Shown here: positions 1-64,000 of the stretch, in pieces
Layout of the letters: the number at the start of each line of letters is the position of its first letter
Numbering within the stretch: position 1 is the first letter of the stretch
NCBI GenBank assembly: GCA_028688515.1
Contig: JAQTXZ010000001.1
Location: 620,001 to 684,000, forward strand
From: Patescibacteria group bacterium
Lineage (GTDB): Bacteria; Patescibacteriota; Patescibacteriia; 2-12-FULL-60-25
Direction of reading: 5' to 3'
DNA length: 64,000 nt
The notes under the pieces: generated by a model
Database searches by the model: none
What the model was told of the DNA's origin: nothing
The model's input: only the letters and a program-made list of their open reading frames with translations
Program-made: the position numbers and the translations under genes

Positions 1-1
1 C

Positions 2-805
2 AGAAAACCCGCACCGCAGAATCCTTCCGAGCTTGCACAAAGCGGAGTTTATGACTTACCAAAACTCAAGCGGGGCAAAGTAGACATGGGACCGTCAGTT
101 ATAATAGAATCGGAACCTTTGAGCGTGGAATGGGCAAATAAAAGCCTCGGTAAAAATTCTGATGGTGAAATTTTAGCCGCAAAAGAATGGGACCGAATCG
201 TGCCGCTAATTGCGGAAGGTAGATTGAGAAGAAAGATTTTTGTAGCTGTCGAAAAATTCTTAAAAGAATTAAATGAAATTAAAGGATTATCGGAGGAATA
301 CGCATCGCTTACACAACTGATAACCAAAGTTCGAGAGGACGACAAATTCAACGACTCACCCGAGGCGGCAATGTACATCTTCTTGAAAGCACTCAAGCCA
401 AAAAACAAAGCTGACGAGGAAGCTCAAAAAATCGTTTACAAAACAATTTGGGAAATAGACAACATACTGGAACCCGCTCCTGCGGTTGAATCGAAGCCCA
501 AAAAAGCCGGCAAGAAAGTCGAGATGGAACCAAACTATGAGGCTTTGCGCCATGAGGTCTTAGAGCTTGTTCCTGATGGCAAAAAAGCTCCGCACATCAA
601 CAAACGCCAAAACTATTCCAGAGTTCTCGAGGTCTATCTTGAAGCAATAAAAGAGGGGAAAGAAGAGCTAGCCAAAACCATGGCGGAAGAATTAGATGAA
701 CTAAACAAGGAGCTTTTCATCGAAGACGAAGACGCCATCAAAAAATTGATGGCGCTATCGGGAAATGAAGAAATTGAAGCTGAGGAAGAAAGAATGGCCG
801 GATAG
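2..805 (+). CDS. Hypothetical protein, 5' end outside the window
   Basis: The reading frame is open from base 2 to the TAG at 803-805. The ATG at 86 is probably internal, because no stop lies upstream of it and the upstream codons read as ordinary protein. What is visible is about 267 residues, highly charged, Lys/Glu-rich and probably helical. A short Ala/Pro/Lys-rich linker near residues 155-170 separates two helical parts. No catalytic motif, signal peptide or membrane segment is visible. It converges on thrS, whose stop is the next base. I do not recognise the family. Confidence 0.7.
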   Translation, partial: RKPAPQNPSELAQSGVYDLPKLKRGKVDMGPSVIIESEPLSVEWANKSLGKNSDGEILAAKEWDRIVPLIAEGRLRRKIFVAVEKFLKELNEIKGLSEEYASLTQLITKVREDDKFNDSPEAAMYIFLKALKPKNKADEEAQKIVYKTIWEIDNILEPAPAVESKPKKAGKKVEMEPNYEALRHEVLELVPDGKKAPHINKRQNYSRVLEVYLEAIKEGKEELAKTMAEELDELNKELFIEDEDAIKKLMALSGNEEIEAEEERMAG

Positions 806-2590
806 TTAGGATCTCTCGCTGATTAACTTAAGAACTTTTTCCACAAACTCTGCTTTTGGCAGGGTTTCTTGGTTATCCACACCCCTCCATCTGACGGTCA
901 ATTCGCCGTCCATTTCTTTATCTCCATACACAATCATGCACGGCATCTTCTTTTTTTCCGCATTGCGAATCTTTTTGCCGACAGATTCGGTCGAATCGTC
1001 AACTTCCACCCTCATCCCCTGCTCTTTCAACTCGTTTGCAAACTTTATTGCCGCATCGACGTGCCTGTCTGCAACCGGAAGCACAGAGACCTGAACCGGC
1101 GCAAGCCAAAGCGGGAAAGCGCCGGCGTAATGTTCGATCAGGACTGACAGAAAGCGCTCAATCGAACCCATAATGGCGCAGTGGATCATAACAATCCCCT
1201 CTTTTTCACCTTTTTCGTTGACGCAATTCAAATCAAAATTAACCGGCATGTTAAAGTCCAACTGAATTGTCGCAACTTGATGCAAGCGGCCCAAGGCGTC
1301 TTTGCCCATAAAATCGAGTTTCGGGCCGTACATCGCTGCTTCACCCTTACCCTCCACGAAAGAGACTCCCCGCTTCTCGATCAAACTCTTAAGCTGACTT
1401 TCCGCTTCTTGCCAGACTTCCGGTGTTCCCAAATACTTATCAAAGTTATCCGGGTCATGCGTGGAAAGTCTTAAGTTAAGCTCAAAGCCAAAAGTTTTGT
1501 AAAAAACGTCGATGATATCCCAGATGGCAAAACATTCCTGTTCAATCTGATTTTTGCGGCAAAACACATGCGCATCATCCTGCGTGATGCAACGCACGCG
1601 CGAAAGGCCAGAAAGCTCGCCCGTCTGTTCATCGCGATACACCATGGTCGTCTCGGCATAACGTTGCGGCATATCGCGATAGCTGCGCATCTCGGAGTCG
1701 AAAATCTGCGTGTGATGCGGACAATTCATGGGCTTTAACGCAAACTCGTGATTTTCGCGTGTGACAATCTTGAACAGCTCGTCTTTGAATTTTGCCCAGT
1801 GCCCGCTTTTAACGTAAAGATCTTTTTTGGTGATGTGCGGAATCGCGACTTTGGTAAAACCCTTGGCTTTGCGCAACTCCCAAACATATTCATCCAAAAC
1901 AGTACGCAAGATAGTCCCCTTTGGCGACCAAAGAGGCAAACCGCTGCCAACAAGATCGGAAAAAGAAAACAAACCAAGCTCTTTGCCTAATTTTTTATGG
2001 TCGCGCTTTTCCGCTTCTGCCATCATGGCCTCATACGCATCCAATTCCTCTTGCGTCGCAAAACATAATCCGTAAATGCGTTGCAACTGCGGATTTGTTT
2101 CTTTGCCGCGCCAAAATGCGCCGGCCATCTTCCAAACTTTAAAAGCTCCGATCTGGCTTGAATCCTCCACATGAGGACCGCGACAAAGATCTGTAAAATC
2201 CCCCGTCGTATATACGCTGACTTTGCCTTGCATGGCCGGATCAACGTCTGCCGCTTCTTCCGCCGAAAGTTTTGTCGTACCTTTTGTCTTAATATCGTTC
2301 AACAGTTCGACCTTAAACGGCTGATTCAATTTTTCAAACAAAACGATAGCCTCATCGGCGCTCATCTCCTGACGCTCGAACGCGAGTTTCTTGTTTGCCA
2401 GCTTTTGCATCTCTTTTTGAATTTCTCTGAGATCCTCGGGCGTAACCGTGCGGCCGATGTCTATGTCATAATAAAAACCATTGTCCACGGCCGGACCAAC
2501 GCCGAATTTGGCATTCGGGAAAAGTTTTTGAATCGCGGCAGCCATAACATGTGCCGCACTGTGACGAATTTGTTCGATGGAATAGCTCAT
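806..2590 (-). CDS. thrS: Threonyl-tRNA synthetase lacking the TGS domain
   Basis: Class II synthetase that charges tRNA-Thr, 594 aa. The N-terminal editing domain shows HxxxH (H10, H14) and CxxxH (C136, H140), the pattern that clears Ser-tRNA-Thr. The catalytic core has the zinc ligands C290, H341 and H470. Motif 2 is near residues 310-340, and motif 3 (GSIERF) ends near 480. The anticodon-binding domain fills the last ~110 residues. The usual N-terminal TGS domain (about 60 residues) is absent: the editing domain begins at residue 1. The residue after H470 is Cys where Arg is usual. There is no Shine-Dalgarno before the ATG at 2590. The gene sits about 220 nt downstream of its promoter, behind a T-box riboswitch. 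Confidence 0.97.
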   Translation of the reverse strand: MSYSIEQIRHSAAHVMAAAIQKLFPNAKFGVGPAVDNGFYYDIDIGRTVTPEDLREIQKEMQKLANKKLAFERQEMSADEAIVLFEKLNQPFKVELLNDIKTKGTTKLSAEEAADVDPAMQGKVSVYTTGDFTDLCRGPHVEDSSQIGAFKVWKMAGAFWRGKETNPQLQRIYGLCFATQEELDAYEAMMAEAEKRDHKKLGKELGLFSFSDLVGSGLPLWSPKGTILRTVLDEYVWELRKAKGFTKVAIPHITKKDLYVKSGHWAKFKDELFKIVTRENHEFALKPMNCPHHTQIFDSEMRSYRDMPQRYAETTMVYRDEQTGELSGLSRVRCITQDDAHVFCRKNQIEQECFAIWDIIDVFYKTFGFELNLRLSTHDPDNFDKYLGTPEVWQEAESQLKSLIEKRGVSFVEGKGEAAMYGPKLDFMGKDALGRLHQVATIQLDFNMPVNFDLNCVNEKGEKEGIVMIHCAIMGSIERFLSVLIEHYAGAFPLWLAPVQVSVLPVADRHVDAAIKFANELKEQGMRVEVDDSTESVGKKIRNAEKKKMPCMIVYGDKEMDGELTVRWRGVDNQETLPKAEFVEKVLKLISERS

Positions 2591-2600
2591 ATTTTATTCA

Positions 2601-2650
2601 ATTACTAATTACTAATTACTAATTACGAATTCAGGATTCGTAATTTCGTA
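2601..2650. repeat. Heptad tandem repeat upstream of thrS
   Basis: Tandem copies of TTACTAA (period 7) at 2601-2626, followed by a partly inverted stretch (GAATTC, ATTCGTAATTT). It lies between the T-box terminator and the thrS start codon. Confidence 0.75.
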
Positions 2651-2664
2651 GACCTTATCTAATT

Positions 2665-2698
2665 AAAAAACCGACCAACCCAATTAAGGACTCGTCGG
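2665..2698 (-). terminator. T-box-controlled intrinsic terminator before thrS
   Basis: In RNA sense: CCGAC pairs with GUCGG, a second block of five pairs (one mismatch between) closes a UUAAUU loop, and six U follow. The 5' arm shares bases with the 3' arm (CCCG) of the antiterminator, so the two folds exclude each other. Confidence 0.85.
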
Positions 2699-2810
2699 GA
2701 CCCTTCTTCGCTAAAGCTACGAAGGGCGGTTCCACCCGTATTCCCCCGATGAACATCGGGGACACTTTTATCTTTAATTTTCTTGCGATATCCGGTTGGT
2801 AGCCGGAACG
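2665..2810 (-). promoter_or_regulatory. T-box riboswitch, compact form, controlling thrS
   Basis: Seen in RNA sense, 5' to 3'. A 5-bp hairpin (UCCGG/CCGGA, 2791-2807) has loop CUACCAA containing the Thr codon ACC. An A-rich linker follows, then a 7-bp hairpin with loop GUUC (2744-2761). Next comes GGGUGGAACCGC, the canonical T-box core. The antiterminator (2696-2738) has A1 arm CGGG/CCCG, bulge UGGAACC, and a 7-bp A2 hairpin. The terminator overlaps it. Known: uncharged tRNA reads the specifier codon and pairs its 3' end with UGGN to stabilise the antiterminator. Inferred: uncharged tRNA-Thr(GGU), with discriminator U to match UGGA, switches thrS on. The long Stem I of classical T-boxes is missing. 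Confidence 0.85.
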
Positions 2811-2816
2811 ATTAAT

Positions 2817-2845
2817 AGAATAGGACGGATGTTGGTGGGAGTCAA
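2817..2845 (-). promoter_or_regulatory. Promoter of thrS
   Basis: TTGACT (2840-2845), 17-nt spacer, TATTCT (2817-2822). Predicted start near 2810, immediately before the first T-box hairpin. Confidence 0.85.
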
Positions 2846-3000
2846 GCGATTCACCAGCCGGACTTCCTTTTGAGGAGCTTGCATTTTTTTATTTTTGAGA
2901 GAAGGGTGGAGGGGGCTAAGGTGTGAGTGTCGGCTCTGAGTTGATTAGGTTAGTAGTGTCAATTTGTGAATTATTAAACATAAAATTAAATTATTATTTC

Positions 3001-3094
3001 ATATAACGTTAGGGATATGAGAAGTTGCGACCAACGGGAGCAATTTGGGTGGAGAAGTCTGCAAGACTTCGTAACCTCATATCCCTTGTTAAAT
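3001..3094 (-). other. attC-like site A (methyltransferase cassette)
   Basis: Plus-strand boxes ATATAAC (3001-3007) and GTTAAAT (3088-3094) enclose AGGGATATGAG and its inverse CTCATATCCCT, with an inner GAAGTCT/AGACTTC hairpin. It shares TATGAGAAGTTGCGA and GCAATTTGGG blocks with site C. Confidence 0.72.
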
Positions 3095-3145
3095 GAGTGC
3101 GATAGCACCGAGCCAGAGTGTAACGTCCCGAAGGGCTGGCGAGAG

Positions 3146-3160
3146 TAAATATTAGTGGCC
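3146..3160. repeat. Left 15-bp inverted repeat of the methyltransferase cassette
   Basis: TAAATATTAGTGGCC, a perfect inverse of 3845-3859. The two arms bracket the gene just inside the recombination cores. Confidence 0.85.
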
Positions 3161-3161
3161 A

Positions 3162-3806
3162 TTACTTCGACAGAGTACATAAATAAGCAATATTGACTTT
3201 TGTTATGTCATCTATCTGTAAATTTGCCCGAGAAAAAATATCTTCCAATTGCTCTTTAGAAAATTGTTCGGAAATGTTGTCCCCCACACTTTCATCAAAG
3301 ACAACTTTTCCATTTTCTACACTTTTAATTGTAATTCCTGATGCCTTATAGACTTTCATTCTTTCTTCTAAAGCATCTTCGGAAAATACGCTGATGATAA
3401 TTTTTCCAGAGTTTTGTAAAACTCTTTTCATTTCATCAAGAATAATAAATCTCTTATCTGCAAAATTCGCAAAGGTTGTCATACAAACAACAAAATCAAA
3501 TTCCCCGTTTTCAAAAGGTAATTTTGTTGCATCAGCTTTGAGAATTTTGATTGAAGGGTAACTGGAAAAATTATTTTTTGCATCAGCAATGGCCTTATCA
3601 TCGTGGTCAATTCCGGTAACGTTTTTGGTTACTGGAAAAATGTCGAAGATGCTTCTTCCATCTCCACAGCCGACTTCAAGAACTTTGGCATCAGGAGTTA
3701 TTGTTTTTTGAAGATATTTTTTCTCTTCTTCAAACCATTTGTGATAAGAATCGGGCAAATTTTTTAAAACAAATTCCCAATAATCCATATTTGTTTTCAT
3801 AGACAT
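3162..3806 (-). CDS. Class I SAM-dependent methyltransferase (integron cassette gene)
   Basis: 214 aa, cytosolic. Motif I is VLEVGCGDG near residues 40-48. An acidic residue ends strand 2 (GIDHDD). The motif KADATKLPFENGEFD and a motif IV/post-I region (VVCMTTFANF) follow, then the helix EMKRVLQNSGKIIISVF typical of UbiE/BioC-like small-molecule methyltransferases. The substrate cannot be read from the sequence. It is the last cassette of the array: site A lies 67 bp beyond its stop, and a 15-bp perfect inverted repeat flanks it. It is more AT-rich than the neighbouring housekeeping genes, in keeping with acquisition. An upstream ATG two codons later (MKTN) is an alternative start. Confidence 0.88.
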   Translation of the reverse strand: MSMKTNMDYWEFVLKNLPDSYHKWFEEEKKYLQKTITPDAKVLEVGCGDGRSIFDIFPVTKNVTGIDHDDKAIADAKNNFSSYPSIKILKADATKLPFENGEFDFVVCMTTFANFADKRFIILDEMKRVLQNSGKIIISVFSEDALEERMKVYKASGITIKSVENGKVVFDESVGDNISEQFSKEQLEDIFSRANLQIDDITKVNIAYLCTLSK

Positions 3807-3844
3807 AACAAAAGTTTAAGTAAATATAAAGATTGCGATGATGA

Positions 3845-3859
3845 GGCCACTAATATTTA
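3845..3859. repeat. Right 15-bp inverted repeat of the methyltransferase cassette
   Basis: GGCCACTAATATTTA, the inverse of 3146-3160. It lies 4 bp from the core box at 3863. Confidence 0.85.
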
Positions 3860-3862
3860 TTT

Positions 3863-3996
3863 CACTTAACGTTCCGCAGTATGCGATGTTTGGCAGTGGT
3901 AAAATTTGCGACGAAGGAGCTTACCACTGCCAAATATGGACGGAGTTTTGCGTAGTGCAACGGAGCAAAACGTAGTCGCATACTGCGTGTTAGCTG
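3863..3996 (-). other. attC-like site B (YbaK cassette)
   Basis: CACTTAAC (3863-3870) and GTTAGCTG (3989-3996) flank CGCAGTATGCGA and its exact inverse TCGCATACTGCG. A nested TTTGGCAGTGGTAA/TTACCACTGCCAAA stem lies inside. At 134 bp it is the longest of the sites and is not related in its middle to A or C. Confidence 0.75.
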
Positions 3997-4021
3997 ATGT
4001 ATTGCGAAGGCCAGCCCGGCC

Positions 4022-4495
4022 TTATTTTCTGACCCTAACAATCTCTCCATGATTTTTTTGCTGTAATTCTTTTGCCGATATTTTTACGAGTGAATTTTCG
4101 GAGCCGCCACCAGTGTAAACTATGTCCATTTCCATGACTCTTGGATCAATGAGAAACTTTGCTTGATAGCCAAATGAAGGAGTTCCTCCACATGGATAAC
4201 CTGTTTTTTCTAGGATTTCTTCTGGCGTTGCTGTTCTTGGACGTTCAATATTCAAGGCCTTTTCCACACGAGAAGTGCTAGCCCGATCTTCGCCTTTAAC
4301 GATTGCCACGATTAAATTGCCATCGCTATCAATCATGCAAATATTTTTTACAAATTCTTGAGGGCTAGCATTTGCAGCCTGTGCAGCTTCCTCTACAGAA
4401 TGGCACGACTGATTGAAACTCAAATGCTGGCCTTGAATATTGTTGGTTTGGAGGAACTCCTTCATTTTTTCTTCGTAAGTGTCCATAAGAGGCAA
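4022..4495 (-). CDS. YbaK/EbsC-type aminoacyl-tRNA deacylase (integron cassette gene)
   Basis: 157 aa. It matches the YbaK/ProX single-domain editing fold: a VEEAAQAANASPQEFVKNICM helix region, then a VKGEDR(A)S segment, then TGYPCGGTPSFGY corresponding to the GY-x-GG-x-sPfG loop, and a C-terminal KISAKEL helix. Family members hydrolyse mischarged tRNA (for example Cys- or Ala-tRNA-Pro) in trans. Which tRNA it acts on is unknown. It sits between sites C and B on the minus strand as a single-gene cassette. A start two residues later or at residue 4 (MDTY) is possible. The identity of the fold is firm; its role in an integron cassette is inference. Confidence 0.85.
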   Translation of the reverse strand: MPLMDTYEEKMKEFLQTNNIQGQHLSFNQSCHSVEEAAQAANASPQEFVKNICMIDSDGNLIVAIVKGEDRASTSRVEKALNIERPRTATPEEILEKTGYPCGGTPSFGYQAKFLIDPRVMEMDIVYTGGGSENSLVKISAKELQQKNHGEIVRVRK

Positions 4496-4549
4496 AGGAA
4501 TTACAGCCTTTATTAAATCATAAACGTTAGGGCTGGGCGAGTAATATTT

Positions 4550-4638
4550 CAGCTAACGTTTGCGTGTATGAGAAGTTGCGAAGCAATTTGGGCGGAAGCT
4601 TTTGTAAAAAGCCGTAGCCTCATACACGCTGTTGTACG
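4550..4638 (-). other. attC-like site C (nitrilase-like cassette)
   Basis: CAGCTAAC (4550-4557) and GTTGTACG (4631-4638) flank GCGTGTATGAG and its inverse CTCATACACGC. Its central blocks match site A. Just outside at 4521-4537 a short TAAACGTTAGGGCTGGG segment looks like a relic of another core site. Confidence 0.75.
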
Positions 4639-4707
4639 ATGTAATGAAAAATTCTTATTTCGCCGAAAGGCGAAATTTAATCAGGGCAAATTTTAATTTT
4701 ATTTTTC
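4631..4707. repeat. Left ~70-bp inverted repeat of the nitrilase-like cassette
   Basis: Starts in the core box of site C and reads toward the gene: TAATGAAAAATTCTT, a small hairpin, then TTAATCAGGGCAAA and TTTTAATTTTATTT. The same order occurs inverted at 5636-5706. The internal hairpins differ in sequence (TTTCGCC/GGCGAAA here, TTGCCC/GGGCAA on the other side), but both stay paired. Confidence 0.85.
4645..4676 (-). terminator. Terminator after the nitrilase-like gene
   Basis: ATTTCGCC/GGCGAAAT 8-bp stem with a 4-nt loop, followed on the minus strand by AAGAATTTTT. Confidence 0.65.
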
Positions 4708-5634
4708 CTTTTTTAATTTGAATTTTGTATAGGTATTTTTGTACTCCAAATTCTCAATCTCTATATCTGCTGATGGATTTAGCACACCTGTACAATTTGG
4801 TCCATCACACCTAACAACAGGAATGCCTTTTTCTTGTAGCGCTTCTTCTATCTTCTCTACGTAGATTGATGCTTTTGGGTCGGACGCTTTTTGTAAAGCT
4901 CGCTCGACAGCCTCATTGAATTGCTGTTCACGCGCTTCTCGTGAATCTAACTCTGGAACGTATTCTGGATCGTTTGGGTCATATTGTGAATCATCGAGCA
5001 TGGCTCTGTAATACGCTTTTTCTAACAATAGTTGAGCTACGATTTCCTTGGTGAGGGTATGGTTGCCGTATTTTTGTAACATTCTAAATTTCAAAAAACC
5101 ATCATCGGCCTCTTGAGAAGGATTGTACAAAACATTGATACCCTCTAAATCTTTTGGTTGAATTGTCCCGATCTCTCCGCAAATTGTCACGCCAATATGA
5201 GTACCAGGAATTTTATGTACAGGATTTCTTTGCCATGATTTTGGAAAGGCAAAGGTTAATCCGTTTCTACCAACAAAAATTCCGATTGAATCTCTACTAT
5301 CAACGCCTTCTTCTTCAACGGATCGACCTTCATCTTGGAATAGTTTTTGAAATTTTTCCCAGCTCATGTCGTGTGAGTCGGGGGCGAGTATAATGTCTAC
5401 TTTTTTGTCTTTTGCCAAAGCTTCAATTTTTTTAAGATTCGCCAACACTTCATCAACTTTAAAGTTATACTCACCCAGTATAACTGTATCTACACGTCCT
5501 TCACGAGAAGCATCTTCGATAATCCCGATCATCTCGTCGATCGTCTTGCAATAGTTTAAGGAGATGATGTTGAGATCCAAAACTTTTTCCTTCTCAACTT
5601 TAGATTCGTAATTTTTTGGTCTTTCAATCGACAT
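4699..5634 (-). CDS. Divergent nitrilase/carbon-nitrogen hydrolase-like protein (integron cassette gene)
   Basis: 311 aa. The order of candidate catalytic residues fits the Glu-Lys-Cys triad of the nitrilase fold: Glu in VILGEYNF, Lys in FAFPKSWQR, Cys in GVTICGEIG. A late VVRCDGPNCTGVLNPSADIEI stretch resembles the final strands of the family. The middle (residues ~185-270) is an unusual acidic helical insertion. If active it would hydrolyse an amide or nitrile; the substrate is unknown. It is a single-gene cassette and the first of the array, bounded on both sides by ~70-bp inverted repeats. It is AT-rich compared with dnaE beside it. The family call is tentative because overall similarity is low by eye. 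Confidence 0.6.
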   Translation of the reverse strand: MSIERPKNYESKVEKEKVLDLNIISLNYCKTIDEMIGIIEDASREGRVDTVILGEYNFKVDEVLANLKKIEALAKDKKVDIILAPDSHDMSWEKFQKLFQDEGRSVEEEGVDSRDSIGIFVGRNGLTFAFPKSWQRNPVHKIPGTHIGVTICGEIGTIQPKDLEGINVLYNPSQEADDGFLKFRMLQKYGNHTLTKEIVAQLLLEKAYYRAMLDDSQYDPNDPEYVPELDSREAREQQFNEAVERALQKASDPKASIYVEKIEEALQEKGIPVVRCDGPNCTGVLNPSADIEIENLEYKNTYTKFKLKKEK

Positions 5635-5635
5635 A

Positions 5636-5706
5636 AATAAAATTAAATTTTGCCCTGATTAATTTGCCCAATAGGGCAAAAAGAATTTTTCATTATTTCG
5701 TATAAC
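5636..5706. repeat. Right ~70-bp inverted repeat of the nitrilase-like cassette
   Basis: Inverse of 4631-4707. Read on the minus strand it starts GTTATACG, continues AAATAATGAAAAATTCTT, has a TTGCCC/GGGCAA hairpin, then TTAATCAGGGCAAAA, and ends next to the start codon. Confidence 0.85.
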
Positions 5707-5760
5707 TCGTTTCTATACGAAAACACTTCGTATAATACTCCACATTCTGCCACTTATACG
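5699..5760 (-). other. Short attC- or attI-like boundary site D
   Basis: CGTATAA (5699-5705) pairs with TTATACG (5754-5760), and an ATACGAA/TTCGTAT hairpin lies between. It is the upstream edge of the array. One box lacks the invariant AAC, so it is either a degenerate attC or the remains of the attI side. Confidence 0.45.
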
Positions 5761-5772
5761 CTCAAATGTACA

Positions 5773-5823
5773 GAAAAAGGCGGGGAGGTTGCCGCGCTCC
5801 GTCGGACTGCACTCGCAATGACA
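5773..5823. repeat. Dispersed palindromic repeat, GCAATGAC type
   Basis: Contains TTGCCGCGCTCCGTCGGACT and CTCGCAATGACAAA, a half-copy of the family also seen at 18684, 19815, 25360 and 62225. Confidence 0.75.
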
Positions 5824-5833
5824 AAAGGAAGGG

Positions 5834-7024
5834 TTAGTTGACCTCCACCGTTATCTTATCCTTCATACTCGGCAAACGATGCACCCAGCTTGGATGGAGT
5901 TCGACATCGACTTGCTCGACGCCGTCCAAGGCGGACCATTTGCGGATAACTTCGTCGGATTGCAGGCCGACGATCAGATCTTTTTTCAATACCGTGCTCG
6001 AATTCGTGAGCCGGCTCTCGGCCTCTGCGCTTACCGCCAAACGAGCGGCGCCTTTGGCCGGATCCGCGCTCTCAAGCCGATAAGAGGCTTGCGTCAAATC
6101 AACATCTCCCAAAGTATAGCCCTCTGGAATTTTTTCGCTTAAGCGGGATCTGAGAAAAGCCAAAACATCCTCCTTGGGGAAAAAGACGGCCGTGACCGTA
6201 ACTTTTGCCTGCGCCAAAAAACTGTCCGCCTCCTGCCCGACAGCGGCGTTGCTTTGCTTTTGAGTTGCGCCCACCAAATAAATCGCCTCCCAATCCTGAT
6301 CCGCACCCGCCTCAACGGTAAGCGTATCCTTGGCCCGCGCCAAAGCGGTATTTTGTAATTCTTCTTGCGCCCTGGCCAACGCATCGGCTGTAACCATCTT
6401 TCTGGTTCCATCGCCGACAGCGGAAGACTCACCCTTAAAAGATGTTACGGCATCTGCAAAAATCAGCGGTTGAATATCTTTCCAAAGACCCGGGATTGAA
6501 AAATGCGTACCGATCGGCAATTCGTACTTATCCCCCACCTCATCCGACGTTGCCTCCACCTCCACCGAACCGCCGGAAGGAACGTTGACGGTTTTTGTTA
6601 TGCGATAAAGACGCCCGTCGTCTGTGAGCAGTCTGGTTTTGACGACCAATGGCTGATCTTTGGAATAATTATTGGTAATTTTGACTCTACCTGTGCTTTT
6701 TGTCGGGACGGAAACGGACGTGACTGTGGAACTGACCGCCTGCACCGTAAACTCTCTGGATTCTGTGAACGTACCATCAACGACTCTGCCTTTGATTTGG
6801 CCGGAAGTCGGATTTGCGGCGATATCCAGAACCGTGTCGACGGATACCGGTTCGTGTTTGGCAGTGACTATGATCTTAGCTTTGACCGAAGACGTCCATA
6901 ACGCGACTGCAATGACGGCCACCGTGACCAAAACAAACGTTACAGCGATGTTACGAAAGAGCTTTGGCGTTGGCGGCTGTGGAAAATTACCAGCTTGCGC
7001 TCCGCGTGTGATTTTTATTCCCAT
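5834..7024 (-). CDS. Membrane-anchored baseplate J/gp47-like protein
   Basis: 396 aa from the ATG at 7024. The frame stays open 63 codons further upstream, but that part translates repeat DNA and overlaps the dnaE end, so I reject it. A Pro-rich N-terminus precedes one membrane segment (residues ~25-43). The rest is predicted to lie outside the membrane. Residues ~130-220 show the pattern of the baseplate-J-like domain common in CPR proteins: GRVKITNNY, LVVKTRLLTDDGRLYR, a SGGSVEVEA strand, then GDKYELPIGTHFSIPG. The role is unknown, perhaps part of a surface or contractile-like structure. It lies downstream of dnaE on the same strand, separated by a palindromic repeat. Confidence 0.7.
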   Translation of the reverse strand: MGIKITRGAQAGNFPQPPTPKLFRNIAVTFVLVTVAVIAVALWTSSVKAKIIVTAKHEPVSVDTVLDIAANPTSGQIKGRVVDGTFTESREFTVQAVSSTVTSVSVPTKSTGRVKITNNYSKDQPLVVKTRLLTDDGRLYRITKTVNVPSGGSVEVEATSDEVGDKYELPIGTHFSIPGLWKDIQPLIFADAVTSFKGESSAVGDGTRKMVTADALARAQEELQNTALARAKDTLTVEAGADQDWEAIYLVGATQKQSNAAVGQEADSFLAQAKVTVTAVFFPKEDVLAFLRSRLSEKIPEGYTLGDVDLTQASYRLESADPAKGAARLAVSAEAESRLTNSSTVLKKDLIVGLQSDEVIRKWSALDGVEQVDVELHPSWVHRLPSMKDKITVEVN

Positions 7025-7112
7025 ACTTGGGGATATTATAGCACATCGGAAAACCTCAGTCTCGCGGACTCGACAGCTCCTTTGCCAAGGAGCAGTTTTA
7101 AGCAACTCAGTA

Positions 7113-7155
7113 ACTTTGTAACTACCCCCTAGGCTAAAGGGGGCAGGGGGTTTTC
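7113..7155. repeat. C5/G5 palindrome after dnaE
   Basis: TACCCCCTAGGCTAAAGGGG followed by GCAGGGGG. Related CCCCCTT/AAGGGGG blocks occur in frame in pheT. Confidence 0.7.
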
Positions 7156-7160
7156 GTAAC

Positions 7161-10100
7161 CTAAAAAGTGACCGTCCTCGGACCGAGGAAAGACTCGACT
7201 TGGGAGATGACATCCGGAGTCAGATGGATGCGCGCCGAGGCTTTTACGCGGCGCTTGCCGCCAACGTCATCGACCATAAATTCTACCGGCTGAACGCCGG
7301 GATTTGCGTCAAAAATGTCGCGAAGTTTGCGGACTGTTGACTCGGGCAAAGTTGCGCTGACGTAGATGGTGACGGGTTTTTCTAGAGCGTCCTCGGCGCG
7401 TCCTGGAACGTCTTGTTGCGTCCTCGGCGCGTCATCCGGCTGGTCCGCTTGATTCGTTTGGTCCGTGGTCCTAGGTACATCGTCCTGGTTAATGGATTCT
7501 TGGGTATCCGCTGTCCATTGCCCGCCTTTGCCCGCGAGTGCAATGTCGTCGATGTTCTCGTTTGTGACTTCGTAGGCGGCTTCGGCCAGCAGTTTCCATT
7601 TTCCGCCGTCTTCGGCAGGACGTCCGCTGGCAATAACAGTCTTGTCCTCCACCCAGCAGTCGACAGTGTCTTGATAAACCCGCGGAAAGACGACAACTTC
7701 GCAATCCGTAATGCCGTCTTCGAGTTTGCAAAACAACATCGGTTCGTTCTTTTTGGTGTAAATCTTTTTGACCGCGGTGACCACGCCGCCGATTCTGGCT
7801 TTCTTTTCTTGCTTAAGTTTGGGCAAATCCGCGATCGGCGAAATTACCGAGCTTAACTTTCCGGCCATATATTTAAAAGGATGTTCGGAAACGTACAGAC
7901 CTAAAAGCTCTTTTTCCCATTTGAGTTTTTCCTGAGGTGTAACCGGCGGCGCGGGTTTTAAATTCAAACCGATCGCCTGACTTTGCGGTTCCGTGGCAAA
8001 AAGATTGACTTGACCCGAATTGGCCTCGCGTTCCATTTGCCGGTGATAATCCAACATGTTTTCTACATTGTAGTAGAGTTGACCGCGGTCGCCATAACAA
8101 TCCGTCGCGCCGGATCTGATTAAAGATTCCAATGATTTTTTATTGATATATTTGCCCTTGATGCGGGAAATGAAATCCGCCAGATCTTTAAACTGACTAT
8201 TGTCCTTGCGATCTTTAATAATGTATTCAACGACATCGTTGCCAAGCCCCTTGATGGCAAGTAGACCGAATCTGATCGTCCCGCGAGTTTCTTCGCGGTT
8301 GCCGTCCGGTTTGTAAGTAATACTGCTTTTAATGACGGAAAAACCGGCAAAAGATTCGTTGACGTCCGGGGGCAAAACATTGATGCCCATGCGTCGGCAT
8401 TCTTCGACCTCGATCGTTATGCGATCAAGATTCATGCAGTCCGAGTTTAGCAGCGCAGCCATAAAACACTCAGGATAATGCGCTTTGAGATAAGCTGTTT
8501 GGTAAGCAATCATGGCATAACAAGCCGCGTGTGACTTGTTAAAACCGTATGCCGCAAACTCTTCGAACTGCGTAAAAACAGCTTCCGCGACGGATTGCTC
8601 AACGCCGTTTTTGATTGAACCGGAAATAAATTTTTCGCGCATTTCGGCCATCAACTTGGCGATCTTTTTGCCCATGGCTTTGCGCAAAGTATCAGCCTGG
8701 CCGCCCGTAAAGCCGGCCATGTCTTTGGAGACTTGCATGACTTGTTCCTGGTAAACGGGAATGCCGTAGGTGCTTTTAAGTGCGTTTTCAGTCAAAGGGT
8801 GTGCATAAACTATCTTTTCCTTGCCATGTTTGCGGTTGATGAAAGATTCGATAAATTGCATCGGGCCCGGGCGATAAAGAGCAACCATGGCGATAATGTC
8901 ATCGATCGAGGATGGTTTAAGATCGCGGATGTACCGCTTCATGCCGTCCGACTCAAGCTGAAAGACTCCGGTTGTTTCCGCTCTGCCCAATAGTTCAAAA
9001 GTTTGTTCATTGTCTAACGGAATATTATCCAGATCGACCTTGTCGCCATGCACAGCTTCTATGATTTCCAAACATTCGCGGATAATGGTTAAGTTGGACA
9101 AACCCAAAAAGTCCATCTTTAAAAGTCCGACTGCTTCGCACGGATGAAGTGAATATTGGATAACTTGATCAACATCGCCGCCTTGCGCTTTTTGCAAAGG
9201 CGCATAGCCGACAAGAGATGCCGGCGCGATAACAATTCCGCACGCGTGCTGACTTGCATGACGTGCAGTTCCTTCGAGCCTTGATGCCAAATCCAGCAGC
9301 TGCGTGACTTTTGGATCGTTTTCATCCAGCGCTTTTAATTCCGGATTTTCTTTGCGCGAGATGTGAATCGGAATATTTTTGCCTTGCACGGGAGGTGGAA
9401 TGACCTTGGCGACGCGATCGACTTCTTGAAACGTCCAACCGAGCACGCGGCCGACATCGCGGACCGCGGCACGCGCGGCCATCGTTCCAAAAGTTATAAT
9501 GCCGGCCACGCGATCCGCGCCGTATTTTTTTGTGACGTACTCGATGACGTCTTTACGTTTGACATCGTCAAAATCCATATCAACATCAGGCATGCTGATG
9601 CGGTCAGGATTGAGAAAACGCTCAAAAAGCAAACCGTATTTGAGCGGATCAAGGTTTGTGATTTTAAGCGCGTAAGCCACGATCGAGCCGGCAGCAGAAC
9701 CGCGCCCTGGGCCGACGATAACATCGTTGTTTTTTGCCCAATTGACGTAGTCGTGAACAATCAAAAAGTAACCCGGAAACCCCATGCGTTCAATTACCGA
9801 CAATTCAAACTCAAGACGCTCTTTAGCTTCGGCCGAAGGCTCGGCGCCATAGCGTTCCAACATTCCGGTGTCTGTAATTTTACGCAGGTACGTCATCTCC
9901 GTTTCGCCTTCTGGAACTTCGAATTTAGGAAGGAGATTTTTACCGAGTTCGATCGTCACGTTACATCTATCAGCAATTTTGCGCGTGTTCTCAATCGCTT
10001 CCGGCACTTCTTTAAATGCGTTGATCATCACTTCCGGTTTTACAAGCGAGTGATCGGTTGTGCGGATGGTAAAACGATTATTGTCAGACAAAAGTTTTCC

Positions 10101-10829
10101 GGCATGAATACACTGCAAAGCATCTTGAGCCTCAACGTCATCTTCATCAAAATAATGAACATCTTTTGTACCCACTAGCGGTGCACCGGTTTTTTTTGCG
10201 AGTTCAATAATGTTCCGGTTAATCTCTATTTGAGTCGGAGACTCAGGGTGATGGACCAACTCAAGAAAAAAGTTATCCACACCAAAAATATCCTGATATT
10301 CTTTCAAGATCGCTTCGGCTTTACTCAAATCATGTTCCTGACACGCTTTTGGAATCTGGCCTTTGGCGCAGCCCGATAGAGCTATCAAACCTTTGTGATA
10401 CTGGCGCAATATATTCTTATCCATGCGCGCCTTGTAATAAAAACCTTCCAAATAAGAGATGGACACCAGTTTTAACAAATTTTGATAACCCTCGTCTGTT
10501 TCAGCAAGGATAGTCAAATGATAAGTCCAATCATCAATGCGCGGACGTTTGTCAGTCAAAAGGTTAGGCGCAATATTGGCCTCGACGCCGATTATGGGTT
10601 TTATACCTGCTTTTTGCGCGGCTTCGTAAAATTCAATAACGCCATACAAAGCACTGTGGTCGGTTAAAGCAATTGCATCATAACCTTTATCTTTTGCATT
10701 TTTTACCAAATCCCCCGCATCGCCCATGGCATCCGAAAGCGAATACATGGAGTGGACGTGAAGATGGACGAAGGGAGATCGTCCCACGTCGCTCGTCCCA
10801 CGTCCTGCGTCGTTGATTGGCTCAGACAT
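7161..10829 (-). CDS. dnaE: DNA polymerase III subunit alpha
   Basis: Replicative polymerase, 1222 aa from the ATG at 10829 (an in-frame TTG nine codons earlier is less likely). The N-terminal PHP domain begins HLHVHSMYSLSD and keeps the His/Asp metal pattern (DHSALYG). The catalytic aspartates are in PDVDMDFDD. Further on come the thumb/fingers (GPGRGSAAGS), the helix-hairpin-helix region (IRFGLLAIKGLG) and an OB domain (RIGGVVTAVKK, near residues 1010-1080). Two stretches are low-complexity insertions made of repeat DNA: about 12 residues right after the start (DAGRGTSDVGR) and a linker (VPRTTDQTNQADQPDDAPRT) before a C-terminal alpha/beta domain. A terminator hairpin of the upstream gene lies 35 bp before the start. 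Confidence 0.97.
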   Translation of the reverse strand: MSEPINDAGRGTSDVGRSPFVHLHVHSMYSLSDAMGDAGDLVKNAKDKGYDAIALTDHSALYGVIEFYEAAQKAGIKPIIGVEANIAPNLLTDKRPRIDDWTYHLTILAETDEGYQNLLKLVSISYLEGFYYKARMDKNILRQYHKGLIALSGCAKGQIPKACQEHDLSKAEAILKEYQDIFGVDNFFLELVHHPESPTQIEINRNIIELAKKTGAPLVGTKDVHYFDEDDVEAQDALQCIHAGKLLSDNNRFTIRTTDHSLVKPEVMINAFKEVPEAIENTRKIADRCNVTIELGKNLLPKFEVPEGETEMTYLRKITDTGMLERYGAEPSAEAKERLEFELSVIERMGFPGYFLIVHDYVNWAKNNDVIVGPGRGSAAGSIVAYALKITNLDPLKYGLLFERFLNPDRISMPDVDMDFDDVKRKDVIEYVTKKYGADRVAGIITFGTMAARAAVRDVGRVLGWTFQEVDRVAKVIPPPVQGKNIPIHISRKENPELKALDENDPKVTQLLDLASRLEGTARHASQHACGIVIAPASLVGYAPLQKAQGGDVDQVIQYSLHPCEAVGLLKMDFLGLSNLTIIRECLEIIEAVHGDKVDLDNIPLDNEQTFELLGRAETTGVFQLESDGMKRYIRDLKPSSIDDIIAMVALYRPGPMQFIESFINRKHGKEKIVYAHPLTENALKSTYGIPVYQEQVMQVSKDMAGFTGGQADTLRKAMGKKIAKLMAEMREKFISGSIKNGVEQSVAEAVFTQFEEFAAYGFNKSHAACYAMIAYQTAYLKAHYPECFMAALLNSDCMNLDRITIEVEECRRMGINVLPPDVNESFAGFSVIKSSITYKPDGNREETRGTIRFGLLAIKGLGNDVVEYIIKDRKDNSQFKDLADFISRIKGKYINKKSLESLIRSGATDCYGDRGQLYYNVENMLDYHRQMEREANSGQVNLFATEPQSQAIGLNLKPAPPVTPQEKLKWEKELLGLYVSEHPFKYMAGKLSSVISPIADLPKLKQEKKARIGGVVTAVKKIYTKKNEPMLFCKLEDGITDCEVVVFPRVYQDTVDCWVEDKTVIASGRPAEDGGKWKLLAEAAYEVTNENIDDIALAGKGGQWTADTQESINQDDVPRTTDQTNQADQPDDAPRTQQDVPGRAEDALEKPVTIYVSATLPESTVRKLRDIFDANPGVQPVEFMVDDVGGKRRVKASARIHLTPDVISQVESFLGPRTVTF
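7380..7495. repeat. In-frame repeat-derived linker in dnaE
   Basis: Degenerate CGTCCTnG/GCGCGTC heptad-like units (GCGTCCTCGGCGCGTC occurs twice). Translated as a Thr/Asp/Gln-rich linker between the OB and C-terminal domains. Confidence 0.6.
10785..10820. repeat. Heptad array in the dnaE 5' end
   Basis: CGTCCCA, CGTCGCT, CGTCCCA, CGTCCTG, CGTCG in register with period 7. Translated in frame as AGRGTSDVGR in the minus-strand frame. Confidence 0.85.
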
Positions 10830-10863
10830 ATTGTTTCGTTCCTGCTGACGGCACAAGGCCTGC

Positions 10864-10897
10864 AGGTAAATAAAATCACCCGTATCTTAACGGGTGA
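10864..10897 (-). terminator. Terminator after the 114-aa membrane protein gene
   Basis: TCACCCG/CGGGTGA stem with an 8-nt loop, followed on the minus strand by TTTTATTT. Confidence 0.75.
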
Positions 10898-10923
10898 GCA
10901 ACAAACTGCCAAGACGGCGTTTT

Positions 10924-11268
10924 CTATTCTTCCTCTTCCTCATTCAACAACTTATTAAAACGCTTTTTTGACTTTTTGGACTTTTTTTCCGCTCTTGCGG
11001 CCGTGTGTTTTGCGGCAAAACCCGCGACAGAGCTGACGCCCTTGGCAAGACCAACCATTGTGCCGAATGTCTGCCCGAACTTTTCTTTGGCGTTGACTAT
11101 TCCCTCTTCGACTTCACTCGCAATCTCTCGAGTGTGTTCGACGATTTCGTTGCTCTGCCTCAACAATTTCGCAACTTCAAACAGCGTCCAGCAAATGAAT
11201 GCCGCAACTCCAAAAATAGAAACGCCGAATGCGAGCCAAAAAAATGCTTGTGATGAGGAGAGGTCCAT
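10924..11268 (-). CDS. Small membrane protein with cytosolic helical tail
   Basis: 114 aa. One membrane segment (residues ~8-28: FFWLAFGVSIFGVAAFICW) is followed by an amphipathic helix (LLRQSNEIVEHTREIASEVEEG). A Lys-rich stretch and a Glu5 tail end the protein. The layout resembles DUF948/YtxH-type envelope proteins, but I cannot assign a family. A TATACT box lies 8 nt before the ATG, so the mRNA is probably leaderless. A clear terminator follows, so the gene is monocistronic. Confidence 0.65.
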   Translation of the reverse strand: MDLSSSQAFFWLAFGVSIFGVAAFICWTLFEVAKLLRQSNEIVEHTREIASEVEEGIVNAKEKFGQTFGTMVGLAKGVSSVAGFAAKHTAARAEKKSKKSKKRFNKLLNEEEEE

Positions 11269-11287
11269 ATAAATACAGTATACACAT

Positions 11288-11315
11288 AAAACTGGAAACT
11301 AGAAACTGGAAAGAG
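11288..11315. repeat. Heptad array AAACTGG type
   Basis: AAACTGG, AAACTAG, AAACTGG, AAAGAGT in tandem, upstream of the 114-aa protein gene. Confidence 0.8.
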
Positions 11316-11375
11316 TGAAGAAGTCATCTTGACTCAAAAGTTGTTGACTATCGTTCTACATGTTAAGTTATTGTC

Positions 11376-11414
11376 AGTAATTATTAATTGTTAATTCTTA
11401 ATTGTTAATTGTTT
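11376..11414. repeat. Heptad array TTAATTG type
   Basis: TTAATTG, TTAATTC, TTAATTG, TTAATTG in tandem, ending at the start codon of the ferritin-like gene. Confidence 0.8.
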
Positions 11415-11690
11415 ATGATGTCTTCCCTCCCCATCGACCTCTCCAAGGTCCCTGCAAAAAATATTGACCGCGAGATTTTACGCGCAGCTTTAATCGCAGA
11501 GCTTGATGCCGTAAATCTTTACGACCAGTTTGCATCAATGGCTAAGTCAGACCGAATTAAAGCGACCCTGGCAGACATTGCCAAAGAAGAAAAAACTCAT
11601 ATTGGCGAGTTTCAGGCGCTTCTCCTCGAACTTGATAAAGAGCAGGTTGAAGAGCTTGCGCATGGCAAAAAAGAGGTTAGCGAGCTCTAA
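11415..11690 (+). CDS. Small ferritin-like/rubrerythrin-like protein
   Basis: 91 aa from ATG at 11415 (a second ATG follows directly; the in-frame TTG upstream lies in repeat DNA). Two helices carry the paired-Glu pattern of ferritin-like diiron proteins: AELDAVNLYDQFA (ExxxxxxxY) and EEKTHIGEFQALL (ExxH). This length fits half-ferritins that dimerise to build the diiron site, as in encapsulated ferritins and archaeal rubrerythrin-like proteins. A role in iron storage or peroxide handling is inferred. No encapsulin is in the window. Its TAA overlaps the pheT stop in convergent orientation. Confidence 0.72.
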   Translation: MMSSLPIDLSKVPAKNIDREILRAALIAELDAVNLYDQFASMAKSDRIKATLADIAKEEKTHIGEFQALLLELDKEQVEELAHGKKEVSEL

Positions 11691-14248
11691 CCTCTAACTG
11701 TTGCTCCAAACTTTTCTTTACAAGCTAATAACGCATTCTCAAGCACGCCGTCAACCTCTGCACTTTCGAGGGTTTTTTCGCGTGAACCGATGGTCAGGTG
11801 CATGGCCACTGATTTTTTATTGTCGGCTATGCCCATGCCCGCATAAGTATCGAACCATTCGACTTTGATAATGCGTTCATCAGCGCGCGTGATGGCAAGT
11901 TCCAAATCTCTATAATCAACATTGCGATCAACAACCAAAGCCAAATCGCGTTTTGCCTCCGGAAAAGGGAGGGACGGCGTGTAAGTTTTGGAAGTTTTTG
12001 CAAATTCGACGAATTCGCGAAGATTGATCAGCGCTGCGCCGACCTTGCCTTTTATCTTAAACTTCTCGGTAAGTTGAGGCGCGATCTCGCCGATGATCGC
12101 CAATGGCTTATCATTTTTAAAAGCTTGAGCCGAGCGGCCGGGGTGCCACGACGGATCTTGAGATACGCGCTTCCAATGGACGTCCGTGATGCCGTAGGTA
12201 TCGAGCAAGTACTCGACAAAACCTTTCGCCTTGCGCCACGGCTCATTATCATCCGCATCGCGAATCACGGCCATCATTTCCGGAACTTCGTCGGGTAATC
12301 CGTCCCACGTCCCACTGCCCACGTCCTGCGCCGACGTTGTACGTGGTACGTTGTACGTGGTACGTAAATAGACATTTGAGCATTCGAATAAGCGCAAATC
12401 TTTTTCGCGTTCCTGATTGTCCGCAACTGCTTGCAACATGCCGGGGATGAGCGACGGGCGCATTACGGCCCAATCGCTTGAAAGCGGATTTTGTACATGC
12501 AAAAGATTTTTTGGATCATAGCCGGCTTTGCGCAACAGATCTTCCGAAATAAAAGACCAGCTAAAAACCTCGGTATATCCAACCGCGCTCGTTGCATCTT
12601 TGAGCCGGTCCTCCCATTGCAAGATCGCGTCAGTCGGGCGCGGCGCCACGCCAACCGGAACGACAGATGGAATCTGCGCATAGCCTATTACGCGCGCAAT
12701 CTCCTCAACCAGATCGCGTCCCATCTCGATGTCATGATCGCGCCACCATGGCACAGTCGCCTTAATCGTCTTGCCGGTGACCTTGATGCCAAAACCAAGA
12801 CGCTTAAGTACGTCAATCATTTCAGACTTTTTAACTTCTACGCCGATCAGACCGGTAACTTCATCCGTTGTAACAGAATAAGTCATCGGCTTGTATTTTT
12901 CGGTTTGGACGTCCGAAGGTGCGCCGACGACATTGCCTCCGGCGAGCTTTGTGACAAGCTCAATCGCGCGCGCCATAGCTGAAGTAGGCGCCATCTGCGA
13001 CAAGCCTTTTTCAAAACGCAATTGCGAGTCTGACTGCAAATTTAATTTGCGCGAACCCTTGCGGACAATGACCGGATCAAAAGTCGCGGCTTCGAGAACA
13101 ATGTCGGTCGTCTGTTCGTCCGCCCCTGTCTCCTCCCCTCCCATAACTCCGGCGACGGCGATTGGACGTTCGGCATCAGCGATGACAAGAATTTTATCGT
13201 CGAGCTGATAAGTCTTGCCGTCCAAAGCTTGAATTTTTTCGTTGGCGCGAGCGAAACGAACGTGAATCGACGGAAATCCCCCCCGCCCCCCTTTCAAGGG
13301 GGGGGTTAAAAGTTTTTTGGTGTCGAAGACGTGCATCGGCTGGCCGGTTTCGAGCATTACGTAGTTTGTGATGTCAACAAGATTGTTGATAGGACGAATA
13401 CCCGCACTCAAAAGTCGACGCTTTAACCACCAAGGAGATCGTCCGACTTTGACGCCCTGCATCCTAACGCCAATGTAACGAGAACAAGCCTTCTTCGCAT
13501 CAATCTTAACACTCAACCCTCCGTCGACGTGGGACGCAGGACGTGCGACGTGCGACGTTTTTTTGAGCGCCAGCTCTTTCCACTTCATCGGTTTTTTCAA
13601 AATTGCAGAGGCTTCGCGCGCAAGACCAACCATCCCCATCGCATCAGGACGGTTCGAGGTGACTTCGATATCCATCACAACATCGCCGGACAATCCCAGG
13701 ACGTTTGCAAGCGGCGTACCGGGAACGATCCCCCCTTGTCCCCCCTTACCAAGATGGGGTTGAAAGGAACCTTGCAACTCTTTCCCCAAATCCAAAATCT
13801 CCGACTCTTGATGTGGAAAAGCTTCGCCAAGACCGATTTCACTCGCAGCGCAAATCATTCCTTCGCTTTTTATTCCCCGAATTTCCGCCGGTTGAAGTTC
13901 GATTAGATCTCCCTGTCCATGCCAGCGCACTTTTGCACCAACAAGAGCCACTGCGACTTTTTGCCCCTCGTACAAATTCGTTCCTCCGCAAACCAGACTT
14001 AAATTCTCGTCCCGCGTCGTACGTCCCAATCGTCCCACGTTGACGTTAACGAGTTTGAGCTTGTCGGCTTTTGGATGTTGTTCAATCTTTAAGACCTCGC
14101 CGACAATAATTTTATCGAGTTCTTCGCCTTGCGGAAACATCTTTTCCACGGAAGGACCGGAAAGCGAAATCCGCGCCGCGAAATCTTCCGGCTTAACATT
14201 GAGGCTGACATATTCTTTCAGCCAATCGTAGGAAACTAGTAGGTTCAT
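11687..14248 (-). CDS. pheT: Phenylalanyl-tRNA synthetase beta subunit
   Basis: 853 aa. N-terminal EMAP/OB tRNA-binding domain (VGEVLKIEQHPKADKLKL, residues ~48-65), B3/B4 editing region (RYIGVRMQGV, VDITNYVMLETGQPMH), B5 domain, the catalytic-like core (RPSLIPGMLQ) and C-terminal ferredoxin-fold anticodon-binding domain (PSLPFPEAKRDLALVVD). Longer than the usual ~790-800 aa because of at least five in-frame segments made of repeat DNA. These lie around residues 72-80, 162-175, 235-245, 310-325 and 610-635. They fall between domains or in loops. Translated directly after pheS (2-bp gap). Its stop overlaps that of the convergent ferritin-like gene. Confidence 0.96.
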   Translation of the reverse strand: MNLLVSYDWLKEYVSLNVKPEDFAARISLSGPSVEKMFPQGEELDKIIVGEVLKIEQHPKADKLKLVNVNVGRLGRTTRDENLSLVCGGTNLYEGQKVAVALVGAKVRWHGQGDLIELQPAEIRGIKSEGMICAASEIGLGEAFPHQESEILDLGKELQGSFQPHLGKGGQGGIVPGTPLANVLGLSGDVVMDIEVTSNRPDAMGMVGLAREASAILKKPMKWKELALKKTSHVARPASHVDGGLSVKIDAKKACSRYIGVRMQGVKVGRSPWWLKRRLLSAGIRPINNLVDITNYVMLETGQPMHVFDTKKLLTPPLKGGRGGFPSIHVRFARANEKIQALDGKTYQLDDKILVIADAERPIAVAGVMGGEETGADEQTTDIVLEAATFDPVIVRKGSRKLNLQSDSQLRFEKGLSQMAPTSAMARAIELVTKLAGGNVVGAPSDVQTEKYKPMTYSVTTDEVTGLIGVEVKKSEMIDVLKRLGFGIKVTGKTIKATVPWWRDHDIEMGRDLVEEIARVIGYAQIPSVVPVGVAPRPTDAILQWEDRLKDATSAVGYTEVFSWSFISEDLLRKAGYDPKNLLHVQNPLSSDWAVMRPSLIPGMLQAVADNQEREKDLRLFECSNVYLRTTYNVPRTTSAQDVGSGTWDGLPDEVPEMMAVIRDADDNEPWRKAKGFVEYLLDTYGITDVHWKRVSQDPSWHPGRSAQAFKNDKPLAIIGEIAPQLTEKFKIKGKVGAALINLREFVEFAKTSKTYTPSLPFPEAKRDLALVVDRNVDYRDLELAITRADERIIKVEWFDTYAGMGIADNKKSVAMHLTIGSREKTLESAEVDGVLENALLACKEKFGATVRG
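12298..12367. repeat. In-frame heptad array in pheT (largest)
   Basis: CGTCCCA, CGTCCCA, CTGCCCA, CGTCCTG, then a switch to CGTTGTA and CGTGGTA units in alternation. Two heptad families are joined in one array and encode an RTTYNVPRTT-like stretch. Confidence 0.88.
13276..13312. repeat. In-frame C/G-run palindrome in pheT
   Basis: CCCCCCTTTCAAGGGGGGGG, encoding LTPPLKGGRGG. Confidence 0.8.
13519..13562. repeat. In-frame heptad array in pheT
   Basis: GACGTGG, GACGCAG, GACGTGC, GACGTGC, GACGTTT; encodes TSHVARPASHV. Confidence 0.85.
13726..13765. repeat. In-frame C-run repeat in pheT
   Basis: CCCCCCTTGTCCCCCCTTAC followed by CAAGATGGGGTTG; encodes HLGKGGQGGIV. Confidence 0.75.
13998..14045. 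repeat. In-frame heptad array in pheT 5' part
   Basis: CGTCCCG, CGTCGTA, CGTCCCA, then ATCGTCCCACGTT; encodes GRLGRTTRDE inside the tRNA-binding domain. Confidence 0.82.
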
Positions 14249-14250
14249 AT

Positions 14251-15309
14251 TTAAAACTGTTTTAAAAATCTCACATCATTCTGATACAGGATGCGGATAT
14301 CGTCGACCTTGGCGCCTTCTTTCATCATGGCCACGCGCTCCACTCCCCAGCCGAACGCAAAACCGGTGTACTTTTTTGGATCAACTCCACAAGCTTTTAA
14401 AACATTCGGGTGGACCATGCCTGCGCCGCCAATCTCCAGCCAGCCGCGTTTGCAGACTTTGCACTTCTTTTTATCCGCGCCGATTCCAGTGCCGCCGCAA
14501 ATGCCGCAAGAAATATCGACTTCGAAGGATGGCTCCGTGAATCTAAAATGATGCGGACGAATGCGAGAGACGCGGCCGGGGCCGAAAAATTGTTCGGCAA
14601 AATAATCCAAAATGCCGCGCAAGTGCGTGATATTGACGCCTTTGTCGACGAACAAACCTTCGAACTGATGGAACATCGGCGTATGAGTCGCATCGACCTG
14701 ACGGCGATAACATTTGCCGATGTCGATCATGCGGATGGGAAAATTATGGCGCTGCAGCTCGTGAATCTGACCATTGGACGTGTGCGGCGTCATGACCATT
14801 TTCCCTTTTTTAGATATCGGCGCATCCATAAAAAACGTTTCCCAGTCATCTCTCGCAGGATGTTCCGGCGGCATATTCAAAGCCTCAAACGCGTACCAAT
14901 CCCAGTCGATCTCCGGATAACGCGTGCGATAAAAACCGATTTTTTCAAAAATGGAAGTAATCTCGCGAATAGTGTGCGTCATTATATGCAAATGACCTTC
15001 CGGCGGACGCGCGCCCGGCTCTGTGACATCGACTCGTTCAGTTTCCGCAAGCGCGGAATATTTGCTGCTCGCGAGATCTTCGCGGCGAGCGGCAATCAAA
15101 TCCAAACCGTCTTGCTTGATTTGATTGGCAAGAGCGCCCAAGACGGGACGTTCCTCGGCCGTGACGTTAGCCAAGCCTTTGAGCATGGACGTCAGCTCTC
15201 CTTTGCGTCCCAGGTATTTGACCTCGATCACCTCTAAATCTTCGAGCGACTTAGCCGCCTTTACGTCGCGCTCTATTTCGAGCCGCAAAGCATCTAATTG
15301 ATCTTTCAT
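14251..15309 (-). CDS. pheS: Phenylalanyl-tRNA synthetase alpha subunit
   Basis: 352 aa, catalytic subunit. N-terminal coiled coil (residues 1-90), then the class II core: motif 1 region (IREITSIFEKIGF), DDWETFFMD, motif 2 (IGKCYRRQVDATHTPMFHQFEG), and motif 3 (FGWGVERVAMM). A two-pair Cys knuckle (CGICGG and CKVCKRGW, residues ~270-292) precedes GAGMVHPNVL. This zinc-like element occurs in some bacterial PheS but not all. First gene of pheS-pheT. No Shine-Dalgarno is seen; AT-rich heptad repeats lie directly upstream. Confidence 0.97.
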   Translation of the reverse strand: MKDQLDALRLEIERDVKAAKSLEDLEVIEVKYLGRKGELTSMLKGLANVTAEERPVLGALANQIKQDGLDLIAARREDLASSKYSALAETERVDVTEPGARPPEGHLHIMTHTIREITSIFEKIGFYRTRYPEIDWDWYAFEALNMPPEHPARDDWETFFMDAPISKKGKMVMTPHTSNGQIHELQRHNFPIRMIDIGKCYRRQVDATHTPMFHQFEGLFVDKGVNITHLRGILDYFAEQFFGPGRVSRIRPHHFRFTEPSFEVDISCGICGGTGIGADKKKCKVCKRGWLEIGGAGMVHPNVLKACGVDPKKYTGFAFGWGVERVAMMKEGAKVDDIRILYQNDVRFLKQF

Positions 15310-15315
15310 AAAACA

Positions 15316-15422
15316 AGAATTATGAATTTTAAATTAAGAATTAAGAATTCAGGTGTCGCTAAGCGAAAAGTTTGATTTAATGCCGAAGGCCACATCCATT
15401 CTTAATTCATAATTCTTAATTT
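15316..15422. repeat. Inverted pair of AT-rich heptad arrays
   Basis: Left arm GAATTAT, GAATTTT, AAATTAA, GAATTAA; right arm TTAATTC, ATAATTC, TTAATTT. A 47-bp unique core lies between. It sits between rseP and pheS. Confidence 0.85.
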
Positions 15423-15424
15423 GT

Positions 15425-16588
15425 TTACATTCCAACAATTCCCCTTATTCCTCCCCAAATAACTCCGCTATATTTGCCGATATCGCGCAAAGTTACAAGC
15501 AGTATCAGGATAATAAGCGAAATGAATGCGATTTGATGGATACGCGCCTCGAGCCTGCGTGCCATTGCGCGGCGGCGGACTTTTTCTATGACCAAGAACA
15601 GAACGCGTCCACCATCCAATGCGGGGATGGGCAAGAAGTTGACGACCGCCAGGTTAATGGAAAGAATGGCTGTAAATTGCAAAAGTGGGACGATCCCCTG
15701 CTTGGCGACTTGGCCGGTGATAACTGCAATACCTATCGGGCCGGCAACATCTTGTTCCACATGGTGCAATAAGACGATATCTCTGATCAATGTCCCAAAA
15801 CTAAAAACGACCTCTTTAGTGTAATTTGCAACAGTTTCGCCGGCATACCACAGCGCGCGGTCAAACCTAAAGCGCACTACGCCCACATCCGCCAAGCCGA
15901 CTCCGATGCCAAACTTGTTTATTTCATTGAGGAAAATCGGGCTGACCGTTGCAGAACCTTCTGCGCCGTCACGATCATATTTAACTTCAAATGGCTGATC
16001 GTTTTGTTTTGCTATCAGCACCTGCGCATCTTCGTACGTGTCTGGAGTTTCACCGCCGATGGAAACAATTTTGTCGCCCGGTTGCAAACCCGCTTTTGCA
16101 GCAGGCGCATCCGCTAACAGACTAGTGATTCTGACTTCGCGATTTAACACGTTTGCGTCTGCCGGAACTCCGTCGAGTATTGTCGTTGCGCCAAAAGTGA
16201 AGATGCCGGCAAAAATTGCAAATGCTAAAAGCCAGTTCATGGTAACGCCGGCGGCAAGAATAACAATGCGTTTCCAAATCGCTTTGGAAGCAAAAGCATC
16301 TTTATCCTTTAACGTTTCTTCTTCGCCGTTTTCGCCTTTGATGCGGACAAAACCTCCAAGCGGCAGCCAGTTGATGGACCAAATGGTATTTTTATATTCT
16401 TTTTCATCTTTGCGTCCGACCCTCTTCCATCTTCCGTTATCCTTAACGATACCGACGATCCTCGGAGGAAAACCGTAACCAAATTCATCCGCTTTTACTC
16501 CAAAGATGCGCGCCGCCAAAAAATGACCCAATTCGTGGATCAATACCAATGCGGACAAGACCAGCAAAAAAATTACAACAATAAACAT
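15425..16588 (-). CDS. rseP: Site-2 intramembrane zinc metalloprotease
   Basis: 387 aa, M50 family. HELGH at residues 18-22 lies in the first membrane segment. A central PDZ domain (TSLLADAPAAKAGLQPGDKIVSIGG, about residues 152-176, begins it) precedes a second active-site element NFLPIPALDGGRV in a membrane helix. Further membrane segments are at ~90-130, ~290-310 and ~355-375. Family members cut membrane anchors of anti-sigma factors or leftover signal peptides. No anti-sigma factor is in the window. The promoter lies 7 nt from the ATG, so the mRNA is probably leaderless. Confidence 0.95.
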   Translation of the reverse strand: MFIVVIFLLVLSALVLIHELGHFLAARIFGVKADEFGYGFPPRIVGIVKDNGRWKRVGRKDEKEYKNTIWSINWLPLGGFVRIKGENGEEETLKDKDAFASKAIWKRIVILAAGVTMNWLLAFAIFAGIFTFGATTILDGVPADANVLNREVRITSLLADAPAAKAGLQPGDKIVSIGGETPDTYEDAQVLIAKQNDQPFEVKYDRDGAEGSATVSPIFLNEINKFGIGVGLADVGVVRFRFDRALWYAGETVANYTKEVVFSFGTLIRDIVLLHHVEQDVAGPIGIAVITGQVAKQGIVPLLQFTAILSINLAVVNFLPIPALDGGRVLFLVIEKVRRRAMARRLEARIHQIAFISLIILILLVTLRDIGKYSGVIWGGIRGIVGM

Positions 16589-16595
16589 GCTAACA

Positions 16596-16624
16596 ATACT
16601 ACTTAAATATCAAACATTTGTCAC
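16596..16624 (-). promoter_or_regulatory. Leaderless-type promoter of rseP
   Basis: GTGACA (16619-16624), 17-nt spacer, TAGTAT (16596-16601), then 7 nt to the ATG at 16588. Confidence 0.75.
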
Positions 16625-16632
16625 GCACGAGC

Positions 16633-18024
16633 TTAATTATTGATGAGCTTGGATATCTCTTCCACTTTTTCCTTCATCAGAGCTTCGGTAGTCGCCTCGA
16701 CGGTTAACCTGACCAAAGGTTCTGTGTTTGAGGCGCGCAAGTTAAACCACCAAGCCTGCGCGTCGATCTTTGGATCGCCGTACTCGCAACGAATGCCGTC
16801 AAAGTCCAAAACCTTGGTGGCGGTTTTGACGTAAGCGGCAGTTACTTTGTTAAGAACACTTTTTGTATCCTTTACCTCAAAATTAATTTCGTCGGAATGA
16901 TGATAATAATCAATCCTTTGACGCATTGTGCTTAACGGCTCTTTGCTTTTCGCAAGATATTTGAGCATCAACAACGTGGCGTAATCACCGCTTTCCACAA
17001 ACCATAAATCGCTGAAATAAAAATGCATGGAGCATTCCCCGCCAAAAACCGCCTTCATTTCGCGCATGGCTTTTTTGATTTTTGCACTGCCCACGGAAAA
17101 AATTATCGGCTCTCCGCCTTCGCTTGCAATCGCCTCGGCAACCGACCACGACGATCGGATGTCAAACAGAACTTTTCCTCCTTTTTTTTCTTTTAAAACA
17201 AATCCTGCAAACAGCGCAGTCAAAATATCTCCTTTGATTTGCACGCCGGTCTCATCCACAAAACCGACTCTGTCCGCATCGCCGTCAAAAGCAACTCCGC
17301 AGACGAACGACTCTTGTTTGACGTTTTGACGCAGTTTTTCCAATGTTTCCGGCTTCATTGGATTTGCTTCGTGATTCGGAAAATTGCCGTCCAATTCAAA
17401 AAACATTTTCTCGGCTTTTATCCACGGACATTTTTCCAAAAGCTTTGGCATTACAAAACCCGCCATGCCGTTGCCCGCGTCGATCGCGACTTTCATCTCG
17501 GGCATATCACCGGGCAGATCCGCAAGTTTGATTATGTAATCGATGTAACGATCCAACGCGCCGTCATCGTGCGTGACATTTCCCTCTTGTGCGGCAAAAG
17601 GATTGACCGATTGTCCCTCGTCCGGCCAAGCATCCCTGATTTTATCCAAGCCGCTTTCGAGTCCAAGTTGCAAAAGATTTTGATCGACAATTTTAAAACC
17701 GTTGTACTTACTCGGACTGTGCGAAGCTGTGATCATGATTCCCAGATCATATTTGCCGTCCAACCCCATCAAGACATTGAACATAGGAGTTGAACAAAGG
17801 CCGATTTTGACGACGTCAACGCCTTGCAAAACAAGAGATGCAATAAGTGCGCCTTCGAGCTCCGGCGATGTAACTCTCATGTCGCGACCGACCATCACCC
17901 GTTTAAGCGAGTGAGACTTGACGAGCGCGATGCCCAGTTTTGAGGCAAAAGCAGCATCTATCAGCTGCGGAGACTCGCCTCGAATATCGTAAGCTTTAAA
18001 GACCGAAAAAACATCTTTGTTCAT
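16633..18024 (-). CDS. manB: Phosphomannomutase/phosphoglucomutase
   Basis: 463 aa from the ATG at 18024. In-frame upstream ATGs exist, but this one begins FKAYDIRG as in the family and has TAATAT exactly 7 nt before it. The phosphoserine loop is TASHSPSKYNG (S101). The Mg loop is DGDADR (247-252). The sugar-specificity loop is GGECSMH (family GGExSGH, about 328-334). The C-terminal phosphate-binding loop is RASNTEPLVR. It interconverts hexose 1- and 6-phosphates for glycan precursors. It is divergent from lemA, with 73 bp between the start codons. Confidence 0.93.
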   Translation of the reverse strand: MNKDVFSVFKAYDIRGESPQLIDAAFASKLGIALVKSHSLKRVMVGRDMRVTSPELEGALIASLVLQGVDVVKIGLCSTPMFNVLMGLDGKYDLGIMITASHSPSKYNGFKIVDQNLLQLGLESGLDKIRDAWPDEGQSVNPFAAQEGNVTHDDGALDRYIDYIIKLADLPGDMPEMKVAIDAGNGMAGFVMPKLLEKCPWIKAEKMFFELDGNFPNHEANPMKPETLEKLRQNVKQESFVCGVAFDGDADRVGFVDETGVQIKGDILTALFAGFVLKEKKGGKVLFDIRSSWSVAEAIASEGGEPIIFSVGSAKIKKAMREMKAVFGGECSMHFYFSDLWFVESGDYATLLMLKYLAKSKEPLSTMRQRIDYYHHSDEINFEVKDTKSVLNKVTAAYVKTATKVLDFDGIRCEYGDPKIDAQAWWFNLRASNTEPLVRLTVEATTEALMKEKVEEISKLINN

Positions 18025-18097
18025 ATTGGCAATATTATTGACCATGCGCGGCTTTTCGTCTATGATTAGGGTGAATAATTCATAGCTAAACAACAAT

Positions 18098-18673
18098 ATG
18101 TTCGGATGGATTTTATTGATAGTTGTCGTCTTAATCGCCGTTTGGCTCTGGGCGACCTACAACGGTCTGATCAAATCAAGAAATCAGACTGACGAAGCCT
18201 GGTCTGATATCGACGTACAGTTAAAACGCCGACACGATCTTATTCCGAATTTGATCGCAACCGTACAAGGTTACGCATCTCACGAAAGTTCTGTTTTTAC
18301 CAAAGTTACGGAAGCCAGATCTCAGGCCATGCAAGCAAATAGCATTGATGACAAGATTGCCGCCGAAAATCAGCTCATGGGAACTTTAAAGAGCCTGTTC
18401 GCAGTCGCAGAAAACTATCCGGAGCTGAAAGCCAACCAAAACTTTTTGCAATTGCAAACAGAACTTGCCGATACTGAAAATAAGGTCCAGGCAGCCCGCC
18501 GCTTCTACAACGGCAACGTGCGCGACTTCAACACAAAGATCCAAGTTTTTCCAACTAACATGATTGCAAACGCTTTAAGTTTTAAAGCGTACAAATTCTT
18601 CGAAGCCGGTGAAGACGAAAAGGCTGTCCCGGTCGTAAACTTCAACCAACCGACGCAGGGCAATCATCAATAA
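18098..18673 (+). CDS. lemA: LemA family protein
   Basis: 191 aa. One N-terminal membrane segment (residues ~2-22) is followed by an all-helical domain with the family signature: NQTDEAWSDIDVQLKRRHDLIPNL, then ENQLMGTLKSLFAVAENYPELKAN and FYNGNVRDFNTKIQVFP. Function is unknown in general. LemA is often next to HtpX or TPM-domain proteins, as here (htpX follows, with a repeat-filled 212-bp gap). Suggests a membrane quality-control pair. Confidence 0.95.
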   Translation: MFGWILLIVVVLIAVWLWATYNGLIKSRNQTDEAWSDIDVQLKRRHDLIPNLIATVQGYASHESSVFTKVTEARSQAMQANSIDDKIAAENQLMGTLKSLFAVAENYPELKANQNFLQLQTELADTENKVQAARRFYNGNVRDFNTKIQVFPTNMIANALSFKAYKFFEAGEDEKAVPVVNFNQPTQGNHQ

Positions 18674-18683
18674 TAACATTCTC

Positions 18684-18858
18684 TTGTCATTGCGAGCATA
18701 GTCCTACGGAGCGCGGCAATCTCCCTTCTGTCATCTGACATCTCGAGCGTAGTCCGACGGAGTCGAGAGATCTGGTTCGTACTTAGAACAAAGCAACCGT
18801 GTTAGAGGCGATGAGATTTCTCCACTTCGCTTTTACGCTCCGGTCGAAATGACAAATG
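18684..18858. repeat. Dispersed palindromic repeats, two units
   Basis: First unit TCATTGCGAGCATAGTCC to GGCAATCTC. The second runs from CTCGAGCGTAGTCCGACGG through AACAAAGCAAC to GGTCGAAATGACAAA. The second unit recurs inverted at 62228-62370 with few changes. Confidence 0.85.
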
Positions 18859-18885
18859 GGAAGATAGGAAGTTAATTGGTAAACC

Positions 18886-19779
18886 ATGTACAACCAAATC
18901 GAATCCAACAAAAGAAAATCCTGGGTTTTAATGGCCTTGTTTGTGGGGCTTCTGGCTTTGGTTGGATACGTCTATGGCTACGTTACCGATACGGGATACT
19001 TTGGGCTCGTCTTTGCCCTTGGCATCTCGACAATCTGGACTCTATTCTCTTGGTTCGGCGGATCAAGCATGACGCTCTGGTCTTGCGGCGCAAGCGAACT
19101 GACGGACAAATCGCAATTCCCGACCCTTTGGAACGTTGTCGAGAATCTGTCGATCACCGCAGGCGTGCCGATGCCAAAAGTCTATATCGTCAATGATCCT
19201 TCTCCCAATGCGTTTGCGACGGGGCGCGACCCCAAACACGCAAGCGTCGCGGTAACCACCGGACTCTTGAAACTCCTGGATAAAACCGAACTCGAAGGCG
19301 TTCTCTCGCACGAGCTCTCGCATGTAAAAAACTTTGACACGCGCTTGATGATATTAGCCGCAGTCCTGGTCGGTGCAATCGTTATGCTGGGCAACTGGAT
19401 GTTCCACGGCAGCTTATTTGGCCGACGAGGACGCGACCGCGACAGCGGCAACATTCTGATGATACTCGGCATACTATTTATCCTGCTTGCGCCTTTGGTC
19501 GGACAGCTGATCCAGCTTGCCATCTCGCGCAAACGAGAATACCTGGCCGATGCATCCGGCGCGTTGCTGACTCGCTATCCAGAGGGCTTGGCATCTGCAT
19601 TGGAAAAAATAAGAAACTCCGCCATCCCGATGCAGCAAACATCCAACGCAACAAACCATCTTTGGATATCCGATCCGACGGCAAAATCACTCGGTGAACG
19701 AGTCGGCGGATTATTCTCCACCCACCCGCCGATAAACGACCGCATCAAACTGCTAAGAGAAATGCTGGAAAAAGTATGA
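18886..19779 (+). CDS. htpX: Membrane zinc metalloprotease HtpX (M48)
   Basis: 297 aa. Two N-terminal membrane segments (residues ~14-32 and ~38-58), then the catalytic HELSH at 142-146. Two more hydrophobic segments follow (~155-172 and ~187-210), and the third zinc ligand Glu is in KREYLADASGALL. The C-terminal STHPPINDRI is the family end motif. Degrades damaged membrane proteins together with other quality-control proteases. No heat-shock operator is seen upstream; dispersed palindromes fill the gap to lemA. Confidence 0.96.
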   Translation: MYNQIESNKRKSWVLMALFVGLLALVGYVYGYVTDTGYFGLVFALGISTIWTLFSWFGGSSMTLWSCGASELTDKSQFPTLWNVVENLSITAGVPMPKVYIVNDPSPNAFATGRDPKHASVAVTTGLLKLLDKTELEGVLSHELSHVKNFDTRLMILAAVLVGAIVMLGNWMFHGSLFGRRGRDRDSGNILMILGILFILLAPLVGQLIQLAISRKREYLADASGALLTRYPEGLASALEKIRNSAIPMQQTSNATNHLWISDPTAKSLGERVGGLFSTHPPINDRIKLLREMLEKV

Positions 19780-19780
19780 A

Positions 19781-19936
19781 AAATAATTCAAAAAACAAAA
19801 AGCAAAATTCAAAATGACGGAGCGCGGCAATCTCCTGTCCGACTAACGCCTCGCTAGCTGTATCTATTAGAAGATTGCTTCGTCACTCCGATTTCCCTCG
19901 CAATGACAACCAACTGAATTTTGCTTTTTGAATTAT
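19781..19936. repeat. Nested repeat: heptad arms around a GCAATGAC palindrome
   Basis: Left arm ATAATTC, AAAAAAC, AAAAAGC, AAAATTC; right arm GAATTTT, GCTTTTT, GAATTAT. Between them lies a complete GGAGCGCGGCAATCTC ... CTCGCAATGAC element. Confidence 0.8.
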
Positions 19937-19942
19937 CCACTT

Positions 19943-22438
19943 ATGCTCCCCAACGATCTCATCCACCGCTTTACGGCCCACCTAAAAGAAACGCTTCAAA
20001 AAGCGTTGGGTTTTGCCGTGACAAACGGACGCGATCTGGTTGAGCCGGGAGACTTGGTTGTTGGATTACTGCATGAGAAAGGTGCTTTGGGCGGCGAGAT
20101 ACTTAAAAAAGCCGGCTGTAACGCGCAAGATGCCGCCTTGTTTTTTCAGAGCAGCCCGACGCAAAAAAAGAATGTCCTGGCAATGGATCTTTCGCCCGCT
20201 TCCAAAAAAATATTAGAAAAATGCATTGTGACGGCGCATTTGCGCGAACATAAGTTTGTCGGCACGGAACATTTGGCCGCGGCGATTGCGGAATGCGACG
20301 ACCCGACACTGTTGGATTTTTTCAAAGCCCACAACATAAACCTGCAGGTTTTGCGCGATCAGACGGAAGCAATACTACGCTCGGTTTCCAACTTCCCTTC
20401 GATGGACCAGGTCTTACAGCGCTCACAAGAAGAAGATGATGATATCGGCGGCATTTACGAAGAAAGGCACATGCCGTCTCCCATGTCCGGACAAAAAAAC
20501 TGGCGTTCGCATCCAACATCCATACTCGACAATTTTGCACGCAACTTAACCAAAGCGGAAGTCGCATCAAAACTCGATCCGGTTGTCGGGCGCGACAAAG
20601 AACTGGAAAGAATCATCGAAGTTTTAATACGGCGCACAAAAAGCAATCCTATTCTTTTGGGCGATCCGGGAGTCGGCAAGACGGCTATCGTCGAGGGCCT
20701 GGCCAAACGCCTGGCGGACGGCAACGTGCCGGATGCTTTGTACGGACACAGACTACTTTCTCTCGATTTGGCATCCACCGTTGCAGGCACAATGTATCGC
20801 GGAGAGTTTGAAGCGCGCTTAAAACAGATCGTTGACGAAGCGAAACAAGATCCGAAAACGATTTTATTTATAGATGAAATTCACAACATTGTCGGCGCCG
20901 GTTCCACATCCGGATCTTTGGACGCGGCAAATATTTTAAAGCCGGCTTTGGCGCGCGGCGAAATTCGCTGCGTCGGTGCAACAACTTGGACTGAATACAA
21001 AAAGCATATAGAGCCGGATGCTGCGCTTGAACGCCGTTTTCAGCCGATCATGATAGAAGAGCCGACAGCGGAAGCGACTTATGAAATGCTGAAAGGCTTG
21101 GAAAATCGTTATGCGGAACATCACAACGTAAAATTTCATCCGCAAACTTTAAGAGCTGCCGTAGATCTTGCGGGGCGTTTTATGACCGATCGCCTCTTTC
21201 CGGACAAGGCCGTTGATCTGATGGATGAAGCCGCCGCTTCGGTTGTTGCAAAAAGGCAATCTCGCGAGCAGATGGAACGTCTTTCCGTTTTTGATGCGGC
21301 CATCAGATCCAAAAAAGAAGAAGCTGAGCAATACGTGCAACGTCAAGAACTGGAACAGGCGGAGCAAGCCTCGGCTGACGCGGCCAAACTGGAGTTGGAT
21401 AAAAAAGCTCTCGACAAAGAACTGAGCGAACAGCGCCTGCACAACAAACCGATCATCAGACCGGAAGATGTTGCCGCAGTCGTCGCCAGAATCGCAAACG
21501 TCCCGATTTCTACAATCATATCTTCCGAAAGGGAAAAGTTGAATGGTTTGGAAGAGCGCCTGGCGCAAAGAGTTATCGGACAAATAGATGCCGTGGAACA
21601 AATTGCAGACGTGGTGCGCCGCGCAAAACTCGGCCTGCACGACCCAAGACGTCCGCGGGCTTCCGTTCTTTTAGTCGGCCCGTCCGGCACGGGCAAGACA
21701 GAGTTGGCGCGCGCTTTGGCGCAAGAACTGTTTGGCCGCGAAGACGCTTTAATTAAATTGGATATGTCGGAGTTTTCCGAACCTCACACTGTTTCCAAGC
21801 TCATCGGCTCCCCCGCCGGTTACGTGGGCTATCGCGAAAGCACAAAATTGACGGATGCAATCCGCAAAAAGCCGCATTGCGTGGTTTGTTTTGATGAAAT
21901 TGAAAAAGCGCATCAAGACGTTCAGCAAACCTTGCTGCAAATTTTGGAGGACGGACATATTACAGATGCGACCGGCAGACAAATCTCTTTTCGCAACGCA
22001 TACATTGTTTTGACGTCAAACGTAGGATCTGACCAATTGCAAAAAAAGCATCTGGGCTTTGGCCACGAAACCATCGAGCAGCAGCCTCTGATCGGCGAAG
22101 AAGTCAAACAGCGATTTAAGATAGAGCTCATCAATCGTTTGGATAGAATAATAATCTTCAACACATTGGATCACGATCATCTTAGGCGCATTTTGGAAAA
22201 AGAGCTCGCGGTCGTAATGCAGCGCTTGGAATCCACCCAGCGCGTGGCCTGCGAAGTCACGGATTCTGTCGGCGATTGGCTCATGAAACAAAGCTTGCCG
22301 CCCGAAGAAGGCGCGCGTGCCATCCGCCGCTTGATTGAACGCGAAGTCAGCGCGCCGCTTGGAAAATTTCTGATCGCCAAACAAAAAAAGTCTAAAATTA
22401 CAATTATGACAACGAATAAAGGGCTCAAATTCAAATAG
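19943..22438 (+). CDS. clpC: Clp ATPase, ClpC/ClpB type
   Basis: 831 aa from the ATG at 19943 (an upstream TTG lies in repeat DNA). N-terminal double Clp repeat (residues 1-145), first AAA+ with GDPGVGKT (K246) and LFIDEIHNIVGAG, and a short middle coiled coil (about 435-490). The second AAA+ has GPSGTGKTE and VVCFDEIEKAH, followed by the C-terminal sensor-2 domain. The short middle region fits ClpC more than ClpB. I see no clear ClpP-binding LGF/IGF loop, so unfoldase versus disaggregase is undecided. It uses ATP to thread proteins, and sits downstream of htpX in a quality-control block. Confidence 0.93.
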   Translation: MLPNDLIHRFTAHLKETLQKALGFAVTNGRDLVEPGDLVVGLLHEKGALGGEILKKAGCNAQDAALFFQSSPTQKKNVLAMDLSPASKKILEKCIVTAHLREHKFVGTEHLAAAIAECDDPTLLDFFKAHNINLQVLRDQTEAILRSVSNFPSMDQVLQRSQEEDDDIGGIYEERHMPSPMSGQKNWRSHPTSILDNFARNLTKAEVASKLDPVVGRDKELERIIEVLIRRTKSNPILLGDPGVGKTAIVEGLAKRLADGNVPDALYGHRLLSLDLASTVAGTMYRGEFEARLKQIVDEAKQDPKTILFIDEIHNIVGAGSTSGSLDAANILKPALARGEIRCVGATTWTEYKKHIEPDAALERRFQPIMIEEPTAEATYEMLKGLENRYAEHHNVKFHPQTLRAAVDLAGRFMTDRLFPDKAVDLMDEAAASVVAKRQSREQMERLSVFDAAIRSKKEEAEQYVQRQELEQAEQASADAAKLELDKKALDKELSEQRLHNKPIIRPEDVAAVVARIANVPISTIISSEREKLNGLEERLAQRVIGQIDAVEQIADVVRRAKLGLHDPRRPRASVLLVGPSGTGKTELARALAQELFGREDALIKLDMSEFSEPHTVSKLIGSPAGYVGYRESTKLTDAIRKKPHCVVCFDEIEKAHQDVQQTLLQILEDGHITDATGRQISFRNAYIVLTSNVGSDQLQKKHLGFGHETIEQQPLIGEEVKQRFKIELINRLDRIIIFNTLDHDHLRRILEKELAVVMQRLESTQRVACEVTDSVGDWLMKQSLPPEEGARAIRRLIEREVSAPLGKFLIAKQKKSKITIMTTNKGLKFK

Positions 22439-22484
22439 CATGGAACATGGAACACATAACATCTGATTGTTCCATGTTCCATGC
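22438..22484. repeat. Inverted CATGGAA heptad pair after clpC
   Basis: CATGGAA, CATGGAA, CACATAA, CATC opposite TTCCATG, TTCCATG. A related copy with the same ATAAC-GATTGTTC core is at 46621-46672. Confidence 0.82.
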
Positions 22485-22501
22485 CGTAAAGCTCGCACAT
22501 T

Positions 22502-24073
22502 ATGTCGGAGGAAAACCAAAACGAATTGATAGCCAGAGGACACGACCAAGCTTTTAGCGAGCTTGGCGGTTTACTTTCCAACTATCAACACAGCGACGAT
22601 ACAAATCGCGGAATGAGCGTCGACGCCATCAACGAAAATCTATACAGACAAAACCGCGACATAGTAAAAAAGTTGTTCGATTCGGCCGCTGCCATCAGAG
22701 ACAAGCCGGACCAGACTTTTACGATTCCGGAATTACCGGGGATCGCGATTCCAAAAAAACTTTTTTTGCAAGATCTCAAAACGCCATCCAGGCAGTTCAT
22801 GGCGAATTATGATAGAAAAAATTATCATAATCTTGAAAGTTTAAAAAAATCAAAAAGCGCCGCCGCTTACACGCCTTCATCGAGAAACAAGCCGTCCGCA
22901 CCTTCCAGTTCGCCCAACTTGCAATCCGCCAAAGAGGCGATGTTTGGAAAAGGTTTCGGCGGAATAGGCGACGCCCTCAAGGGCGTGGCTGGGCTTCAGT
23001 CGGCTGGACGAGGCAATAGTAAAAAGTCAAAGACTAGGGGGAGAACATTACAATCCGACATAGGAAACTCCGTTGGTCCGCAAAAAATTCTGCCGCCCCT
23101 TGGCCGCAGGATGGAGTTGGGACGAGCCATGAGTTTGAATGCGGCGCAGTCAGAAGCAAGACGAGAGCAGGGAGGCACGGGACCGAAAGAAGGTCTTGGG
23201 TTGAGTTCCGGCGGACTTGAATCAGAGCTTGACGAGAATCGCTCATCATCCCCGGATGCATCAATGCAAACCGAGCAAATGTACGATCCGCTTACGCAAC
23301 GCGGCTCGACCTTTGGGCAAACTCAGGATCGTTCCCCCGGCTCGATGGTAATAGAACCAACGGAAGAACTGGAGACTCGAGGCGGAGGCAGACCAGAGAG
23401 CGAGCTTGAGCGTCTTAAGAATTTTCAGTCAGCGCAACGCCAATCCTCACTTGCTTCAGAACAGTTGACCGGCGAACCGGGCATGGCCGCCAAAGCAAGC
23501 AAAGCAGTTTCCGGACCAGAAGGCTCGTCCGTCCAAAGAGTTGCTCAACCCGCAAAATACGCAAGCGGGGTAGTTGCCGCCGCGGCAGACACAAAGGCCG
23601 GAACAGGAAGTGACTTGGCGAGCGCATTATTTATGCGGGCAAAACAAATGCAAGCTCAAAATCAACAGAATCAAATAAACCAGCTTGAACAAGCTAAAAA
23701 CGCCTTCGAATCGCTTAAGCGTGGCAAGCAATCTTTTAAAAATCTTATCGATGCGGCACAAATGGCAGCATCAGGTTCGTGGGTAACACTAGTAACGCTT
23801 CTTGCGGAGTGGAACCTCGATATTATTAACAAGCATGTTGCCGACAGTAGAATTCCTTATCTTGAAAAAAAACCGTCTCCAGGTTCGACCGGCCTGGAAA
23901 AAACCATCTCCAACGTAAAAGACGGAGTCGTAATCTTCGCGGATATTGTACTTTCCATCTCATGCCTGGCTGCCAGCATGATCCCTTTGGTTATCATTAC
24001 ATTGATCATTTACGCGCAAGCACATTGGAGCATTACGCTTTCGATTGTATTTAATAAAATCTTCGGGCATTAA
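22502..24073 (+). CDS. Unknown Ser/Gly/Gln-rich protein with C-terminal membrane segments
   Basis: 523 aa. The first ~420 residues are low-complexity, rich in Ser, Gly, Gln and charged residues and with no signal peptide, so probably disordered and cytosolic. A helical stretch (LFMRAKQMQAQNQQNQINQL) follows. The last ~65 residues form two hydrophobic segments (VVIFADIVLSISCLAASMI and VIITLIIYAQAHWSITLSI). No motif is recognised. It starts a plus-strand block (TolB-like, DsbA-like and VirB2-like proteins), so a link to the secretion apparatus is plausible but only by position. Confidence 0.6.
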   Translation: MSEENQNELIARGHDQAFSELGGLLSNYQHSDDTNRGMSVDAINENLYRQNRDIVKKLFDSAAAIRDKPDQTFTIPELPGIAIPKKLFLQDLKTPSRQFMANYDRKNYHNLESLKKSKSAAAYTPSSRNKPSAPSSSPNLQSAKEAMFGKGFGGIGDALKGVAGLQSAGRGNSKKSKTRGRTLQSDIGNSVGPQKILPPLGRRMELGRAMSLNAAQSEARREQGGTGPKEGLGLSSGGLESELDENRSSSPDASMQTEQMYDPLTQRGSTFGQTQDRSPGSMVIEPTEELETRGGGRPESELERLKNFQSAQRQSSLASEQLTGEPGMAAKASKAVSGPEGSSVQRVAQPAKYASGVVAAAADTKAGTGSDLASALFMRAKQMQAQNQQNQINQLEQAKNAFESLKRGKQSFKNLIDAAQMAASGSWVTLVTLLAEWNLDIINKHVADSRIPYLEKKPSPGSTGLEKTISNVKDGVVIFADIVLSISCLAASMIPLVIITLIIYAQAHWSITLSIVFNKIFGH

Positions 24074-24078
24074 ACATT

Positions 24079-24106
24079 TTGAGATTAACGACGCTCGTTA
24101 TATAAT
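24079..24106 (+). promoter_or_regulatory. Leaderless-type promoter
   Basis: TTGAGA (24079-24084), 16-nt spacer, TATAAT (24101-24106), then 6 nt to the ATG at 24113. Confidence 0.8.
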
Positions 24107-24112
24107 ACGGCT

Positions 24113-25348
24113 ATGATCACTTTGACAGAAAAAACGAAACGCATACTCTTTATCGCCTTTTTTATCGTCTTTTCAATCGGTACGGGTTATGCGCTGTACT
24201 ATTTCTTTTTTAAACCCGCCTCCCCCGCCCCTATAGCCGAGCAAAATCCGCCTGATTACAGCGGAACACTGGGACAATCCGGACCGCGCGGAGAGGTTGT
24301 TCCCGGCACGACAGAAGGTTCTGCCGGTTTGCCAGCGAGCGGAGCGGCTGAAACCGCCGGCTCAGTTACAGGCTCGACAGATGTCACATTGTTACGCGAC
24401 GCGGTGACGCAAGCCGTCAGCCCCGCACAGGACGGTTCCACCAGATATTACAATCCGGAAGACGGACGTTTTTATAAAATAAATGGCGACGGAACACTAA
24501 CCCTGCTTTCGGACAAACAATTTTTTAACGTGCAAAGCATAGACTGGGGCAACGCCGCGGACGAAGCTATCTTGGAGTTTCCTGACGGCAATAATATTTA
24601 CTACAGTTTCGCGGATTCCCGGCAAACAACGCTGCCAAGCCACTGGACGGATTTTCAGTTTGCTCCAAAAGACGATCAAGTTATTGCCAAGAGCGTTGGT
24701 TTGGACGAGGGCAATCGCTTTTTAATAACCAGCGATCCGGATGGAAACAATGCGACTGCCATCTATCACATGGGTGCAAATTCCGATCTGGTCATTCCAA
24801 GCTGGTCAACAAACAACCAAGTCGTTGCATTTGCCCGCACCGGAGCGCCGCAACCGGATAACGCGGAGCAGGTTTATTTGCTTGGCAAAAATCATGAAAG
24901 CTACAACGCGCTTACAGTCCAAGGCAGCGGCTTTATGCCGAATTGGTCAGCAACCGGCAAACGACTGTTGTACAGCGTTTATCATCCAAACGACAGCAGT
25001 AAACCGATGCTTTGGGCGGTAGATTCCGTCGGACAAGATATTGGTAAAAATCGACAAAAATTAAATTTGATGACTTGGGCCGACAAATGCGTCTGGAGTT
25101 CTGATGACGAAATATTTTGCGCTGTGCCGGTAGACTTGCCTGCGGGCGCGGGTTATGACAAAAATAAATTCGCGGAAGTACCGGACAATATTTACTACAT
25201 CAATTTAAAAACCGCCATGTCTAAAAAGATAAACACTCCTGATCAAAACCATCCGGTCAGCCAGCCAATGCTGAGCCAGGATAAAACCAAGTTAATCTTT
25301 ACGGATTCAGTGACGGGAAAACTTTACAGCTATAATCTGAACTACTGA
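24113..25348 (+). CDS. Membrane-anchored beta-propeller (TolB/PD40-like) protein
   Basis: 411 aa. One N-terminal membrane segment (residues ~10-32) is followed by a Pro/Gly/Ser-rich linker to ~100. The rest is about 300 residues of repeated strands: WGNAADEAILEFPDGNNIYY, SWSTNNQVVAFARTG, NWSATGKRLLYSVYH, SSDDEIFCAVP and LSQDKTKLIFTDS. The recurring W/S-x-D/T-x-I-x-F pattern is that of TolB/WD40-like propellers. Likely an extracytoplasmic scaffold. First gene of a probable operon with the DsbA-like and VirB2-like proteins. Confidence 0.72.
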   Translation: MITLTEKTKRILFIAFFIVFSIGTGYALYYFFFKPASPAPIAEQNPPDYSGTLGQSGPRGEVVPGTTEGSAGLPASGAAETAGSVTGSTDVTLLRDAVTQAVSPAQDGSTRYYNPEDGRFYKINGDGTLTLLSDKQFFNVQSIDWGNAADEAILEFPDGNNIYYSFADSRQTTLPSHWTDFQFAPKDDQVIAKSVGLDEGNRFLITSDPDGNNATAIYHMGANSDLVIPSWSTNNQVVAFARTGAPQPDNAEQVYLLGKNHESYNALTVQGSGFMPNWSATGKRLLYSVYHPNDSSKPMLWAVDSVGQDIGKNRQKLNLMTWADKCVWSSDDEIFCAVPVDLPAGAGYDKNKFAEVPDNIYYINLKTAMSKKINTPDQNHPVSQPMLSQDKTKLIFTDSVTGKLYSYNLNY

Positions 25349-25359
25349 CGCCCCATCTG

Positions 25360-25446
25360 TCTTTGCGAGGAGTCCGACGACGTGGCAATCTGGTCGGCGA
25401 ATCAGTAGATTGCCACGCTCCGTCCAACTACGCTCGCAATGACAAA
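25360..25446. repeat. Dispersed palindromic repeat, GCAATGAC type
   Basis: TTTGCGAGGAGTCCGACGA, GTGGCAATCTGG, then the inverse AGATTGCCACGCTCCGTCC and CTCGCAATGAC. It makes the following ORF appear 30 codons longer than it is. Confidence 0.82.
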
Positions 25447-25452
25447 AAAAAT

Positions 25453-26157
25453 ATGAAACTACTTTCCAAAAATAATTTAGCCGCAATCATCGTCGCCGTA
25501 GCCGGGTTGGCGCTGATCGGATCGATGGGCTGGAGTTGGTACAAAACACGCACTGACTTTTTTTTAAGCGGTGCGCCTCCCGCCTCGATGATGAATGAGA
25601 TCACTCCCAAAAAAGTACCCTACGGCCAAATCAAGCCGCCGGCGTTTTTGCAGACCGACGCGTTGATTTACGGATCGATGACGTCCACCGCCAGCATGGT
25701 GATTTACGGCGATTATACAGATCAAAAATCAAACGTCTTGGTACGAGATTTAGATACCTGGGTAAGGACAAGTAAAGGCAAGATCCGCCTGATATGGCAA
25801 TATCTTCCCGCAACAGATAAAGACGGAGATGCCTCTTTCGAAGCGGCCGTGTTTTCCGAATGCTCGCGCTTGATGGACGACAAATGGATTGCTCATACCC
25901 TGATGATCAACATGCCCAAAGTCGGCATGAGCGACGTTGAGTCGCTGACGGATCAACTGACTGACAAAGACGGAATGTTGTACGCCTGCAGAAAAGACAA
26001 GAACATCCGCGATTATGTGAGAACAAAAGTTCAAACCGCGCGCGGAGACGGAATAGATACCGCGCCTTTCGTATTTGTCGGCACGCATGTTTTCCCCTCG
26101 CAAAGCGCGTCCAGCACTTCGATCATCCAAGCGGCGCAAACATATCTTCGTTTGTAA
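25453..26157 (+). CDS. DsbA-like thioredoxin-fold protein without the CxxC
   Basis: 234 aa from the ATG at 25453; the longer frame reads through repeat DNA. One membrane anchor (residues ~9-28), then an extracytoplasmic domain. MVIYGDYTDQKSN (83-94) aligns with the FGDYxCPxC start of DsbA/Com1 proteins, but both active-site cysteines are absent. The helix insert (FEAAVFSECSRLMDDKWIAH) and the cis-Pro region (DTAPFVFVG) are kept. Oxidoreductase activity is therefore unlikely. A binding or chaperone role is my inference. Four bases separate it from the next gene, so the two are co-transcribed. Confidence 0.75.
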   Translation: MKLLSKNNLAAIIVAVAGLALIGSMGWSWYKTRTDFFLSGAPPASMMNEITPKKVPYGQIKPPAFLQTDALIYGSMTSTASMVIYGDYTDQKSNVLVRDLDTWVRTSKGKIRLIWQYLPATDKDGDASFEAAVFSECSRLMDDKWIAHTLMINMPKVGMSDVESLTDQLTDKDGMLYACRKDKNIRDYVRTKVQTARGDGIDTAPFVFVGTHVFPSQSASSTSIIQAAQTYLRL

Positions 26158-26160
26158 ATC

Positions 26161-27690
26161 ATGAAAATTCTGCGGCGTAAATCCACATCCCGAACCGCGT
26201 CCATTGCACTGTTGACGTCGATATTATTTTTTTATGCCGGTTCCGCTCTGGCAGCAACATCCTGCTGCATCTGCACCCACCCGCAAGTCAAAAACGGACA
26301 GTTCTGCTTAAAAGATGTCAACACATCTTGCGACAGTCTGCAAAACATGACAAATGCGGATCTCAAAAACGCTACATGCAGCGCGGACACAAGCGCCAAT
26401 CCGTGCAAAAAAGTTCCTGCCGGCAAGTGTTTAAACGAGCCGTCTGACGTCGCATCTTTTAAACTGACAACTGTTCCCGGCTATTCCCCTACTTCCCAAG
26501 ACGCGGGACGTGGGACGATTGCGACGAGCGACGCCGTAAAGACTTTAGACGCTAAACTTAACATCGACATTCCCGGATTGACTTTTTTTGCACCTTACAG
26601 AGACGAGAACGAGATCATCGTGCCGATTTTTGCGCAATATGTTCAGGCCTTTCAAAAACTCTTGATCGGCATCAGCTTGATCGCTACGGCCATCATGATC
26701 ATGTACGGAGGTTTTCTTTACATCATCTCCGGCACAGGCGCAAAAGTCCGCGAGGGCAAAAAGATTTTAACCGACGCAATCATCGGCTTAGTCATCACCT
26801 TGGGCGCGGTAGTCATCTTATCGAATGTAAATCCGAATGTAGCAAGCATGAATGCGTTGCATTTAACGATCATCAACTCTGATCTCTTTTCCGTTCGCAC
26901 AGAACCCATGTACAATGCAGCACCGGGTACCGGACCTAAGAGCAGCGAGGAAGCCATCGCCGAAGGTGCAAAAATGGCGGGTGCCGACCCCTGCAATGTT
27001 CTGGCGTTCTGCGAGCACGAAACTGGATTACGGCAGATATGGAACGGTTGGCCAAATAATCAAAAAGAAAAGTCATTCATGTTTGGCGCATGCAGCGGAT
27101 GGTCAAGGGTTGTCAGGGACGGCCAATCATTTGACAAGAAATTGCGCGAGGCTTTCCCCGGCCAGTGGCCGGCCATTGGCACCGACCTGCCCGTATCTGC
27201 CGGGTCGAGTATAAATTATGAAAGCATGCCGATCAAAGCAGAACTTTTAATCAACAACTCACAAATGGATGGATACCTGGCTGGTCTTGAACTAAAAACC
27301 GCCACCATAGATTCGGTGGCCAATGCAGGCATCGGCGCGGCAAACATTCAAAGATGGCGATTGGCAAATGGATGCATACCGCAAAAAAATCTAACGCTTG
27401 CTCAAGCGGTATCCATGGGAGCGGACGCGGCTATTATCGCCGCCTGCTTGCCCGTAGCAGCAGCCGGAGGCGCCGGCTGCCCGCAAGACAATCACAACTG
27501 CTCGCCTGTGGATGAATCAAAAATCAGCGCCCCAACCAAGGGCTATAAAATAGAATCCAACGGAGTCATTCACGGCAAATGCGCAACGACCGGAAATCAA
27601 TGTTTTACGATTTGGACAGTCTCACATGTCAGATACGCCATAGCGTCCTACGCTAGATTTGATGCAAAATATCATTGTTCCGCCAAGTAA
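26161..27690 (+). CDS. VirB2-like pilin region fused to a transglycosylase-like domain
   Basis: 509 aa. A signal peptide (residues 1-31, ending SALAA) is followed by a Cys-rich segment with about eight Cys before residue 92. A TrbC/VirB2-like pair of membrane helices (LLIGISLIATAIMIMYGGF 167-185, IIGLVITLGAVVILS 207-221) is separated by a charged loop. From residue 262 a soluble domain has EGAKMAGADPCNVLAFCEHETG (E287), resembling the catalytic E-S/T-G of VirB1-type lytic transglycosylases, followed by Cys-rich sequence. The combination suggests pilus subunit plus cell-wall opening in one chain. The pilin part is better supported than the lytic part. An in-frame heptad repeat encodes DAGRGTIATSDA. 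Confidence 0.65.
   Translation: MKILRRKSTSRTASIALLTSILFFYAGSALAATSCCICTHPQVKNGQFCLKDVNTSCDSLQNMTNADLKNATCSADTSANPCKKVPAGKCLNEPSDVASFKLTTVPGYSPTSQDAGRGTIATSDAVKTLDAKLNIDIPGLTFFAPYRDENEIIVPIFAQYVQAFQKLLIGISLIATAIMIMYGGFLYIISGTGAKVREGKKILTDAIIGLVITLGAVVILSNVNPNVASMNALHLTIINSDLFSVRTEPMYNAAPGTGPKSSEEAIAEGAKMAGADPCNVLAFCEHETGLRQIWNGWPNNQKEKSFMFGACSGWSRVVRDGQSFDKKLREAFPGQWPAIGTDLPVSAGSSINYESMPIKAELLINNSQMDGYLAGLELKTATIDSVANAGIGAANIQRWRLANGCIPQKNLTLAQAVSMGADAAIIAACLPVAAAGGAGCPQDNHNCSPVDESKISAPTKGYKIESNGVIHGKCATTGNQCFTIWTVSHVRYAIASYARFDAKYHCSAK
26503..26535. repeat. In-frame heptad array in the VirB2-like gene
   Basis: AGACGCG, GGACGTG, GGACGAT, then GCGACGAGCGACG. Confidence 0.8.
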
Positions 27691-27696
27691 CTCCGC

Positions 27697-27725
27697 TTCA
27701 CAAATCCCCTCCCCTGCTACACAAT
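27697..27725 (+). promoter_or_regulatory. Leaderless-type promoter of radA
   Basis: TTCACA (27697-27702), 17-nt spacer, CACAAT (27720-27725), then 7 nt to the ATG. Confidence 0.65.
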
Positions 27726-27732
27726 AGGCGCA

Positions 27733-29091
27733 ATGTCCAAAATAACCGCCGTATACGTCTGCTCTAACTGCGACGCCCAATCGCCAAAATGGTCCGGGCG
27801 TTGTTTAAGTTGTGGAGCTTGGGGGTCGATCGGGAAGGAACCGGTCGTACCTAACGTGCATGACGTACATAGCGTACATGACGTATCACGTGCTGCCGCG
27901 GGGACGATAAGATCATTCGATTCAATCAACAATCAAACTCCCGTCGTCTGTCGTCTGTCGTCTGGTCTCGACGCCCTCGACCTCGTCCTGGGCGGCGGAC
28001 TTGTGCCGGGATCGGCTACGCTGATTGCGGGTGAACCGGGCATGGGAAAGTCGACTCTCCTCTCACAGGTCGCAGTCGCGATGACCTCTAAAGATAAAAA
28101 AGTGATTTATGTGACTGGCGAAGAATCTCCGACGCAAATAAACATACGACTTTCGCGTTTATCTCAAAGCACGCCATCAAGCCTGTCTTATCTTGATGAC
28201 ACCCGTGCGGATATAATCGCCGCTACGTTGGAAGCCGAAAAACCCGACCTTGCGATTATCGACTCGATACAAAGTCTAACTACCGAGCAAGCCTCGGGCG
28301 AAGCGGGCAGCGTATCGCAAGTCAAAGCTTGCGCCGCAATTTTGACGCAGACGGCAAAAAAAACGGGCGTCCCCGTCATTCTCGTCGGACAAGTTACAAA
28401 AGACGGCGAAATAGCCGGTCCAAGAGTCCTTGAGCATGTTGTAGACACTGTCCTTTCTCTCGAAGGAGACAAACTGCATCGCTTTAGAGTTTTGCGAGTT
28501 ATCAAACATCGTTTTGGTTCGACGGACGAGACTGCGCTTTTTGACATGCAAGAAGACGGCTTGCATATTATCACCAACCCGTCGCTGGCGCTTTTGGACA
28601 CGCACACCGCAGTTCCCGGCTCTGCGGTCGGTTGCGTGCTGGAAGGGCGTCGACCTCTACTGGTTGAACTTCAAGCGCTCGTGACAGCCGCAGGCTACAG
28701 CGCGCCTGTTAGAAAGTCGACAGGATTCGACGCAGCGAGACTCAACATGATGCTCGCAGTTTTAACGAGACACGCCGGCGTATCAGTCTACGACAAAGAT
28801 GTTTACGCAAATGTTGCCGGAGGACTTTCTGTGCGTGATCCGGGGGCTGATTTAGCTTTAGCTGCAGCGATCGCGAGTGCCGTCAAAAATAAACCTCTCA
28901 ACGCAAAGACGGCGTACTTCGGCGAGATCGGACTCACCGGCGAGCTTAGACCGGTTGCGCTGCCGGAGTTGAGAATAAAAGAAATAATCAAAATGGGATT
29001 CACGACGGTTATTTGTCCAACAATCAAGACCGCAACAATTAGCGGAATAGAAGTCGTACAGTGCAAGACGGTGAGAGAGGCGCTGGCCTAA
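27733..29091 (+). CDS. radA: DNA repair protein RadA
   Basis: 452 aa. A zinc finger of four Cys (C10, C13, C24, C27) is followed by a RecA-like ATPase with Walker A GEPGMGKS (100-107). The KNRFG-equivalent motif reads KHRFGSTDE. The C-terminal Lon-like domain contains GGLSVRDPGADLALAAAIAS. It acts as a branch-migration helicase in recombination, including natural transformation, which fits with dprA and comF in this window. The linker between zinc finger and ATPase (VPNVHDVHSVHDVSR) is encoded by a 9-nt tandem repeat. Confidence 0.97.
   Translation: MSKITAVYVCSNCDAQSPKWSGRCLSCGAWGSIGKEPVVPNVHDVHSVHDVSRAAAGTIRSFDSINNQTPVVCRLSSGLDALDLVLGGGLVPGSATLIAGEPGMGKSTLLSQVAVAMTSKDKKVIYVTGEESPTQINIRLSRLSQSTPSSLSYLDDTRADIIAATLEAEKPDLAIIDSIQSLTTEQASGEAGSVSQVKACAAILTQTAKKTGVPVILVGQVTKDGEIAGPRVLEHVVDTVLSLEGDKLHRFRVLRVIKHRFGSTDETALFDMQEDGLHIITNPSLALLDTHTAVPGSAVGCVLEGRRPLLVELQALVTAAGYSAPVRKSTGFDAARLNMMLAVLTRHAGVSVYDKDVYANVAGGLSVRDPGADLALAAAIASAVKNKPLNAKTAYFGEIGLTGELRPVALPELRIKEIIKMGFTTVICPTIKTATISGIEVVQCKTVREALA
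27850..27895. repeat. In-frame 9-nt tandem array in radA
   Basis: GTGCATGAC, GTACATAGC, GTACATGAC, GTATCACG. Being a multiple of three, it yields the peptide repeat VHD-VHS-VHD. Confidence 0.82.
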
Positions 29092-29205
29092 CTCACTCTA
29101 GCTCTCTCTTACCCAAGAGAGAGAACCTCATCATACTCGAGTTGCTTAGTTTTTCAGAACCCTCTCTTGGGTAAGAGAGGGCAGGGTGAGTTAGGCTATA
29201 ACACG
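29092..29205. repeat. Long inverted repeat between radA and recG
   Basis: CTCACTCTAGCTCTCTCTTAC pattern (29094-29114) opposite CCCTCTCTTGGGTAAGAGAG and GGGTGAGTTAGG. Each arm also folds on itself. It may act as a two-way terminator for the convergent genes. Confidence 0.75.
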
Positions 29206-29216
29206 GAACAACCACC

Positions 29217-31295
29217 TCATTCCCCATGCGCCGTATTTCTTATAAACTCTGCACGTTCGCGGAGCTTGTCGTTACTTTGCAGTAACGGATCTTCTTTAAG
29301 AATTTGCGATGCAACGTCGCGCGCTTGCGCCATAACTGCAACGTCTTCGGGACGCGCGTATTTGAATATTCCCCTGCCGCTTTGTTCGTAACCCAAAACA
29401 TTTCCGCTGCCGCGGATTTTCAGATCTTCTTCGGCGATAACAAAACCATCGTTCGAGCGCTCGAGGACTTTTAAACGGGAGAGATTCGCATCTTCGTCAG
29501 TCGCAACAAGAAAACAAGTGCACCGTTTGTCAGATCTGCCGATGCGTCCGCGAAGTTGATGAAGCTGTGCTAAACCAAAACGTTCTGCGCTTTCGATGAG
29601 CATGATTGTTGCATTAGGGATGTCGACGCCGACTTCCACGACAGTCGTCGCAATTAAAACATCCGCCTTCCCTTCTTTAAAATCATTCATGGCCTGATCT
29701 TTTTCCGCGGCTGACATCTTGCCATGCAGAGATAAAAGTTTGACGTCTTTAAGCGGTCCAATGCGTAAACGCCGCAATTCCTCTTCGACGCTTTTGGAAC
29801 CCAACTTGTCGGACGGATCAATAAGCGGACAGACGATAAATGCCTGTTCGCCGCGCTTGATCGCATCTTTCATGGCGCGATACGCCAGTTCGCGTCCGGC
29901 TTCGCCGACCAATGTTTTTGTCATGATAGGCAAACGTCCTGCGGGTTTTGTGCGGATGACAGAAACTTCCAAATCCCCCATCAGCGTCAATGCCAGCGAG
30001 CGCGGAATCGGAGTGGCCGTCATCGAAAGCAGATGAGGCACTACTGCGTCCGGACGCTCAAGAACAGTCAGCGCCTCGCGTTGCGCAACTCCAAAACGAT
30101 GCTGTTCGTCGACTATCGCGAGCGCAAGATCAGCAGGATATTGTTCGCGTTCCAAAAGCGCATGAGTACCAATGGCGACGACTCTTCCGCGAGATAGTCG
30201 TTCTTTTGCCTCTTTGACTGTCAGTTTGACTTCTTCCCCGCCCTCGACAACATATCGAGTTGACGATGTTATGAGCAGGATAGGAATGTTGTAAGGCTTA
30301 AAAAATCTTTGCAAAGTCAAAGCGTGTTGTTTTGCCAAAATGTCCGTCGGCGCCATAAACGCCGTCGAAAGATCACTGCGATAAACCATTGCTGCACAAA
30401 AAGCCGCCACAACTGTTTTGCCGGAACCAACATCACCCTGCACAAGACGACGCATAGGACGTCCTTGCGACATGTCTTGAAACGTCGCCCATGCTGCACG
30501 TTTTTGATCGGCAGTCAGCTCGAACGGCAAACCGGCGACGAACTTCTTTGCAAATTTTTCGTCAAATTTTATTTGCGGCGCGCCGCCGTGATCCGCAAGA
30601 TTTCGAGCGAGCCGCAAAGCTAGTTGATAGAAAAGGACTTCATCAAACACAAAACGGCGGCGGCCGCGTTCCGCATCCTCTTGCGAGGATGGACGATGGA
30701 CCAGACGCAAAGCCTCGAGCAGGCTCGGCAGATTCTGCTCTTCGACGACTTTTGGCGGCATCACATCTTCCACAACGTTCAAATCTTCGACTGCGGCTTT
30801 CATTATTTTACGCAAAGTTTTTTGCGTCACCTGCCCGATCAACGGATAAACCGGCGCAATGTTGCCGGCCGCCAAAGTCTCTGTAGTTGCAGGCTCCCAA
30901 AGCGGACTCGAAAAACCCAAACCAAATCGCGGATGTCTGCGCGCTGCGCCTGAAACGTAAATCTCATCGCCGGACTTTAATTGTTCAAGCATCCACGGCT
31001 GATTGAACCAAGTGACGGAGATCGAACCGGTCTCATCTTCCAGTACTCCCCTGATGATGACGATGCGCCGCCTAAAAGTCGGCATCTTATTGAGCGTCTT
31101 GATTTTAACTTTAAGCGTCACAGGCTCGCCGATCGGCAACTCTGCAATCTTAACCAAATTGGAATAATCGTCGTAACGTCGCGGCAAGATCGAAAGCAGA
31201 TCGCCGACAGTCTCAACTTCCAACGCTTTCAAAACCCGCCTTTGCTGGGCGGTAAGGCCGTGGATGTAAGTGACGGGATCCTGCCAGGCGAGCAT
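29217..31295 (-). CDS. recG: ATP-dependent DNA helicase RecG
   Basis: 692 aa from the ATG at 31295 (TTG ten codons upstream is the alternative). An N-terminal wedge/OB domain (GEPVTLKVKIKTLNKMPTFR and DEIYVSGAARRHPRFG) is followed by two RecA-like domains. Walker A is LVQGDVGSGKT, box II is DEQHRFG, motif III is SMTATPIPR, and motifs V-VI are ATTVVEVGVDIPNA and QLRGRIGRS. It remodels stalled forks and Holliday junctions. Monocistronic and divergent from the 583-aa orphan gene. Confidence 0.97.
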   Translation of the reverse strand: MLAWQDPVTYIHGLTAQQRRVLKALEVETVGDLLSILPRRYDDYSNLVKIAELPIGEPVTLKVKIKTLNKMPTFRRRIVIIRGVLEDETGSISVTWFNQPWMLEQLKSGDEIYVSGAARRHPRFGLGFSSPLWEPATTETLAAGNIAPVYPLIGQVTQKTLRKIMKAAVEDLNVVEDVMPPKVVEEQNLPSLLEALRLVHRPSSQEDAERGRRRFVFDEVLFYQLALRLARNLADHGGAPQIKFDEKFAKKFVAGLPFELTADQKRAAWATFQDMSQGRPMRRLVQGDVGSGKTVVAAFCAAMVYRSDLSTAFMAPTDILAKQHALTLQRFFKPYNIPILLITSSTRYVVEGGEEVKLTVKEAKERLSRGRVVAIGTHALLEREQYPADLALAIVDEQHRFGVAQREALTVLERPDAVVPHLLSMTATPIPRSLALTLMGDLEVSVIRTKPAGRLPIMTKTLVGEAGRELAYRAMKDAIKRGEQAFIVCPLIDPSDKLGSKSVEEELRRLRIGPLKDVKLLSLHGKMSAAEKDQAMNDFKEGKADVLIATTVVEVGVDIPNATIMLIESAERFGLAQLHQLRGRIGRSDKRCTCFLVATDEDANLSRLKVLERSNDGFVIAEEDLKIRGSGNVLGYEQSGRGIFKYARPEDVAVMAQARDVASQILKEDPLLQSNDKLRERAEFIRNTAHGE

Positions 31296-31347
31296 ATTTC
31301 GGGTAAAAATAACCCTTTCTTTCAATAAGATAGCACGCTCCGAAGGA

Positions 31348-31376
31348 TTGACAAAATCCTCTTTTTTTGCTAAATT
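31348..31376 (+). promoter_or_regulatory. Sigma70-type promoter of the 583-aa orphan
   Basis: TTGACA (31348-31353), 17-nt spacer, TAAATT (31371-31376). A ~65-nt leader follows with a GCCGAAATCTCGGC hairpin. Confidence 0.85.
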
Positions 31377-31446
31377 GCAGCATTCGTTCTTCTTATCTTA
31401 ACAACCGCCGAAATCTCGGCTTCACAGACCGCCCAAGGAGGGCTTC

Positions 31447-33198
31447 ATGGACAAGCAGAGCATGTTGGTACGATTCTACTACTCTCATACCGGACCGAAA
31501 AGCGGAGACTTCGTGCCCACGCCGACCGAACCCATTAAGACTGTGGAGATCGGCCAGGATGAAGATGGACAGCCTGTCTACGCCTATGGGGTAAAGACCA
31601 TGTTCTATGGCGTCACCGGTCCATTCCTTTCTCCAGCCTCGACCTCACACTGGGTCTGGCATCTGGACCGCGAGACCGCGTTGCGCCAGGCCAACTGCGA
31701 TCTCTGGGTTGAAAGCTCTGAGGGTCAAGCGTGGCTCATGGGAGACGCACGCCATGTACGCATAATGTTGCGGCTAAAGTTGATCCCAGCGCCCAATGCC
31801 AGAGTCATCACACCGGTGAACGGCGCGCCGTTCACCGTCTATCGCGTACTCAATCAAGGCCAAGGCTGGATCATCTGCACGGAAGACGACGTGTGCGATA
31901 AGCTGCATGCTTCCATCTGGGATGCCGGCTTTCACGAGACGCCGCGCTTCCCTGATTTCCAGAAGGACATCTTGGCACAGACCTTCCCGGACATGCTGGA
32001 ACGCCACTACGGCGACTGCCCGCACTGCCACGAGCGGCTGCTCAAGTACGCCTACTTCCACTGCGAGTGGCGGTCGGCGTACTACCGGTTCTGCAATACG
32101 CTCGAAGAAGCCGAAGCGAAGCAAGCCGAGTACCAGAAGTACTTCGCCGACAGGCAAGTCGCGGAACGCCAGCGTCTCGCGCAAGGTGAGGCGCAAAAGT
32201 ACTGCGAGAGCAGCTTCTCGTCAGCTTCCAAGCTGCAGAAATCGCTTGTCTGCCGGCAGCTCTCACACTACCTGCCGGAAGCGAGACAACGTTTCGACAA
32301 CTGCTGGTACGCCGTCATCGGTCGGGACATCGAGGATTACATCTCCGAGGTCCCCAAGTTCGACGAGCTAGCTGCGGCGACGCTGACCCTGCTGCAGGAT
32401 CTCGATATCCTGTACGAGAAGCTCTGGGATCGCATGATGGAGAACGATTGGCTGGAGACGGCGCGTGGCGTGCTTTCCAAGCACTTGTCCAAGTGTCCGC
32501 TCTGCGACGCAGTCGTCACATACAGCGATGATTTCCTAGAGCAACTGCTCGTCTACGGACAGGCTCCGGTCGCCTGCAACTGCCAGGATAAGCACTGGAG
32601 CCAACACGACAAGGACTTGCCCCAAGCAATCAAGGACCTGTTCGCCGGCAAGGATTGCTTGCCGCGTTGCGGAACCTGGGAGCACGGCCGAAGTCCCAAC
32701 GCCCGCGAGATAGGTCATATCAGAATCGACTACAAGACGGCCTTCACTCTGATATGCACCGACGACTACAGTCCGCGCTTCGGACTTATGGTGGACACGG
32801 ACAACCTCCGCTCCGCCGGCAAAGTCGAGGTTGATGAACTGGTCGCCGCGTCCGTCGAGGAAGCGCGCCGACAGGAGATCAAATGCCGCGAGGAAGACGC
32901 CCAGCAAGGCCTTCTGCTCAAGCTGCGTTTGAGCTGGAGCGAGCAGCACCAGAGTTGGGGCGTACGTATGCGGGTCGACGGCGATACGGTGGTCTATAGC
33001 GTGTCCCACCGACATGTCCAGAAGGTGTCACCTATCGCCGAGGGCTGGTATTACTGCATGATAGCGGGAAAGCCGCCCAAGGCTCAAAAACCCGGATTCC
33101 GCCTCGCCCTCATCAGCGTAGTCGCCCCCATCCCTGCGGAGCACCAGCCGCAGCAACCGCGTGCCATCCACCCGGCGCGCAACGCAGCCCGGCGCTAA
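31447..33198 (+). CDS. Unknown Cys-rich protein, GC-rich gene
   Basis: 583 aa, no recognised family. Two CxxC-type knuckles (CPHC at 191-194 with nearby H195/H205/C206, and CPLC at 350-353 followed by CNC at 377-379) suggest bound zinc. The N-terminal part has YGVTGPFLSPASTSHWVW, and the C-terminal part ends in a Pro/Gln/Arg-rich tail. No signal peptide or membrane segment. The ATG follows a strong Shine-Dalgarno (AAGGAGG), unlike most neighbours. Sampled 60-base lines are about 60 percent G+C or more, clearly above dnaE or clpC. It has its own promoter and a near-perfect terminator, so it is a free-standing unit, possibly acquired. Confidence 0.85.
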   Translation: MDKQSMLVRFYYSHTGPKSGDFVPTPTEPIKTVEIGQDEDGQPVYAYGVKTMFYGVTGPFLSPASTSHWVWHLDRETALRQANCDLWVESSEGQAWLMGDARHVRIMLRLKLIPAPNARVITPVNGAPFTVYRVLNQGQGWIICTEDDVCDKLHASIWDAGFHETPRFPDFQKDILAQTFPDMLERHYGDCPHCHERLLKYAYFHCEWRSAYYRFCNTLEEAEAKQAEYQKYFADRQVAERQRLAQGEAQKYCESSFSSASKLQKSLVCRQLSHYLPEARQRFDNCWYAVIGRDIEDYISEVPKFDELAAATLTLLQDLDILYEKLWDRMMENDWLETARGVLSKHLSKCPLCDAVVTYSDDFLEQLLVYGQAPVACNCQDKHWSQHDKDLPQAIKDLFAGKDCLPRCGTWEHGRSPNAREIGHIRIDYKTAFTLICTDDYSPRFGLMVDTDNLRSAGKVEVDELVAASVEEARRQEIKCREEDAQQGLLLKLRLSWSEQHQSWGVRMRVDGDTVVYSVSHRHVQKVSPIAEGWYYCMIAGKPPKAQKPGFRLALISVVAPIPAEHQPQQPRAIHPARNAARR

Positions 33199-33217
33199 AC
33201 CGTCGGCTGTTACCTAG

Positions 33218-33255
33218 CCCGCCTGAACACCACTGTTCAGGCGGGTGATTTTTTT
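33218..33255 (+). terminator. Terminator of the 583-aa orphan
   Basis: CCCGCCTGAACA/TGTTCAGGCGGG, a perfect 12-bp stem with loop CCAC, then TGATTTTTTT. Confidence 0.95.
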
Positions 33256-33283
33256 GTGAGTTCGATCATTCTTTCCAAATGAA

Positions 33284-33312
33284 TGGACGATGACGAAAAG
33301 TTCTGCTATTCT
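33284..33312 (+). promoter_or_regulatory. Probable promoter of the 29-aa peptide gene
   Basis: TGGACG (33284-33289), 17-nt spacer, TATTCT (33307-33312). Confidence 0.55.
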
Positions 33313-33342
33313 TTTGTGCAAACCGCCTAACAAGGAGTGCAC

Positions 33343-33432
33343 ATGAAAGCCCGTTGGATCGCAGCCCACTTCGTCTTCACCGTCGCGCTCATCATCACCA
33401 TCTCCAAAATCCTTAAGCTCGCCCTTTCTTGA
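33343..33432 (+). CDS. 29-aa single-pass membrane peptide
   Basis: Small gene with full expression signals: promoter, Shine-Dalgarno AAGGAG 7 nt before the ATG, TGA at 33430-33432, and a terminator 31 bp later. The peptide starts MKARWIAAHF, has a hydrophobic core VFTVALIITI and ends SKILKLALS: one short membrane helix with basic residues at both ends. No family is recognised. It could be a regulatory or toxin-like membrane peptide, but no antitoxin RNA is evident. The signals, not the length, make it credible. It lies between two larger genes with no overlap. Confidence 0.7.
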   Translation: MKARWIAAHFVFTVALIITISKILKLALS

Positions 33433-33463
33433 CCGTCGTCTCCACCCTATCGAGCGACTCCCC

Positions 33464-33486
33464 AGGCCACTAGGCCTGATTTTTTT
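33464..33486 (+). terminator. Terminator of the 29-aa peptide gene
   Basis: AGGCC/GGCCT stem with loop ACTA, followed by GATTTTTTT. Confidence 0.8.
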
Positions 33487-33553
33487 AATCGGACTTGTAA
33501 CAAAAAATGTCGTAGATATCAAATATATCAACATTGTGTTAAGCTACTTTACC

Positions 33554-36253
33554 ATGCCATTTACCACTCTTGCGTTGCGCGCGCATGCCGATGAAGAGAG
33601 ATTAAGCCGCGGTAAGCGGTATCTTGAGGAGGGAAAAGTTAGGCAATTGGAAGTTGACCCGACAAGCGGAACTGCGCTGCGCGTTACGGCGACCGTTCAT
33701 GGGACGAGGCGTTATCGAACTTCCGTAGATCTCGATCCTGCCCGCAACGCAGTCATCGTCTGGTCATGTTCCTGCCCTTACGATTGGGGCGGGATGTGCA
33801 AACACGCGGTTGCGGTTGGTTTTGCGTTTATGGATTATGCCAAACACATGCCCGAACCGACGCCCACGATTCAACCAACTCCGGAGATGACGACATTGCT
33901 TGCGCGATTTTTAAAAACCAACCATGCGGACGTGACGGACAAAGTGATACAGCAACTCGCGTCCAAACTCGCTTTGGCGCAAATGCAATCCGGTGCGGAT
34001 GATAGCGCTGATCATCATTCACAAAGCAACGGGGTGAACAAACCGATTTTACGCATGCATCGTCTGGACAGCATACGCATATCCATTGCATACGATCGCA
34101 AAACCGACACTTTATCCATCAAACCGGAGGCTTTGTACGGTCCGCATGCCGTAATAGTCGGATCAGAAGAAACGCCTGCAAGAGATGCTGAAGACGGAGA
34201 AGAGACAGCGACCGGCCGACAAGTTGTTTTTCATATCGATAGGGATTGGGATGCGGAATGGTTTTGCGAACAAAATTTGCGGCATGCTTGCGGTGTTCAG
34301 CCGAGTCGAAATCAAATTTTCGAATTGCAGGGAGACGCGATTTATAAATTCGTTAAATACAATTTTCAAGATTTGGCCAATGCATACGAAGTGCAGATCG
34401 ACCCTACAGCCGAACATTTGATGTTCATCGACGAGGAGGACGTGGAAACCGATTGGAAAACTTCGTCTTCTGGAATCGATTTTTTGGATTTCGAAGTGGA
34501 TTGGCACTGCGCGCAATTCAAATTCAGTTTGCAGCAGCTGGAAGAGATGGTGGCGCAAGGTAAATCTTACATAAGACGAGATGACGGCTCGTTCGTCAAT
34601 CTCGGAAACCTGGGCGATGTAAGCGCCTGGTTGGATTTTTTAAAAGGCGCATCATCCACAAAAGACGGCGCTTTTCGCACCAAACTTTTTCGCGTTCCGG
34701 AAATGTTGCATCTCATCGAAAACATAGGAGCGAGCAGATTGACGACAATGGACCGTTACGTAAAAACTTTTGTGGACGAAGCGCACGAAGGAAAGCCGGT
34801 TGAACGAGTCAAACTGCCTAAAGACTTGAAATCAGTTTTGCGCCCGTACCAAGAACGCGGAGTCGAGTGGGGCGTGTTTTTACAAAAGTATCACTTTGGC
34901 GGAATTCTCGCGGACGACATGGGGCTTGGCAAAACCTTGCAGGCGCTGACTCTTTTGTCCATGCCGAATAAAACGGACGAGCCTAAACGCCCGTCAATCG
35001 TCATTTGCCCAAAAACTTTGATCGACGTTTGGATTGCCGAAGCGAAAAACTTTACTCCCCAATTGCGCATTATGGCCGTTCAAGGCACGGCAGCGGAACG
35101 CACGTCGCTTATCGGAAAAGTGCAAGACGCGGACGTAATCGTAACGTCCTATCCCCTGCTTTTACGCGACATCAAAACTTATCTAAGTGAAAAAATCGAA
35201 TTCAAATATTGCATTTTGGACGAAGCTCAATATATCAAAAACAGCGAAAGCGAAACTGCACAGGCCGTTAAATGCGTCAGCGCCGCATATCGCCTGGCGC
35301 TGACCGGAACGCCGTTTGAGAACGGCGTGCACGAGCTGTGGTCCATCTTTGATTTTTTGATGCCCGGTTTTTTAAGCGACAAAAAAACTTTCCGTACGCG
35401 TTATCAGCGTCCGATTCAAGAAAATAAAAACAACGATGCGATTGATTCCTTGCGCGCAAAAATTCGACCCTTTATTTTGCGCAGGACAAAAACTTCAGAG
35501 CTTAAAGACCTGCCGCCTAAAATCGAACAAATTCGCACCTGCGCACTTACCCCCGAGCAGCTAGTGCTTTACACGCAAACAATGGAAGCCGTGCGCCGCG
35601 ATGTTTTTACAGCCGTCGAACGCAAAGGATTCAAGCGTTCGCAGATAGAGATTCTTACCGCTTTGATGCGCCTGCGCCAAATCTGCAATCATCCTGCACT
35701 GGTTTTAAAACAAGCCAAACGCGATCCTGATTTATCCGGCAAAATGCCGACTGCCATGGAAATTATCGACGAGGCGATTGAGGGCGGACACAAAGTTCTT
35801 TTGTTCAGCGCGTTTACCAGCATGTTGGATATTATCCGCACAAGCTTGGACGACAAGAAAATCGGCCATTGCACGATTGAAGGTAAAACCAACGATCGCG
35901 CAAAACAAATAAAGATTTTCAACGAAGATCCCAACACACATATTTTTCTATTAAGTCTCAAAGCCGGCGGCGTGGGTTTGACTCTGACTGCCGCGGACAC
36001 CGTCATTCTATTCGATCCGTGGTGGAATCCAATGGCCGAAAACCAAGCCGCGGACCGCGCCCACCGCATCGGCCAGCGCAAAACAGTCAACGTCTACAAA
36101 TTGATCACCAAAGGAACGATCGAAGAGCGCGTCCTCGCCCTGCAAGATCGCAAGCGCAAACTCTTTGATGCGCTCATGGCCGAAAACGGCGAGGCGCTAG
36201 GCGCGCTTACTTGGGATGATATCAAGGGGTTATTTGAGGAGCCTTCTCCCTGA
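33554..36253 (+). CDS. SNF2-family helicase with N-terminal SWIM zinc finger
   Basis: 899 aa from the ATG at 33554 (a GTG six codons upstream is possible). The SWIM finger (CxC then CxH: WSCSCPYDWGGMCKHAV, about residues 70-88) leads. A ~300-residue bacterial SNF2-associated region follows. The Swi2/Snf2 motor has motif I DDMGLGKT, II LDEAQYIKN, III ALTGTPFENG, V LSLKAGGVGLTLTAAD and VI QAADRAHRIGQ. A double-stranded-DNA translocase that probably remodels DNA-bound proteins, including RNA polymerase. No methylase or nuclease neighbour suggests a defence system. Monocistronic. Confidence 0.93.
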   Translation: MPFTTLALRAHADEERLSRGKRYLEEGKVRQLEVDPTSGTALRVTATVHGTRRYRTSVDLDPARNAVIVWSCSCPYDWGGMCKHAVAVGFAFMDYAKHMPEPTPTIQPTPEMTTLLARFLKTNHADVTDKVIQQLASKLALAQMQSGADDSADHHSQSNGVNKPILRMHRLDSIRISIAYDRKTDTLSIKPEALYGPHAVIVGSEETPARDAEDGEETATGRQVVFHIDRDWDAEWFCEQNLRHACGVQPSRNQIFELQGDAIYKFVKYNFQDLANAYEVQIDPTAEHLMFIDEEDVETDWKTSSSGIDFLDFEVDWHCAQFKFSLQQLEEMVAQGKSYIRRDDGSFVNLGNLGDVSAWLDFLKGASSTKDGAFRTKLFRVPEMLHLIENIGASRLTTMDRYVKTFVDEAHEGKPVERVKLPKDLKSVLRPYQERGVEWGVFLQKYHFGGILADDMGLGKTLQALTLLSMPNKTDEPKRPSIVICPKTLIDVWIAEAKNFTPQLRIMAVQGTAAERTSLIGKVQDADVIVTSYPLLLRDIKTYLSEKIEFKYCILDEAQYIKNSESETAQAVKCVSAAYRLALTGTPFENGVHELWSIFDFLMPGFLSDKKTFRTRYQRPIQENKNNDAIDSLRAKIRPFILRRTKTSELKDLPPKIEQIRTCALTPEQLVLYTQTMEAVRRDVFTAVERKGFKRSQIEILTALMRLRQICNHPALVLKQAKRDPDLSGKMPTAMEIIDEAIEGGHKVLLFSAFTSMLDIIRTSLDDKKIGHCTIEGKTNDRAKQIKIFNEDPNTHIFLLSLKAGGVGLTLTAADTVILFDPWWNPMAENQAADRAHRIGQRKTVNVYKLITKGTIEERVLALQDRKRKLFDALMAENGEALGALTWDDIKGLFEEPSP

Positions 36254-36298
36254 CACCCCCTCGACAGCCACAAACTTTTAGGCTAAACTGGCGGGCAT

Positions 36299-36366
36299 AT
36301 AATTAACAAATAACAATTCTTCTGATATTTGGAAATTGTTAATTGTAATTTGTTAATTGTTAACTG
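36299..36366. repeat. Inverted AT-rich heptad pair before tRNA-Ser
   Basis: Left AATTAAC, AAATAAC, AATTC; right AATTGTT, AATTGTA, ATTTGTT, AATTGTT. Confidence 0.8.
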
Positions 36367-36371
36367 AACAA

Positions 36372-36461
36372 GGAGAGGTGGCAGAGTGGTCTAATGCACC
36401 GGACTTGAAATCCGGCGTGGCCGCAAGGTCACCGCGAGTTCGAATCCCGCCCTCTCCGCCA
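36372..36461 (+). tRNA. tRNA-Ser (anticodon UGA)
   Basis: Acceptor GGAGAGG/CCTCTCC. The anticodon loop CTTGAAA gives TGA. The long class II variable arm starts at GTGGCCGCAAGGTCACC, and the T arm has GTTCGAATC. CCA is encoded at 36459-36461. The last 16 bases are repeated at 37130-37145. Confidence 0.97.
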
Positions 36462-36462
36462 G

Positions 36463-36496
36463 ATAAAAGCGACCCAGGTGGGTCGCTTTTATATTT
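36463..36496 (+). terminator. Terminator directly after tRNA-Ser
   Basis: AAAAGCGACCC/GGGTCGCTTTT with loop AGGT or AG, then ATATTT. Confidence 0.85.
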
Positions 36497-36532
36497 GGAA
36501 AAAGAAAGAGGACTCATCCAGCGGACACGTCC

Positions 36533-36976
36533 TCATCGGAGAAGCTCAATCGCTTCTTGTAGATTTGTGGGATACGGATTTTCGCTTTCGCTCCACGTCC
36601 GAACCGCAAGTTGCTTCAGCCACCCACCGTCGAAACCGTTCGTGTAATCGTACGGTCCGCCACCGAACCGCGGGCCGTTCTTGTAGCCGCTGATTCGATC
36701 GTAGACAGGTTGACCCGCCTCCCGCTCCGCCAGTTCTTTGAATGTCTCGAAGGCTTCGCCGACTGGCACTCGCATAAGCATCGAAGACCCTTCGTATTGC
36801 TCCCCGGGTTGCTCCTGTAAAAGGAAAAGGTACTGACCTTCGGTGACGGTCACACGTACATGGGTTTCATCGGTCTGCGTTACCTGCTCGGACATTCCGT
36901 CGGTTTCCCACAGTGCGAAGTACCCTGACGCCGAAGGGTACTGTTGGCACAACAGAAAAGTACATGTTTTGATCAT
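36533..36976 (-). CDS. Hypothetical protein carried by the tRNA-Ser island
   Basis: 147 aa, no family recognised. An N-terminal MIKTCTFLLCQQYPSASGYF stretch is followed by VRVTVTEGQYLFLLQEQPG. A GPRFGGGPYDYTNGFDGGW segment rich in Gly/Tyr/Trp precedes a C-terminal helix. Probably soluble. The gene is the sole cargo of the island. It has a strong Shine-Dalgarno (AAAGGAG) and a TTGACA-type promoter, matching the other free-standing units in the 31-46 kb region. Confidence 0.7.
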   Translation of the reverse strand: MIKTCTFLLCQQYPSASGYFALWETDGMSEQVTQTDETHVRVTVTEGQYLFLLQEQPGEQYEGSSMLMRVPVGEAFETFKELAEREAGQPVYDRISGYKNGPRFGGGPYDYTNGFDGGWLKQLAVRTWSESENPYPTNLQEAIELLR

Positions 36977-37001
36977 TCACTCGCTCCTTTTGTTTGAATG
37001 G

Positions 37002-37030
37002 AAAATACTCTATTTTAAGCTTTTTGTCAA
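37002..37030 (-). promoter_or_regulatory. Promoter of the island gene
   Basis: TTGACA (37025-37030), 17-nt spacer, TATTTT (37002-37007), and Shine-Dalgarno AAAGGAG before the ATG. Confidence 0.85.
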
Positions 37031-37145
37031 GATATTCAGTTTGGGACAGCCTGACCCACATGCCTCATAATTATCTTCGTGCAAACCTTCAAAAAAGTTC
37101 TCAGCACACTGTACTGAGTTGGCACTAAACCCGCCCTCTCCGCCA

Positions 37146-37185
37146 TAAGAAAAGACCGAGCTGATGCTCGGTCTTTTCTTATTTA
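37146..37185 (+). terminator. Displaced original terminator of tRNA-Ser
   Basis: AAGAAAAGACCGAGC/GCTCGGTCTTTTCTT, 15-bp perfect stem, loop TGAT. It directly follows the second copy of the tRNA 3' end. Confidence 0.9.
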
Positions 37186-37191
37186 GACGAA

Positions 37192-37620
37192 CTATCTATT
37201 GTGATCGACTTTGTTTTTGTTGATTATTCCGACCGCTCTTGAGAGACGCTTATAACGCGCCTTCAGTTCGTTGAACTCCGCTTCGGAAACATTATTCTCT
37301 ATGGAATTAAGCAGTGCGACTATGGGATTAAGCGCCAACTTCGCCGGCTGTCTTATGGAGTGTGTTGCCGCCTGCTCGGGCGTGAGATCGACTATTGCCG
37401 TGAGCGCTTCGAGAGAATGTTCCACCTCAAAAGCAGACACTAAAGATTCGAATTCCGCGATCTCCGCCTCGCAGCTTCTCCGATTCTCGGGCGTGACCAC
37501 TGTTTCCGGATAATCTTCTAAAAAGGCCGCAGCTTGAGCCGCCTGCTCTTCCGAAAGCTGTTTCTTTAAATCTTCACTTGGTTCCACCGGGGGTTTTGGC
37601 GTGGGAAATTTTTCGTTCAT
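37192..37620 (-). CDS. Hypothetical acidic helical protein
   Basis: 142 aa. A Pro-rich start (MNEKFPTPKPPVEPSEDL) precedes three or four amphipathic helices rich in Glu and Ala, ending KRLSRAVGIINKNKVDHNR. No membrane segment, no motif. It lies between the tRNA-Ser terminator and a heptad repeat. It could be a small adaptor; I do not recognise it. Confidence 0.6.
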   Translation of the reverse strand: MNEKFPTPKPPVEPSEDLKKQLSEEQAAQAAAFLEDYPETVVTPENRRSCEAEIAEFESLVSAFEVEHSLEALTAIVDLTPEQAATHSIRQPAKLALNPIVALLNSIENNVSEAEFNELKARYKRLSRAVGIINKNKVDHNR

Positions 37621-37680
37621 AGTGACTTTAGCTTAACATACGGATGCGCGATGTACCATTTAGCAATTGCACCCCTCGTC

Positions 37681-37754
37681 ATGACGTGGGACGTTGGACG
37701 AGCGACGTGGGACGTTAAGTACGTTAGGTACGCTATGTACGTTAAGTACGTTAA
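37681..37754. repeat. Composite heptad/nonamer array
   Basis: GACGTGG, GACGTTG, GACGAGC, GACGTGG, GACGTTA (period 7), switching to AGTACGTT-like 9-nt units. It ends directly before the -10 box of the next gene. Confidence 0.88.
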
Positions 37755-37758
37755 TTGT

Positions 37759-37766
37759 GCTATAAT
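37759..37766 (+). promoter_or_regulatory. Extended -10 promoter, leaderless
   Basis: TGC then TATAAT (37761-37766), 7 nt to the ATG at 37774. The -35 region is supplied by the repeat array. Confidence 0.75.
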
Positions 37767-37773
37767 CCCCCAT

Positions 37774-38280
37774 ATGGCCTATACGCCCGAGACATTGCGC
37801 CAACTTGCGGAATCGCAGGATCTTTTTGTGTGGGAAACGCCGGAGCATGAGCATCATCCAAGGACTTCCAATTGGTATTTGATTGTCAGCCTGGTGACTC
37901 TGGCTTGCGTTGTTTACGGCATCTGGTCGGGTAATTTTTTGTTTGGTTTGATCATGCTAATCAGCGCGGTTGTCTTGATTTTAGCTGGCAATGACGAGCC
38001 TAAAAACATCCTGGTCCAAATAGGGCAAAACGGCGTTGTCGTGGACGGCCAGTTCGTGCCTTTTGACAAGCTTTTTAACTTTTCCATCATCTATCATCCC
38101 CCTTTTACAAAAGTCCTCTATATTGAGCGTAAATTCAGCCCAAAACCCAGGTTAAAGGTCTTTTTGCAAGACGAGGACCCAATCGCCATCCGCGAGCATT
38201 TACTCAAATACCTGCCCGAGAATCTGGTCTTGCGCGATGAGCATTTCTCTGATATTGTAGGCCGACTGCTTAGGATATAA
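37774..38280 (+). CDS. Membrane protein with C-terminal PH-like domain
   Basis: 168 aa from the ATG at 37774; the longer frame would translate the repeat array. A short cytosolic N-terminus leads to two membrane segments (WYLIVSLVTLACVVYGIW ~34-51, FLFGLIMLISAVVLILAG ~53-70). A soluble domain of alternating strands (ILVQIGQNGVVVDGQFVPFDKL, KVLYIERKFSPKPRLKVFL) and a C-terminal helix follow, like bacterial PH/YdbS-type proteins. Function unknown. Confidence 0.75.
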   Translation: MAYTPETLRQLAESQDLFVWETPEHEHHPRTSNWYLIVSLVTLACVVYGIWSGNFLFGLIMLISAVVLILAGNDEPKNILVQIGQNGVVVDGQFVPFDKLFNFSIIYHPPFTKVLYIERKFSPKPRLKVFLQDEDPIAIREHLLKYLPENLVLRDEHFSDIVGRLLRI

Positions 38281-38283
38281 AAG

Positions 38284-38348
38284 GAAATTAAGAATTAAGA
38301 ATGATTGTGCTTGTAATTCATAATTCATAATTTTTAATTCATAATTGT
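38284..38348. repeat. Inverted AT-rich heptad pair before tRNA-Arg
   Basis: Left AAATTAA, GAATTAA, GAATGAT; right TAATTCA repeated, then TAATTTTTAATTCATAATTG. Confidence 0.82.
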
Positions 38349-38352
38349 TTTT

Positions 38353-38429
38353 GCGGCCGTAGCTCAGCTGGATAGAGCGCCTCCCTGCGAAGGAGGAGGT
38401 CAGACGTTCAAATCGTCTCGGTCGCACCA
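38353..38429 (+). tRNA. tRNA-Arg (anticodon GCG)
   Basis: Acceptor GCGGCCG/CGGTCGC. D arm AGCTCAGCTGGATAGAGC. The anticodon stem CCTCC/GGAGG has loop CTGCGAA, giving anticodon GCG (codon CGC). The T arm has GTTCAAATC. CCA is encoded. Confidence 0.95.
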
Positions 38430-38463
38430 CGTAAAAATCCCAGTGACAACTGGGATTTTTACG
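38430..38463 (+). terminator. Terminator of tRNA-Arg
   Basis: CGTAAAAATCCCAGT/ACTGGGATTTTTACG, 15-bp stem with a 4-nt loop. Confidence 0.9.
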
Positions 38464-38567
38464 TGCCCCGTGGCGCATAGATCAAAATAGTTTCGCGCTT
38501 TACGGGGCTCCGACAATGGGATTCACGTGGCACCGCCCTCACGGACATGTTAAAATATTCGCATGTT

Positions 38568-39818
38568 ATGAAAAAAACAAAGAATGTTTTGTGGAAGTTT
38601 TTGCCTTTTTGGATTTTTCTTGTTTTCTTTAAATTAAGCGGCGGGTTGCATTACTCGCTCATCTCCCCTCTCGGCGAGAGGCTGATGCCGCTTTGGCTGG
38701 TCGGTCTTTTAATGGGCGGCGGTTCTTTGATCCAACTCGTGCTGGATGTGCCGGCCGGATTTTTATTGGATCGTTTTGGTTATAGGCGTTTATTGAAACT
38801 GACGACTTTTATCTTTTTATTTGCAGCCGTCAGTTACATGTTTGGTTTGACGGAAGTGACGTTTATAATCAGTTTGCTGATGAGCACGTTCGGCTGGTTG
38901 TTTTTTGGCCCGGGCGTGAGCGCTTATATTCTTTCGCATACAGACAAGAAAAACTCCGGCAGAATGATCTCAATGCGCGATATCTTTGGATCGCTTGGCG
39001 TTGTTTTTTCGAGCGCCATATTGCCGTTTGTAATATTGCTCGCGCCGCAACAAATCGGCTGGATAATTTTCATACCGCTTTTACTGGCTTTGTTGGCACT
39101 CGCCTTTAGTCCAAAGGATGTTAATTCCGTTCATGCGGAGATTAAGCATCCTTCGCAGCATCATTTTATCCGCAGAAATTATCTGCCGACTTTGCTTGCT
39201 ACAATTTCAAAACTCAATCCGGCGAGCGGGATGTTATTACTGACCAATCTGACCGGTTCTATTTTTTACTCGGTTATTTGGTTTGTCGTACCTCTCGTAA
39301 TCGCACATCAAATCAATGCAGGCATGTTGGGCATCGGACTGGGCATTTTCGATTTTGCAATCGTCGTCCTTGGCTTTATGCTCGGCAACCTGGCGGATAA
39401 ATTTAACAAACGTCTTTTGGTATTTTTAGGACTTTTGCTTTTTTCCGTTTCCGGAATGTTTTTAGGATTTAATTTTGGCTGGCTATTTTTACTTTTGGGC
39501 TTTGTCGCGACGACAGGAGACGAAATGTCGGAAATCTCGCTTTGGTCATGGTTGCATGCTCTGGATAAAAATCATGCAAACGACGGAAAAGTTTCCGGAG
39601 TCATCTATCTTTTTCAAGATCTCGGCTGGGCTATCGGTCCGATAGCAGCCGGGATCCTCTACGGACTCGTCGGCCCCACTTGGACGATTGTCATCGGGGC
39701 AACGCCAATTTTTTTGACTTGGATAGTCTATCTGCTTTTAGTGCGGCATCAACCCGGCAAGGTTTTATCCTTGGCGCAAATACCAATGAAACCGCACCGC
39801 GCCAGACACAAAAACTAA
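38568..39818 (+). CDS. MFS-family transporter
   Basis: 416 aa from the ATG at 38568 (the ATG at 38547 overlaps the TAAAAT box, so it is unlikely). About twelve hydrophobic segments are visible. The loop after the second is GFLLDRFGYRRLLK, the MFS motif A region, and its counterpart in the second half is GNLADKFNKRLL. The substrate is not readable from sequence. Monocistronic, behind the tRNA-Arg terminator, with a very short leader. Confidence 0.88.
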   Translation: MKKTKNVLWKFLPFWIFLVFFKLSGGLHYSLISPLGERLMPLWLVGLLMGGGSLIQLVLDVPAGFLLDRFGYRRLLKLTTFIFLFAAVSYMFGLTEVTFIISLLMSTFGWLFFGPGVSAYILSHTDKKNSGRMISMRDIFGSLGVVFSSAILPFVILLAPQQIGWIIFIPLLLALLALAFSPKDVNSVHAEIKHPSQHHFIRRNYLPTLLATISKLNPASGMLLLTNLTGSIFYSVIWFVVPLVIAHQINAGMLGIGLGIFDFAIVVLGFMLGNLADKFNKRLLVFLGLLLFSVSGMFLGFNFGWLFLLLGFVATTGDEMSEISLWSWLHALDKNHANDGKVSGVIYLFQDLGWAIGPIAAGILYGLVGPTWTIVIGATPIFLTWIVYLLLVRHQPGKVLSLAQIPMKPHRARHKN

Positions 39819-39879
39819 CTGGACTAAATTTTTGGTTAGGGCTACACTGAATTTTGTTAGTCAACAAAGGGGGGGCATC

Positions 39880-40677
39880 ATGTTCAGTTTAGATAAAAAC
39901 GTCACTGCGTGGTACAAAGTACTTTTTGACGCTTCAGATTGCTCCGTTTGCGTGATTGCTTCATCCGAGACCGCTCACTTCGTCCGTTCATTGGTCGACG
40001 AGAAGCCGGTTCTAAAAAAATGGTTCGACGGAATCGCCGACCCGCCAGAGTTTAACAACTCCCAACTTGGCGCGTGGGGCTTTGGAACATTGTGCACTTG
40101 CCAGGAACACGAAGAAGGCCGCATGTGGCGCTGTCGCCTGCCCGTCATCTTTCCGGAAGACGCCGATGGCTACGCGCTGATAAAAGGCTCTGCAACCGGA
40201 TTGGCAACAGCGGCAACAATGTGTCTTTTGTTCAAGATGCTGAATATGGCAAGCAAGCGGGGGGACCTGAAAAACCTGCAGGTTGCCGTGCTGGAGATGG
40301 CCATCAAAACAGAACCGCGGGAGTTTCCAATTTTCCTGAGCCTGTCTCCCGCAGCCTCTCAATGGACGCATTTATCCATTCAGCACACTCTGCATCTTGA
40401 AAAAGTTTCCGCGGTCATGGAGTCGGCTCATGGGCACATGAGTAGAAGCAGACGTATAGCAGGCGCGTGCAGCGCGGAGCTCTTGGGACCGGAAAACCTA
40501 CATCTCTCCGTTCCAGCTATACATGATTGCTCATTGAGCACCTGCGCCAACAGCCCGCGCGTTTCGCTCGAACTCTCGCCGCATAACGTCGACACCGCTC
40601 TGCAGCAGTTGACGCTTCTCGCCGGCGCAGCCGAACTTTGCAACCTTATCGGCCGCGAACTTTGGCCGCAGGCCTGA
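39880..40677 (+). CDS. Hypothetical soluble protein with strong Shine-Dalgarno
   Basis: 265 aa from the ATG at 39880, preceded by AAGGGGGGG; the longer frame runs through the leader. No membrane segment. Several Cys/His are scattered (CTCQEHEEG, CSAELLG, HDCSLSTCANSPR). The C-terminal part (VDTALQQLTLLAGAAELCNLIG) is helical. I recognise no family. It has its own terminator, and the response-regulator gene begins 94 bp later with its own promoter. Confidence 0.72.
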   Translation: MFSLDKNVTAWYKVLFDASDCSVCVIASSETAHFVRSLVDEKPVLKKWFDGIADPPEFNNSQLGAWGFGTLCTCQEHEEGRMWRCRLPVIFPEDADGYALIKGSATGLATAATMCLLFKMLNMASKRGDLKNLQVAVLEMAIKTEPREFPIFLSLSPAASQWTHLSIQHTLHLEKVSAVMESAHGHMSRSRRIAGACSAELLGPENLHLSVPAIHDCSLSTCANSPRVSLELSPHNVDTALQQLTLLAGAAELCNLIGRELWPQA

Positions 40678-40699
40678 TCCGAGACTCTCGGATTTTTTT
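40677..40699 (+). terminator. Terminator
   Basis: ATCCGAGA/TCTCGGAT overlapping palindrome, then T7, immediately after the TGA. Confidence 0.88.
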
Positions 40700-40701
40700 A
40701 T

Positions 40702-40729
40702 TTGACATTCTTGTGCGCGAGATCTAAAA
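40702..40729 (+). promoter_or_regulatory. Promoter of the receiver-domain gene
   Basis: TTGACA (40702-40707), 16-nt spacer, TAAAAA (40724-40729). Confidence 0.8.
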
Positions 40730-40770
40730 ACCTATGCATCTCGTACATTCATCAGGGAGGGAGCTCGGCA

Positions 40771-41163
40771 ATGAACAAAGGCAAAAAGAGTATTCTGATA
40801 CTGGACGACGAGGACATGCTTATCTCGATCTACCAAGCCTACATCGAATGCCTGGGATACGACCCTGTGATCGTGACTAACAGCGAAGAAGCGATCCGCG
40901 TCTTCCGCGAAGCTTACAAAGACGGAAGGCGTTTCGACGCGGTGATTCTCGACGAGTTCATCCCGGACCAGATGAGCGGCACGGATGTATTGCACGAGCT
41001 GCGTTGCACCGATCCGCACATTCTCGCCATCGCAACAAGCGGGAATATGTTCCGCGAAAATGCCGCCGATTACATCCTCAAGGGTTTTAACGGCACGCTG
41101 CCAAAACCCATCGAAGTGCAGGACATGGGAACCGCACTTTATCTCCTGTTCAGAGCAGACTGA
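40771..41163 (+). CDS. Stand-alone response-regulator receiver domain
   Basis: 130 aa from the ATG at 40771, which follows GGGAGGGAG; the longer frame is leader. CheY-like fold: acidic pair in LILDDEDML, phospho-acceptor Asp in AVILDEFIPDQMSG, the Thr/Ser switch position in IATSGN, and Lys in TLPKPIE. There is no output domain, so it would signal by protein contact. No histidine kinase is in the window. The PAS/GAF protein 2 kb downstream lacks a kinase domain, so pairing is not supported. Own promoter and terminator. Confidence 0.9.
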   Translation: MNKGKKSILILDDEDMLISIYQAYIECLGYDPVIVTNSEEAIRVFREAYKDGRRFDAVILDEFIPDQMSGTDVLHELRCTDPHILAIATSGNMFRENAADYILKGFNGTLPKPIEVQDMGTALYLLFRAD

Positions 41164-41169
41164 TCACGT

Positions 41170-41199
41170 GCCGCCGACGCTCTCGGAGGCTCTTTTTTT
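41170..41199 (+). terminator. Terminator of the receiver-domain gene
   Basis: GCCGCCGA/TCGGAGGC stem with one mismatch, then TCTTTTTTT. Confidence 0.85.
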
Positions 41200-41279
41200 G
41201 CTTGCTTTTATAACAGATGGGTAATAAGGTTAAAATAGATGCCAAATGTTAATTATGCACGACTTGATGCAAGCGAGAT

Positions 41280-42002
41280 ATGTCCGCTTTGTTTGCGACG
41301 GCCATCGTGCCGGCTTATAACGAAGCCAAACGCATTGGTGTGGTTTTGGAAGTGCTCATTCACTGTAAATGTTTTAACCAAATTATAGTCATTGACGATG
41401 GTTCCCGCGACGGTGCGCTCAAGGCCGTTACCAAATATCCGGTCGAGTGCCACAGACTGACCGTAAATAAAGGCAAGGGCAAAGCGATGGACATCGGCGT
41501 CAAACTCGCAAAAAACCAATGCATCTTTTTTTGCGATGCTGATTTGAAGGGCTTGAACAAAAAAATCGTGATGGAGACGGTTATGCCGGTTTTGATGCGG
41601 CAAGCGGATATGTCGATAGCTTTAAGGCCGAGGACTTTATATGCGCTTCATCGTTTAAATAAATATATTCCCATTCTGGAGGGTCAGCGGGCACTGACAA
41701 AATCGCTCTGGCGCAAACTTCCGGAATACTACAAACAAGGCTATAGAATCGAAGCCGGACTAAACGCATTCGCGTCGTATTTTTGCAGTAACATAAAATA
41801 TCGCGTTTTCCCCGGATTAGATCAAACCGTCAAAGAAAGCAAACACGGAATATTGCGCGGCACTGTTCAAAGATGGCGCATGCATTTGGATATTTTACGC
41901 GCATATAAGCAGTTCTTTTTGCACGATAGACGCTTGATAATGGCCAAGCGTCCATTCTGGACAAAAGGCAAAGCCGCAAGGATTTATCAAACGGGATTCT
42001 AG
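41280..42002 (+). CDS. Family 2 glycosyltransferase
   Basis: 240 aa. GT-A fold: IVPAYNEAKRIG at the start, IVIDDGSRDG for nucleotide binding, NKGKGKAMDIG, and the metal-binding FFCDADL (DxD). It resembles dolichol/undecaprenyl-phosphate sugar transferases in size, but no membrane helix is seen, so it is probably a peripheral enzyme using a nucleotide sugar. The start at 41280 gives the best family N-terminus. There is no Shine-Dalgarno; a TAAAAT box is 43 nt upstream. Confidence 0.88.
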   Translation: MSALFATAIVPAYNEAKRIGVVLEVLIHCKCFNQIIVIDDGSRDGALKAVTKYPVECHRLTVNKGKGKAMDIGVKLAKNQCIFFCDADLKGLNKKIVMETVMPVLMRQADMSIALRPRTLYALHRLNKYIPILEGQRALTKSLWRKLPEYYKQGYRIEAGLNAFASYFCSNIKYRVFPGLDQTVKESKHGILRGTVQRWRMHLDILRAYKQFFLHDRRLIMAKRPFWTKGKAARIYQTGF

Positions 42003-42116
42003 CCAACATATTCGTCCACTTGACGGATTGTACGGTTAGGGTCACCATTTAGAAGATACAACCGTGCAAAATACTGACGCTATGTAAAATACGCGTTTGA
42101 TAATGTTACCCAGAAT

Positions 42117-43010
42117 ATGCCGGCAATTAAAACCTCTGGCAGAGTCGTGCAAGCGCGCATTCGCCACAAAGCAGAAATAAACAAGGAGGTACGCGAAAAA
42201 TTAAAATTATACTCAGAAGACAGCGCTCTGTTGTCCGCGTCTTTGATCTACGATCCCTTTGGCCATACGGAAACCGCGCCGATAAAAGACACAAAGGTCA
42301 AATCAATTCTTACCGGCTTAGATCGTTTGCAGGACATAGATGAAAGCGTGTTCGTAAATTTTAAACGATTGCAAAACATAATAATTTTTTATCTTCTTAA
42401 TTGCGAAGCAATATTAAATAAGAAAAACTGCGCCGAAGCAAAAAAATGGATGAGTAAAAAGAGGGCGTTTTATTCGTCCAAACTGCTGAACAAGCTTGAT
42501 GTAAACGAACTTAAAACAAAATTGGAAGATCCGCTCTTTGAGCTCATGGAGCCCAAGACATTCGGACATTACAAATCGCTGCTTAAATATACGCAAAAAC
42601 AATATCTTGCCAGTCAAAACAAATTCGTTGAACACTTCAGCCAACTACTGTATCAAAACGGGATTGACGCGGATATTTCCTCACGGTTAAAAACAATATA
42701 CAGCATCCATCAAAAAATCATCAAAAAAAATATTCTTTTTTCACAAGTGCTGGATACGATAGGCATACGCATCATCACAAAAAACACCGAGGATTGCTAT
42801 AGGGCAATGGGCGTCATACTGAAAAGTTTTCCCGCGCTTTCGGGACGCATCAAAGATTACATCGCAATCCCAAAAGAAAACGGCTACCGCTCCATCCATC
42901 TTACGATAATCCACAAAGGACACCCTACGGAAATCCAAATTCGCACGCAGGACATGCATGACAAGATTCAATACGGCAAGGCTTGCCATAAATTTTACAA
43001 ACGCGTATGA
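42117..43010 (+). CDS. RelA/SpoT-type (p)ppGpp synthetase without hydrolase domain
   Basis: 297 aa. The synthetase core is residues ~165-292: RLKTIYSIHQKIIKK (substrate Arg/Lys and YSI), LDTIGIRIIT, DYIAIPKENGYRSIH and EIQIRTQDMHD, whose Glu (E272) matches the catalytic Glu of the family. The first ~160 residues are helical and lack the HD hydrolase motif. No TGS or ACT domain, so this is a small alarmone-synthetase-like enzyme with an unusual N-terminus. It transfers pyrophosphate from ATP to GDP/GTP. It overlaps the PAS/GAF gene by four bases (ATGA), so the two are coupled in translation. Confidence 0.9.
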   Translation: MPAIKTSGRVVQARIRHKAEINKEVREKLKLYSEDSALLSASLIYDPFGHTETAPIKDTKVKSILTGLDRLQDIDESVFVNFKRLQNIIIFYLLNCEAILNKKNCAEAKKWMSKKRAFYSSKLLNKLDVNELKTKLEDPLFELMEPKTFGHYKSLLKYTQKQYLASQNKFVEHFSQLLYQNGIDADISSRLKTIYSIHQKIIKKNILFSQVLDTIGIRIITKNTEDCYRAMGVILKSFPALSGRIKDYIAIPKENGYRSIHLTIIHKGHPTEIQIRTQDMHDKIQYGKACHKFYKRV

Positions 43011-44731
43011 AAGCCAAATCTCCCAACGCGCACCGCGTTACGCTGGCCGCAAACCAAGGCGATGCGGGCATGAAACTTTTTATGTTCTCGCCTGAACCGC
43101 ATGTTGTAATTACCGAAAAAAAGATCTCCAATGTAAACCGTGCCTGCGCAAAATTATTCGGCCTCGCCTATTCAAAAGATTTGATCGGCAGGGATGTGCT
43201 GGATTTTGTTCCAAAGGATACAAGATCCGACATTAAAAAACGACTGGCGTCTGTTTTTAAAGAAGGCAGAGATTCAAATTGCGAACTTAAAATTTTGCGC
43301 GCGGACGGCAGAATCTTGACCGCAGCTTTTCGCGGCGCCTTGGTAGATTATAACAGCTCCCCTGCCATACTCGGAATTATAAGCGACATAACGGATCGCA
43401 GACGCGACGAAAGATTGCTAAGGGCAAATGATTGGCTTTTTAAGCTGCACAATAAAAACCTGAGTTTGGAAAACTATATTCACAGTATCGCCGAACAACT
43501 TAAGGTCTGGAGCGGATGCGAAATTGCGGGCTTAAAACTTTTTGACAGACGAGGCGACAAAGAATGCAACGCGGGTTTTACGGCCAAACAGTGGCAGCAC
43601 CTTTTTCATGAAGCACCGCCTCTTTCCGAATTCGGGTCGCAGGCATCCATACCGATCAAATTCAACAACAGAATTTTTGGCGTGATTCATGTTGCGGACA
43701 AAGCAAAAAATATAATCAACGAAGAAAGAATACGTTTTTTGGAACAGATATCCGAAACCATCGGTGCCAGCATTAAAGAGATCTCCGTCGAGACGGAACT
43801 TGTAAAAAACAACGAACTGCTGGAAAAATTTTTCGGAACCATGAACATCTTGCTGGCTTATTTGGATAAAGATCTGAATTTTATCCGTGTCAATCGGGCG
43901 TATGCGGAAAAAGACAAACGCGAGCCGGATTTTTATGTGGGTAAAAAACATTCCGATCTTTTTCCGGATCGAGGCAATCAAGAGATCTTGCTGAATGTTT
44001 TAAAAACCGGAATCCCCTATGTCGGCTATTCAAAACCCTTTATTTATAAACTCAATCCCGAACGCGGTATCACTTATTGGGATTGGTCGGTGCAGCGCGT
44101 AAACGACGAGAACGGAAAACCGGCCGGCGTTTTAATGAGCTTTGTTGACGTCACAGAAAGGCGGCTGATGGAAGAAAGACTCCTGGATTCTTACAAGCAT
44201 CTGGGCGTCACAAACCGTAAAGTTTCCATCCTGCTCGACATGAACAAGATGAACGGCTGCAAAGAGACGAGCGAAGTAACTCAATACATCGTCAGATCCG
44301 CGTTAAAACTTTCGCAAGCCAAAACAGTTTCATTTTACGAATACAGACGCCACGACAATTCCTTGAATCTGTTGCAGTCCGCCGGCTACTCCGTCTCGAT
44401 GAAAAATAAATTATCAATTGACGCCGCCGGATGCATCCCGCTTTATCCGCTCATCAAGAATAAAACGCGCGTCCAGGGAGCATTTACGGCAGATCAAATG
44501 CCTGGCTTTTTTGGCATGAACGCAGAACGCTACAATTTGTTTTTGCCTTTGACTTCCAAAAGCCAGCTTAAAGGCTGCATTCATTTTGAGTTTGCCAAGA
44601 AAAAATTTATCACAACGCAAGAATTGGATTTTTACGAAGCCTTCGCCGCGCTCGCCTCTTCCGCCATGGACAAGATGCACGTGTTTCAAAAATCCAACCA
44701 GATGAAGATGGAGTTTGTGAATGCGGAATAA
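43007..44731 (+). CDS. PAS-GAF-PAS-GAF sensor protein without output domain
   Basis: 574 aa, soluble. PAS 1 (residues ~25-135) ends in the PAC motif ILGIISDITDRRRDERLL. GAF 1 (~145-265) contains ASIPIKFNNRIFGVIHVAD. PAS 2 (~275-395) ends VLMSFVDVTERRLMEERLL. GAF 2 (~405-560) contains LFLPLTSKSQLKGCIHFEF. The protein ends 14 residues after the last helix. There is no histidine-kinase, GGDEF, phosphatase or DNA-binding domain. Its ATG lies inside the stop of the alarmone synthetase gene. I infer that it senses a ligand or redox state and controls that enzyme directly. Confidence 0.88.
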   Translation: MKAKSPNAHRVTLAANQGDAGMKLFMFSPEPHVVITEKKISNVNRACAKLFGLAYSKDLIGRDVLDFVPKDTRSDIKKRLASVFKEGRDSNCELKILRADGRILTAAFRGALVDYNSSPAILGIISDITDRRRDERLLRANDWLFKLHNKNLSLENYIHSIAEQLKVWSGCEIAGLKLFDRRGDKECNAGFTAKQWQHLFHEAPPLSEFGSQASIPIKFNNRIFGVIHVADKAKNIINEERIRFLEQISETIGASIKEISVETELVKNNELLEKFFGTMNILLAYLDKDLNFIRVNRAYAEKDKREPDFYVGKKHSDLFPDRGNQEILLNVLKTGIPYVGYSKPFIYKLNPERGITYWDWSVQRVNDENGKPAGVLMSFVDVTERRLMEERLLDSYKHLGVTNRKVSILLDMNKMNGCKETSEVTQYIVRSALKLSQAKTVSFYEYRRHDNSLNLLQSAGYSVSMKNKLSIDAAGCIPLYPLIKNKTRVQGAFTADQMPGFFGMNAERYNLFLPLTSKSQLKGCIHFEFAKKKFITTQELDFYEAFAALASSAMDKMHVFQKSNQMKMEFVNAE

Positions 44732-44793
44732 TAAAGCACCGTAAGATGCACAGCCCCGTCAGCATGTGGCGGAGCTATGCACCATACGGTGCA

Positions 44794-44886
44794 TGGCGGA
44801 GAGAGAGGGATTCGAACCCTCGCGGGGCTTTAAGACCCCCTAGGAGATTAGCAATCTCCCCCCTTCAGCCTCTTGGGTACCTCTCC
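44794..44886 (-). tRNA. tRNA-Ser (anticodon GCU)
   Basis: Minus-strand acceptor GGAGAGG with 3' partner TCTCTCC, discriminator G and encoded CCA. The anticodon stem GGAGA/TCTCC has loop TTGCTAA, giving GCT. The long variable arm contains GGGGGTCTTAAAGCCCC, and the T arm has GGTTCGAATCC. A hairpin ATGCACC/GGTGCAT follows the 3' end. Confidence 0.96.
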
Positions 44887-44909
44887 GTACGTATGACTGA
44901 AGCGCCTGA

Positions 44910-44938
44910 AGAATACCAAATTGTTGTATTTAAAGCAA
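44910..44938 (-). promoter_or_regulatory. Promoter of tRNA-Ser(GCU)
   Basis: TTGCTT (44933-44938), 17-nt spacer, TATTCT (44910-44915). Confidence 0.75.
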
Positions 44939-44958
44939 GAATGACGGATAAACCGCTG

Positions 44959-44987
44959 TTGACTCCATCTCTCAATATGCTTAACTT
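44959..44987 (+). promoter_or_regulatory. Promoter of the DUF1059-like gene
   Basis: TTGACT (44959-44964), 17-nt spacer, TAACTT (44982-44987). Confidence 0.65.
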
Positions 44988-45032
44988 AATCTTATAGACA
45001 TCACATCGCTAATTCATTAACCAAATGCCCAC

Positions 45033-45257
45033 ATGAAAACGCTCACTTGTGCGCAATTCGGCGGGCCGTGCGACTTTAAAATGACGACTGCGACGGAAAA
45101 GGAAATGTCAGCCATGTGCTGGAAGCATGTTAAAGAAGCGCATCCCGAGAGGTTTGAGGAAACAAAAATTGTGACGAAAGATGCAACAAAAGAACAAGAT
45201 GATCGGGCTGCGGCTTATTTCCACAATGTGTGGGAGTCTGTACCCGAAGACAAGTAG
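45033..45257 (+). CDS. DUF1059-like small protein
   Basis: 74 aa. LTCAQFGGPCDFKMTTATEKEM ... HVKEAHPERF fits the DUF1059 pattern (Cys, GxxC, Glu-rich helix, final His-x3-5-H). No function is established for the family; the paired Cys and His could bind a metal. No Shine-Dalgarno is visible. It has its own promoter and terminator. Confidence 0.78.
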   Translation: MKTLTCAQFGGPCDFKMTTATEKEMSAMCWKHVKEAHPERFEETKIVTKDATKEQDDRAAAYFHNVWESVPEDK

Positions 45258-45274
45258 CCGCTTCCAAACATCAG

Positions 45275-45300
45275 ACCCGCCTATTGGCGGGTTTTATTTT
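45275..45300 (+). terminator. Terminator of the DUF1059-like gene
   Basis: ACCCGCC/GGCGGGT, loop TATT, then TTTATTTT. Confidence 0.9.
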
Positions 45301-45310
45301 ATATGACAAG

Positions 45311-45340
45311 TTGACTTTTCTGCCGTTTTTCTGCTAAATT
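45311..45340 (+). promoter_or_regulatory. Promoter of the 212-aa membrane protein gene
   Basis: TTGACT (45311-45316), 18-nt spacer, TAAATT (45335-45340). The T-run plus TGCTAAATT resembles the promoter at 31348. Confidence 0.8.
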
Positions 45341-45363
45341 CCGAGCGTCCGAAAGGAGGACTC

Positions 45364-46002
45364 ATGAACAACGTTTATCTCATGATCGCACTCGCAATCT
45401 TGATTCTGGCAGCTGTGTACTTTGTCATCAGGCGGATCGCGCGCTCAATCGACAGTGACGGCTTCGGCGGCACGTCAGAAGAACCGGACGAAACACCCGG
45501 AAAGAGTTCCGAGGTTACTCCAAGACTTCCCGACCTCGCCATCTCACTTCCGCCGTTCGAAGAGCCAAAGCCGGTTGACGTGCGCGACATGGAGCCGATC
45601 GAGCAAATGAAACTCGCAGGCTATCGTTGCACGGAGATCGCTGACGACGACGAGTTCAGGCGCTCAGCAGGCGGGAACGGCAATTTCGAATCAGATGCCG
45701 ACGTACGGCTCTGCGTAAACTGCGGGACGGACGAATTTCCGTTCATGGCATGGGGCACGAGCAAAACCAAGGAAGACGGTTTCATCGGTTGTTTCTGCTC
45801 CATCTGCGGCTGCGGCTTTTTGGCCATCTACAGTCTGAAAAATGGAAACTGCGACGCCGTACCGGAAACCGTACCGCACTTTCTGCGCCCCGACAGCATC
45901 TCAATCTACGACCGAGTAAAGTCGACCGTCGACAAAGCTGACGGCGACAACGCTGATGCGAAAGGCAAAGACAACTCCTCTCCCAGCCTCGACCTGAGCT
46001 AA
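45364..46002 (+). CDS. Membrane-anchored protein with a four-Cys element
   Basis: 212 aa. N-terminal membrane helix (residues ~4-22), an acidic and Pro-rich linker to ~75, then a domain with CVNCGTDEFPFMAWG and FCSICGCGFLAIY, a likely zinc ribbon. A charged tail ends the protein. Family unknown. Strong Shine-Dalgarno (AAAGGAGG), own promoter and weak terminator. It is another free-standing unit. Confidence 0.78.
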   Translation: MNNVYLMIALAILILAAVYFVIRRIARSIDSDGFGGTSEEPDETPGKSSEVTPRLPDLAISLPPFEEPKPVDVRDMEPIEQMKLAGYRCTEIADDDEFRRSAGGNGNFESDADVRLCVNCGTDEFPFMAWGTSKTKEDGFIGCFCSICGCGFLAIYSLKNGNCDAVPETVPHFLRPDSISIYDRVKSTVDKADGDNADAKGKDNSSPSLDLS

Positions 46003-46021
46003 AGGTACGAGATCTTTTTTT
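45988..46021 (+). terminator. Probable terminator of the 212-aa protein gene
   Basis: CTCG-CCT/AGG-CGAG stem with a bulge, followed by ATCTTTTTTT. Confidence 0.6.
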
Positions 46022-46022
46022 A

Positions 46023-46096
46023 AATGACAAATATCAAATAGCAAATAACAAGAGTTGCCTAGTTGCTCTTGTTATTTGCTATTTGCCATTTGCTAT
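46023..46096. repeat. Inverted AAATAGC heptad pair
   Basis: AAATGAC, AAATATC, AAATAGC, AAATAAC opposite GTTATTT, GCTATTT, GCCATTT, GCTATCG. The inner arms pair perfectly over AGCAAATAACAAGAG. Confidence 0.9.
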
Positions 46097-46113
46097 CGTT
46101 CTCCTGCCTGCGT

Positions 46114-46139
46114 GTAAAAAAAAGAGCCGGACTGCGGCG
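46114..46139 (-). terminator. Terminator of the 116-aa protein gene
   Basis: Minus strand GCCG/CGGC short stem with loop CAGTC, then CTCTTTTTTTTT. Confidence 0.6.
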
Positions 46140-46173
46140 AGGATCGCTTGGGTCACGGCGAGAGGCGGAAGCT

Positions 46174-46524
46174 TCAGAAATACATAGCCGCGGTCATGAA
46201 CTCCATGATCGACCGACGAAGAGCGGCTACAAAGGGAGCACCAAGACCGCCATTTCCCGTCCTCAAGGTCTTGAGGCTATCATCCAAGTACTTCGGAGTA
46301 CTCTTGGACAGACCCTTACCACGCGGAGTGATTGCATGCGCCGTATCCAGTATTACGCGGAGCACCTGTTCTTCGCCGCCGTGGGTACGCAACTCGTTGC
46401 CCAAGTTGACGATCCATGCGACAAGCGCATCAGCCACGACCTCCGGATCCTTCGAGCTGATCGCTTCAGAGAGCTCCGGCAGCGAAGCCAGGTCCTTTTC
46501 TCCATTGTACGCCAAAAGTTTCAT
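46174..46524 (-). CDS. Hypothetical helical protein
   Basis: 116 aa. MKLLAYNGEKDLASLPELSE, then helices (VVADALVAWIVNLGNELR, EQVLRVILDTAHAI) and a Gly-rich turn near the end. No family recognised. I prefer this strand over two longer plus-strand frames. It has AGGAGAG before the ATG, a promoter at 46594-46622 and a terminator, and its composition is protein-like. Confidence 0.68.
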   Translation of the reverse strand: MKLLAYNGEKDLASLPELSEAISSKDPEVVADALVAWIVNLGNELRTHGGEEQVLRVILDTAHAITPRGKGLSKSTPKYLDDSLKTLRTGNGGLGAPFVAALRRSIMEFMTAAMYF

Positions 46525-46593
46525 CGAGAGCTACTCTCCTGTAGAATGCCACCCTGTACAAACGATCGCCCCATGCAACCGCTGTCCGTAGAA

Positions 46594-46622
46594 TAATTAT
46601 CACAATGACATGAAACAGGCAA
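46594..46622 (-). promoter_or_regulatory. Promoter of the 116-aa protein gene
   Basis: TTGCCT (46617-46622), 17-nt spacer, TAATTA (46594-46599). Confidence 0.6.
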
Positions 46623-46672
46623 TACACATAGCGTAGAGCATATAACGTCCGATTGTTCTATGTTCCATACCA
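46621..46672. repeat. CATGGAA-type inverted heptad element, second copy
   Basis: ACATAGC, GTAGAGC, ATATAAC, then GATTGTTCTATGTTCCATAC. It shares its core with the element after clpC (22438-22484). Confidence 0.75.
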
Positions 46673-46723
46673 TCTTTATCCACTCCGCTGTTTTGGACAT
46701 CGACTTTCATCTTTGGTATCTTT

Positions 46724-46729
46724 TAAAAT
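46724..46729 (+). promoter_or_regulatory. Leaderless-type -10 box
   Basis: TAAAAT, 7 nt before the ATG at 46737. Confidence 0.6.
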
Positions 46730-46736
46730 ACGCTAT

Positions 46737-47474
46737 ATGATTTCAAATTTACCTCACAACCATCGCAACATTGGCTTATCTGTCGGTTTTATTGCCTTAA
46801 GTCTTTGTCTTGCACTGCCCGTCATTGCAGCTGACGCGCCAACCTCAAAATGCGTAACAGCAACTACGAAATCACAGCATGCAACTTTTGTCGCCAGAAT
46901 GGAAAAAGACGTCGCGCCTTATGCCGGCAACGAAAAAGCGCAGACAACGATCAAAAACTATCGCGATAAACTCGCCACGGCTTGGGCAGCAATGGAAGAT
47001 CAGTACTGCGGATATGGATCTTACGGAGCCGCATCATCCATCAAGTCTTACACAAAAAGTATAGATCGCGCTCGCGCAGAATTTTTGACAGACACTAAGA
47101 ATATAGCCAAGGTTGCTGCGACAGCTCAAGCCGCAGTCGTTAAGAAAGACGAATCGTCTGACGTAGAGCAAAAGCCCGCCGTAAAAACAAATGCCGTCGC
47201 CGCGATTGCAACTTCTGCGCCTGGTGCACGAGCTAAAATAGTCAAAGGTTTGATTCGCGGCATGCGCTCGGCGTATGTTACCGAATTACAAAAACTTTTG
47301 GCTGAACATTTTGATTTACCGCAAGACGACTCGCATGTGACAGGATTTTTCGGACCACTCACGCAATCGCTCGTATTAAAATTCCAACTCGAAAAAAAGA
47401 TCGTACAATCCGGCAAAACTCCCGGAGCAGGACAAGTTGGACCAAAGACGGCGGAGGCATTAAATAACCTCTAA
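46737..47474 (+). CDS. Secreted peptidoglycan-binding protein
   Basis: 245 aa from the ATG at 46737; the longer frame reads across repeat and promoter. Signal peptide (IGLSVGFIALSLCLALPVIAA, residues ~15-35), a helical middle region (~40-150) rich in Lys/Ala, and a C-terminal PG_binding_1 domain (YVTELQKLLAEHF, GFFGPLTQSLVLKFQ, GQVGPKTAEALNNL). It would bind the cell wall. It overlaps the comF stop by four bases in convergent orientation. Confidence 0.85.
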   Translation: MISNLPHNHRNIGLSVGFIALSLCLALPVIAADAPTSKCVTATTKSQHATFVARMEKDVAPYAGNEKAQTTIKNYRDKLATAWAAMEDQYCGYGSYGAASSIKSYTKSIDRARAEFLTDTKNIAKVAATAQAAVVKKDESSDVEQKPAVKTNAVAAIATSAPGARAKIVKGLIRGMRSAYVTELQKLLAEHFDLPQDDSHVTGFFGPLTQSLVLKFQLEKKIVQSGKTPGAGQVGPKTAEALNNL

Positions 47475-48232
47475 GCGCCAATCGCTAAAGTTAACACAGA
47501 AACTTTTTCGGCACCGGCAGACAATAGAGCTTTCGCAGCTTCAGCAGCTGTTGCGCCGGTAGTAATCACATCATCCACCAGGATGATGTTTTTTGGTACA
47601 TTGCCGACAACTTGAAAACAATTTTTGACGTTTTCTTGACGCGTATCCAAATCATGCGACATCGACGACTGTGCCTCGCGATGGCCGCTGCGGAATAATG
47701 TTGCATTTGACACGTGATATGCGACACGTCGAACATCTGACGCTCCGCTATGGGCCATGCGCGATGTGCTCTGCGCTGCTTCGATTTCGTTCGCTATCAG
47801 TTCTGCTTGATTGAAACCGCGTTCTTTGAGACGCTTTTCGGAAAGCGGCATCGGGATAAAAACCGCCCCGCCCGGCAAATCGGACGGGAGTTTGTCGTTC
47901 AAAAAAGATCTCAAATCACGATGCAGCGCTGTCGTACCTTGGAATTTTAAAGCTGTAATCGCTGCGCGCAATTTGGGATCATGATAATAACCGAACGACC
48001 AAACGCGATCGAAAGGCAGGAGGCCATGACAATCGTCACACGTCACACGTCCCAATCGTCCCGCGTCAATAACTCGTAGACACTTGGGACAAATGCTTCC
48101 GCTCAAATTCTGAATGGATGATCGGCAATCCTCGCACCACCAATCCCCTTGTTTGTTACAGGCAACGCAAAAAGGCGGAAACAAAAAATCCATGACTTGT
48201 TCTTTTATTTTTCTGACGGCTTTGTTAAACAT
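47471..48232 (-). CDS. comF: ComF-family phosphoribosyltransferase-like protein
   Basis: 253 aa. N-terminal zinc element (CVACNKQGDWWCEDC, CPKC, CDDC) followed by a type I PRTase fold with the PRPP loop IILVDDVITTGATAAEAA. ComF proteins act in natural transformation, probably by helping the uptake helicase. It is the last gene of the T4SS strand block, after a repeat-filled 170-bp gap. Two in-frame repeat segments are present: one in the zinc region (AGRLGRVT), and one before the PRPP loop (SGASDVRRVAYHVSN). Confidence 0.92.
   Translation of the reverse strand: MFNKAVRKIKEQVMDFLFPPFCVACNKQGDWWCEDCRSSIQNLSGSICPKCLRVIDAGRLGRVTCDDCHGLLPFDRVWSFGYYHDPKLRAAITALKFQGTTALHRDLRSFLNDKLPSDLPGGAVFIPMPLSEKRLKERGFNQAELIANEIEAAQSTSRMAHSGASDVRRVAYHVSNATLFRSGHREAQSSMSHDLDTRQENVKNCFQVVGNVPKNIILVDDVITTGATAAEAAKALLSAGAEKVSVLTLAIGA
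47700..47765. repeat. In-frame ACGT-rich repeat in comF
   Basis: Degenerate units GACACGTG, GCGACACGTC, GACGCTCCGCTA, GGGCCATGCGCGATGTG. The periodicity is weak. Confidence 0.5.
48033..48070. repeat. In-frame heptad array in the comF zinc region
   Basis: CGTCACA, CGTCACA, CGTCCCA, ATCGTCCCGCGTC. Confidence 0.82.
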
Positions 48233-48235
48233 TTT

Positions 48236-48390
48236 CAGTTTCTGTCATCCTTGCACCCCCGCACTGTCATCCTTGCGGATGCGAGGATCCATCCCCCTCT
48301 CTGTCATTCCCGCGGTTAGTTGAGACGGGAATCCATCCGATTTTCTTTTTGTTTATTTTTCTGGATTCCCGCCTGCGCAGGAATAACAAG
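48236..48390. repeat. Dispersed palindromic repeat, GGATTCCCG type
   Basis: CTGTCATCCTTGC occurs twice, then GTCATTCCCGCGG ... GACGGGAATCCATCC and GGATTCCCGCCTGCGCAGG. It fills the gap between comF and the 210-aa gene; no gene is seen in it. Confidence 0.8.
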
Positions 48391-48402
48391 AAATGAAGAC
48401 CG

Positions 48403-49035
48403 CTACGGCTTATAAGGCGCAACAGACATGGCATCAACAAGATATGCGCCGTCAGTTTGCTTTAACAAAGTAACGGTCGACTCTTCGTAACTGACATTCG
48501 TCGGCTTCGAACGATCCCCGGCATCCTCCACTTTTTGCGATTGGACCTTAACAACGATCGAAGCGGCTCCTTCCGTTCCGCTTACCACGCTAGAGGCGAC
48601 GACTCGCGTCGTCATGCCGTAAAGGCCTGCAGACAAAGGATGCCCTTCGACCAAACGTCTCTGCTCATTTGTAAGATAAGATCTGAAACTGACGGTGCCA
48701 TCCGACATGGCATCGTTATAACCCAAAAATCCATCTTGATTTGTACCGGAGCCCATACGGCTGACAACAGACCCCGCTTTACGCAAAGAATCTTGAATGG
48801 AAGAAACTTCTCCTGTCAAAGCCCCGGTGCTCGTTCCTTGCACGGTAGTCGGCAATGCGATTGTTCTTGGCTGAGGTTGCGTATCGCGCTGCACAATCTG
48901 CGGTTCGCGATTGGCAGTTTGATCACCTGGAGTTTTTGGCCACAAAAGCCCGACTAAAATCCAAGCTCCAAACCCAAGCAACAGCAGTCCGAGAACGATC
49001 AATACGAGAGCAATGCGACGACGGTTGAGTAACAT
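48403..49035 (-). CDS. Membrane-anchored T4SS-associated protein
   Basis: 210 aa from the ATG at 49035. One membrane helix (ALVLIVLGLLLLGFGAWILVG, ~residues 8-28), a Pro/Thr/Gln linker, then an extracytoplasmic alpha/beta domain (~110-205: VSFRSYLTNEQRRLVEG, TTRVVASSVV, AASIVVKVQSQKVED, YEESTVTLLKQTDGAYLVDAM). The topology and size resemble VirB8/NTF2-like components, but similarity is not strong enough to name it. Directly downstream of virB4. Confidence 0.6.
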   Translation of the reverse strand: MLLNRRRIALVLIVLGLLLLGFGAWILVGLLWPKTPGDQTANREPQIVQRDTQPQPRTIALPTTVQGTSTGALTGEVSSIQDSLRKAGSVVSRMGSGTNQDGFLGYNDAMSDGTVSFRSYLTNEQRRLVEGHPLSAGLYGMTTRVVASSVVSGTEGAASIVVKVQSQKVEDAGDRSKPTNVSYEESTVTLLKQTDGAYLVDAMSVAPYKP

Positions 49036-49036
49036 A

Positions 49037-49068
49037 ATTAACAATTAACAAATTACAATTAACAATTT
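49037..49068. repeat. AT-rich heptad array
   Basis: AATTAAC, AATTAAC, AAATTAC, AATTAAC, AATTTTA, right before a start codon. Confidence 0.85.
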
Positions 49069-49070
49069 TA

Positions 49071-50969
49071 CTAACTCTGCTGTGAAGATTCCGCGAATTT
49101 TTTCTTTTCTTCTTCGATCTTAAGTAGTTGCCGCGGATCTGTGGTCACAATCTGATCTTCGGCATACGAAGCTACGACCTGGATGGCTGCATGTTTGGCG
49201 CCGGCAAAAAAGATGCCTTCGCCTTTTCCGGATTCGAGCAGCAAATACTTTTCCGACTGCGTGAGCAAAAAGACGCGCGCGACAAGATCGATCGACGCCG
49301 GACTTTGTTTAAGCAGTAACTGCATCGACGAGTTAGTGACGATAGCCTGGCCGTACGGTGAGGTCAAAAAGTCGTTCACATCCTGTGTGATAGTTGTGAC
49401 TCCAAGATAATATTTGCGGCAGCGTTTGACTAAAGCGTGGATGAACTTCGCAGAGTCTTCGTACTGCATCAGCCACCAGGCTTCGTCAATAACCAAAATG
49501 CGTTTTTTGCGTTCTGATCTGACCTGATTCCAAATATAGTTGACGATAGTGTAGATGCCGATCGGACGTAATTCATCCTCCAAGTCACGGACGGAAAAAA
49601 CGACGAGCTGGTTATTCATGCGCACGGTCGTCGGCGAATTCAACAATCCGGCGAATGTGCCTTCCGTGTATTTTTTAAGGCGAACCACCAAATCCTCCGT
49701 GCCCTCCATGCCTTCCAAAATATCCTGAAAATCCTGCAAAATCGGGACTTCGACAGCAGAAAGATCCGCGCCCGGTACAATATCTTTTTTAGCAAAAGTT
49801 TCGAGCAAGGCGCGATCGAGGATAGAATCTTCTGCGACAGTCACTTTGCCAAGCATGAGGCGTAAAAGTCCTTTGAGCGTGATGACGGCACTGCGGATTA
49901 TATCTTCGACAGAAGTATCTCCCCCGCCCATGGGACGCGGCAAATCAAACGGATTGATTTTTGATTCAGACGACAGAGAAATATTGATATATGTGCCGTT
50001 AACCGCATCTGAAAGAAATTTATATTCTTTCTCTGGATCAATGACGATCACGTCAACTCCAAGCATCATCGAACGCAGAATCTCCAGTTTAACGGTGTAC
50101 GACTTTCCGGCGCCGGACGTTGCAAAAATGACCATGTTGGCATTCTGCAAAGAAAAACGATCAAAGATAATGAGCGAATTGTTATGGCGGTTTACTCCGT
50201 AAAGAATTCCATCGTCACTTGTAAGCTCGGCTGAAGTAAACGGGAACGACGAGGCGATGGGCGAAGTACTCATGTTAAACGTAATCATGAGCTCATCCAA
50301 ACCCAGCGGCATCGTGGAGTTAAAACCCTGCTCAGACTGAAAATACGCACGACGCGTGTAGATAAGCATTGATCCGAAAGTCGATTCCACGGAAGACGAC
50401 AAACGATCCAACTCCTCTTTGGAAGGCGAGTAAAACGTTGTGTAAAAAGCGAATTGAAAAAAGTGCTCGGTCCCCTGAGTCAAATCGTCGCGCAATTGTT
50501 CGATGTCACGCAACGCCGTTTCTTCCTGCGGATCGCGCGGCTTGCCCTCTTGCGCCTTAGTGTTTATGTTGGCCTCCAAAATACCGACTTTCTTTTTGAG
50601 CTGCTTGAGTATTACATCCGACTTGATTGGATAAAAAAACATCGCAATATCCATCATGGCGTTTAAGTTGATAATGGGCGATGCCCAGCCGACAGAAACG
50701 TAGCGCGGATATGTGACGATAAAAATCGTACGCGCATAAATCGAACCGAGCGAAATAAAACTCGCTTCGACCTTCATGGCCGAAGGCGCGATCAAATCCT
50801 TGATGGTCGCAACGCCTTTGCGGTATATGCGTTCCTCTTCCAAGGCGACCCGCTCCTCCGCTTGCGTCTTTTTCTGTTCTTCGGCGGATGGGCCTTTGAC
50901 GAGTTTGACGCCGCCGGCAGCCAACTTGGACGCATCAATCTTTTTTTGTTCAGAAGTTTGAAAAGCCAT
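49071..50969 (-). CDS. virB4: VirB4/TraC-type T4SS ATPase, C-terminal part
   Basis: 632 aa. The N-terminal ~60 residues are charged, followed by the conserved central VirB4 region (VEASFISLGSIYARTIFIVTYPR). The ATPase domain has Walker A FATSGAGKS (K289), Walker B RILVIDEAWWLM and LGVTTITQDVNDFL. It powers pilus assembly or substrate transfer at the inner membrane. The gene just upstream supplies what looks like the N-terminal VirB4 portion, so the enzyme may be split. AT-rich heptad repeats precede the start. Confidence 0.94.
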   Translation of the reverse strand: MAFQTSEQKKIDASKLAAGGVKLVKGPSAEEQKKTQAEERVALEEERIYRKGVATIKDLIAPSAMKVEASFISLGSIYARTIFIVTYPRYVSVGWASPIINLNAMMDIAMFFYPIKSDVILKQLKKKVGILEANINTKAQEGKPRDPQEETALRDIEQLRDDLTQGTEHFFQFAFYTTFYSPSKEELDRLSSSVESTFGSMLIYTRRAYFQSEQGFNSTMPLGLDELMITFNMSTSPIASSFPFTSAELTSDDGILYGVNRHNNSLIIFDRFSLQNANMVIFATSGAGKSYTVKLEILRSMMLGVDVIVIDPEKEYKFLSDAVNGTYINISLSSESKINPFDLPRPMGGGDTSVEDIIRSAVITLKGLLRLMLGKVTVAEDSILDRALLETFAKKDIVPGADLSAVEVPILQDFQDILEGMEGTEDLVVRLKKYTEGTFAGLLNSPTTVRMNNQLVVFSVRDLEDELRPIGIYTIVNYIWNQVRSERKKRILVIDEAWWLMQYEDSAKFIHALVKRCRKYYLGVTTITQDVNDFLTSPYGQAIVTNSSMQLLLKQSPASIDLVARVFLLTQSEKYLLLESGKGEGIFFAGAKHAAIQVVASYAEDQIVTTDPRQLLKIEEEKKKFAESSQQS

Positions 50970-50977
50970 ATATCTTT

Positions 50978-51073
50978 CGGAATTAAGAATTAGGAATTAT
51001 GAATTAGAAATGCTGGAATATTATTTATTCTTCTTCCAAAATTCATAATTCTTAATTCAAAATTCATAATTTT
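50978..51073. repeat. Inverted AT-rich heptad pair
   Basis: Left GAATTAA, GAATTAG, GAATTAT, GAATTAG; right AATTCAT, AATTCTT, AATTCAA, AATTCAT. Confidence 0.9.
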
Positions 51074-51077
51074 TTTA

Positions 51078-51758
51078 TTATCCCTCAATTTGCAGTTTGC
51101 CGACCTCGACCATACGTTCCGTTTCGAAAAGCTCGGGATTGTAGACCGTATAATAAAGTTCTATCAAGCTTTGCGTATCAAGCATGACGGCATTTAGAGA
51201 CATGCCCTGCAAACCTGCAATGACGTTATTTACGCGCAGCATCAAAGCCGTTTTGTGAGTTTTAAATCTTTCGTCCGTAAGATGCATGGTGACAAGAGGA
51301 GAGAAAACCGAATTGATGCGATCCATAAAACCTTTTTTACCTTCGTACGAAGGATCATAGGGAACGACCAGGTAAAAACGTTTTTGCATTATTTCCGCCA
51401 GGTCTACAAGCTGGCGCACATACGAACGATAATCGACAATCTGATTGCGCAACAGCTCGTTCTTTTGTCCGACTTCCGCCTCCTTCAATTTGTTCATGTA
51501 CTCGTCGATGTTCATGCGTCGCGATTGGATGATGACTTGTATCGGAAAATCCAACGAATTCAAAAACTGCATGTACGCCTGCACAATAGCCGTCTGTTCG
51601 TCTTCCGACTTAAGCGCAAAGTTAATGCTGGAGACCAGCAACACGGCGCGCATCGTTCCGTCGCGCAACACAACCGCATCCTCGCGGACTTCCGCGATAT
51701 TCAGGTAGCTTTGCGCCGGCACGCCGGGCTTTGATTTTGTGAGTTTTTTACTTTGCAT
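51078..51758 (-). CDS. VirB4 N-terminal-domain-like protein
   Basis: 226 aa. VPAQSYLNIAEVREDAVVLRDGTMRAVLLVSSINF resembles the N-terminal domain of TraC/VirB4 ATPases. A helical pair follows (QVIIQSRRMNIDEYMNKLKEAE and EIMQKRFYLVVPYDP). There is no Walker motif. Separated from virB4 by a 108-bp heptad stem-loop. It may be the detached N-terminal part of VirB4 or an independent partner; the order PrgI, this protein, VirB4 is typical of CPR. Confidence 0.72.
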   Translation of the reverse strand: MQSKKLTKSKPGVPAQSYLNIAEVREDAVVLRDGTMRAVLLVSSINFALKSEDEQTAIVQAYMQFLNSLDFPIQVIIQSRRMNIDEYMNKLKEAEVGQKNELLRNQIVDYRSYVRQLVDLAEIMQKRFYLVVPYDPSYEGKKGFMDRINSVFSPLVTMHLTDERFKTHKTALMLRVNNVIAGLQGMSLNAVMLDTQSLIELYYTVYNPELFETERMVEVGKLQIEG

Positions 51759-51762
51759 AACT

Positions 51763-51850
51763 GGTCAATTATGAATTTTGAATTATGAATTTCGGTATTT
51801 CATTTTGAGCATCCTTCATTCATAATTCTTAATTCATAATTCTTAATTAT
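51763..51850. repeat. Inverted AT-rich heptad pair
   Basis: Left AATTATG, AATTTTG, AATTATG, AATTTCG; right CATAATT, CTTAATT, CATAATT, CTTAATT. Confidence 0.9.
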
Positions 51851-52280
51851 TTAAGTCGTCTTCCGGCTTATACACTCCGCCGGTATTGACGGTAAGCGCC
51901 AACTCGCGTAAGCGCGTAGATGTCGGCCTGGCTTTTTTTACAGCTTCTTCCACGGTCGGCAGTCCGATGATTTTTTCCTGCCCGGCCTGAACCGGTATAT
52001 CCTTGTTCCAAACTCTGAGATTCGGCCTAACCTGCGTTTGCAAAAAATTCAAGAAAAATATATGGAACGGCTGTCCGTTGATTTTTACAAAAGCAAAAGT
52101 ACCGACCAAAGCCGCCGTCACAACCGCCGCCAAGACAAAATACGCGGTGGTAAATAACTTGTATTCCACAAACAAAACGCCTGAGCCCGCTAAACAAATC
52201 AAAAACTGCCGCACGGTAATAGGTCCGACGATTTTGTCTTCACTCTCTATAAATTGCGGGACCATGAATTGACCGGGCAT
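51843..52280 (-). CDS. PrgI-family T4SS membrane protein
   Basis: 145 aa. The start MVPQFIESEDKIVGPITVRQF is the PrgI signature. Two membrane helices follow (FLICLAGSGVLFVEYKLF, YFVLAAVVTAALVGTFAFV, residues ~27-65), then VKINGQPFHIFFLNFLQTQVRP. It takes the VirB3 place in Gram-positive-type secretion systems. Located between the 584-aa coiled-coil gene and the VirB4 pair. Confidence 0.92.
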   Translation of the reverse strand: MPGQFMVPQFIESEDKIVGPITVRQFLICLAGSGVLFVEYKLFTTAYFVLAAVVTAALVGTFAFVKINGQPFHIFFLNFLQTQVRPNLRVWNKDIPVQAGQEKIIGLPTVEEAVKKARPTSTRLRELALTVNTGGVYKPEDDLNN

Positions 52281-52283
52281 AAG

Positions 52284-52376
52284 GACAATTTTGAATTAAG
52301 AATTATGAATTAAGAATGAAGGATGTGCAATATATAATACCTAAATTCATAATTCTTAATTCAAAATTCATAATTC
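52284..52376. repeat. Inverted AT-rich heptad pair
   Basis: Left GAATTAA, GAATTAT, GAATTAA, GAATGAA; right AATTCAT, AATTCTT, AATTCAA, AATTCAT. Confidence 0.9.
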
Positions 52377-52377
52377 T

Positions 52378-54132
52378 TTAATAATGCAGGCTGTTGTTTA
52401 GGTTGATCAAGACTTCTATCTCATCCTTTGTTAAAACGTCTTCACCAGCTTGGCGCCTTTCTTCTGATAAGACGCCGATCGGTTTGCCGGCGGCAAAACT
52501 TTTCATGACCAAATCCATATACATCTTCATTATCGGAGACGACTGCCAGGATTTTGTTCCGGCGGCCATATACTCAAAACCTTCCTCGCCCAACGTGTCC
52601 AGCCGCTGTTTGATTTTTGCTGCAGAATCCGCCGGAGTTTTTCCCAATCGCCTAAAACCGGCCAGCGTCATGCCGCTGAGTTCATCGGAAAGACCATGCA
52701 GCTTTGGCACTGCCACGGGCTTAACTCCGTCAACAATCGATGGTTTGGCTTGCTTGGACATTTCTGCTGTAACCGCAGAAACTTTTACCGTTGGCGTATT
52801 TGCCGACGATGGTACGTCGTACGTCGTACGTTGTACGTTTATCAGCTCCCCGTATTTTTTCTTTTCAACCGCCGCATTTTTGATATCTACCGGATGAGCT
52901 TCCGCCTTATCAAAACCTTTTTTCCAAGCCTGCGCTATCTGATTGCGCTCAACATCAGCGCTTTGCTGCTTCTTGATTTTCTCCTCGTACCATTTGTTAT
53001 GTTCCTCGGATTCTCGAAGTCTTTTTTCTTCTATCTTTTTTTTCTGCTCTGTAAGCTGAATCTCCAACTTTCCTTTTTCTTCCATTTCTATTTTGGCATG
53101 AAACTCCGTGTAAGCATCTTCGATGATTTTGCTCCATGCCTCTGCAGAAGGTTTGTCCAGATCCAATCCCCCGACCTTTGAGTCGCGCTGCAACAGACTC
53201 ATGAGTTCGATTGAATTGCGCACATCACGAAGACGCGAAGATATTACGTGGCGCAAACGTTCGGAAAGATATGCATCTTTTGGCTTGTCGGGAATTCGCT
53301 CATAAGTCGCTTCTACGGCTTTTTCCAACTCTGTGACAGTTTTTGGCGGACTCGGCATCGCCGCTTTAATCGTCGCGATTTGTTCATCATCCTCCGGCGT
53401 ACCACGTACCTCGTACGACGTACCATGTTCACCGTCCGAACCAGACGTTGTACGATCGCTCCCTCTGAGTTCTTCCGTCAAATAGTCCTGATATTCCTGT
53501 TCATCTAAAATCTTAACGCTCTTAATCAAATCCTGCATGGCAACCAATGACTTGTCGGCCGCGGCCGCGTCAAAACCCAAACCTCCAGCTTCAGACGCTT
53601 GCATTAGTATTGTTTTGATTTGATCCGGGACGCGCGTACCCTTGATTAGACTAACCAGTAAATCTTTAAGTTTTTCACGCATCTGCCCGCCGGCGGAATA
53701 CAAACGCAATCGGTTGACCAGTTCCGATACGGCGCCGTTGTATGAAATTGGTTTATACAAAATTTTCGTTTGAGGCCAAGCTGAAACATCAATCTTTTGC
53801 AGCTCAATAAAATCCATTAGTTCTTTTCCGAACATTTCGCGCAAAGGCCAGTAAACATGTTTCAACAAGTGCTCGATGATCTTGCTTTGATTTGCAACGT
53901 CGATATTTGACTGCGTTAAAAACTCCCCGACTTTTTTCATCGCTTCATCAAACGTCGCGAGTCCCATTACGGAATCCAATACCGGCGCGTCAAAGCCGTC
54001 AAAAAATTTGTCTTCAGGTAAACTATAACCGTCTATAAAACTATTATAAACATCGTCAACATTGCGCAGAAAAAAATCCTGCACGCCCATTGGCAAATCG
54101 CTGAATGAATTGTAAATTTGTTTTTTAACCAT
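52378..54132 (-). CDS. Unknown coiled-coil protein of the T4SS operon
   Basis: 584 aa, soluble. MVKKQIYNSFSDLPMGVQDFFLRNVDDV leads a helical region. A long charged coiled coil occupies ~330-410 (EMEEKGKLEIQLTEQKKKIEEK). A C-terminal part carries DEIEVLINLNNSLHY. Two in-frame repeat segments encode TTSGSDGEHGTSYEVRG and NVQRTTYDVPSS. It starts two bases after the VirB6-like gene, so the two are translated from one mRNA. No known function; a cytosolic adaptor for the channel is one possibility. Confidence 0.7.
   Translation of the reverse strand: MVKKQIYNSFSDLPMGVQDFFLRNVDDVYNSFIDGYSLPEDKFFDGFDAPVLDSVMGLATFDEAMKKVGEFLTQSNIDVANQSKIIEHLLKHVYWPLREMFGKELMDFIELQKIDVSAWPQTKILYKPISYNGAVSELVNRLRLYSAGGQMREKLKDLLVSLIKGTRVPDQIKTILMQASEAGGLGFDAAAADKSLVAMQDLIKSVKILDEQEYQDYLTEELRGSDRTTSGSDGEHGTSYEVRGTPEDDEQIATIKAAMPSPPKTVTELEKAVEATYERIPDKPKDAYLSERLRHVISSRLRDVRNSIELMSLLQRDSKVGGLDLDKPSAEAWSKIIEDAYTEFHAKIEMEEKGKLEIQLTEQKKKIEEKRLRESEEHNKWYEEKIKKQQSADVERNQIAQAWKKGFDKAEAHPVDIKNAAVEKKKYGELINVQRTTYDVPSSANTPTVKVSAVTAEMSKQAKPSIVDGVKPVAVPKLHGLSDELSGMTLAGFRRLGKTPADSAAKIKQRLDTLGEEGFEYMAAGTKSWQSSPIMKMYMDLVMKSFAAGKPIGVLSEERRQAGEDVLTKDEIEVLINLNNSLHY
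52806..52842. repeat. In-frame GTACGTC heptad array
   Basis: GTACGTC, GTACGTC, GTACGTT, GTACGTT inside the 584-aa protein gene. Confidence 0.88.
53395..53462. repeat. In-frame GTACGT inverted array
   Basis: GTACCAC, GTACCTC, GTACGAC, GTACCAT, then a spacer and ACGTTGTACGATCG. Confidence 0.82.
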
Positions 54133-54134
54133 AC

Positions 54135-57100
54135 TTAACCTCTATCTCCGCGCCCATGGAACATGCGGCGCGCAAAAGCGATTGCAGCGCGATCGAGCCT
54201 CTTTTCGTCATTTCCGCCGGCAGCTCTTGGTTCCATGCTCGTGATTTTACCTTTAAACCCGCGCCTCTGTTGTTCCGTTGCGGTCAGCTCGCCGGTACCT
54301 GAAACTGACTTCAGTTTTTGTTCGGCCATCTCATTCTCACTGCCCGCTCTTCTCAATGCCCCGGTGATAGCCGTTCGCTGTTCTGCGCTGCCATTCTCAT
54401 AAGCGAGCTGCAAATTGCGCAATGCATCAACATCCTGACCGACGACATTGGTAAATTCAGTCAAAGCGTCTCCGCCGTTTGTTGAGGCAACTTCCGCCAA
54501 ACCGGACAAAACGCTCAGATGCTTAGCCACTTCCGTCGGGTTAGGTGCTGTTCCGATTTCATCCAAAGCATCCTTTACCAACTCACGATAGTCCTCTCTG
54601 TTCATCGCGCGGTTGGCATCTTCGCCCGTAAACCTTCCTTTATCATCAAGGTCAAATAATGCACGTTGCGTAATTTGATTATTGGCGATCATGTCAGCCA
54701 TGGCCTGACGTCGGTTGTCAACATTGCCTGTCGCCGTTCTGTTATCATTGATAGTCTCAAGATTTCTTGTAGCACCCTTTATTCTGTCGTTATTCAACCT
54801 GACGCCATTGTCAACCAAGGTTCTATCGCTTGTCTTTTGAACGGTTCCATCGTCATTAAGCACCTGAACCTGGCCCATGCGTGCGACTTGAGCTTTGTAA
54901 TTACTGATGAGTGTCGCCGCCCTGTCTGTGCCTGCATCTTTAACGTTTTCCAAAATCTCCGGTTCGGTATTGGCCAAACCTCCGCTGGTCAGGAACTGAG
55001 TTGCGCCATCAGAACCTACAACCGAATAGCTCTTGCCGTCTTTACCGGCCACGAGAGAATACCTGGCTTTCTGACGCTCCTCCTCCCATTTTTCAGCGCT
55101 GACGCCTTCTTTGGAAGAAGCATACAAAGTCTTGGCGTTCTCACGTCCTTGCGCAGAATTCTTGATGTAATCCAAATGAGCTCTGGCATGTTGTCCTTGC
55201 CTGCCTGCCATAAATTCCGCAAACTTCGGATCGCTTTCCGACACGGTAAGATTTGCGTCTTTATCCATCCAGCCCTTTGCTTTCATTGTCGCAATAAATA
55301 CAGCCGAGTCCATATAAGCGTCGTCCTTGACTTTAGTATGGCCGTTCTTATCCGACATGATTTTTGAGACAAGGCCCTCCACTTCGCTGACTTTTTCTTG
55401 TTTGCCCGGATCTTTTTCGCGATTGTCGTTAATCTTGTCCAGCAATTCCGTATCGTTGATTGATTCAGCAAAAGTTCTTGCCTCATCTTGCATAACTGCC
55501 AATTTTATATCGGCTCTGCGTCGCGCCAAAGCCTCTACCTGTGCGTCAACTTCTTTCTTTTGCGCCTCGTTTAACTTGCTGTAATCATTGGTACCATATT
55601 TAGTCTTTACAGCCTTTGTGTCCATAATCTCCGATCGAGCACTATCCTCTTCTCCTTTTTGCAACTTCTTAGCGTAAAGAGCACTGCTCGTTAAACCGGC
55701 AAGGCCCATGCTGCCAGCCATCTTTGTTGCAACATCGTCGGATTTTGCCATCCTGCGAAAAAATTTCTCTGCTTCCAAAGGGCTTTCGTGCGCCACTGCA
55801 GCCGCCATCTCTTTCGACTTGGCTTGAGCGCGTTTTTTAGGTTCTCCCGCATGCTGCATCAATCCGACCCTCATACCGTGCGTTATCGGAGCCCAGCTGC
55901 TCTTACCAACGGCTCCTGCTAATTTGTTGGAAATTCCGTACCGTTCGTTTACAAACCCGCCGGCTCCGCCGATCGTGCCTCTAGCTCCCCGCTCAGCGAC
56001 TTTGCCCGCAGCAACGGCTCCGGCAACGCCAAAGCCGAATGCGCCGCCTGTTGTTTCTATCGCTTTAGCCAAAGACCCAAGTTTGGGCGCAAGAGCGTTG
56101 GAGGATTGAACAGCGACTTGAACGCCCAAAAGCATAAAAGCCACCATAATAATGAAGTTGGAGATATTTTCGGATTTGCCGATCTCTGTAACAACGATGT
56201 TCCCCGCATTGGAACCGGTGGTCAGGCCTTGAATGTTTGAAGTGACTTCTTGGCTTTGTCCTTTATATAAGGACGAAGCTCCCGGTCCGGTCAAAGAGTC
56301 CGTGCCGCCTTGGCCCTGCGCCATAGCAAGCGAAAGCCACAGAAAGAATGCCATGGTCGGGCCTCCGATAAGTGCGGAGCTTAAACGATTCCACCATTGA
56401 TCGGTAAACGCGGAAAAAGATTTTTGCATCTTGCCCGGCAAAGACCAGGCAAAAAACATAACCGGCGAAGTGATGAGCAAAAACCAAAGAATAATGATGC
56501 GCGCCAAAAAGAAAATCACCATTATGAGCACAAGCGTAATCGAAAGCGACAAAATCCAAATAGCAAAAATCGCCGCCAGCATCATGTTGAATATTTGATA
56601 TGTTGCAACGCCATCTGTATTGCCGGCGTTGACTGTTATACCACCCTTGCCGTCATCGCTTATCACTGAACCGGCCTGCGACTCTATACTCATGGCCTCG
56701 CGAATATGCAGAGCGTTGATAAAATTTCCGCCGGCCGCATCTTTAAAACCGTTAACGAACGTTAAGACGAGCACCTGTGAAAAATCAATCATCAAACCGA
56801 TAAGTGTTTTAGAAAAATTGATCAAAATCGCCATAATCAAAAGTTTTGGCAGAATTTGGCGGTAATGAAAATCTTTGGGGTAACCAATGATGGTTGCAAA
56901 TGCGGAGACCAACACGACCACGATAAAAAACATGTTGACAGTGTCGCGGATCAAAGGCCAACCGACTCGAACCGGAGCTGCATTAACAAAGTTATTGAAT
57001 TGTACGATTTGAATCAAAAAATCCAAAAGCTGCAAAAGAATATATGCCAACAGCTCTGCGATATAAACAAGTATCTTGGTGAATATGGCAACAATCCAAT

Positions 57101-57383
57101 TAACCGTATTCGACATGTAATCTTCGGCATGCGTCGGCGAAGCGATAAACAAAATACATATGCCAACGACGATGACCGTGGCGATGGCGTAACGGCGACG
57201 AGCGGAACGGAAGTCATGTACCACGTACGACGTACCCTCCGGGCAGAGCCTCTGGGCGGAGCCACGTACCACGTCGGAAGAAGGGTCAGAAGATGATTGT
57301 TTTGGAAAAAAAATACTGCGCCAAAAAGAGAGCAGTGAATTTTTCCCCTGTCTGATTTTAAAAATCCTCCTCCACATAGGCAT
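54135..57383 (-). CDS. VirB6/TrbL-like T4SS channel protein
   Basis: 1082 aa from the ATG at 57383 (first in-frame Met after a TATAAT box; longer frame possible). After a ~60-residue start that includes a repeat-encoded stretch, there are seven to eight hydrophobic segments between residues ~65 and ~440 (for example AIATVIVVGICILFIASPT and FAIWILSLSITLVLIMVIFFLARIIILWFLLI). A Gly/Ala-rich hinge follows (GGAFGFGVAGAVAAG). A ~550-residue charged helical C-terminal domain ends the protein. Membrane channel plus large soluble tail is the CPR VirB6 layout. First gene of the minus-strand T4SS operon. Confidence 0.82.
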   Translation of the reverse strand: MPMWRRIFKIRQGKNSLLSFWRSIFFPKQSSSDPSSDVVRGSAQRLCPEGTSYVVHDFRSARRRYAIATVIVVGICILFIASPTHAEDYMSNTVNWIVAIFTKILVYIAELLAYILLQLLDFLIQIVQFNNFVNAAPVRVGWPLIRDTVNMFFIVVVLVSAFATIIGYPKDFHYRQILPKLLIMAILINFSKTLIGLMIDFSQVLVLTFVNGFKDAAGGNFINALHIREAMSIESQAGSVISDDGKGGITVNAGNTDGVATYQIFNMMLAAIFAIWILSLSITLVLIMVIFFLARIIILWFLLITSPVMFFAWSLPGKMQKSFSAFTDQWWNRLSSALIGGPTMAFFLWLSLAMAQGQGGTDSLTGPGASSLYKGQSQEVTSNIQGLTTGSNAGNIVVTEIGKSENISNFIIMVAFMLLGVQVAVQSSNALAPKLGSLAKAIETTGGAFGFGVAGAVAAGKVAERGARGTIGGAGGFVNERYGISNKLAGAVGKSSWAPITHGMRVGLMQHAGEPKKRAQAKSKEMAAAVAHESPLEAEKFFRRMAKSDDVATKMAGSMGLAGLTSSALYAKKLQKGEEDSARSEIMDTKAVKTKYGTNDYSKLNEAQKKEVDAQVEALARRRADIKLAVMQDEARTFAESINDTELLDKINDNREKDPGKQEKVSEVEGLVSKIMSDKNGHTKVKDDAYMDSAVFIATMKAKGWMDKDANLTVSESDPKFAEFMAGRQGQHARAHLDYIKNSAQGRENAKTLYASSKEGVSAEKWEEERQKARYSLVAGKDGKSYSVVGSDGATQFLTSGGLANTEPEILENVKDAGTDRAATLISNYKAQVARMGQVQVLNDDGTVQKTSDRTLVDNGVRLNNDRIKGATRNLETINDNRTATGNVDNRRQAMADMIANNQITQRALFDLDDKGRFTGEDANRAMNREDYRELVKDALDEIGTAPNPTEVAKHLSVLSGLAEVASTNGGDALTEFTNVVGQDVDALRNLQLAYENGSAEQRTAITGALRRAGSENEMAEQKLKSVSGTGELTATEQQRRGFKGKITSMEPRAAGGNDEKRLDRAAIAFARRMFHGRGDRG
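57213..57278. repeat. In-frame GTACGAC array in the VirB6-like 5' end
   Basis: GTACCAC, GTACGAC, GTACCCT, a GGGCAGAGCCTCTGGGCGGA core, then ACGTACCACGTCGG. Translated as SSDVVRGSAQ and GTSYVVHD. Confidence 0.8.
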
Positions 57384-57393
57384 CTTGCATTGA

Positions 57394-57399
57394 ATTATA
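57394..57399 (-). promoter_or_regulatory. Extended -10 box of the T4SS operon
   Basis: TGTGCTATAAT on the minus strand, 10 nt before the ATG at 57383. Confidence 0.65.
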
Positions 57400-57445
57400 G
57401 CACAGAAACACCCATGACGGACGAAGTAATCCACAACCCATTCAT

Positions 57446-57482
57446 TAACGAGGTACGTTGTACGTCGTACGTGGTACGTGAT
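57446..57482. repeat. GTACGTT heptad array before the LCP gene
   Basis: GTACGTT, GTACGTC, GTACGTG, GTACGTG in exact period 7, ending at the -10 region of the LCP gene. Confidence 0.9.
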
Positions 57483-57496
57483 ATGCTATGTTGGTC

Positions 57497-58978
57497 ATGA
57501 AGGGCTCTATTTCGGTTGATTTGTTAAATACAACTTCGGAAAGCGCCGCCCGAAGAAAAACTGCAATGATTGCCGTTTTTTTTGCGTTGCTGGTCGGGCT
57601 GTTCGCAACTGTCGGCGCGGCAGCATCTTACAGGGCGGCCGCCAGAGGCACGAGCGTATTTGCGGAAGTGATCGATCTGCCGGGCATTGCTGACATCAGA
57701 CGTTTGGCGCTGGGCGAAGACTCTTCTTTGCCGAATACGCCAAACAAGACTGACAGCGATCAGATAAATATCTTATTTTTAGGAGTCGGAGGCGCCGGGC
57801 ACGACGGTCCGCAGCTTAGCGACACGATTATTCTTGCCACTTTTGACCGTAAACAAAATCGCGTCGCCATGCTCTCCATCCCACGCGATCTGGCTTATCC
57901 GTTGGGCAACGGCAAATTTGAGAAAATAAACAGTTTAAACGCCTGGCAAGAAGTGGGAAACCCCGGACAAGGCGCGCAAAAAACCGCAGAGCTTATCGGC
58001 ACTCTTTTAAATATCCACATCGACCATGTTATCCGCATTGATTTTGACGGTTTCACAAAGTTTATCGACGCACTGGGCGGCATAGATATAACAGTGGAAA
58101 AAAGTTTTACCGATACCTCCTATCCGGTTGGCGAAGACGGCGGTTGGCGTACCGTGAGTTTTAAAAAAGGAGACACGACCATGAACGGAGAAACTACGCT
58201 CGAGTTTGCGCGGTCACGCCATGGAAACAACGGCGAGGGTTCTGATTTTGCACGCAGCAAACGCCAACAGCTGATAATCCAGGGCGTGAGAGAAAAATTA
58301 TTTTCCTTGGGTACCCTCGCCAATCCAAAAAAGATAAGCGAACTTATCAATATACTCTCAGGCCACATTCAAACCGATCTATCGAGCTGGGACTTAATCG
58401 CCTTTGCTCCGCTCGCCGCGCAAATCGACCGCAACAACATAACCATGCGCGTATTAACAGATGCGGCCAACGGCGAATTGGTTCCTGCAAACGTAAATGG
58501 CGCCTACATGTTGTTCCCCAAAAAACCCGACTGGTCAGAAATCAGATTCATCGCAGCCAATCCGTTTGTTTCAAAAGAAGAAGTAGCCAAGCAATTAATA
58601 CCTCAAATCAACGTAACTTTGGAGATAAAAAACGGCACGACTTACGAGGGTTACGCATCGCAAGTTGCACAAAAGTTAAAAGCCCAAGGCTATTTGGTAT
58701 CGGCTGTCGGCAATTCCTCCCATCGCGGTTACGAGAGAACAGCGCTCTACGACTTGACAAATGGGCAAAAAACAGCTGAAATCGTCAGACTAAAGAACTT
58801 GTTGGATGCCGACATATCCTCGGCAATGCCAACAACGGTAGATGGCAAACAAGTCATTTACGGTCAATTCATGACACCCGAAAACATCAGCGCGACCGGA
58901 ACCGATATTTTGGTCATACTGGGAGAATCAAGTTTAGGAGTCATCAACCCAAGTTATGAGCCTCCAAAAAACCCGTAA
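57497..58978 (+). CDS. LytR-CpsA-Psr (LCP) family protein
   Basis: 493 aa from the ATG at 57497 (the ATG at 57488 is directly against the TATGCT box). One membrane helix (TAMIAVFFALLVGLFATVGA, residues ~24-43), then the LCP domain. The domain has INILFLGVGG, SDTIILATF, MLSIPRDLAYPL with the polyprenyl-pyrophosphate Arg, EKINSLNAW, and FARSRHGNNGEGSDFARSKRQQ. A C-terminal LytR_C-like domain follows (NVTLEIKNGTTYEGYASQVAQKL). LCP enzymes attach glycopolymers to peptidoglycan at the outer membrane face. The end overlaps der by 23 bp. Confidence 0.94.
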   Translation: MKGSISVDLLNTTSESAARRKTAMIAVFFALLVGLFATVGAAASYRAAARGTSVFAEVIDLPGIADIRRLALGEDSSLPNTPNKTDSDQINILFLGVGGAGHDGPQLSDTIILATFDRKQNRVAMLSIPRDLAYPLGNGKFEKINSLNAWQEVGNPGQGAQKTAELIGTLLNIHIDHVIRIDFDGFTKFIDALGGIDITVEKSFTDTSYPVGEDGGWRTVSFKKGDTTMNGETTLEFARSRHGNNGEGSDFARSKRQQLIIQGVREKLFSLGTLANPKKISELINILSGHIQTDLSSWDLIAFAPLAAQIDRNNITMRVLTDAANGELVPANVNGAYMLFPKKPDWSEIRFIAANPFVSKEEVAKQLIPQINVTLEIKNGTTYEGYASQVAQKLKAQGYLVSAVGNSSHRGYERTALYDLTNGQKTAEIVRLKNLLDADISSAMPTTVDGKQVIYGQFMTPENISATGTDILVILGESSLGVINPSYEPPKNP

Positions 58979-60377
58979 AATCCCGACTATAGCCATTGTA
59001 GGGCGCGCCAATGTTGGCAAGTCAACGCTTTGGAACCGCTTAACGGAAAGCAAACAAGCCATTGTTTCCAGAGTCGCCCATACCACGCGAGATCGCAATT
59101 ACGCACCTTGTCTTTGGCGAGGGCGTATTTTTCAAGTTATCGACACCGGCGGCATGGATGTGGAAAAAACCGTCATTGGAGAAGGCATCAAGCACCAAGC
59201 CGAGCTGGCCATTAAAGAGGCTGACTTGGTGCTATTTGTCGTTGATGCTCAAACCGGCGTAGTGGCACAAGATCTGGAATTTGCAAAAAAAACGCAAAAA
59301 CTGAATTCGCATATTTTGCTGGTCGCCAATAAAACGGACCGAAACACTCAATTGGGCAGCGCACTTTCAGATGCCATGTGGAAATTGGGTCTAGGCGAAC
59401 CAACGCCTTTAAGTGCAGCGTCCGGCCGCGGTATCGGCGACATGTTGGATCTTGTTGTGGATGAACTGAAAAAAATGGGCAAAGATCCTGTCGACATACA
59501 AACGGACGAAGAACTTAAAATCGTCATCATGGGCAGACCCAATGTCGGCAAATCATCGCTTATGAACGCCATCATGGGAGAGGAACGATCCATTGTCTCG
59601 CCCATCGCGCACACAACTCGCGAACCGCTGGACACTCATCTGACTTGGGACGATCATCGCATCACATTGATTGATACCGCCGGCATGCGCAAACGAGCGC
59701 GCGTTACCGAAAAGCTGGAAGAAGAAGGAATAGAACGTAATCGCAAAGCATTGTCGCGCGCAGATGTCGCCGTACTTGTCGTTGACGCAACTGACGATCC
59801 GCGCAAGCAAGATAAACATTTGGCGGATTTGTTAAAATCCGCACATCGAGGGCTTATCGTCGCAGTCAACAAATGGGATTTGGTGCCGGACAAAACAACC
59901 GGATCGACTAAAAAATTCGAAGACTTGGTGCGCCAGTGTCTACCCTTTTTGGATTGGGCGCCATTTGTGTTCATCTCCGCAAAAAACAGCCAGCGCGTGC
60001 GTGATATTTTGGACATCGCATTAAAGATCAAAGAAGAGCGCGGCCGCATCATTGCAGATAACGCGATGGACAAATTCCTTAAGCAAACCATTTCGAGACA
60101 ACGTCCGCGAGCCGCCAAAAGCTCCGCAACCCCTTACGTTCAATCCGCCATGCAGATTGCAACCGATCCCCCGCGTTTTAAATTGATCGTACGCGGCGAA
60201 AAAACGGCTTTGCATCAAGCCTGGCTAAAATTTTTGGAACGGCGCTTGCGCGAAAAATTCGGGTTTCTCGGCACGCCTATAGTTTTTGACATCGAGAATG
60301 ATACCACACCGGTGCGACAGACTCCTGGACAGCACAAACGCAAACGCCCGATCGGCCGCAGAGCGGGACGGTACTGA
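58956..60377 (+). CDS. der: Ribosome-assembly GTPase Der (EngA)
   Basis: 473 aa. Two tandem G domains: GRANVGKST with DTGGM and NKTD in the first, GRPNVGKSS with DTAGM and NKWD in the second. A KH-like C-terminal domain follows (FKLIVRGEKTALHQAWLKFLERRL). It is needed for maturation of the 50S subunit. The basic tail is GQHKRKRPIGRRAGRY. Starts inside the LCP gene, so translation is probably coupled. Confidence 0.97.
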   Translation: MSLQKTRKIPTIAIVGRANVGKSTLWNRLTESKQAIVSRVAHTTRDRNYAPCLWRGRIFQVIDTGGMDVEKTVIGEGIKHQAELAIKEADLVLFVVDAQTGVVAQDLEFAKKTQKLNSHILLVANKTDRNTQLGSALSDAMWKLGLGEPTPLSAASGRGIGDMLDLVVDELKKMGKDPVDIQTDEELKIVIMGRPNVGKSSLMNAIMGEERSIVSPIAHTTREPLDTHLTWDDHRITLIDTAGMRKRARVTEKLEEEGIERNRKALSRADVAVLVVDATDDPRKQDKHLADLLKSAHRGLIVAVNKWDLVPDKTTGSTKKFEDLVRQCLPFLDWAPFVFISAKNSQRVRDILDIALKIKEERGRIIADNAMDKFLKQTISRQRPRAAKSSATPYVQSAMQIATDPPRFKLIVRGEKTALHQAWLKFLERRLREKFGFLGTPIVFDIENDTTPVRQTPGQHKRKRPIGRRAGRY

Positions 60378-60384
60378 CGAAAAT

Positions 60385-60488
60385 AATTATAAATTAAGAA
60401 TTAAGAATTATAAATTTCGGTACGTAGATAAATTATTTCGCCCAGCGATTCCAACATTCTTAATTAATAATTATTAATTCTTAATTCG
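60385..60488. repeat. Inverted AT-rich heptad pair
   Basis: Left AATTATA, AATTAAG, AATTAAG, AATTATA; right ATTCTTA, ATTAATA, ATTATTA, ATTCTTA. The right arm ends 6 nt before the pth ATG. Confidence 0.9.
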
Positions 60489-60493
60489 ATTGT

Positions 60494-61063
60494 ATGAAGC
60501 TCATCGTCGGCCTGGGCAATCCGGGAAAAGAATATGCGGGAACGAGGCACAATGTCGGCTTTGCCGTTGTAGATGCTTTAGCGAATAACGAAGGCGCGAG
60601 CTGGAAGAAGGACGCGGCGCACCACGCAACACTATCCAAAATCACTTTGGATGATATTGCTGTGATATTGGCAAGACCGACGACGTTTATGAACTTGAGC
60701 GGTCAGGCGGTTTCAGCGCTGGCAAAATATTATAAAATTAAAACTGACGATATTCTGATTGTTCAAGATGAGCTGGATCTTGCGCCGGGAGCTTTTACTT
60801 TTACTTTGGGCGGACGTGCGGCCGGACATCACGGAATCGAGTCTATTCAAGAATATTTGCCGGACGAAAAAATCGTGAGATTACGCATTGGTGTTGGCAA
60901 GCCAACTAGCGGAGACGGCAAGGATTGGGTTTTGGGCAAACCAAAAAGCAACGAAGCGGAAGCCCTGGTCAGCGCTATCGATCAAGCCGTTGAAGCGACG
61001 GCTGATTGGGTAGCCTTGGACTTGAAAACCGTAATGAGTAAGTGGAACTCTAAAAAAAAATAA
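60494..61063 (+). CDS. pth: Peptidyl-tRNA hydrolase
   Basis: 189 aa. VGLGNPGKEYAGTRHNVGF contains the catalytic His (H20 region). RPTTFMNLSGQAV, VQDELDLAPG and GGRAAGHHGIESI follow; the last is GGSAGGHNGL in most bacteria, so two positions differ. Releases peptides from drop-off peptidyl-tRNA. Five bases separate it from dprA. The only apparent -10 material (TAATTC) is contributed by the heptad repeat. Confidence 0.96.
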   Translation: MKLIVGLGNPGKEYAGTRHNVGFAVVDALANNEGASWKKDAAHHATLSKITLDDIAVILARPTTFMNLSGQAVSALAKYYKIKTDDILIVQDELDLAPGAFTFTLGGRAAGHHGIESIQEYLPDEKIVRLRIGVGKPTSGDGKDWVLGKPKSNEAEALVSAIDQAVEATADWVALDLKTVMSKWNSKKK

Positions 61064-61067
61064 ACCA

Positions 61068-62216
61068 ATGAACCAAACTCTTGCTACAAACGTCAAAGGC
61101 ACTTGGGACGAATCACGCTTGGGGTGGCTGGGCTGTACTTGGTTTGATAAATTCGGCCCAAAAAGTCTTGTCAGACTTCATAAAGCGTTTGGAGAAAATC
61201 ATGGCGAAAAAGCTTGGCAAGCCGGGCTGGACGAATTGATCGGCGCAGGCATAGGTGAAGCGGCGGCCAAAGAATTTTTATCTTGGAGACAAAAAATAGA
61301 GCCGCAAGAGCTGACGGAAACGTTGGCAAAAGACAGCATTGATTTTGTATTGCCGTGGGACATGCAATATCCGGCTCAATTTAAAAACAGCTCCACTCCG
61401 CCGGCAGCGCTTTTTTGGCGCGGCGCAAAAATCACGAAGCGTCCATGGATTGCAGTTGTAGGCACGCGCAAAATGAGCGCCTACGGAAAAAATGCAACGC
61501 GGCAAATAGTCGGCGAGTTGGCGCAAGCCGGCGCGGGGATTGTATCCGGAATGGCGCTTGGCGTGGATGCTTGCGCGCACGAAACGGCGCTGGACAATAA
61601 CGCTCAAACCGTCGCGATCTTGGGCGGAGGAATTGATAACCCGACAATTTATCCGCGCAATAATCAGGCTTTGGCTGAACGCATTTTATTGAACAACGGC
61701 GTTATCATGAGCGAGTTTAAACCAAAGACTCCGGGTTTGCGCCAAAACTTTCCACAGCGCAATCGTTTGATTGCGACTTTGGCGCAAGCCGTAGTTGTGG
61801 TGGAAGCAGGGCAAGATTCGGGATCAGTATTGACGGCAAAACTCGCACTGGATGAAAATCGCGATGTTTTTGCGGTTCCCGGACCGATCACAAGCACCGG
61901 CAGCATCGGTACGCACGAGCTTTTGCGCCAAGGCGCGCAACTCTGCACTTCAGGCAAAGATGTACTTGCAAGCTCTGCGAGCGCAACTCTGACTTCTGCA
62001 CCAGAACGCCCGCTGACCGACGAAGAACATCGGATCTTGGATATGTGCCGCACATCAATTCACGTGGACGAGCTGACTCGCCTGCTCAATTCATCCCCCG
62101 CTGTTATCGGTGCAACCTGCACCACGCTTGAGATGATGGACGCTTTGCAAGAACTCGAACCGCAAACTTATCAGCTCACCCCAAAGGGAAGACAAATGCT
62201 TCTAAACAACAAGTGA
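61068..62216 (+). CDS. dprA: DNA processing protein DprA
   Basis: 382 aa. An N-terminal SAM/HhH-like region (to ~95) is followed by the Rossmann-like DprA domain (WIAVVGTRKMSAYG, GIVSGMALGVDACAHETAL, VAILGGGIDNPTIYP, RNRLIATLAQAVVVVEA, SGSVLTAKLALDENRDVFAVPG). The C-terminal winged helix is EEHRILDMCRTSIHVDELTRLL. It loads RecA on incoming single-stranded DNA in transformation. With radA and comF it argues for DNA uptake. Operon with pth. Confidence 0.96.
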   Translation: MNQTLATNVKGTWDESRLGWLGCTWFDKFGPKSLVRLHKAFGENHGEKAWQAGLDELIGAGIGEAAAKEFLSWRQKIEPQELTETLAKDSIDFVLPWDMQYPAQFKNSSTPPAALFWRGAKITKRPWIAVVGTRKMSAYGKNATRQIVGELAQAGAGIVSGMALGVDACAHETALDNNAQTVAILGGGIDNPTIYPRNNQALAERILLNNGVIMSEFKPKTPGLRQNFPQRNRLIATLAQAVVVVEAGQDSGSVLTAKLALDENRDVFAVPGPITSTGSIGTHELLRQGAQLCTSGKDVLASSASATLTSAPERPLTDEEHRILDMCRTSIHVDELTRLLNSSPAVIGATCTTLEMMDALQELEPQTYQLTPKGRQMLLNNK

Positions 62217-62224
62217 AGTGTCCC

Positions 62225-62400
62225 GTCTGTCATTCCGAGCGTACTTTTTGTCATTTCGACCGAAGCGTTAAAGCGAAGTGGAGAAATCTCATCGCCTATA
62301 AACATAGTTGCTTTGTTACACAGTAGATGAGATCTCTCGACTCGTCGGACTCGCTCGAGATGACAGAGTGAAAGCCGGTTACGGTCGGGATGACAAAAAA
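62225..62400. repeat. Dispersed palindromic repeats between dprA and topA
   Basis: TGTCATTTCGACCGAAGCG ... GAGAAATCTCATCGCC ... GTTGCTTTGTTACACAG ... GAGATCTCTCGACTCG, an inverted copy of 18735-18858, followed by a CTCGAGATGACAGAG end. Confidence 0.85.
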
Positions 62401-62465
62401 CAGTCCGCATTTTTGACTCTATTTGTTGATTCTGGTATCTTCGCTACAATAATATATACCCGTCT

Positions 62466-64000
62466 ATGAAGTTAGTAATCGTCGAATCTCCGACAAAAGC
62501 AAAAACAATCAGCAAATTTTTGGGCAAGGATTACAAGATCGTAGCCAGTGTCGGCCACATTCGCGATCTTCCAAAATCCAAACTCGGCGTTGATGTTGAG
62601 AACAATTTTGAACCGATGTATGTGATACCGCCGGATCATAAATCAAAGGTTAAAGACATAAAAGACGCTGCTAAAAATGCCAACGAAATCTTATTCGCGA
62701 CTGACGAAGACCGCGAAGGAGAGGCTATCAGCTGGCATTTGGCCGAGGTTTTGGAACAAGATCCGAATAAAGCCAAACGCATAACTTTTCATGAAATCAC
62801 CAAAGAAGCGATTTTGCACGCCATCGAAAATCCGCGGCCTATCGACATGAAGTTGGTTGAAGCGCAGCAGGCTCGCCGCATTTTGGACCGCTTGGTGGGT
62901 TACGAACTTTCGCCGTTTTTGTGGCGCCACGTAAAACGCGGTCTCTCCGCAGGACGCGTACAATCCGTCGCCATGCGCTTGATCGTTGAACGCGAAAAAA
63001 CGATTCTTGATTTTAAAGCCGAAGAATACTGGAGCGTAGAAGGCGTTTTTGAAAATCCAAAAAACCAAACTCTGGAAGCCAAACTGCACGCACTGGATGA
63101 AAAAACTCTGGATAAAATGGATATCAAAAACAAAAAAGCCGCGGATGAATTACTCGAGGAATGCAAAAAACAGAGCTGGTCAATTTCATCCATCGAACAA
63201 AAGCGCAAAGCTAAATCCCCTCCTCCTCCGTTTACAACTTCCACCTTGCAACAAGAGGCCAACAATCGCATGGGATTTTCATCCAAACAGGTGATGACCT
63301 TGGCGCAAAAACTCTACGAAGGTATAGAAATCGGCGCAGAAGGGCATATCGGCTTGATCACCTACATGCGTACCGACAGCGTAAATCTTTCGCAAAAATT
63401 TTTGGAAGAAGCTAAAAGTTTTCTCGGCAAAGAATACGGTAAAGAATACACTCTCGATACTGCGCGAACTTACAAGACAAAATCAAAAGGCGCACAAGAA
63501 GCTCACGAGGCTATCCGCCCGACTGATCCGACAAGAACGCCGGAAAGTTTGAAAGCATTTTTGGATCCGGGACTTTTAAAACTTTACACATTGGTTTGGC
63601 AGCGCGCAGTTGCTACGCAAATGCCGGACGCGACGCTGAATGCCACGCGTGTTGACATCGCCGGAGGCAAATTCATGTTCCGCGCAACCGGACAGCAGGT
63701 CGTCGAGCCGGGCTATCTTAAACTTTATCCTGATCAGGAAAATGATAAGTTGCTGCCGGAGCTCGCCAAAGGCGACAAATTAAAAGCACAAGACATAAAA
63801 GGCGTGCAGCATTTTACAGAGCCTCCGGCGCGTTACAGCGATGCGACGTTGGTCAAAGCCTTGGAAGAAGACGGGATCGGACGCCCTAGCACATATGCCT
63901 CGATCATCTCAACTGTTATTGATCGCGGATATGTTGAGCGCGACGAAAAGAAACGCCTCAAGCCGCTGCAGATCGCTTTTGACGTCAATGAAATATTAAA
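62466..64000 (+). CDS. topA: DNA topoisomerase I, 3' end outside the window
   Basis: First 511 codons of a type IA topoisomerase. TOPRIM domain: LVIVESPTKAKTISKFLG with the metal pocket FATDEDREGEAISW. Domain with ARRILDRLVGYELSPFLWRHV, then GLSAGRVQSVAMRL. The active Tyr is in GLITYMRTDS. Ends beyond GRPSTYASIISTVIDRGYV. Relaxes negative supercoils. TATATA lies 7 nt before the ATG, so the mRNA is probably leaderless. The zinc-finger tail, if any, is beyond the window. Confidence 0.96.
   Translation, partial: MKLVIVESPTKAKTISKFLGKDYKIVASVGHIRDLPKSKLGVDVENNFEPMYVIPPDHKSKVKDIKDAAKNANEILFATDEDREGEAISWHLAEVLEQDPNKAKRITFHEITKEAILHAIENPRPIDMKLVEAQQARRILDRLVGYELSPFLWRHVKRGLSAGRVQSVAMRLIVEREKTILDFKAEEYWSVEGVFENPKNQTLEAKLHALDEKTLDKMDIKNKKAADELLEECKKQSWSISSIEQKRKAKSPPPPFTTSTLQQEANNRMGFSSKQVMTLAQKLYEGIEIGAEGHIGLITYMRTDSVNLSQKFLEEAKSFLGKEYGKEYTLDTARTYKTKSKGAQEAHEAIRPTDPTRTPESLKAFLDPGLLKLYTLVWQRAVATQMPDATLNATRVDIAGGKFMFRATGQQVVEPGYLKLYPDQENDKLLPELAKGDKLKAQDIKGVQHFTEPPARYSDATLVKALEEDGIGRPSTYASIISTVIDRGYVERDEKKRLKPLQIAFDVNEIL

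Follow-up and report, generated by a model that had tools for sequence, protein, structure and literature searches.

A probable minimal T-box riboswitch upstream of thrS in a Patescibacteria group bacterium

How is thrS controlled in a bacterium where this gene follows a leader of only about 145 nt, and can so small an RNA sense tRNA? The question is raised by a 64,000-nt stretch of DNA, referred to below as the window, from a Patescibacteria group bacterium (GCA_028688515.1, contig JAQTXZ010000001.1, positions 620,001 to 684,000). The leader lies on its minus strand (2845-2665) with thrS downstream. A sequence-only reading of the window had proposed a promoter, a 5-bp hairpin with ACC in the loop, a 7-bp hairpin, an antiterminator and an overlapping terminator with six U residues, all arranged before thrS. 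Each of these elements was located on the minus strand (Table 1). The leader is very probably a T-box riboswitch that attenuates thrS transcription and makes only two contacts with the tRNA, a minimal design.

Table 1. Features of the thrS leader in the window
Feature	Positions	Strand	Remark
thrS, threonyl-tRNA synthetase, proposed regulated gene	806..2590	-	TIGR00418 equivalog, 655.8 bits vs cut-off 383.65
Promoter: -35 TTGACT (2845-2840), 17-nt spacer, -10 TATTCT (2822-2817)	2817..2845	-	
Minimal Stem I: 5-bp hairpin UCCGG(CUACCAA)CCGGA, 7-nt loop	2791..2807	-	covarying pairs
Specifier ACC (Thr), complement of anticodon GGU	2798..2800	-	in Stem I loop
A-rich linker, 28 nt, where Stem II and IIA/B pseudoknot would be	2763..2790	-	
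Stem III	2743..2762	-	7/7 pairs covary; conserved AA (2742-2741) next
Antiterminator CGGG-[UGGAACC]-GCCCUU.../...AAGGGU-CCCG: A1 CGGG/CCCG, bulge, A2	2696..2738	-	
Antiterminator bulge UGGAACC	2734-2728	-	UGGA complementary to tRNA UCCA
Intrinsic terminator: hairpin 2698-2671 and U6 2670-2665	2665..2698	-	overlaps A1 3' strand

The RNA is predicted to start a few nucleotides 5' of the specifier hairpin. The promoter match to the consensus is by itself not above chance; the site is conserved in the family leaders. The whole leader folds better than its shuffled versions (z -3.1). The anticodon loop of tRNA-Thr reads AUGGUAA in this genome and in the family, and U2801 and A2797, which flank the specifier, could form extra pairs with A37 and U33 of this tRNA. 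The 3' end of the linker (AAGUG) fits the RRRNG motif preceding Stem III, and AA follows the stem, in keeping with the RRRNG-Stem III-AA motif of T-boxes (PMC7778990). These flanks are kept in the homologues. Short tandem TAATTAG/TAATTAC repeats occur at 2597-2630, in the stretch that leads from the terminator to the start codon of thrS, and GTAATT repeats resembling them were seen in L032.

Conservation was assessed with a covariance model (R1) built from four leaders and carrying no thrS information. The model matched 25 of the 41 family genomes, the four training leaders counted in. All but one of these matches (24/25) lie directly 5' of thrS, and the remaining one ends at a contig edge. 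The Rfam T-box model (RF00230) gave no match over its cut-off of 93 bits in this genome and no more than 37 bits on 20 family leaders; a scan of the window at gathering and relaxed thresholds returned no T-box match. The same layout was present upstream of ten out of ten thrS homologues retrieved by protein search from Parcubacteria, Saccharibacteria and other Patescibacteria. Standard pairs fill 96% of the pair cells in 22 family leaders, with two-sided changes at 17 of the 22 pairs, including four of the five in Stem I; such changes number 103 vs 31 in shuffles. RNAalifold found the same helices, Stem I among them, in a MAFFT alignment made independently of the model. It is this comparative evidence that most strongly opposes a chance origin, since a model blind to thrS lands on thrS and the paired columns co-vary. 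The earlier claim of a real T-box with a minimal Stem I is thus borne out by concordant model matches, covariation and predicted helices.

Within the family, the TTGACN-17-TAnnnT promoter is conserved, and the Thr codon is placed 11-19 nt past the -10 element in most leaders. The linker from Stem I to Stem III varies from 22 to 39 nt, and a few family members carry a small hairpin within their longer linkers. Upstream of Stem III, the linker of many family leaders contains ACAAUC or AAAAUU (alignment A5; window linker 2790-2763), perhaps as a contact with the tRNA. In several R1-negative family genomes, thrS has no T-box leader, for example in the leaderless L268-L278. At one of these loci, L275 (genome G001), thrS is immediately preceded by a TTGACGG-TATTCT promoter, as would be seen after a clean loss of the switch or before its gain. 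A switch that is a dispensable module would be expected to leave some relatives with thrS but no leader.

The Stem I loop holds the codon ACN in 24 of 24 distinct family leaders. This is mostly ACC, with ACG in L065, L067 and L070 and ACA in L061; ACU is found in L100, a thrS leader from another family. Across the phylum the loop codon tracks the downstream gene, being ACN before thrS, AUC before ileS and GGC before glyS. The agreement was counted in a fixed hairpin slot (stem of at least 4 bp and loop of 7-9 nt with XXXAA at its end, XXX being the tested codon). Of 129 phylum leaders, 49 had a slot codon cognate to the gene (shuffled mean 21, maximum 32; 0/5000), as did 14 of 64 non-Thr leaders (shuffled mean 5.3, maximum 11; 0/5000), in a test that is partly post hoc since the slot was chosen after the Thr, Ile and Gly loops had been viewed. 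With an earlier, looser hairpin descriptor spanning 290 nt the signal was noisy, with 21 cognate non-Thr leaders vs a shuffled maximum of 22.

The result for UGGN is not post hoc. UGGA in the bulge had been taken to predict a tRNA-Thr with discriminator U, and the prediction proved correct. In this genome tRNA-Thr(GGU), (UGU) and (CGU) all end with U73-CCA, complementing UGGA, and the family's tRNA-Thr(GGU) carry U73 without exception (30/30). Of the tRNAs checked in this genome, only those for Thr, Gly and Cys have U73. In the phylum, UGGA was found in all thrS leaders (65/65) and all Gly leaders (22/22), UGGU in most Ile (16/20) and all Val leaders (6/6), and UGGC in eight of nine Asp leaders. 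The absence of the expected UGGU from four of the 20 ileS leaders counts against the T-box interpretation. As judged from these leaders, UGGN varies with the downstream gene and tracks the tRNA discriminator across the phylum. The covariation of the ACC loop and UGGN expected by the sequence-only reading was also observed, both elements changing with the downstream gene.

The antiterminator and the terminator of the window share CCG and therefore form mutually exclusive folds. Calculated energies are -50.3 kcal/mol for the terminator fold vs -46.4 kcal/mol with A1 forced; the terminator is the default fold, and the energies are compatible with a switch that is off by default. The structure predicted for a transcript that stops about 10 nt into the terminator contains Stem I, Stem III and the antiterminator. 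A terminal U-run is present in 22 of 22 family leaders, and the terminator hairpin overlaps A1 by at least 2 nt in 17 of them. About five family leaders show little or no overlap as folded, which counts against the switch. A further point against is that, by folding alone, the 5' half of the full leader prefers other pairs to those of Stem I once the start is trimmed, whereas covariation favours Stem I.

The mechanism proposed here builds on the anatomy and conservation of the leader, on the agreement of codon and UGGN with gene and tRNA, and on the mutually exclusive folds, all of which the compared sequences document. The nascent RNA would begin nearly at the 5-bp hairpin, and the loop ACC would pair with the GGU anticodon of tRNA-Thr. 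Threonine shortage would leave the UCCA end of the loop-bound tRNA-Thr free to pair with UGGA in the bulge. This would stabilise the A1/A2 helices; the overlapping terminator could not form because of this stabilisation by the uncharged tRNA, and thrS would be transcribed. Charged tRNA-Thr would bind the loop but would not enter the bulge, and the terminator would form. The single-stranded linker of about 28 nt would stand in for the K-turn, Stem II and the pseudoknot. The thrS leader would presumably bind tRNA, respond to its charging and allow read-through in this manner.

T-box classes I-IV are distinguished by Stem I and Stem II (PMC10482949). In class III ileS T-boxes, Stem I is short and bears the specifier in its apical loop, and the elbow-binding module is lacking (PMC10482949, PMC7583486). 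Their loop measures 5-6 nt, a K-turn is present, Stem II with a pseudoknot is required, and control of ileS is mostly at the level of translation (PMC10482949, PMC7583486). The K-turn has been called essential for tRNA binding by short-Stem I T-boxes (PMC7583486); given this published requirement, a form without it might bind tRNA weakly. In the window, a 17-nt hairpin directly follows the promoter, and the long Stem I with an internal specifier loop and the elbow-binding double T-loop are absent. Stem II and the IIA/B pseudoknot are not present in the window either, the 28-nt linker taking their place. In the family, neither a lower Stem I helix nor a K-turn exceeds the shuffled expectation; a lower helix occurs in 9 of 24 leaders vs a shuffled mean of 10.7, with a mean length of 3.8 vs 3.9 in shuffles. 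The window fold also suggests a closing helix in which the 5' end (UCGU) pairs with ACGA downstream of the antiterminator; this helix was rejected because it is not conserved, with a mean of 3.6 bp vs 3.9 in shuffles. The terminal-loop specifier and the missing elbow module described by the sequence-only reading are indeed present, but they do not stand as unusual traits, since both are known from class III ileS (PMC10482949, PMC7583486). What is unusual on comparison is that a transcriptional switch specific for Thr has also lost the K-turn, the lower stem and Stem II.

The family shares the apical specifier, the short Stem I, the lack of an elbow module and the same discriminator domain with class III (Nocardia farcinica and Mycobacterium ileS). 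Unlike class III, it has a 7- or 9-nt loop, a transcription terminator and thrS as the gene, with neither K-turn nor Stem II. Transcriptional control and a single-stranded linker instead of Stem II are common to the family and class II (Bacillus subtilis glyQS), the latter differing by a long Stem I, K-turn, internal specifier loop, elbow module and glycine specificity. With class I (RF00230, e.g., B. subtilis tyrS) the family has in common RRRNG-Stem III-AA, the antiterminator with a UGGN bulge and the overlapping terminator, while the Stem I and Stem II domains of that class are lacking. The K-turn-bearing short T-boxes of other Patescibacteria are also transcriptional, with the discriminator domain and an apical loop ending in codon-A-A (or -A-C). 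Unlike the window's family, they have a K-turn-like junction with a lower helix, and additional hairpins often separate their Stem I from Stem III. Its specifier, discriminator and switch place the leader among the T-boxes, but it fits none of the four described classes. The seemingly new feature is a transcriptional T-box lacking the elbow-binding module, K-turn, lower Stem I and Stem II/pseudoknot at once; no smaller transcriptional T-box architecture was found in the open-access literature searched.

The absence of these parts would be only apparent if the leader were an ordinary class I or class III T-box in which a larger Stem I, a K-turn or Stem II had been overlooked because of an upstream start or a misread fold. 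Full-length Rfam T-boxes do exist in the phylum (13 of 380 genomes), and a lower helix with a K-turn-like UGA/GA junction is found under the same apical loop in many T-boxes of other Patescibacteria, among them thrS, ileS and glyS leaders (e.g., L035-L037, of which L035 and L036 are from Saccharibacteria, L097, L100 and L201), as in L100: AAGC-GAUGAA-GGAG(ACUAACUAA)CUCC-AGA-GCUU. However, the family promoter puts the codon so near the -10 element in most leaders that there is no room for a larger Stem I, and the Stem I flanks pair no better than shuffled flanks. Where the Rfam model matches weakly, as in L047, it sets its own Stem I on unrelated upstream DNA, and the real hairpin is counted as an insertion. 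An overlooked larger Stem I, K-turn or Stem II is thus very unlikely.

It is very unlikely that the leader is a decayed T-box in which the antiterminator senses 3' ends and the hairpin is non-selective, so that any uncharged U73 tRNA (Thr, Gly or Cys) could act. The contact surface is very small, U73 alone limits the choice to three amino acids in this genome, and several family members, such as L275, lack any leader; yet all the distinct family leaders retain ACN despite changes in the third codon base and in the stem pairs, and other cognate codons fill the same slot before ileS and glyS. The hairpin also has the size of an anticodon arm (5-bp stem, 7-nt loop) and precedes thrS, as might be expected of a ThrRS-binding operator mimicking tRNA-Thr, similar to the E. 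coli thrS operator. Its loop, however, bears the codon ACN and no Thr anticodon NGU, the same layout precedes ileS and glyS, and both the canonical UGGN antiterminator and the Stem III motif belong to T-boxes. Attenuation by a leader peptide would call for a short ORF containing consecutive Thr codons, which was not visible by eye in the leader. An operator or a leader peptide is extremely unlikely.

With the leader regarded as a minimal T-box, the family probably represents a fifth T-box class native to Patescibacteria. This class would rely on two short pairing contacts (codon-anticodon and UGGN-NCCA) joined by a flexible linker, would dispense with the K-turn, Stem II and the elbow contact, and would make its decision during transcription.

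Patescibacteria are missing from older T-box surveys. No mention of T-boxes in this phylum was found in the open-access literature searched; an earlier description elsewhere is possible. A model of the discriminator domain alone (R2) was run on 380 genomes sampled across the phylum and matched in 134 of them. The downstream genes, identified by clustering and NCBIfam, are chiefly thrS, glyS, ileS, aspS and valS. The Rfam T-box model exceeds its gathering cut-off, with canonical long T-boxes, only in the 13 genomes mentioned above, and gives matches at E <= 0.001 in 127. In a core-pattern search of the genome under study, only the thrS leader looks real, five other sites being without the layout. 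A second thrS subgroup with a short Stem I (L178, L199, L209, L126, L079, L040, L098, L124) shows a recurrent GAUUG immediately preceding the hairpin, which possibly pairs elsewhere or forms a variant K-turn. UGGU discriminator domains lie directly 5' of argG-like genes in other Patescibacteria (L208, L211); judging from the protein start, these genes may encode argininosuccinate synthase. T-box-like matches also precede non-synthetase genes (L187, L164, L179, L109, L227), which by eye include 2-oxoacid:ferredoxin oxidoreductase, a possible glutamate-related enzyme, a DNA polymerase IV-like gene and others. These may be either new targets or false positives.

T-boxes thus appear common in Patescibacteria, to an extent that the Rfam cut-off does not reveal. 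Whether any T-box can function without a K-turn is a published question (PMC7583486), and the family described here is a natural test of it. Since this is a natural family without the K-turn, Stem II and the elbow contact that would nevertheless act on transcription, an RNA of about 145 nt would allow the minimum of a tRNA-sensing switch to be tested directly.
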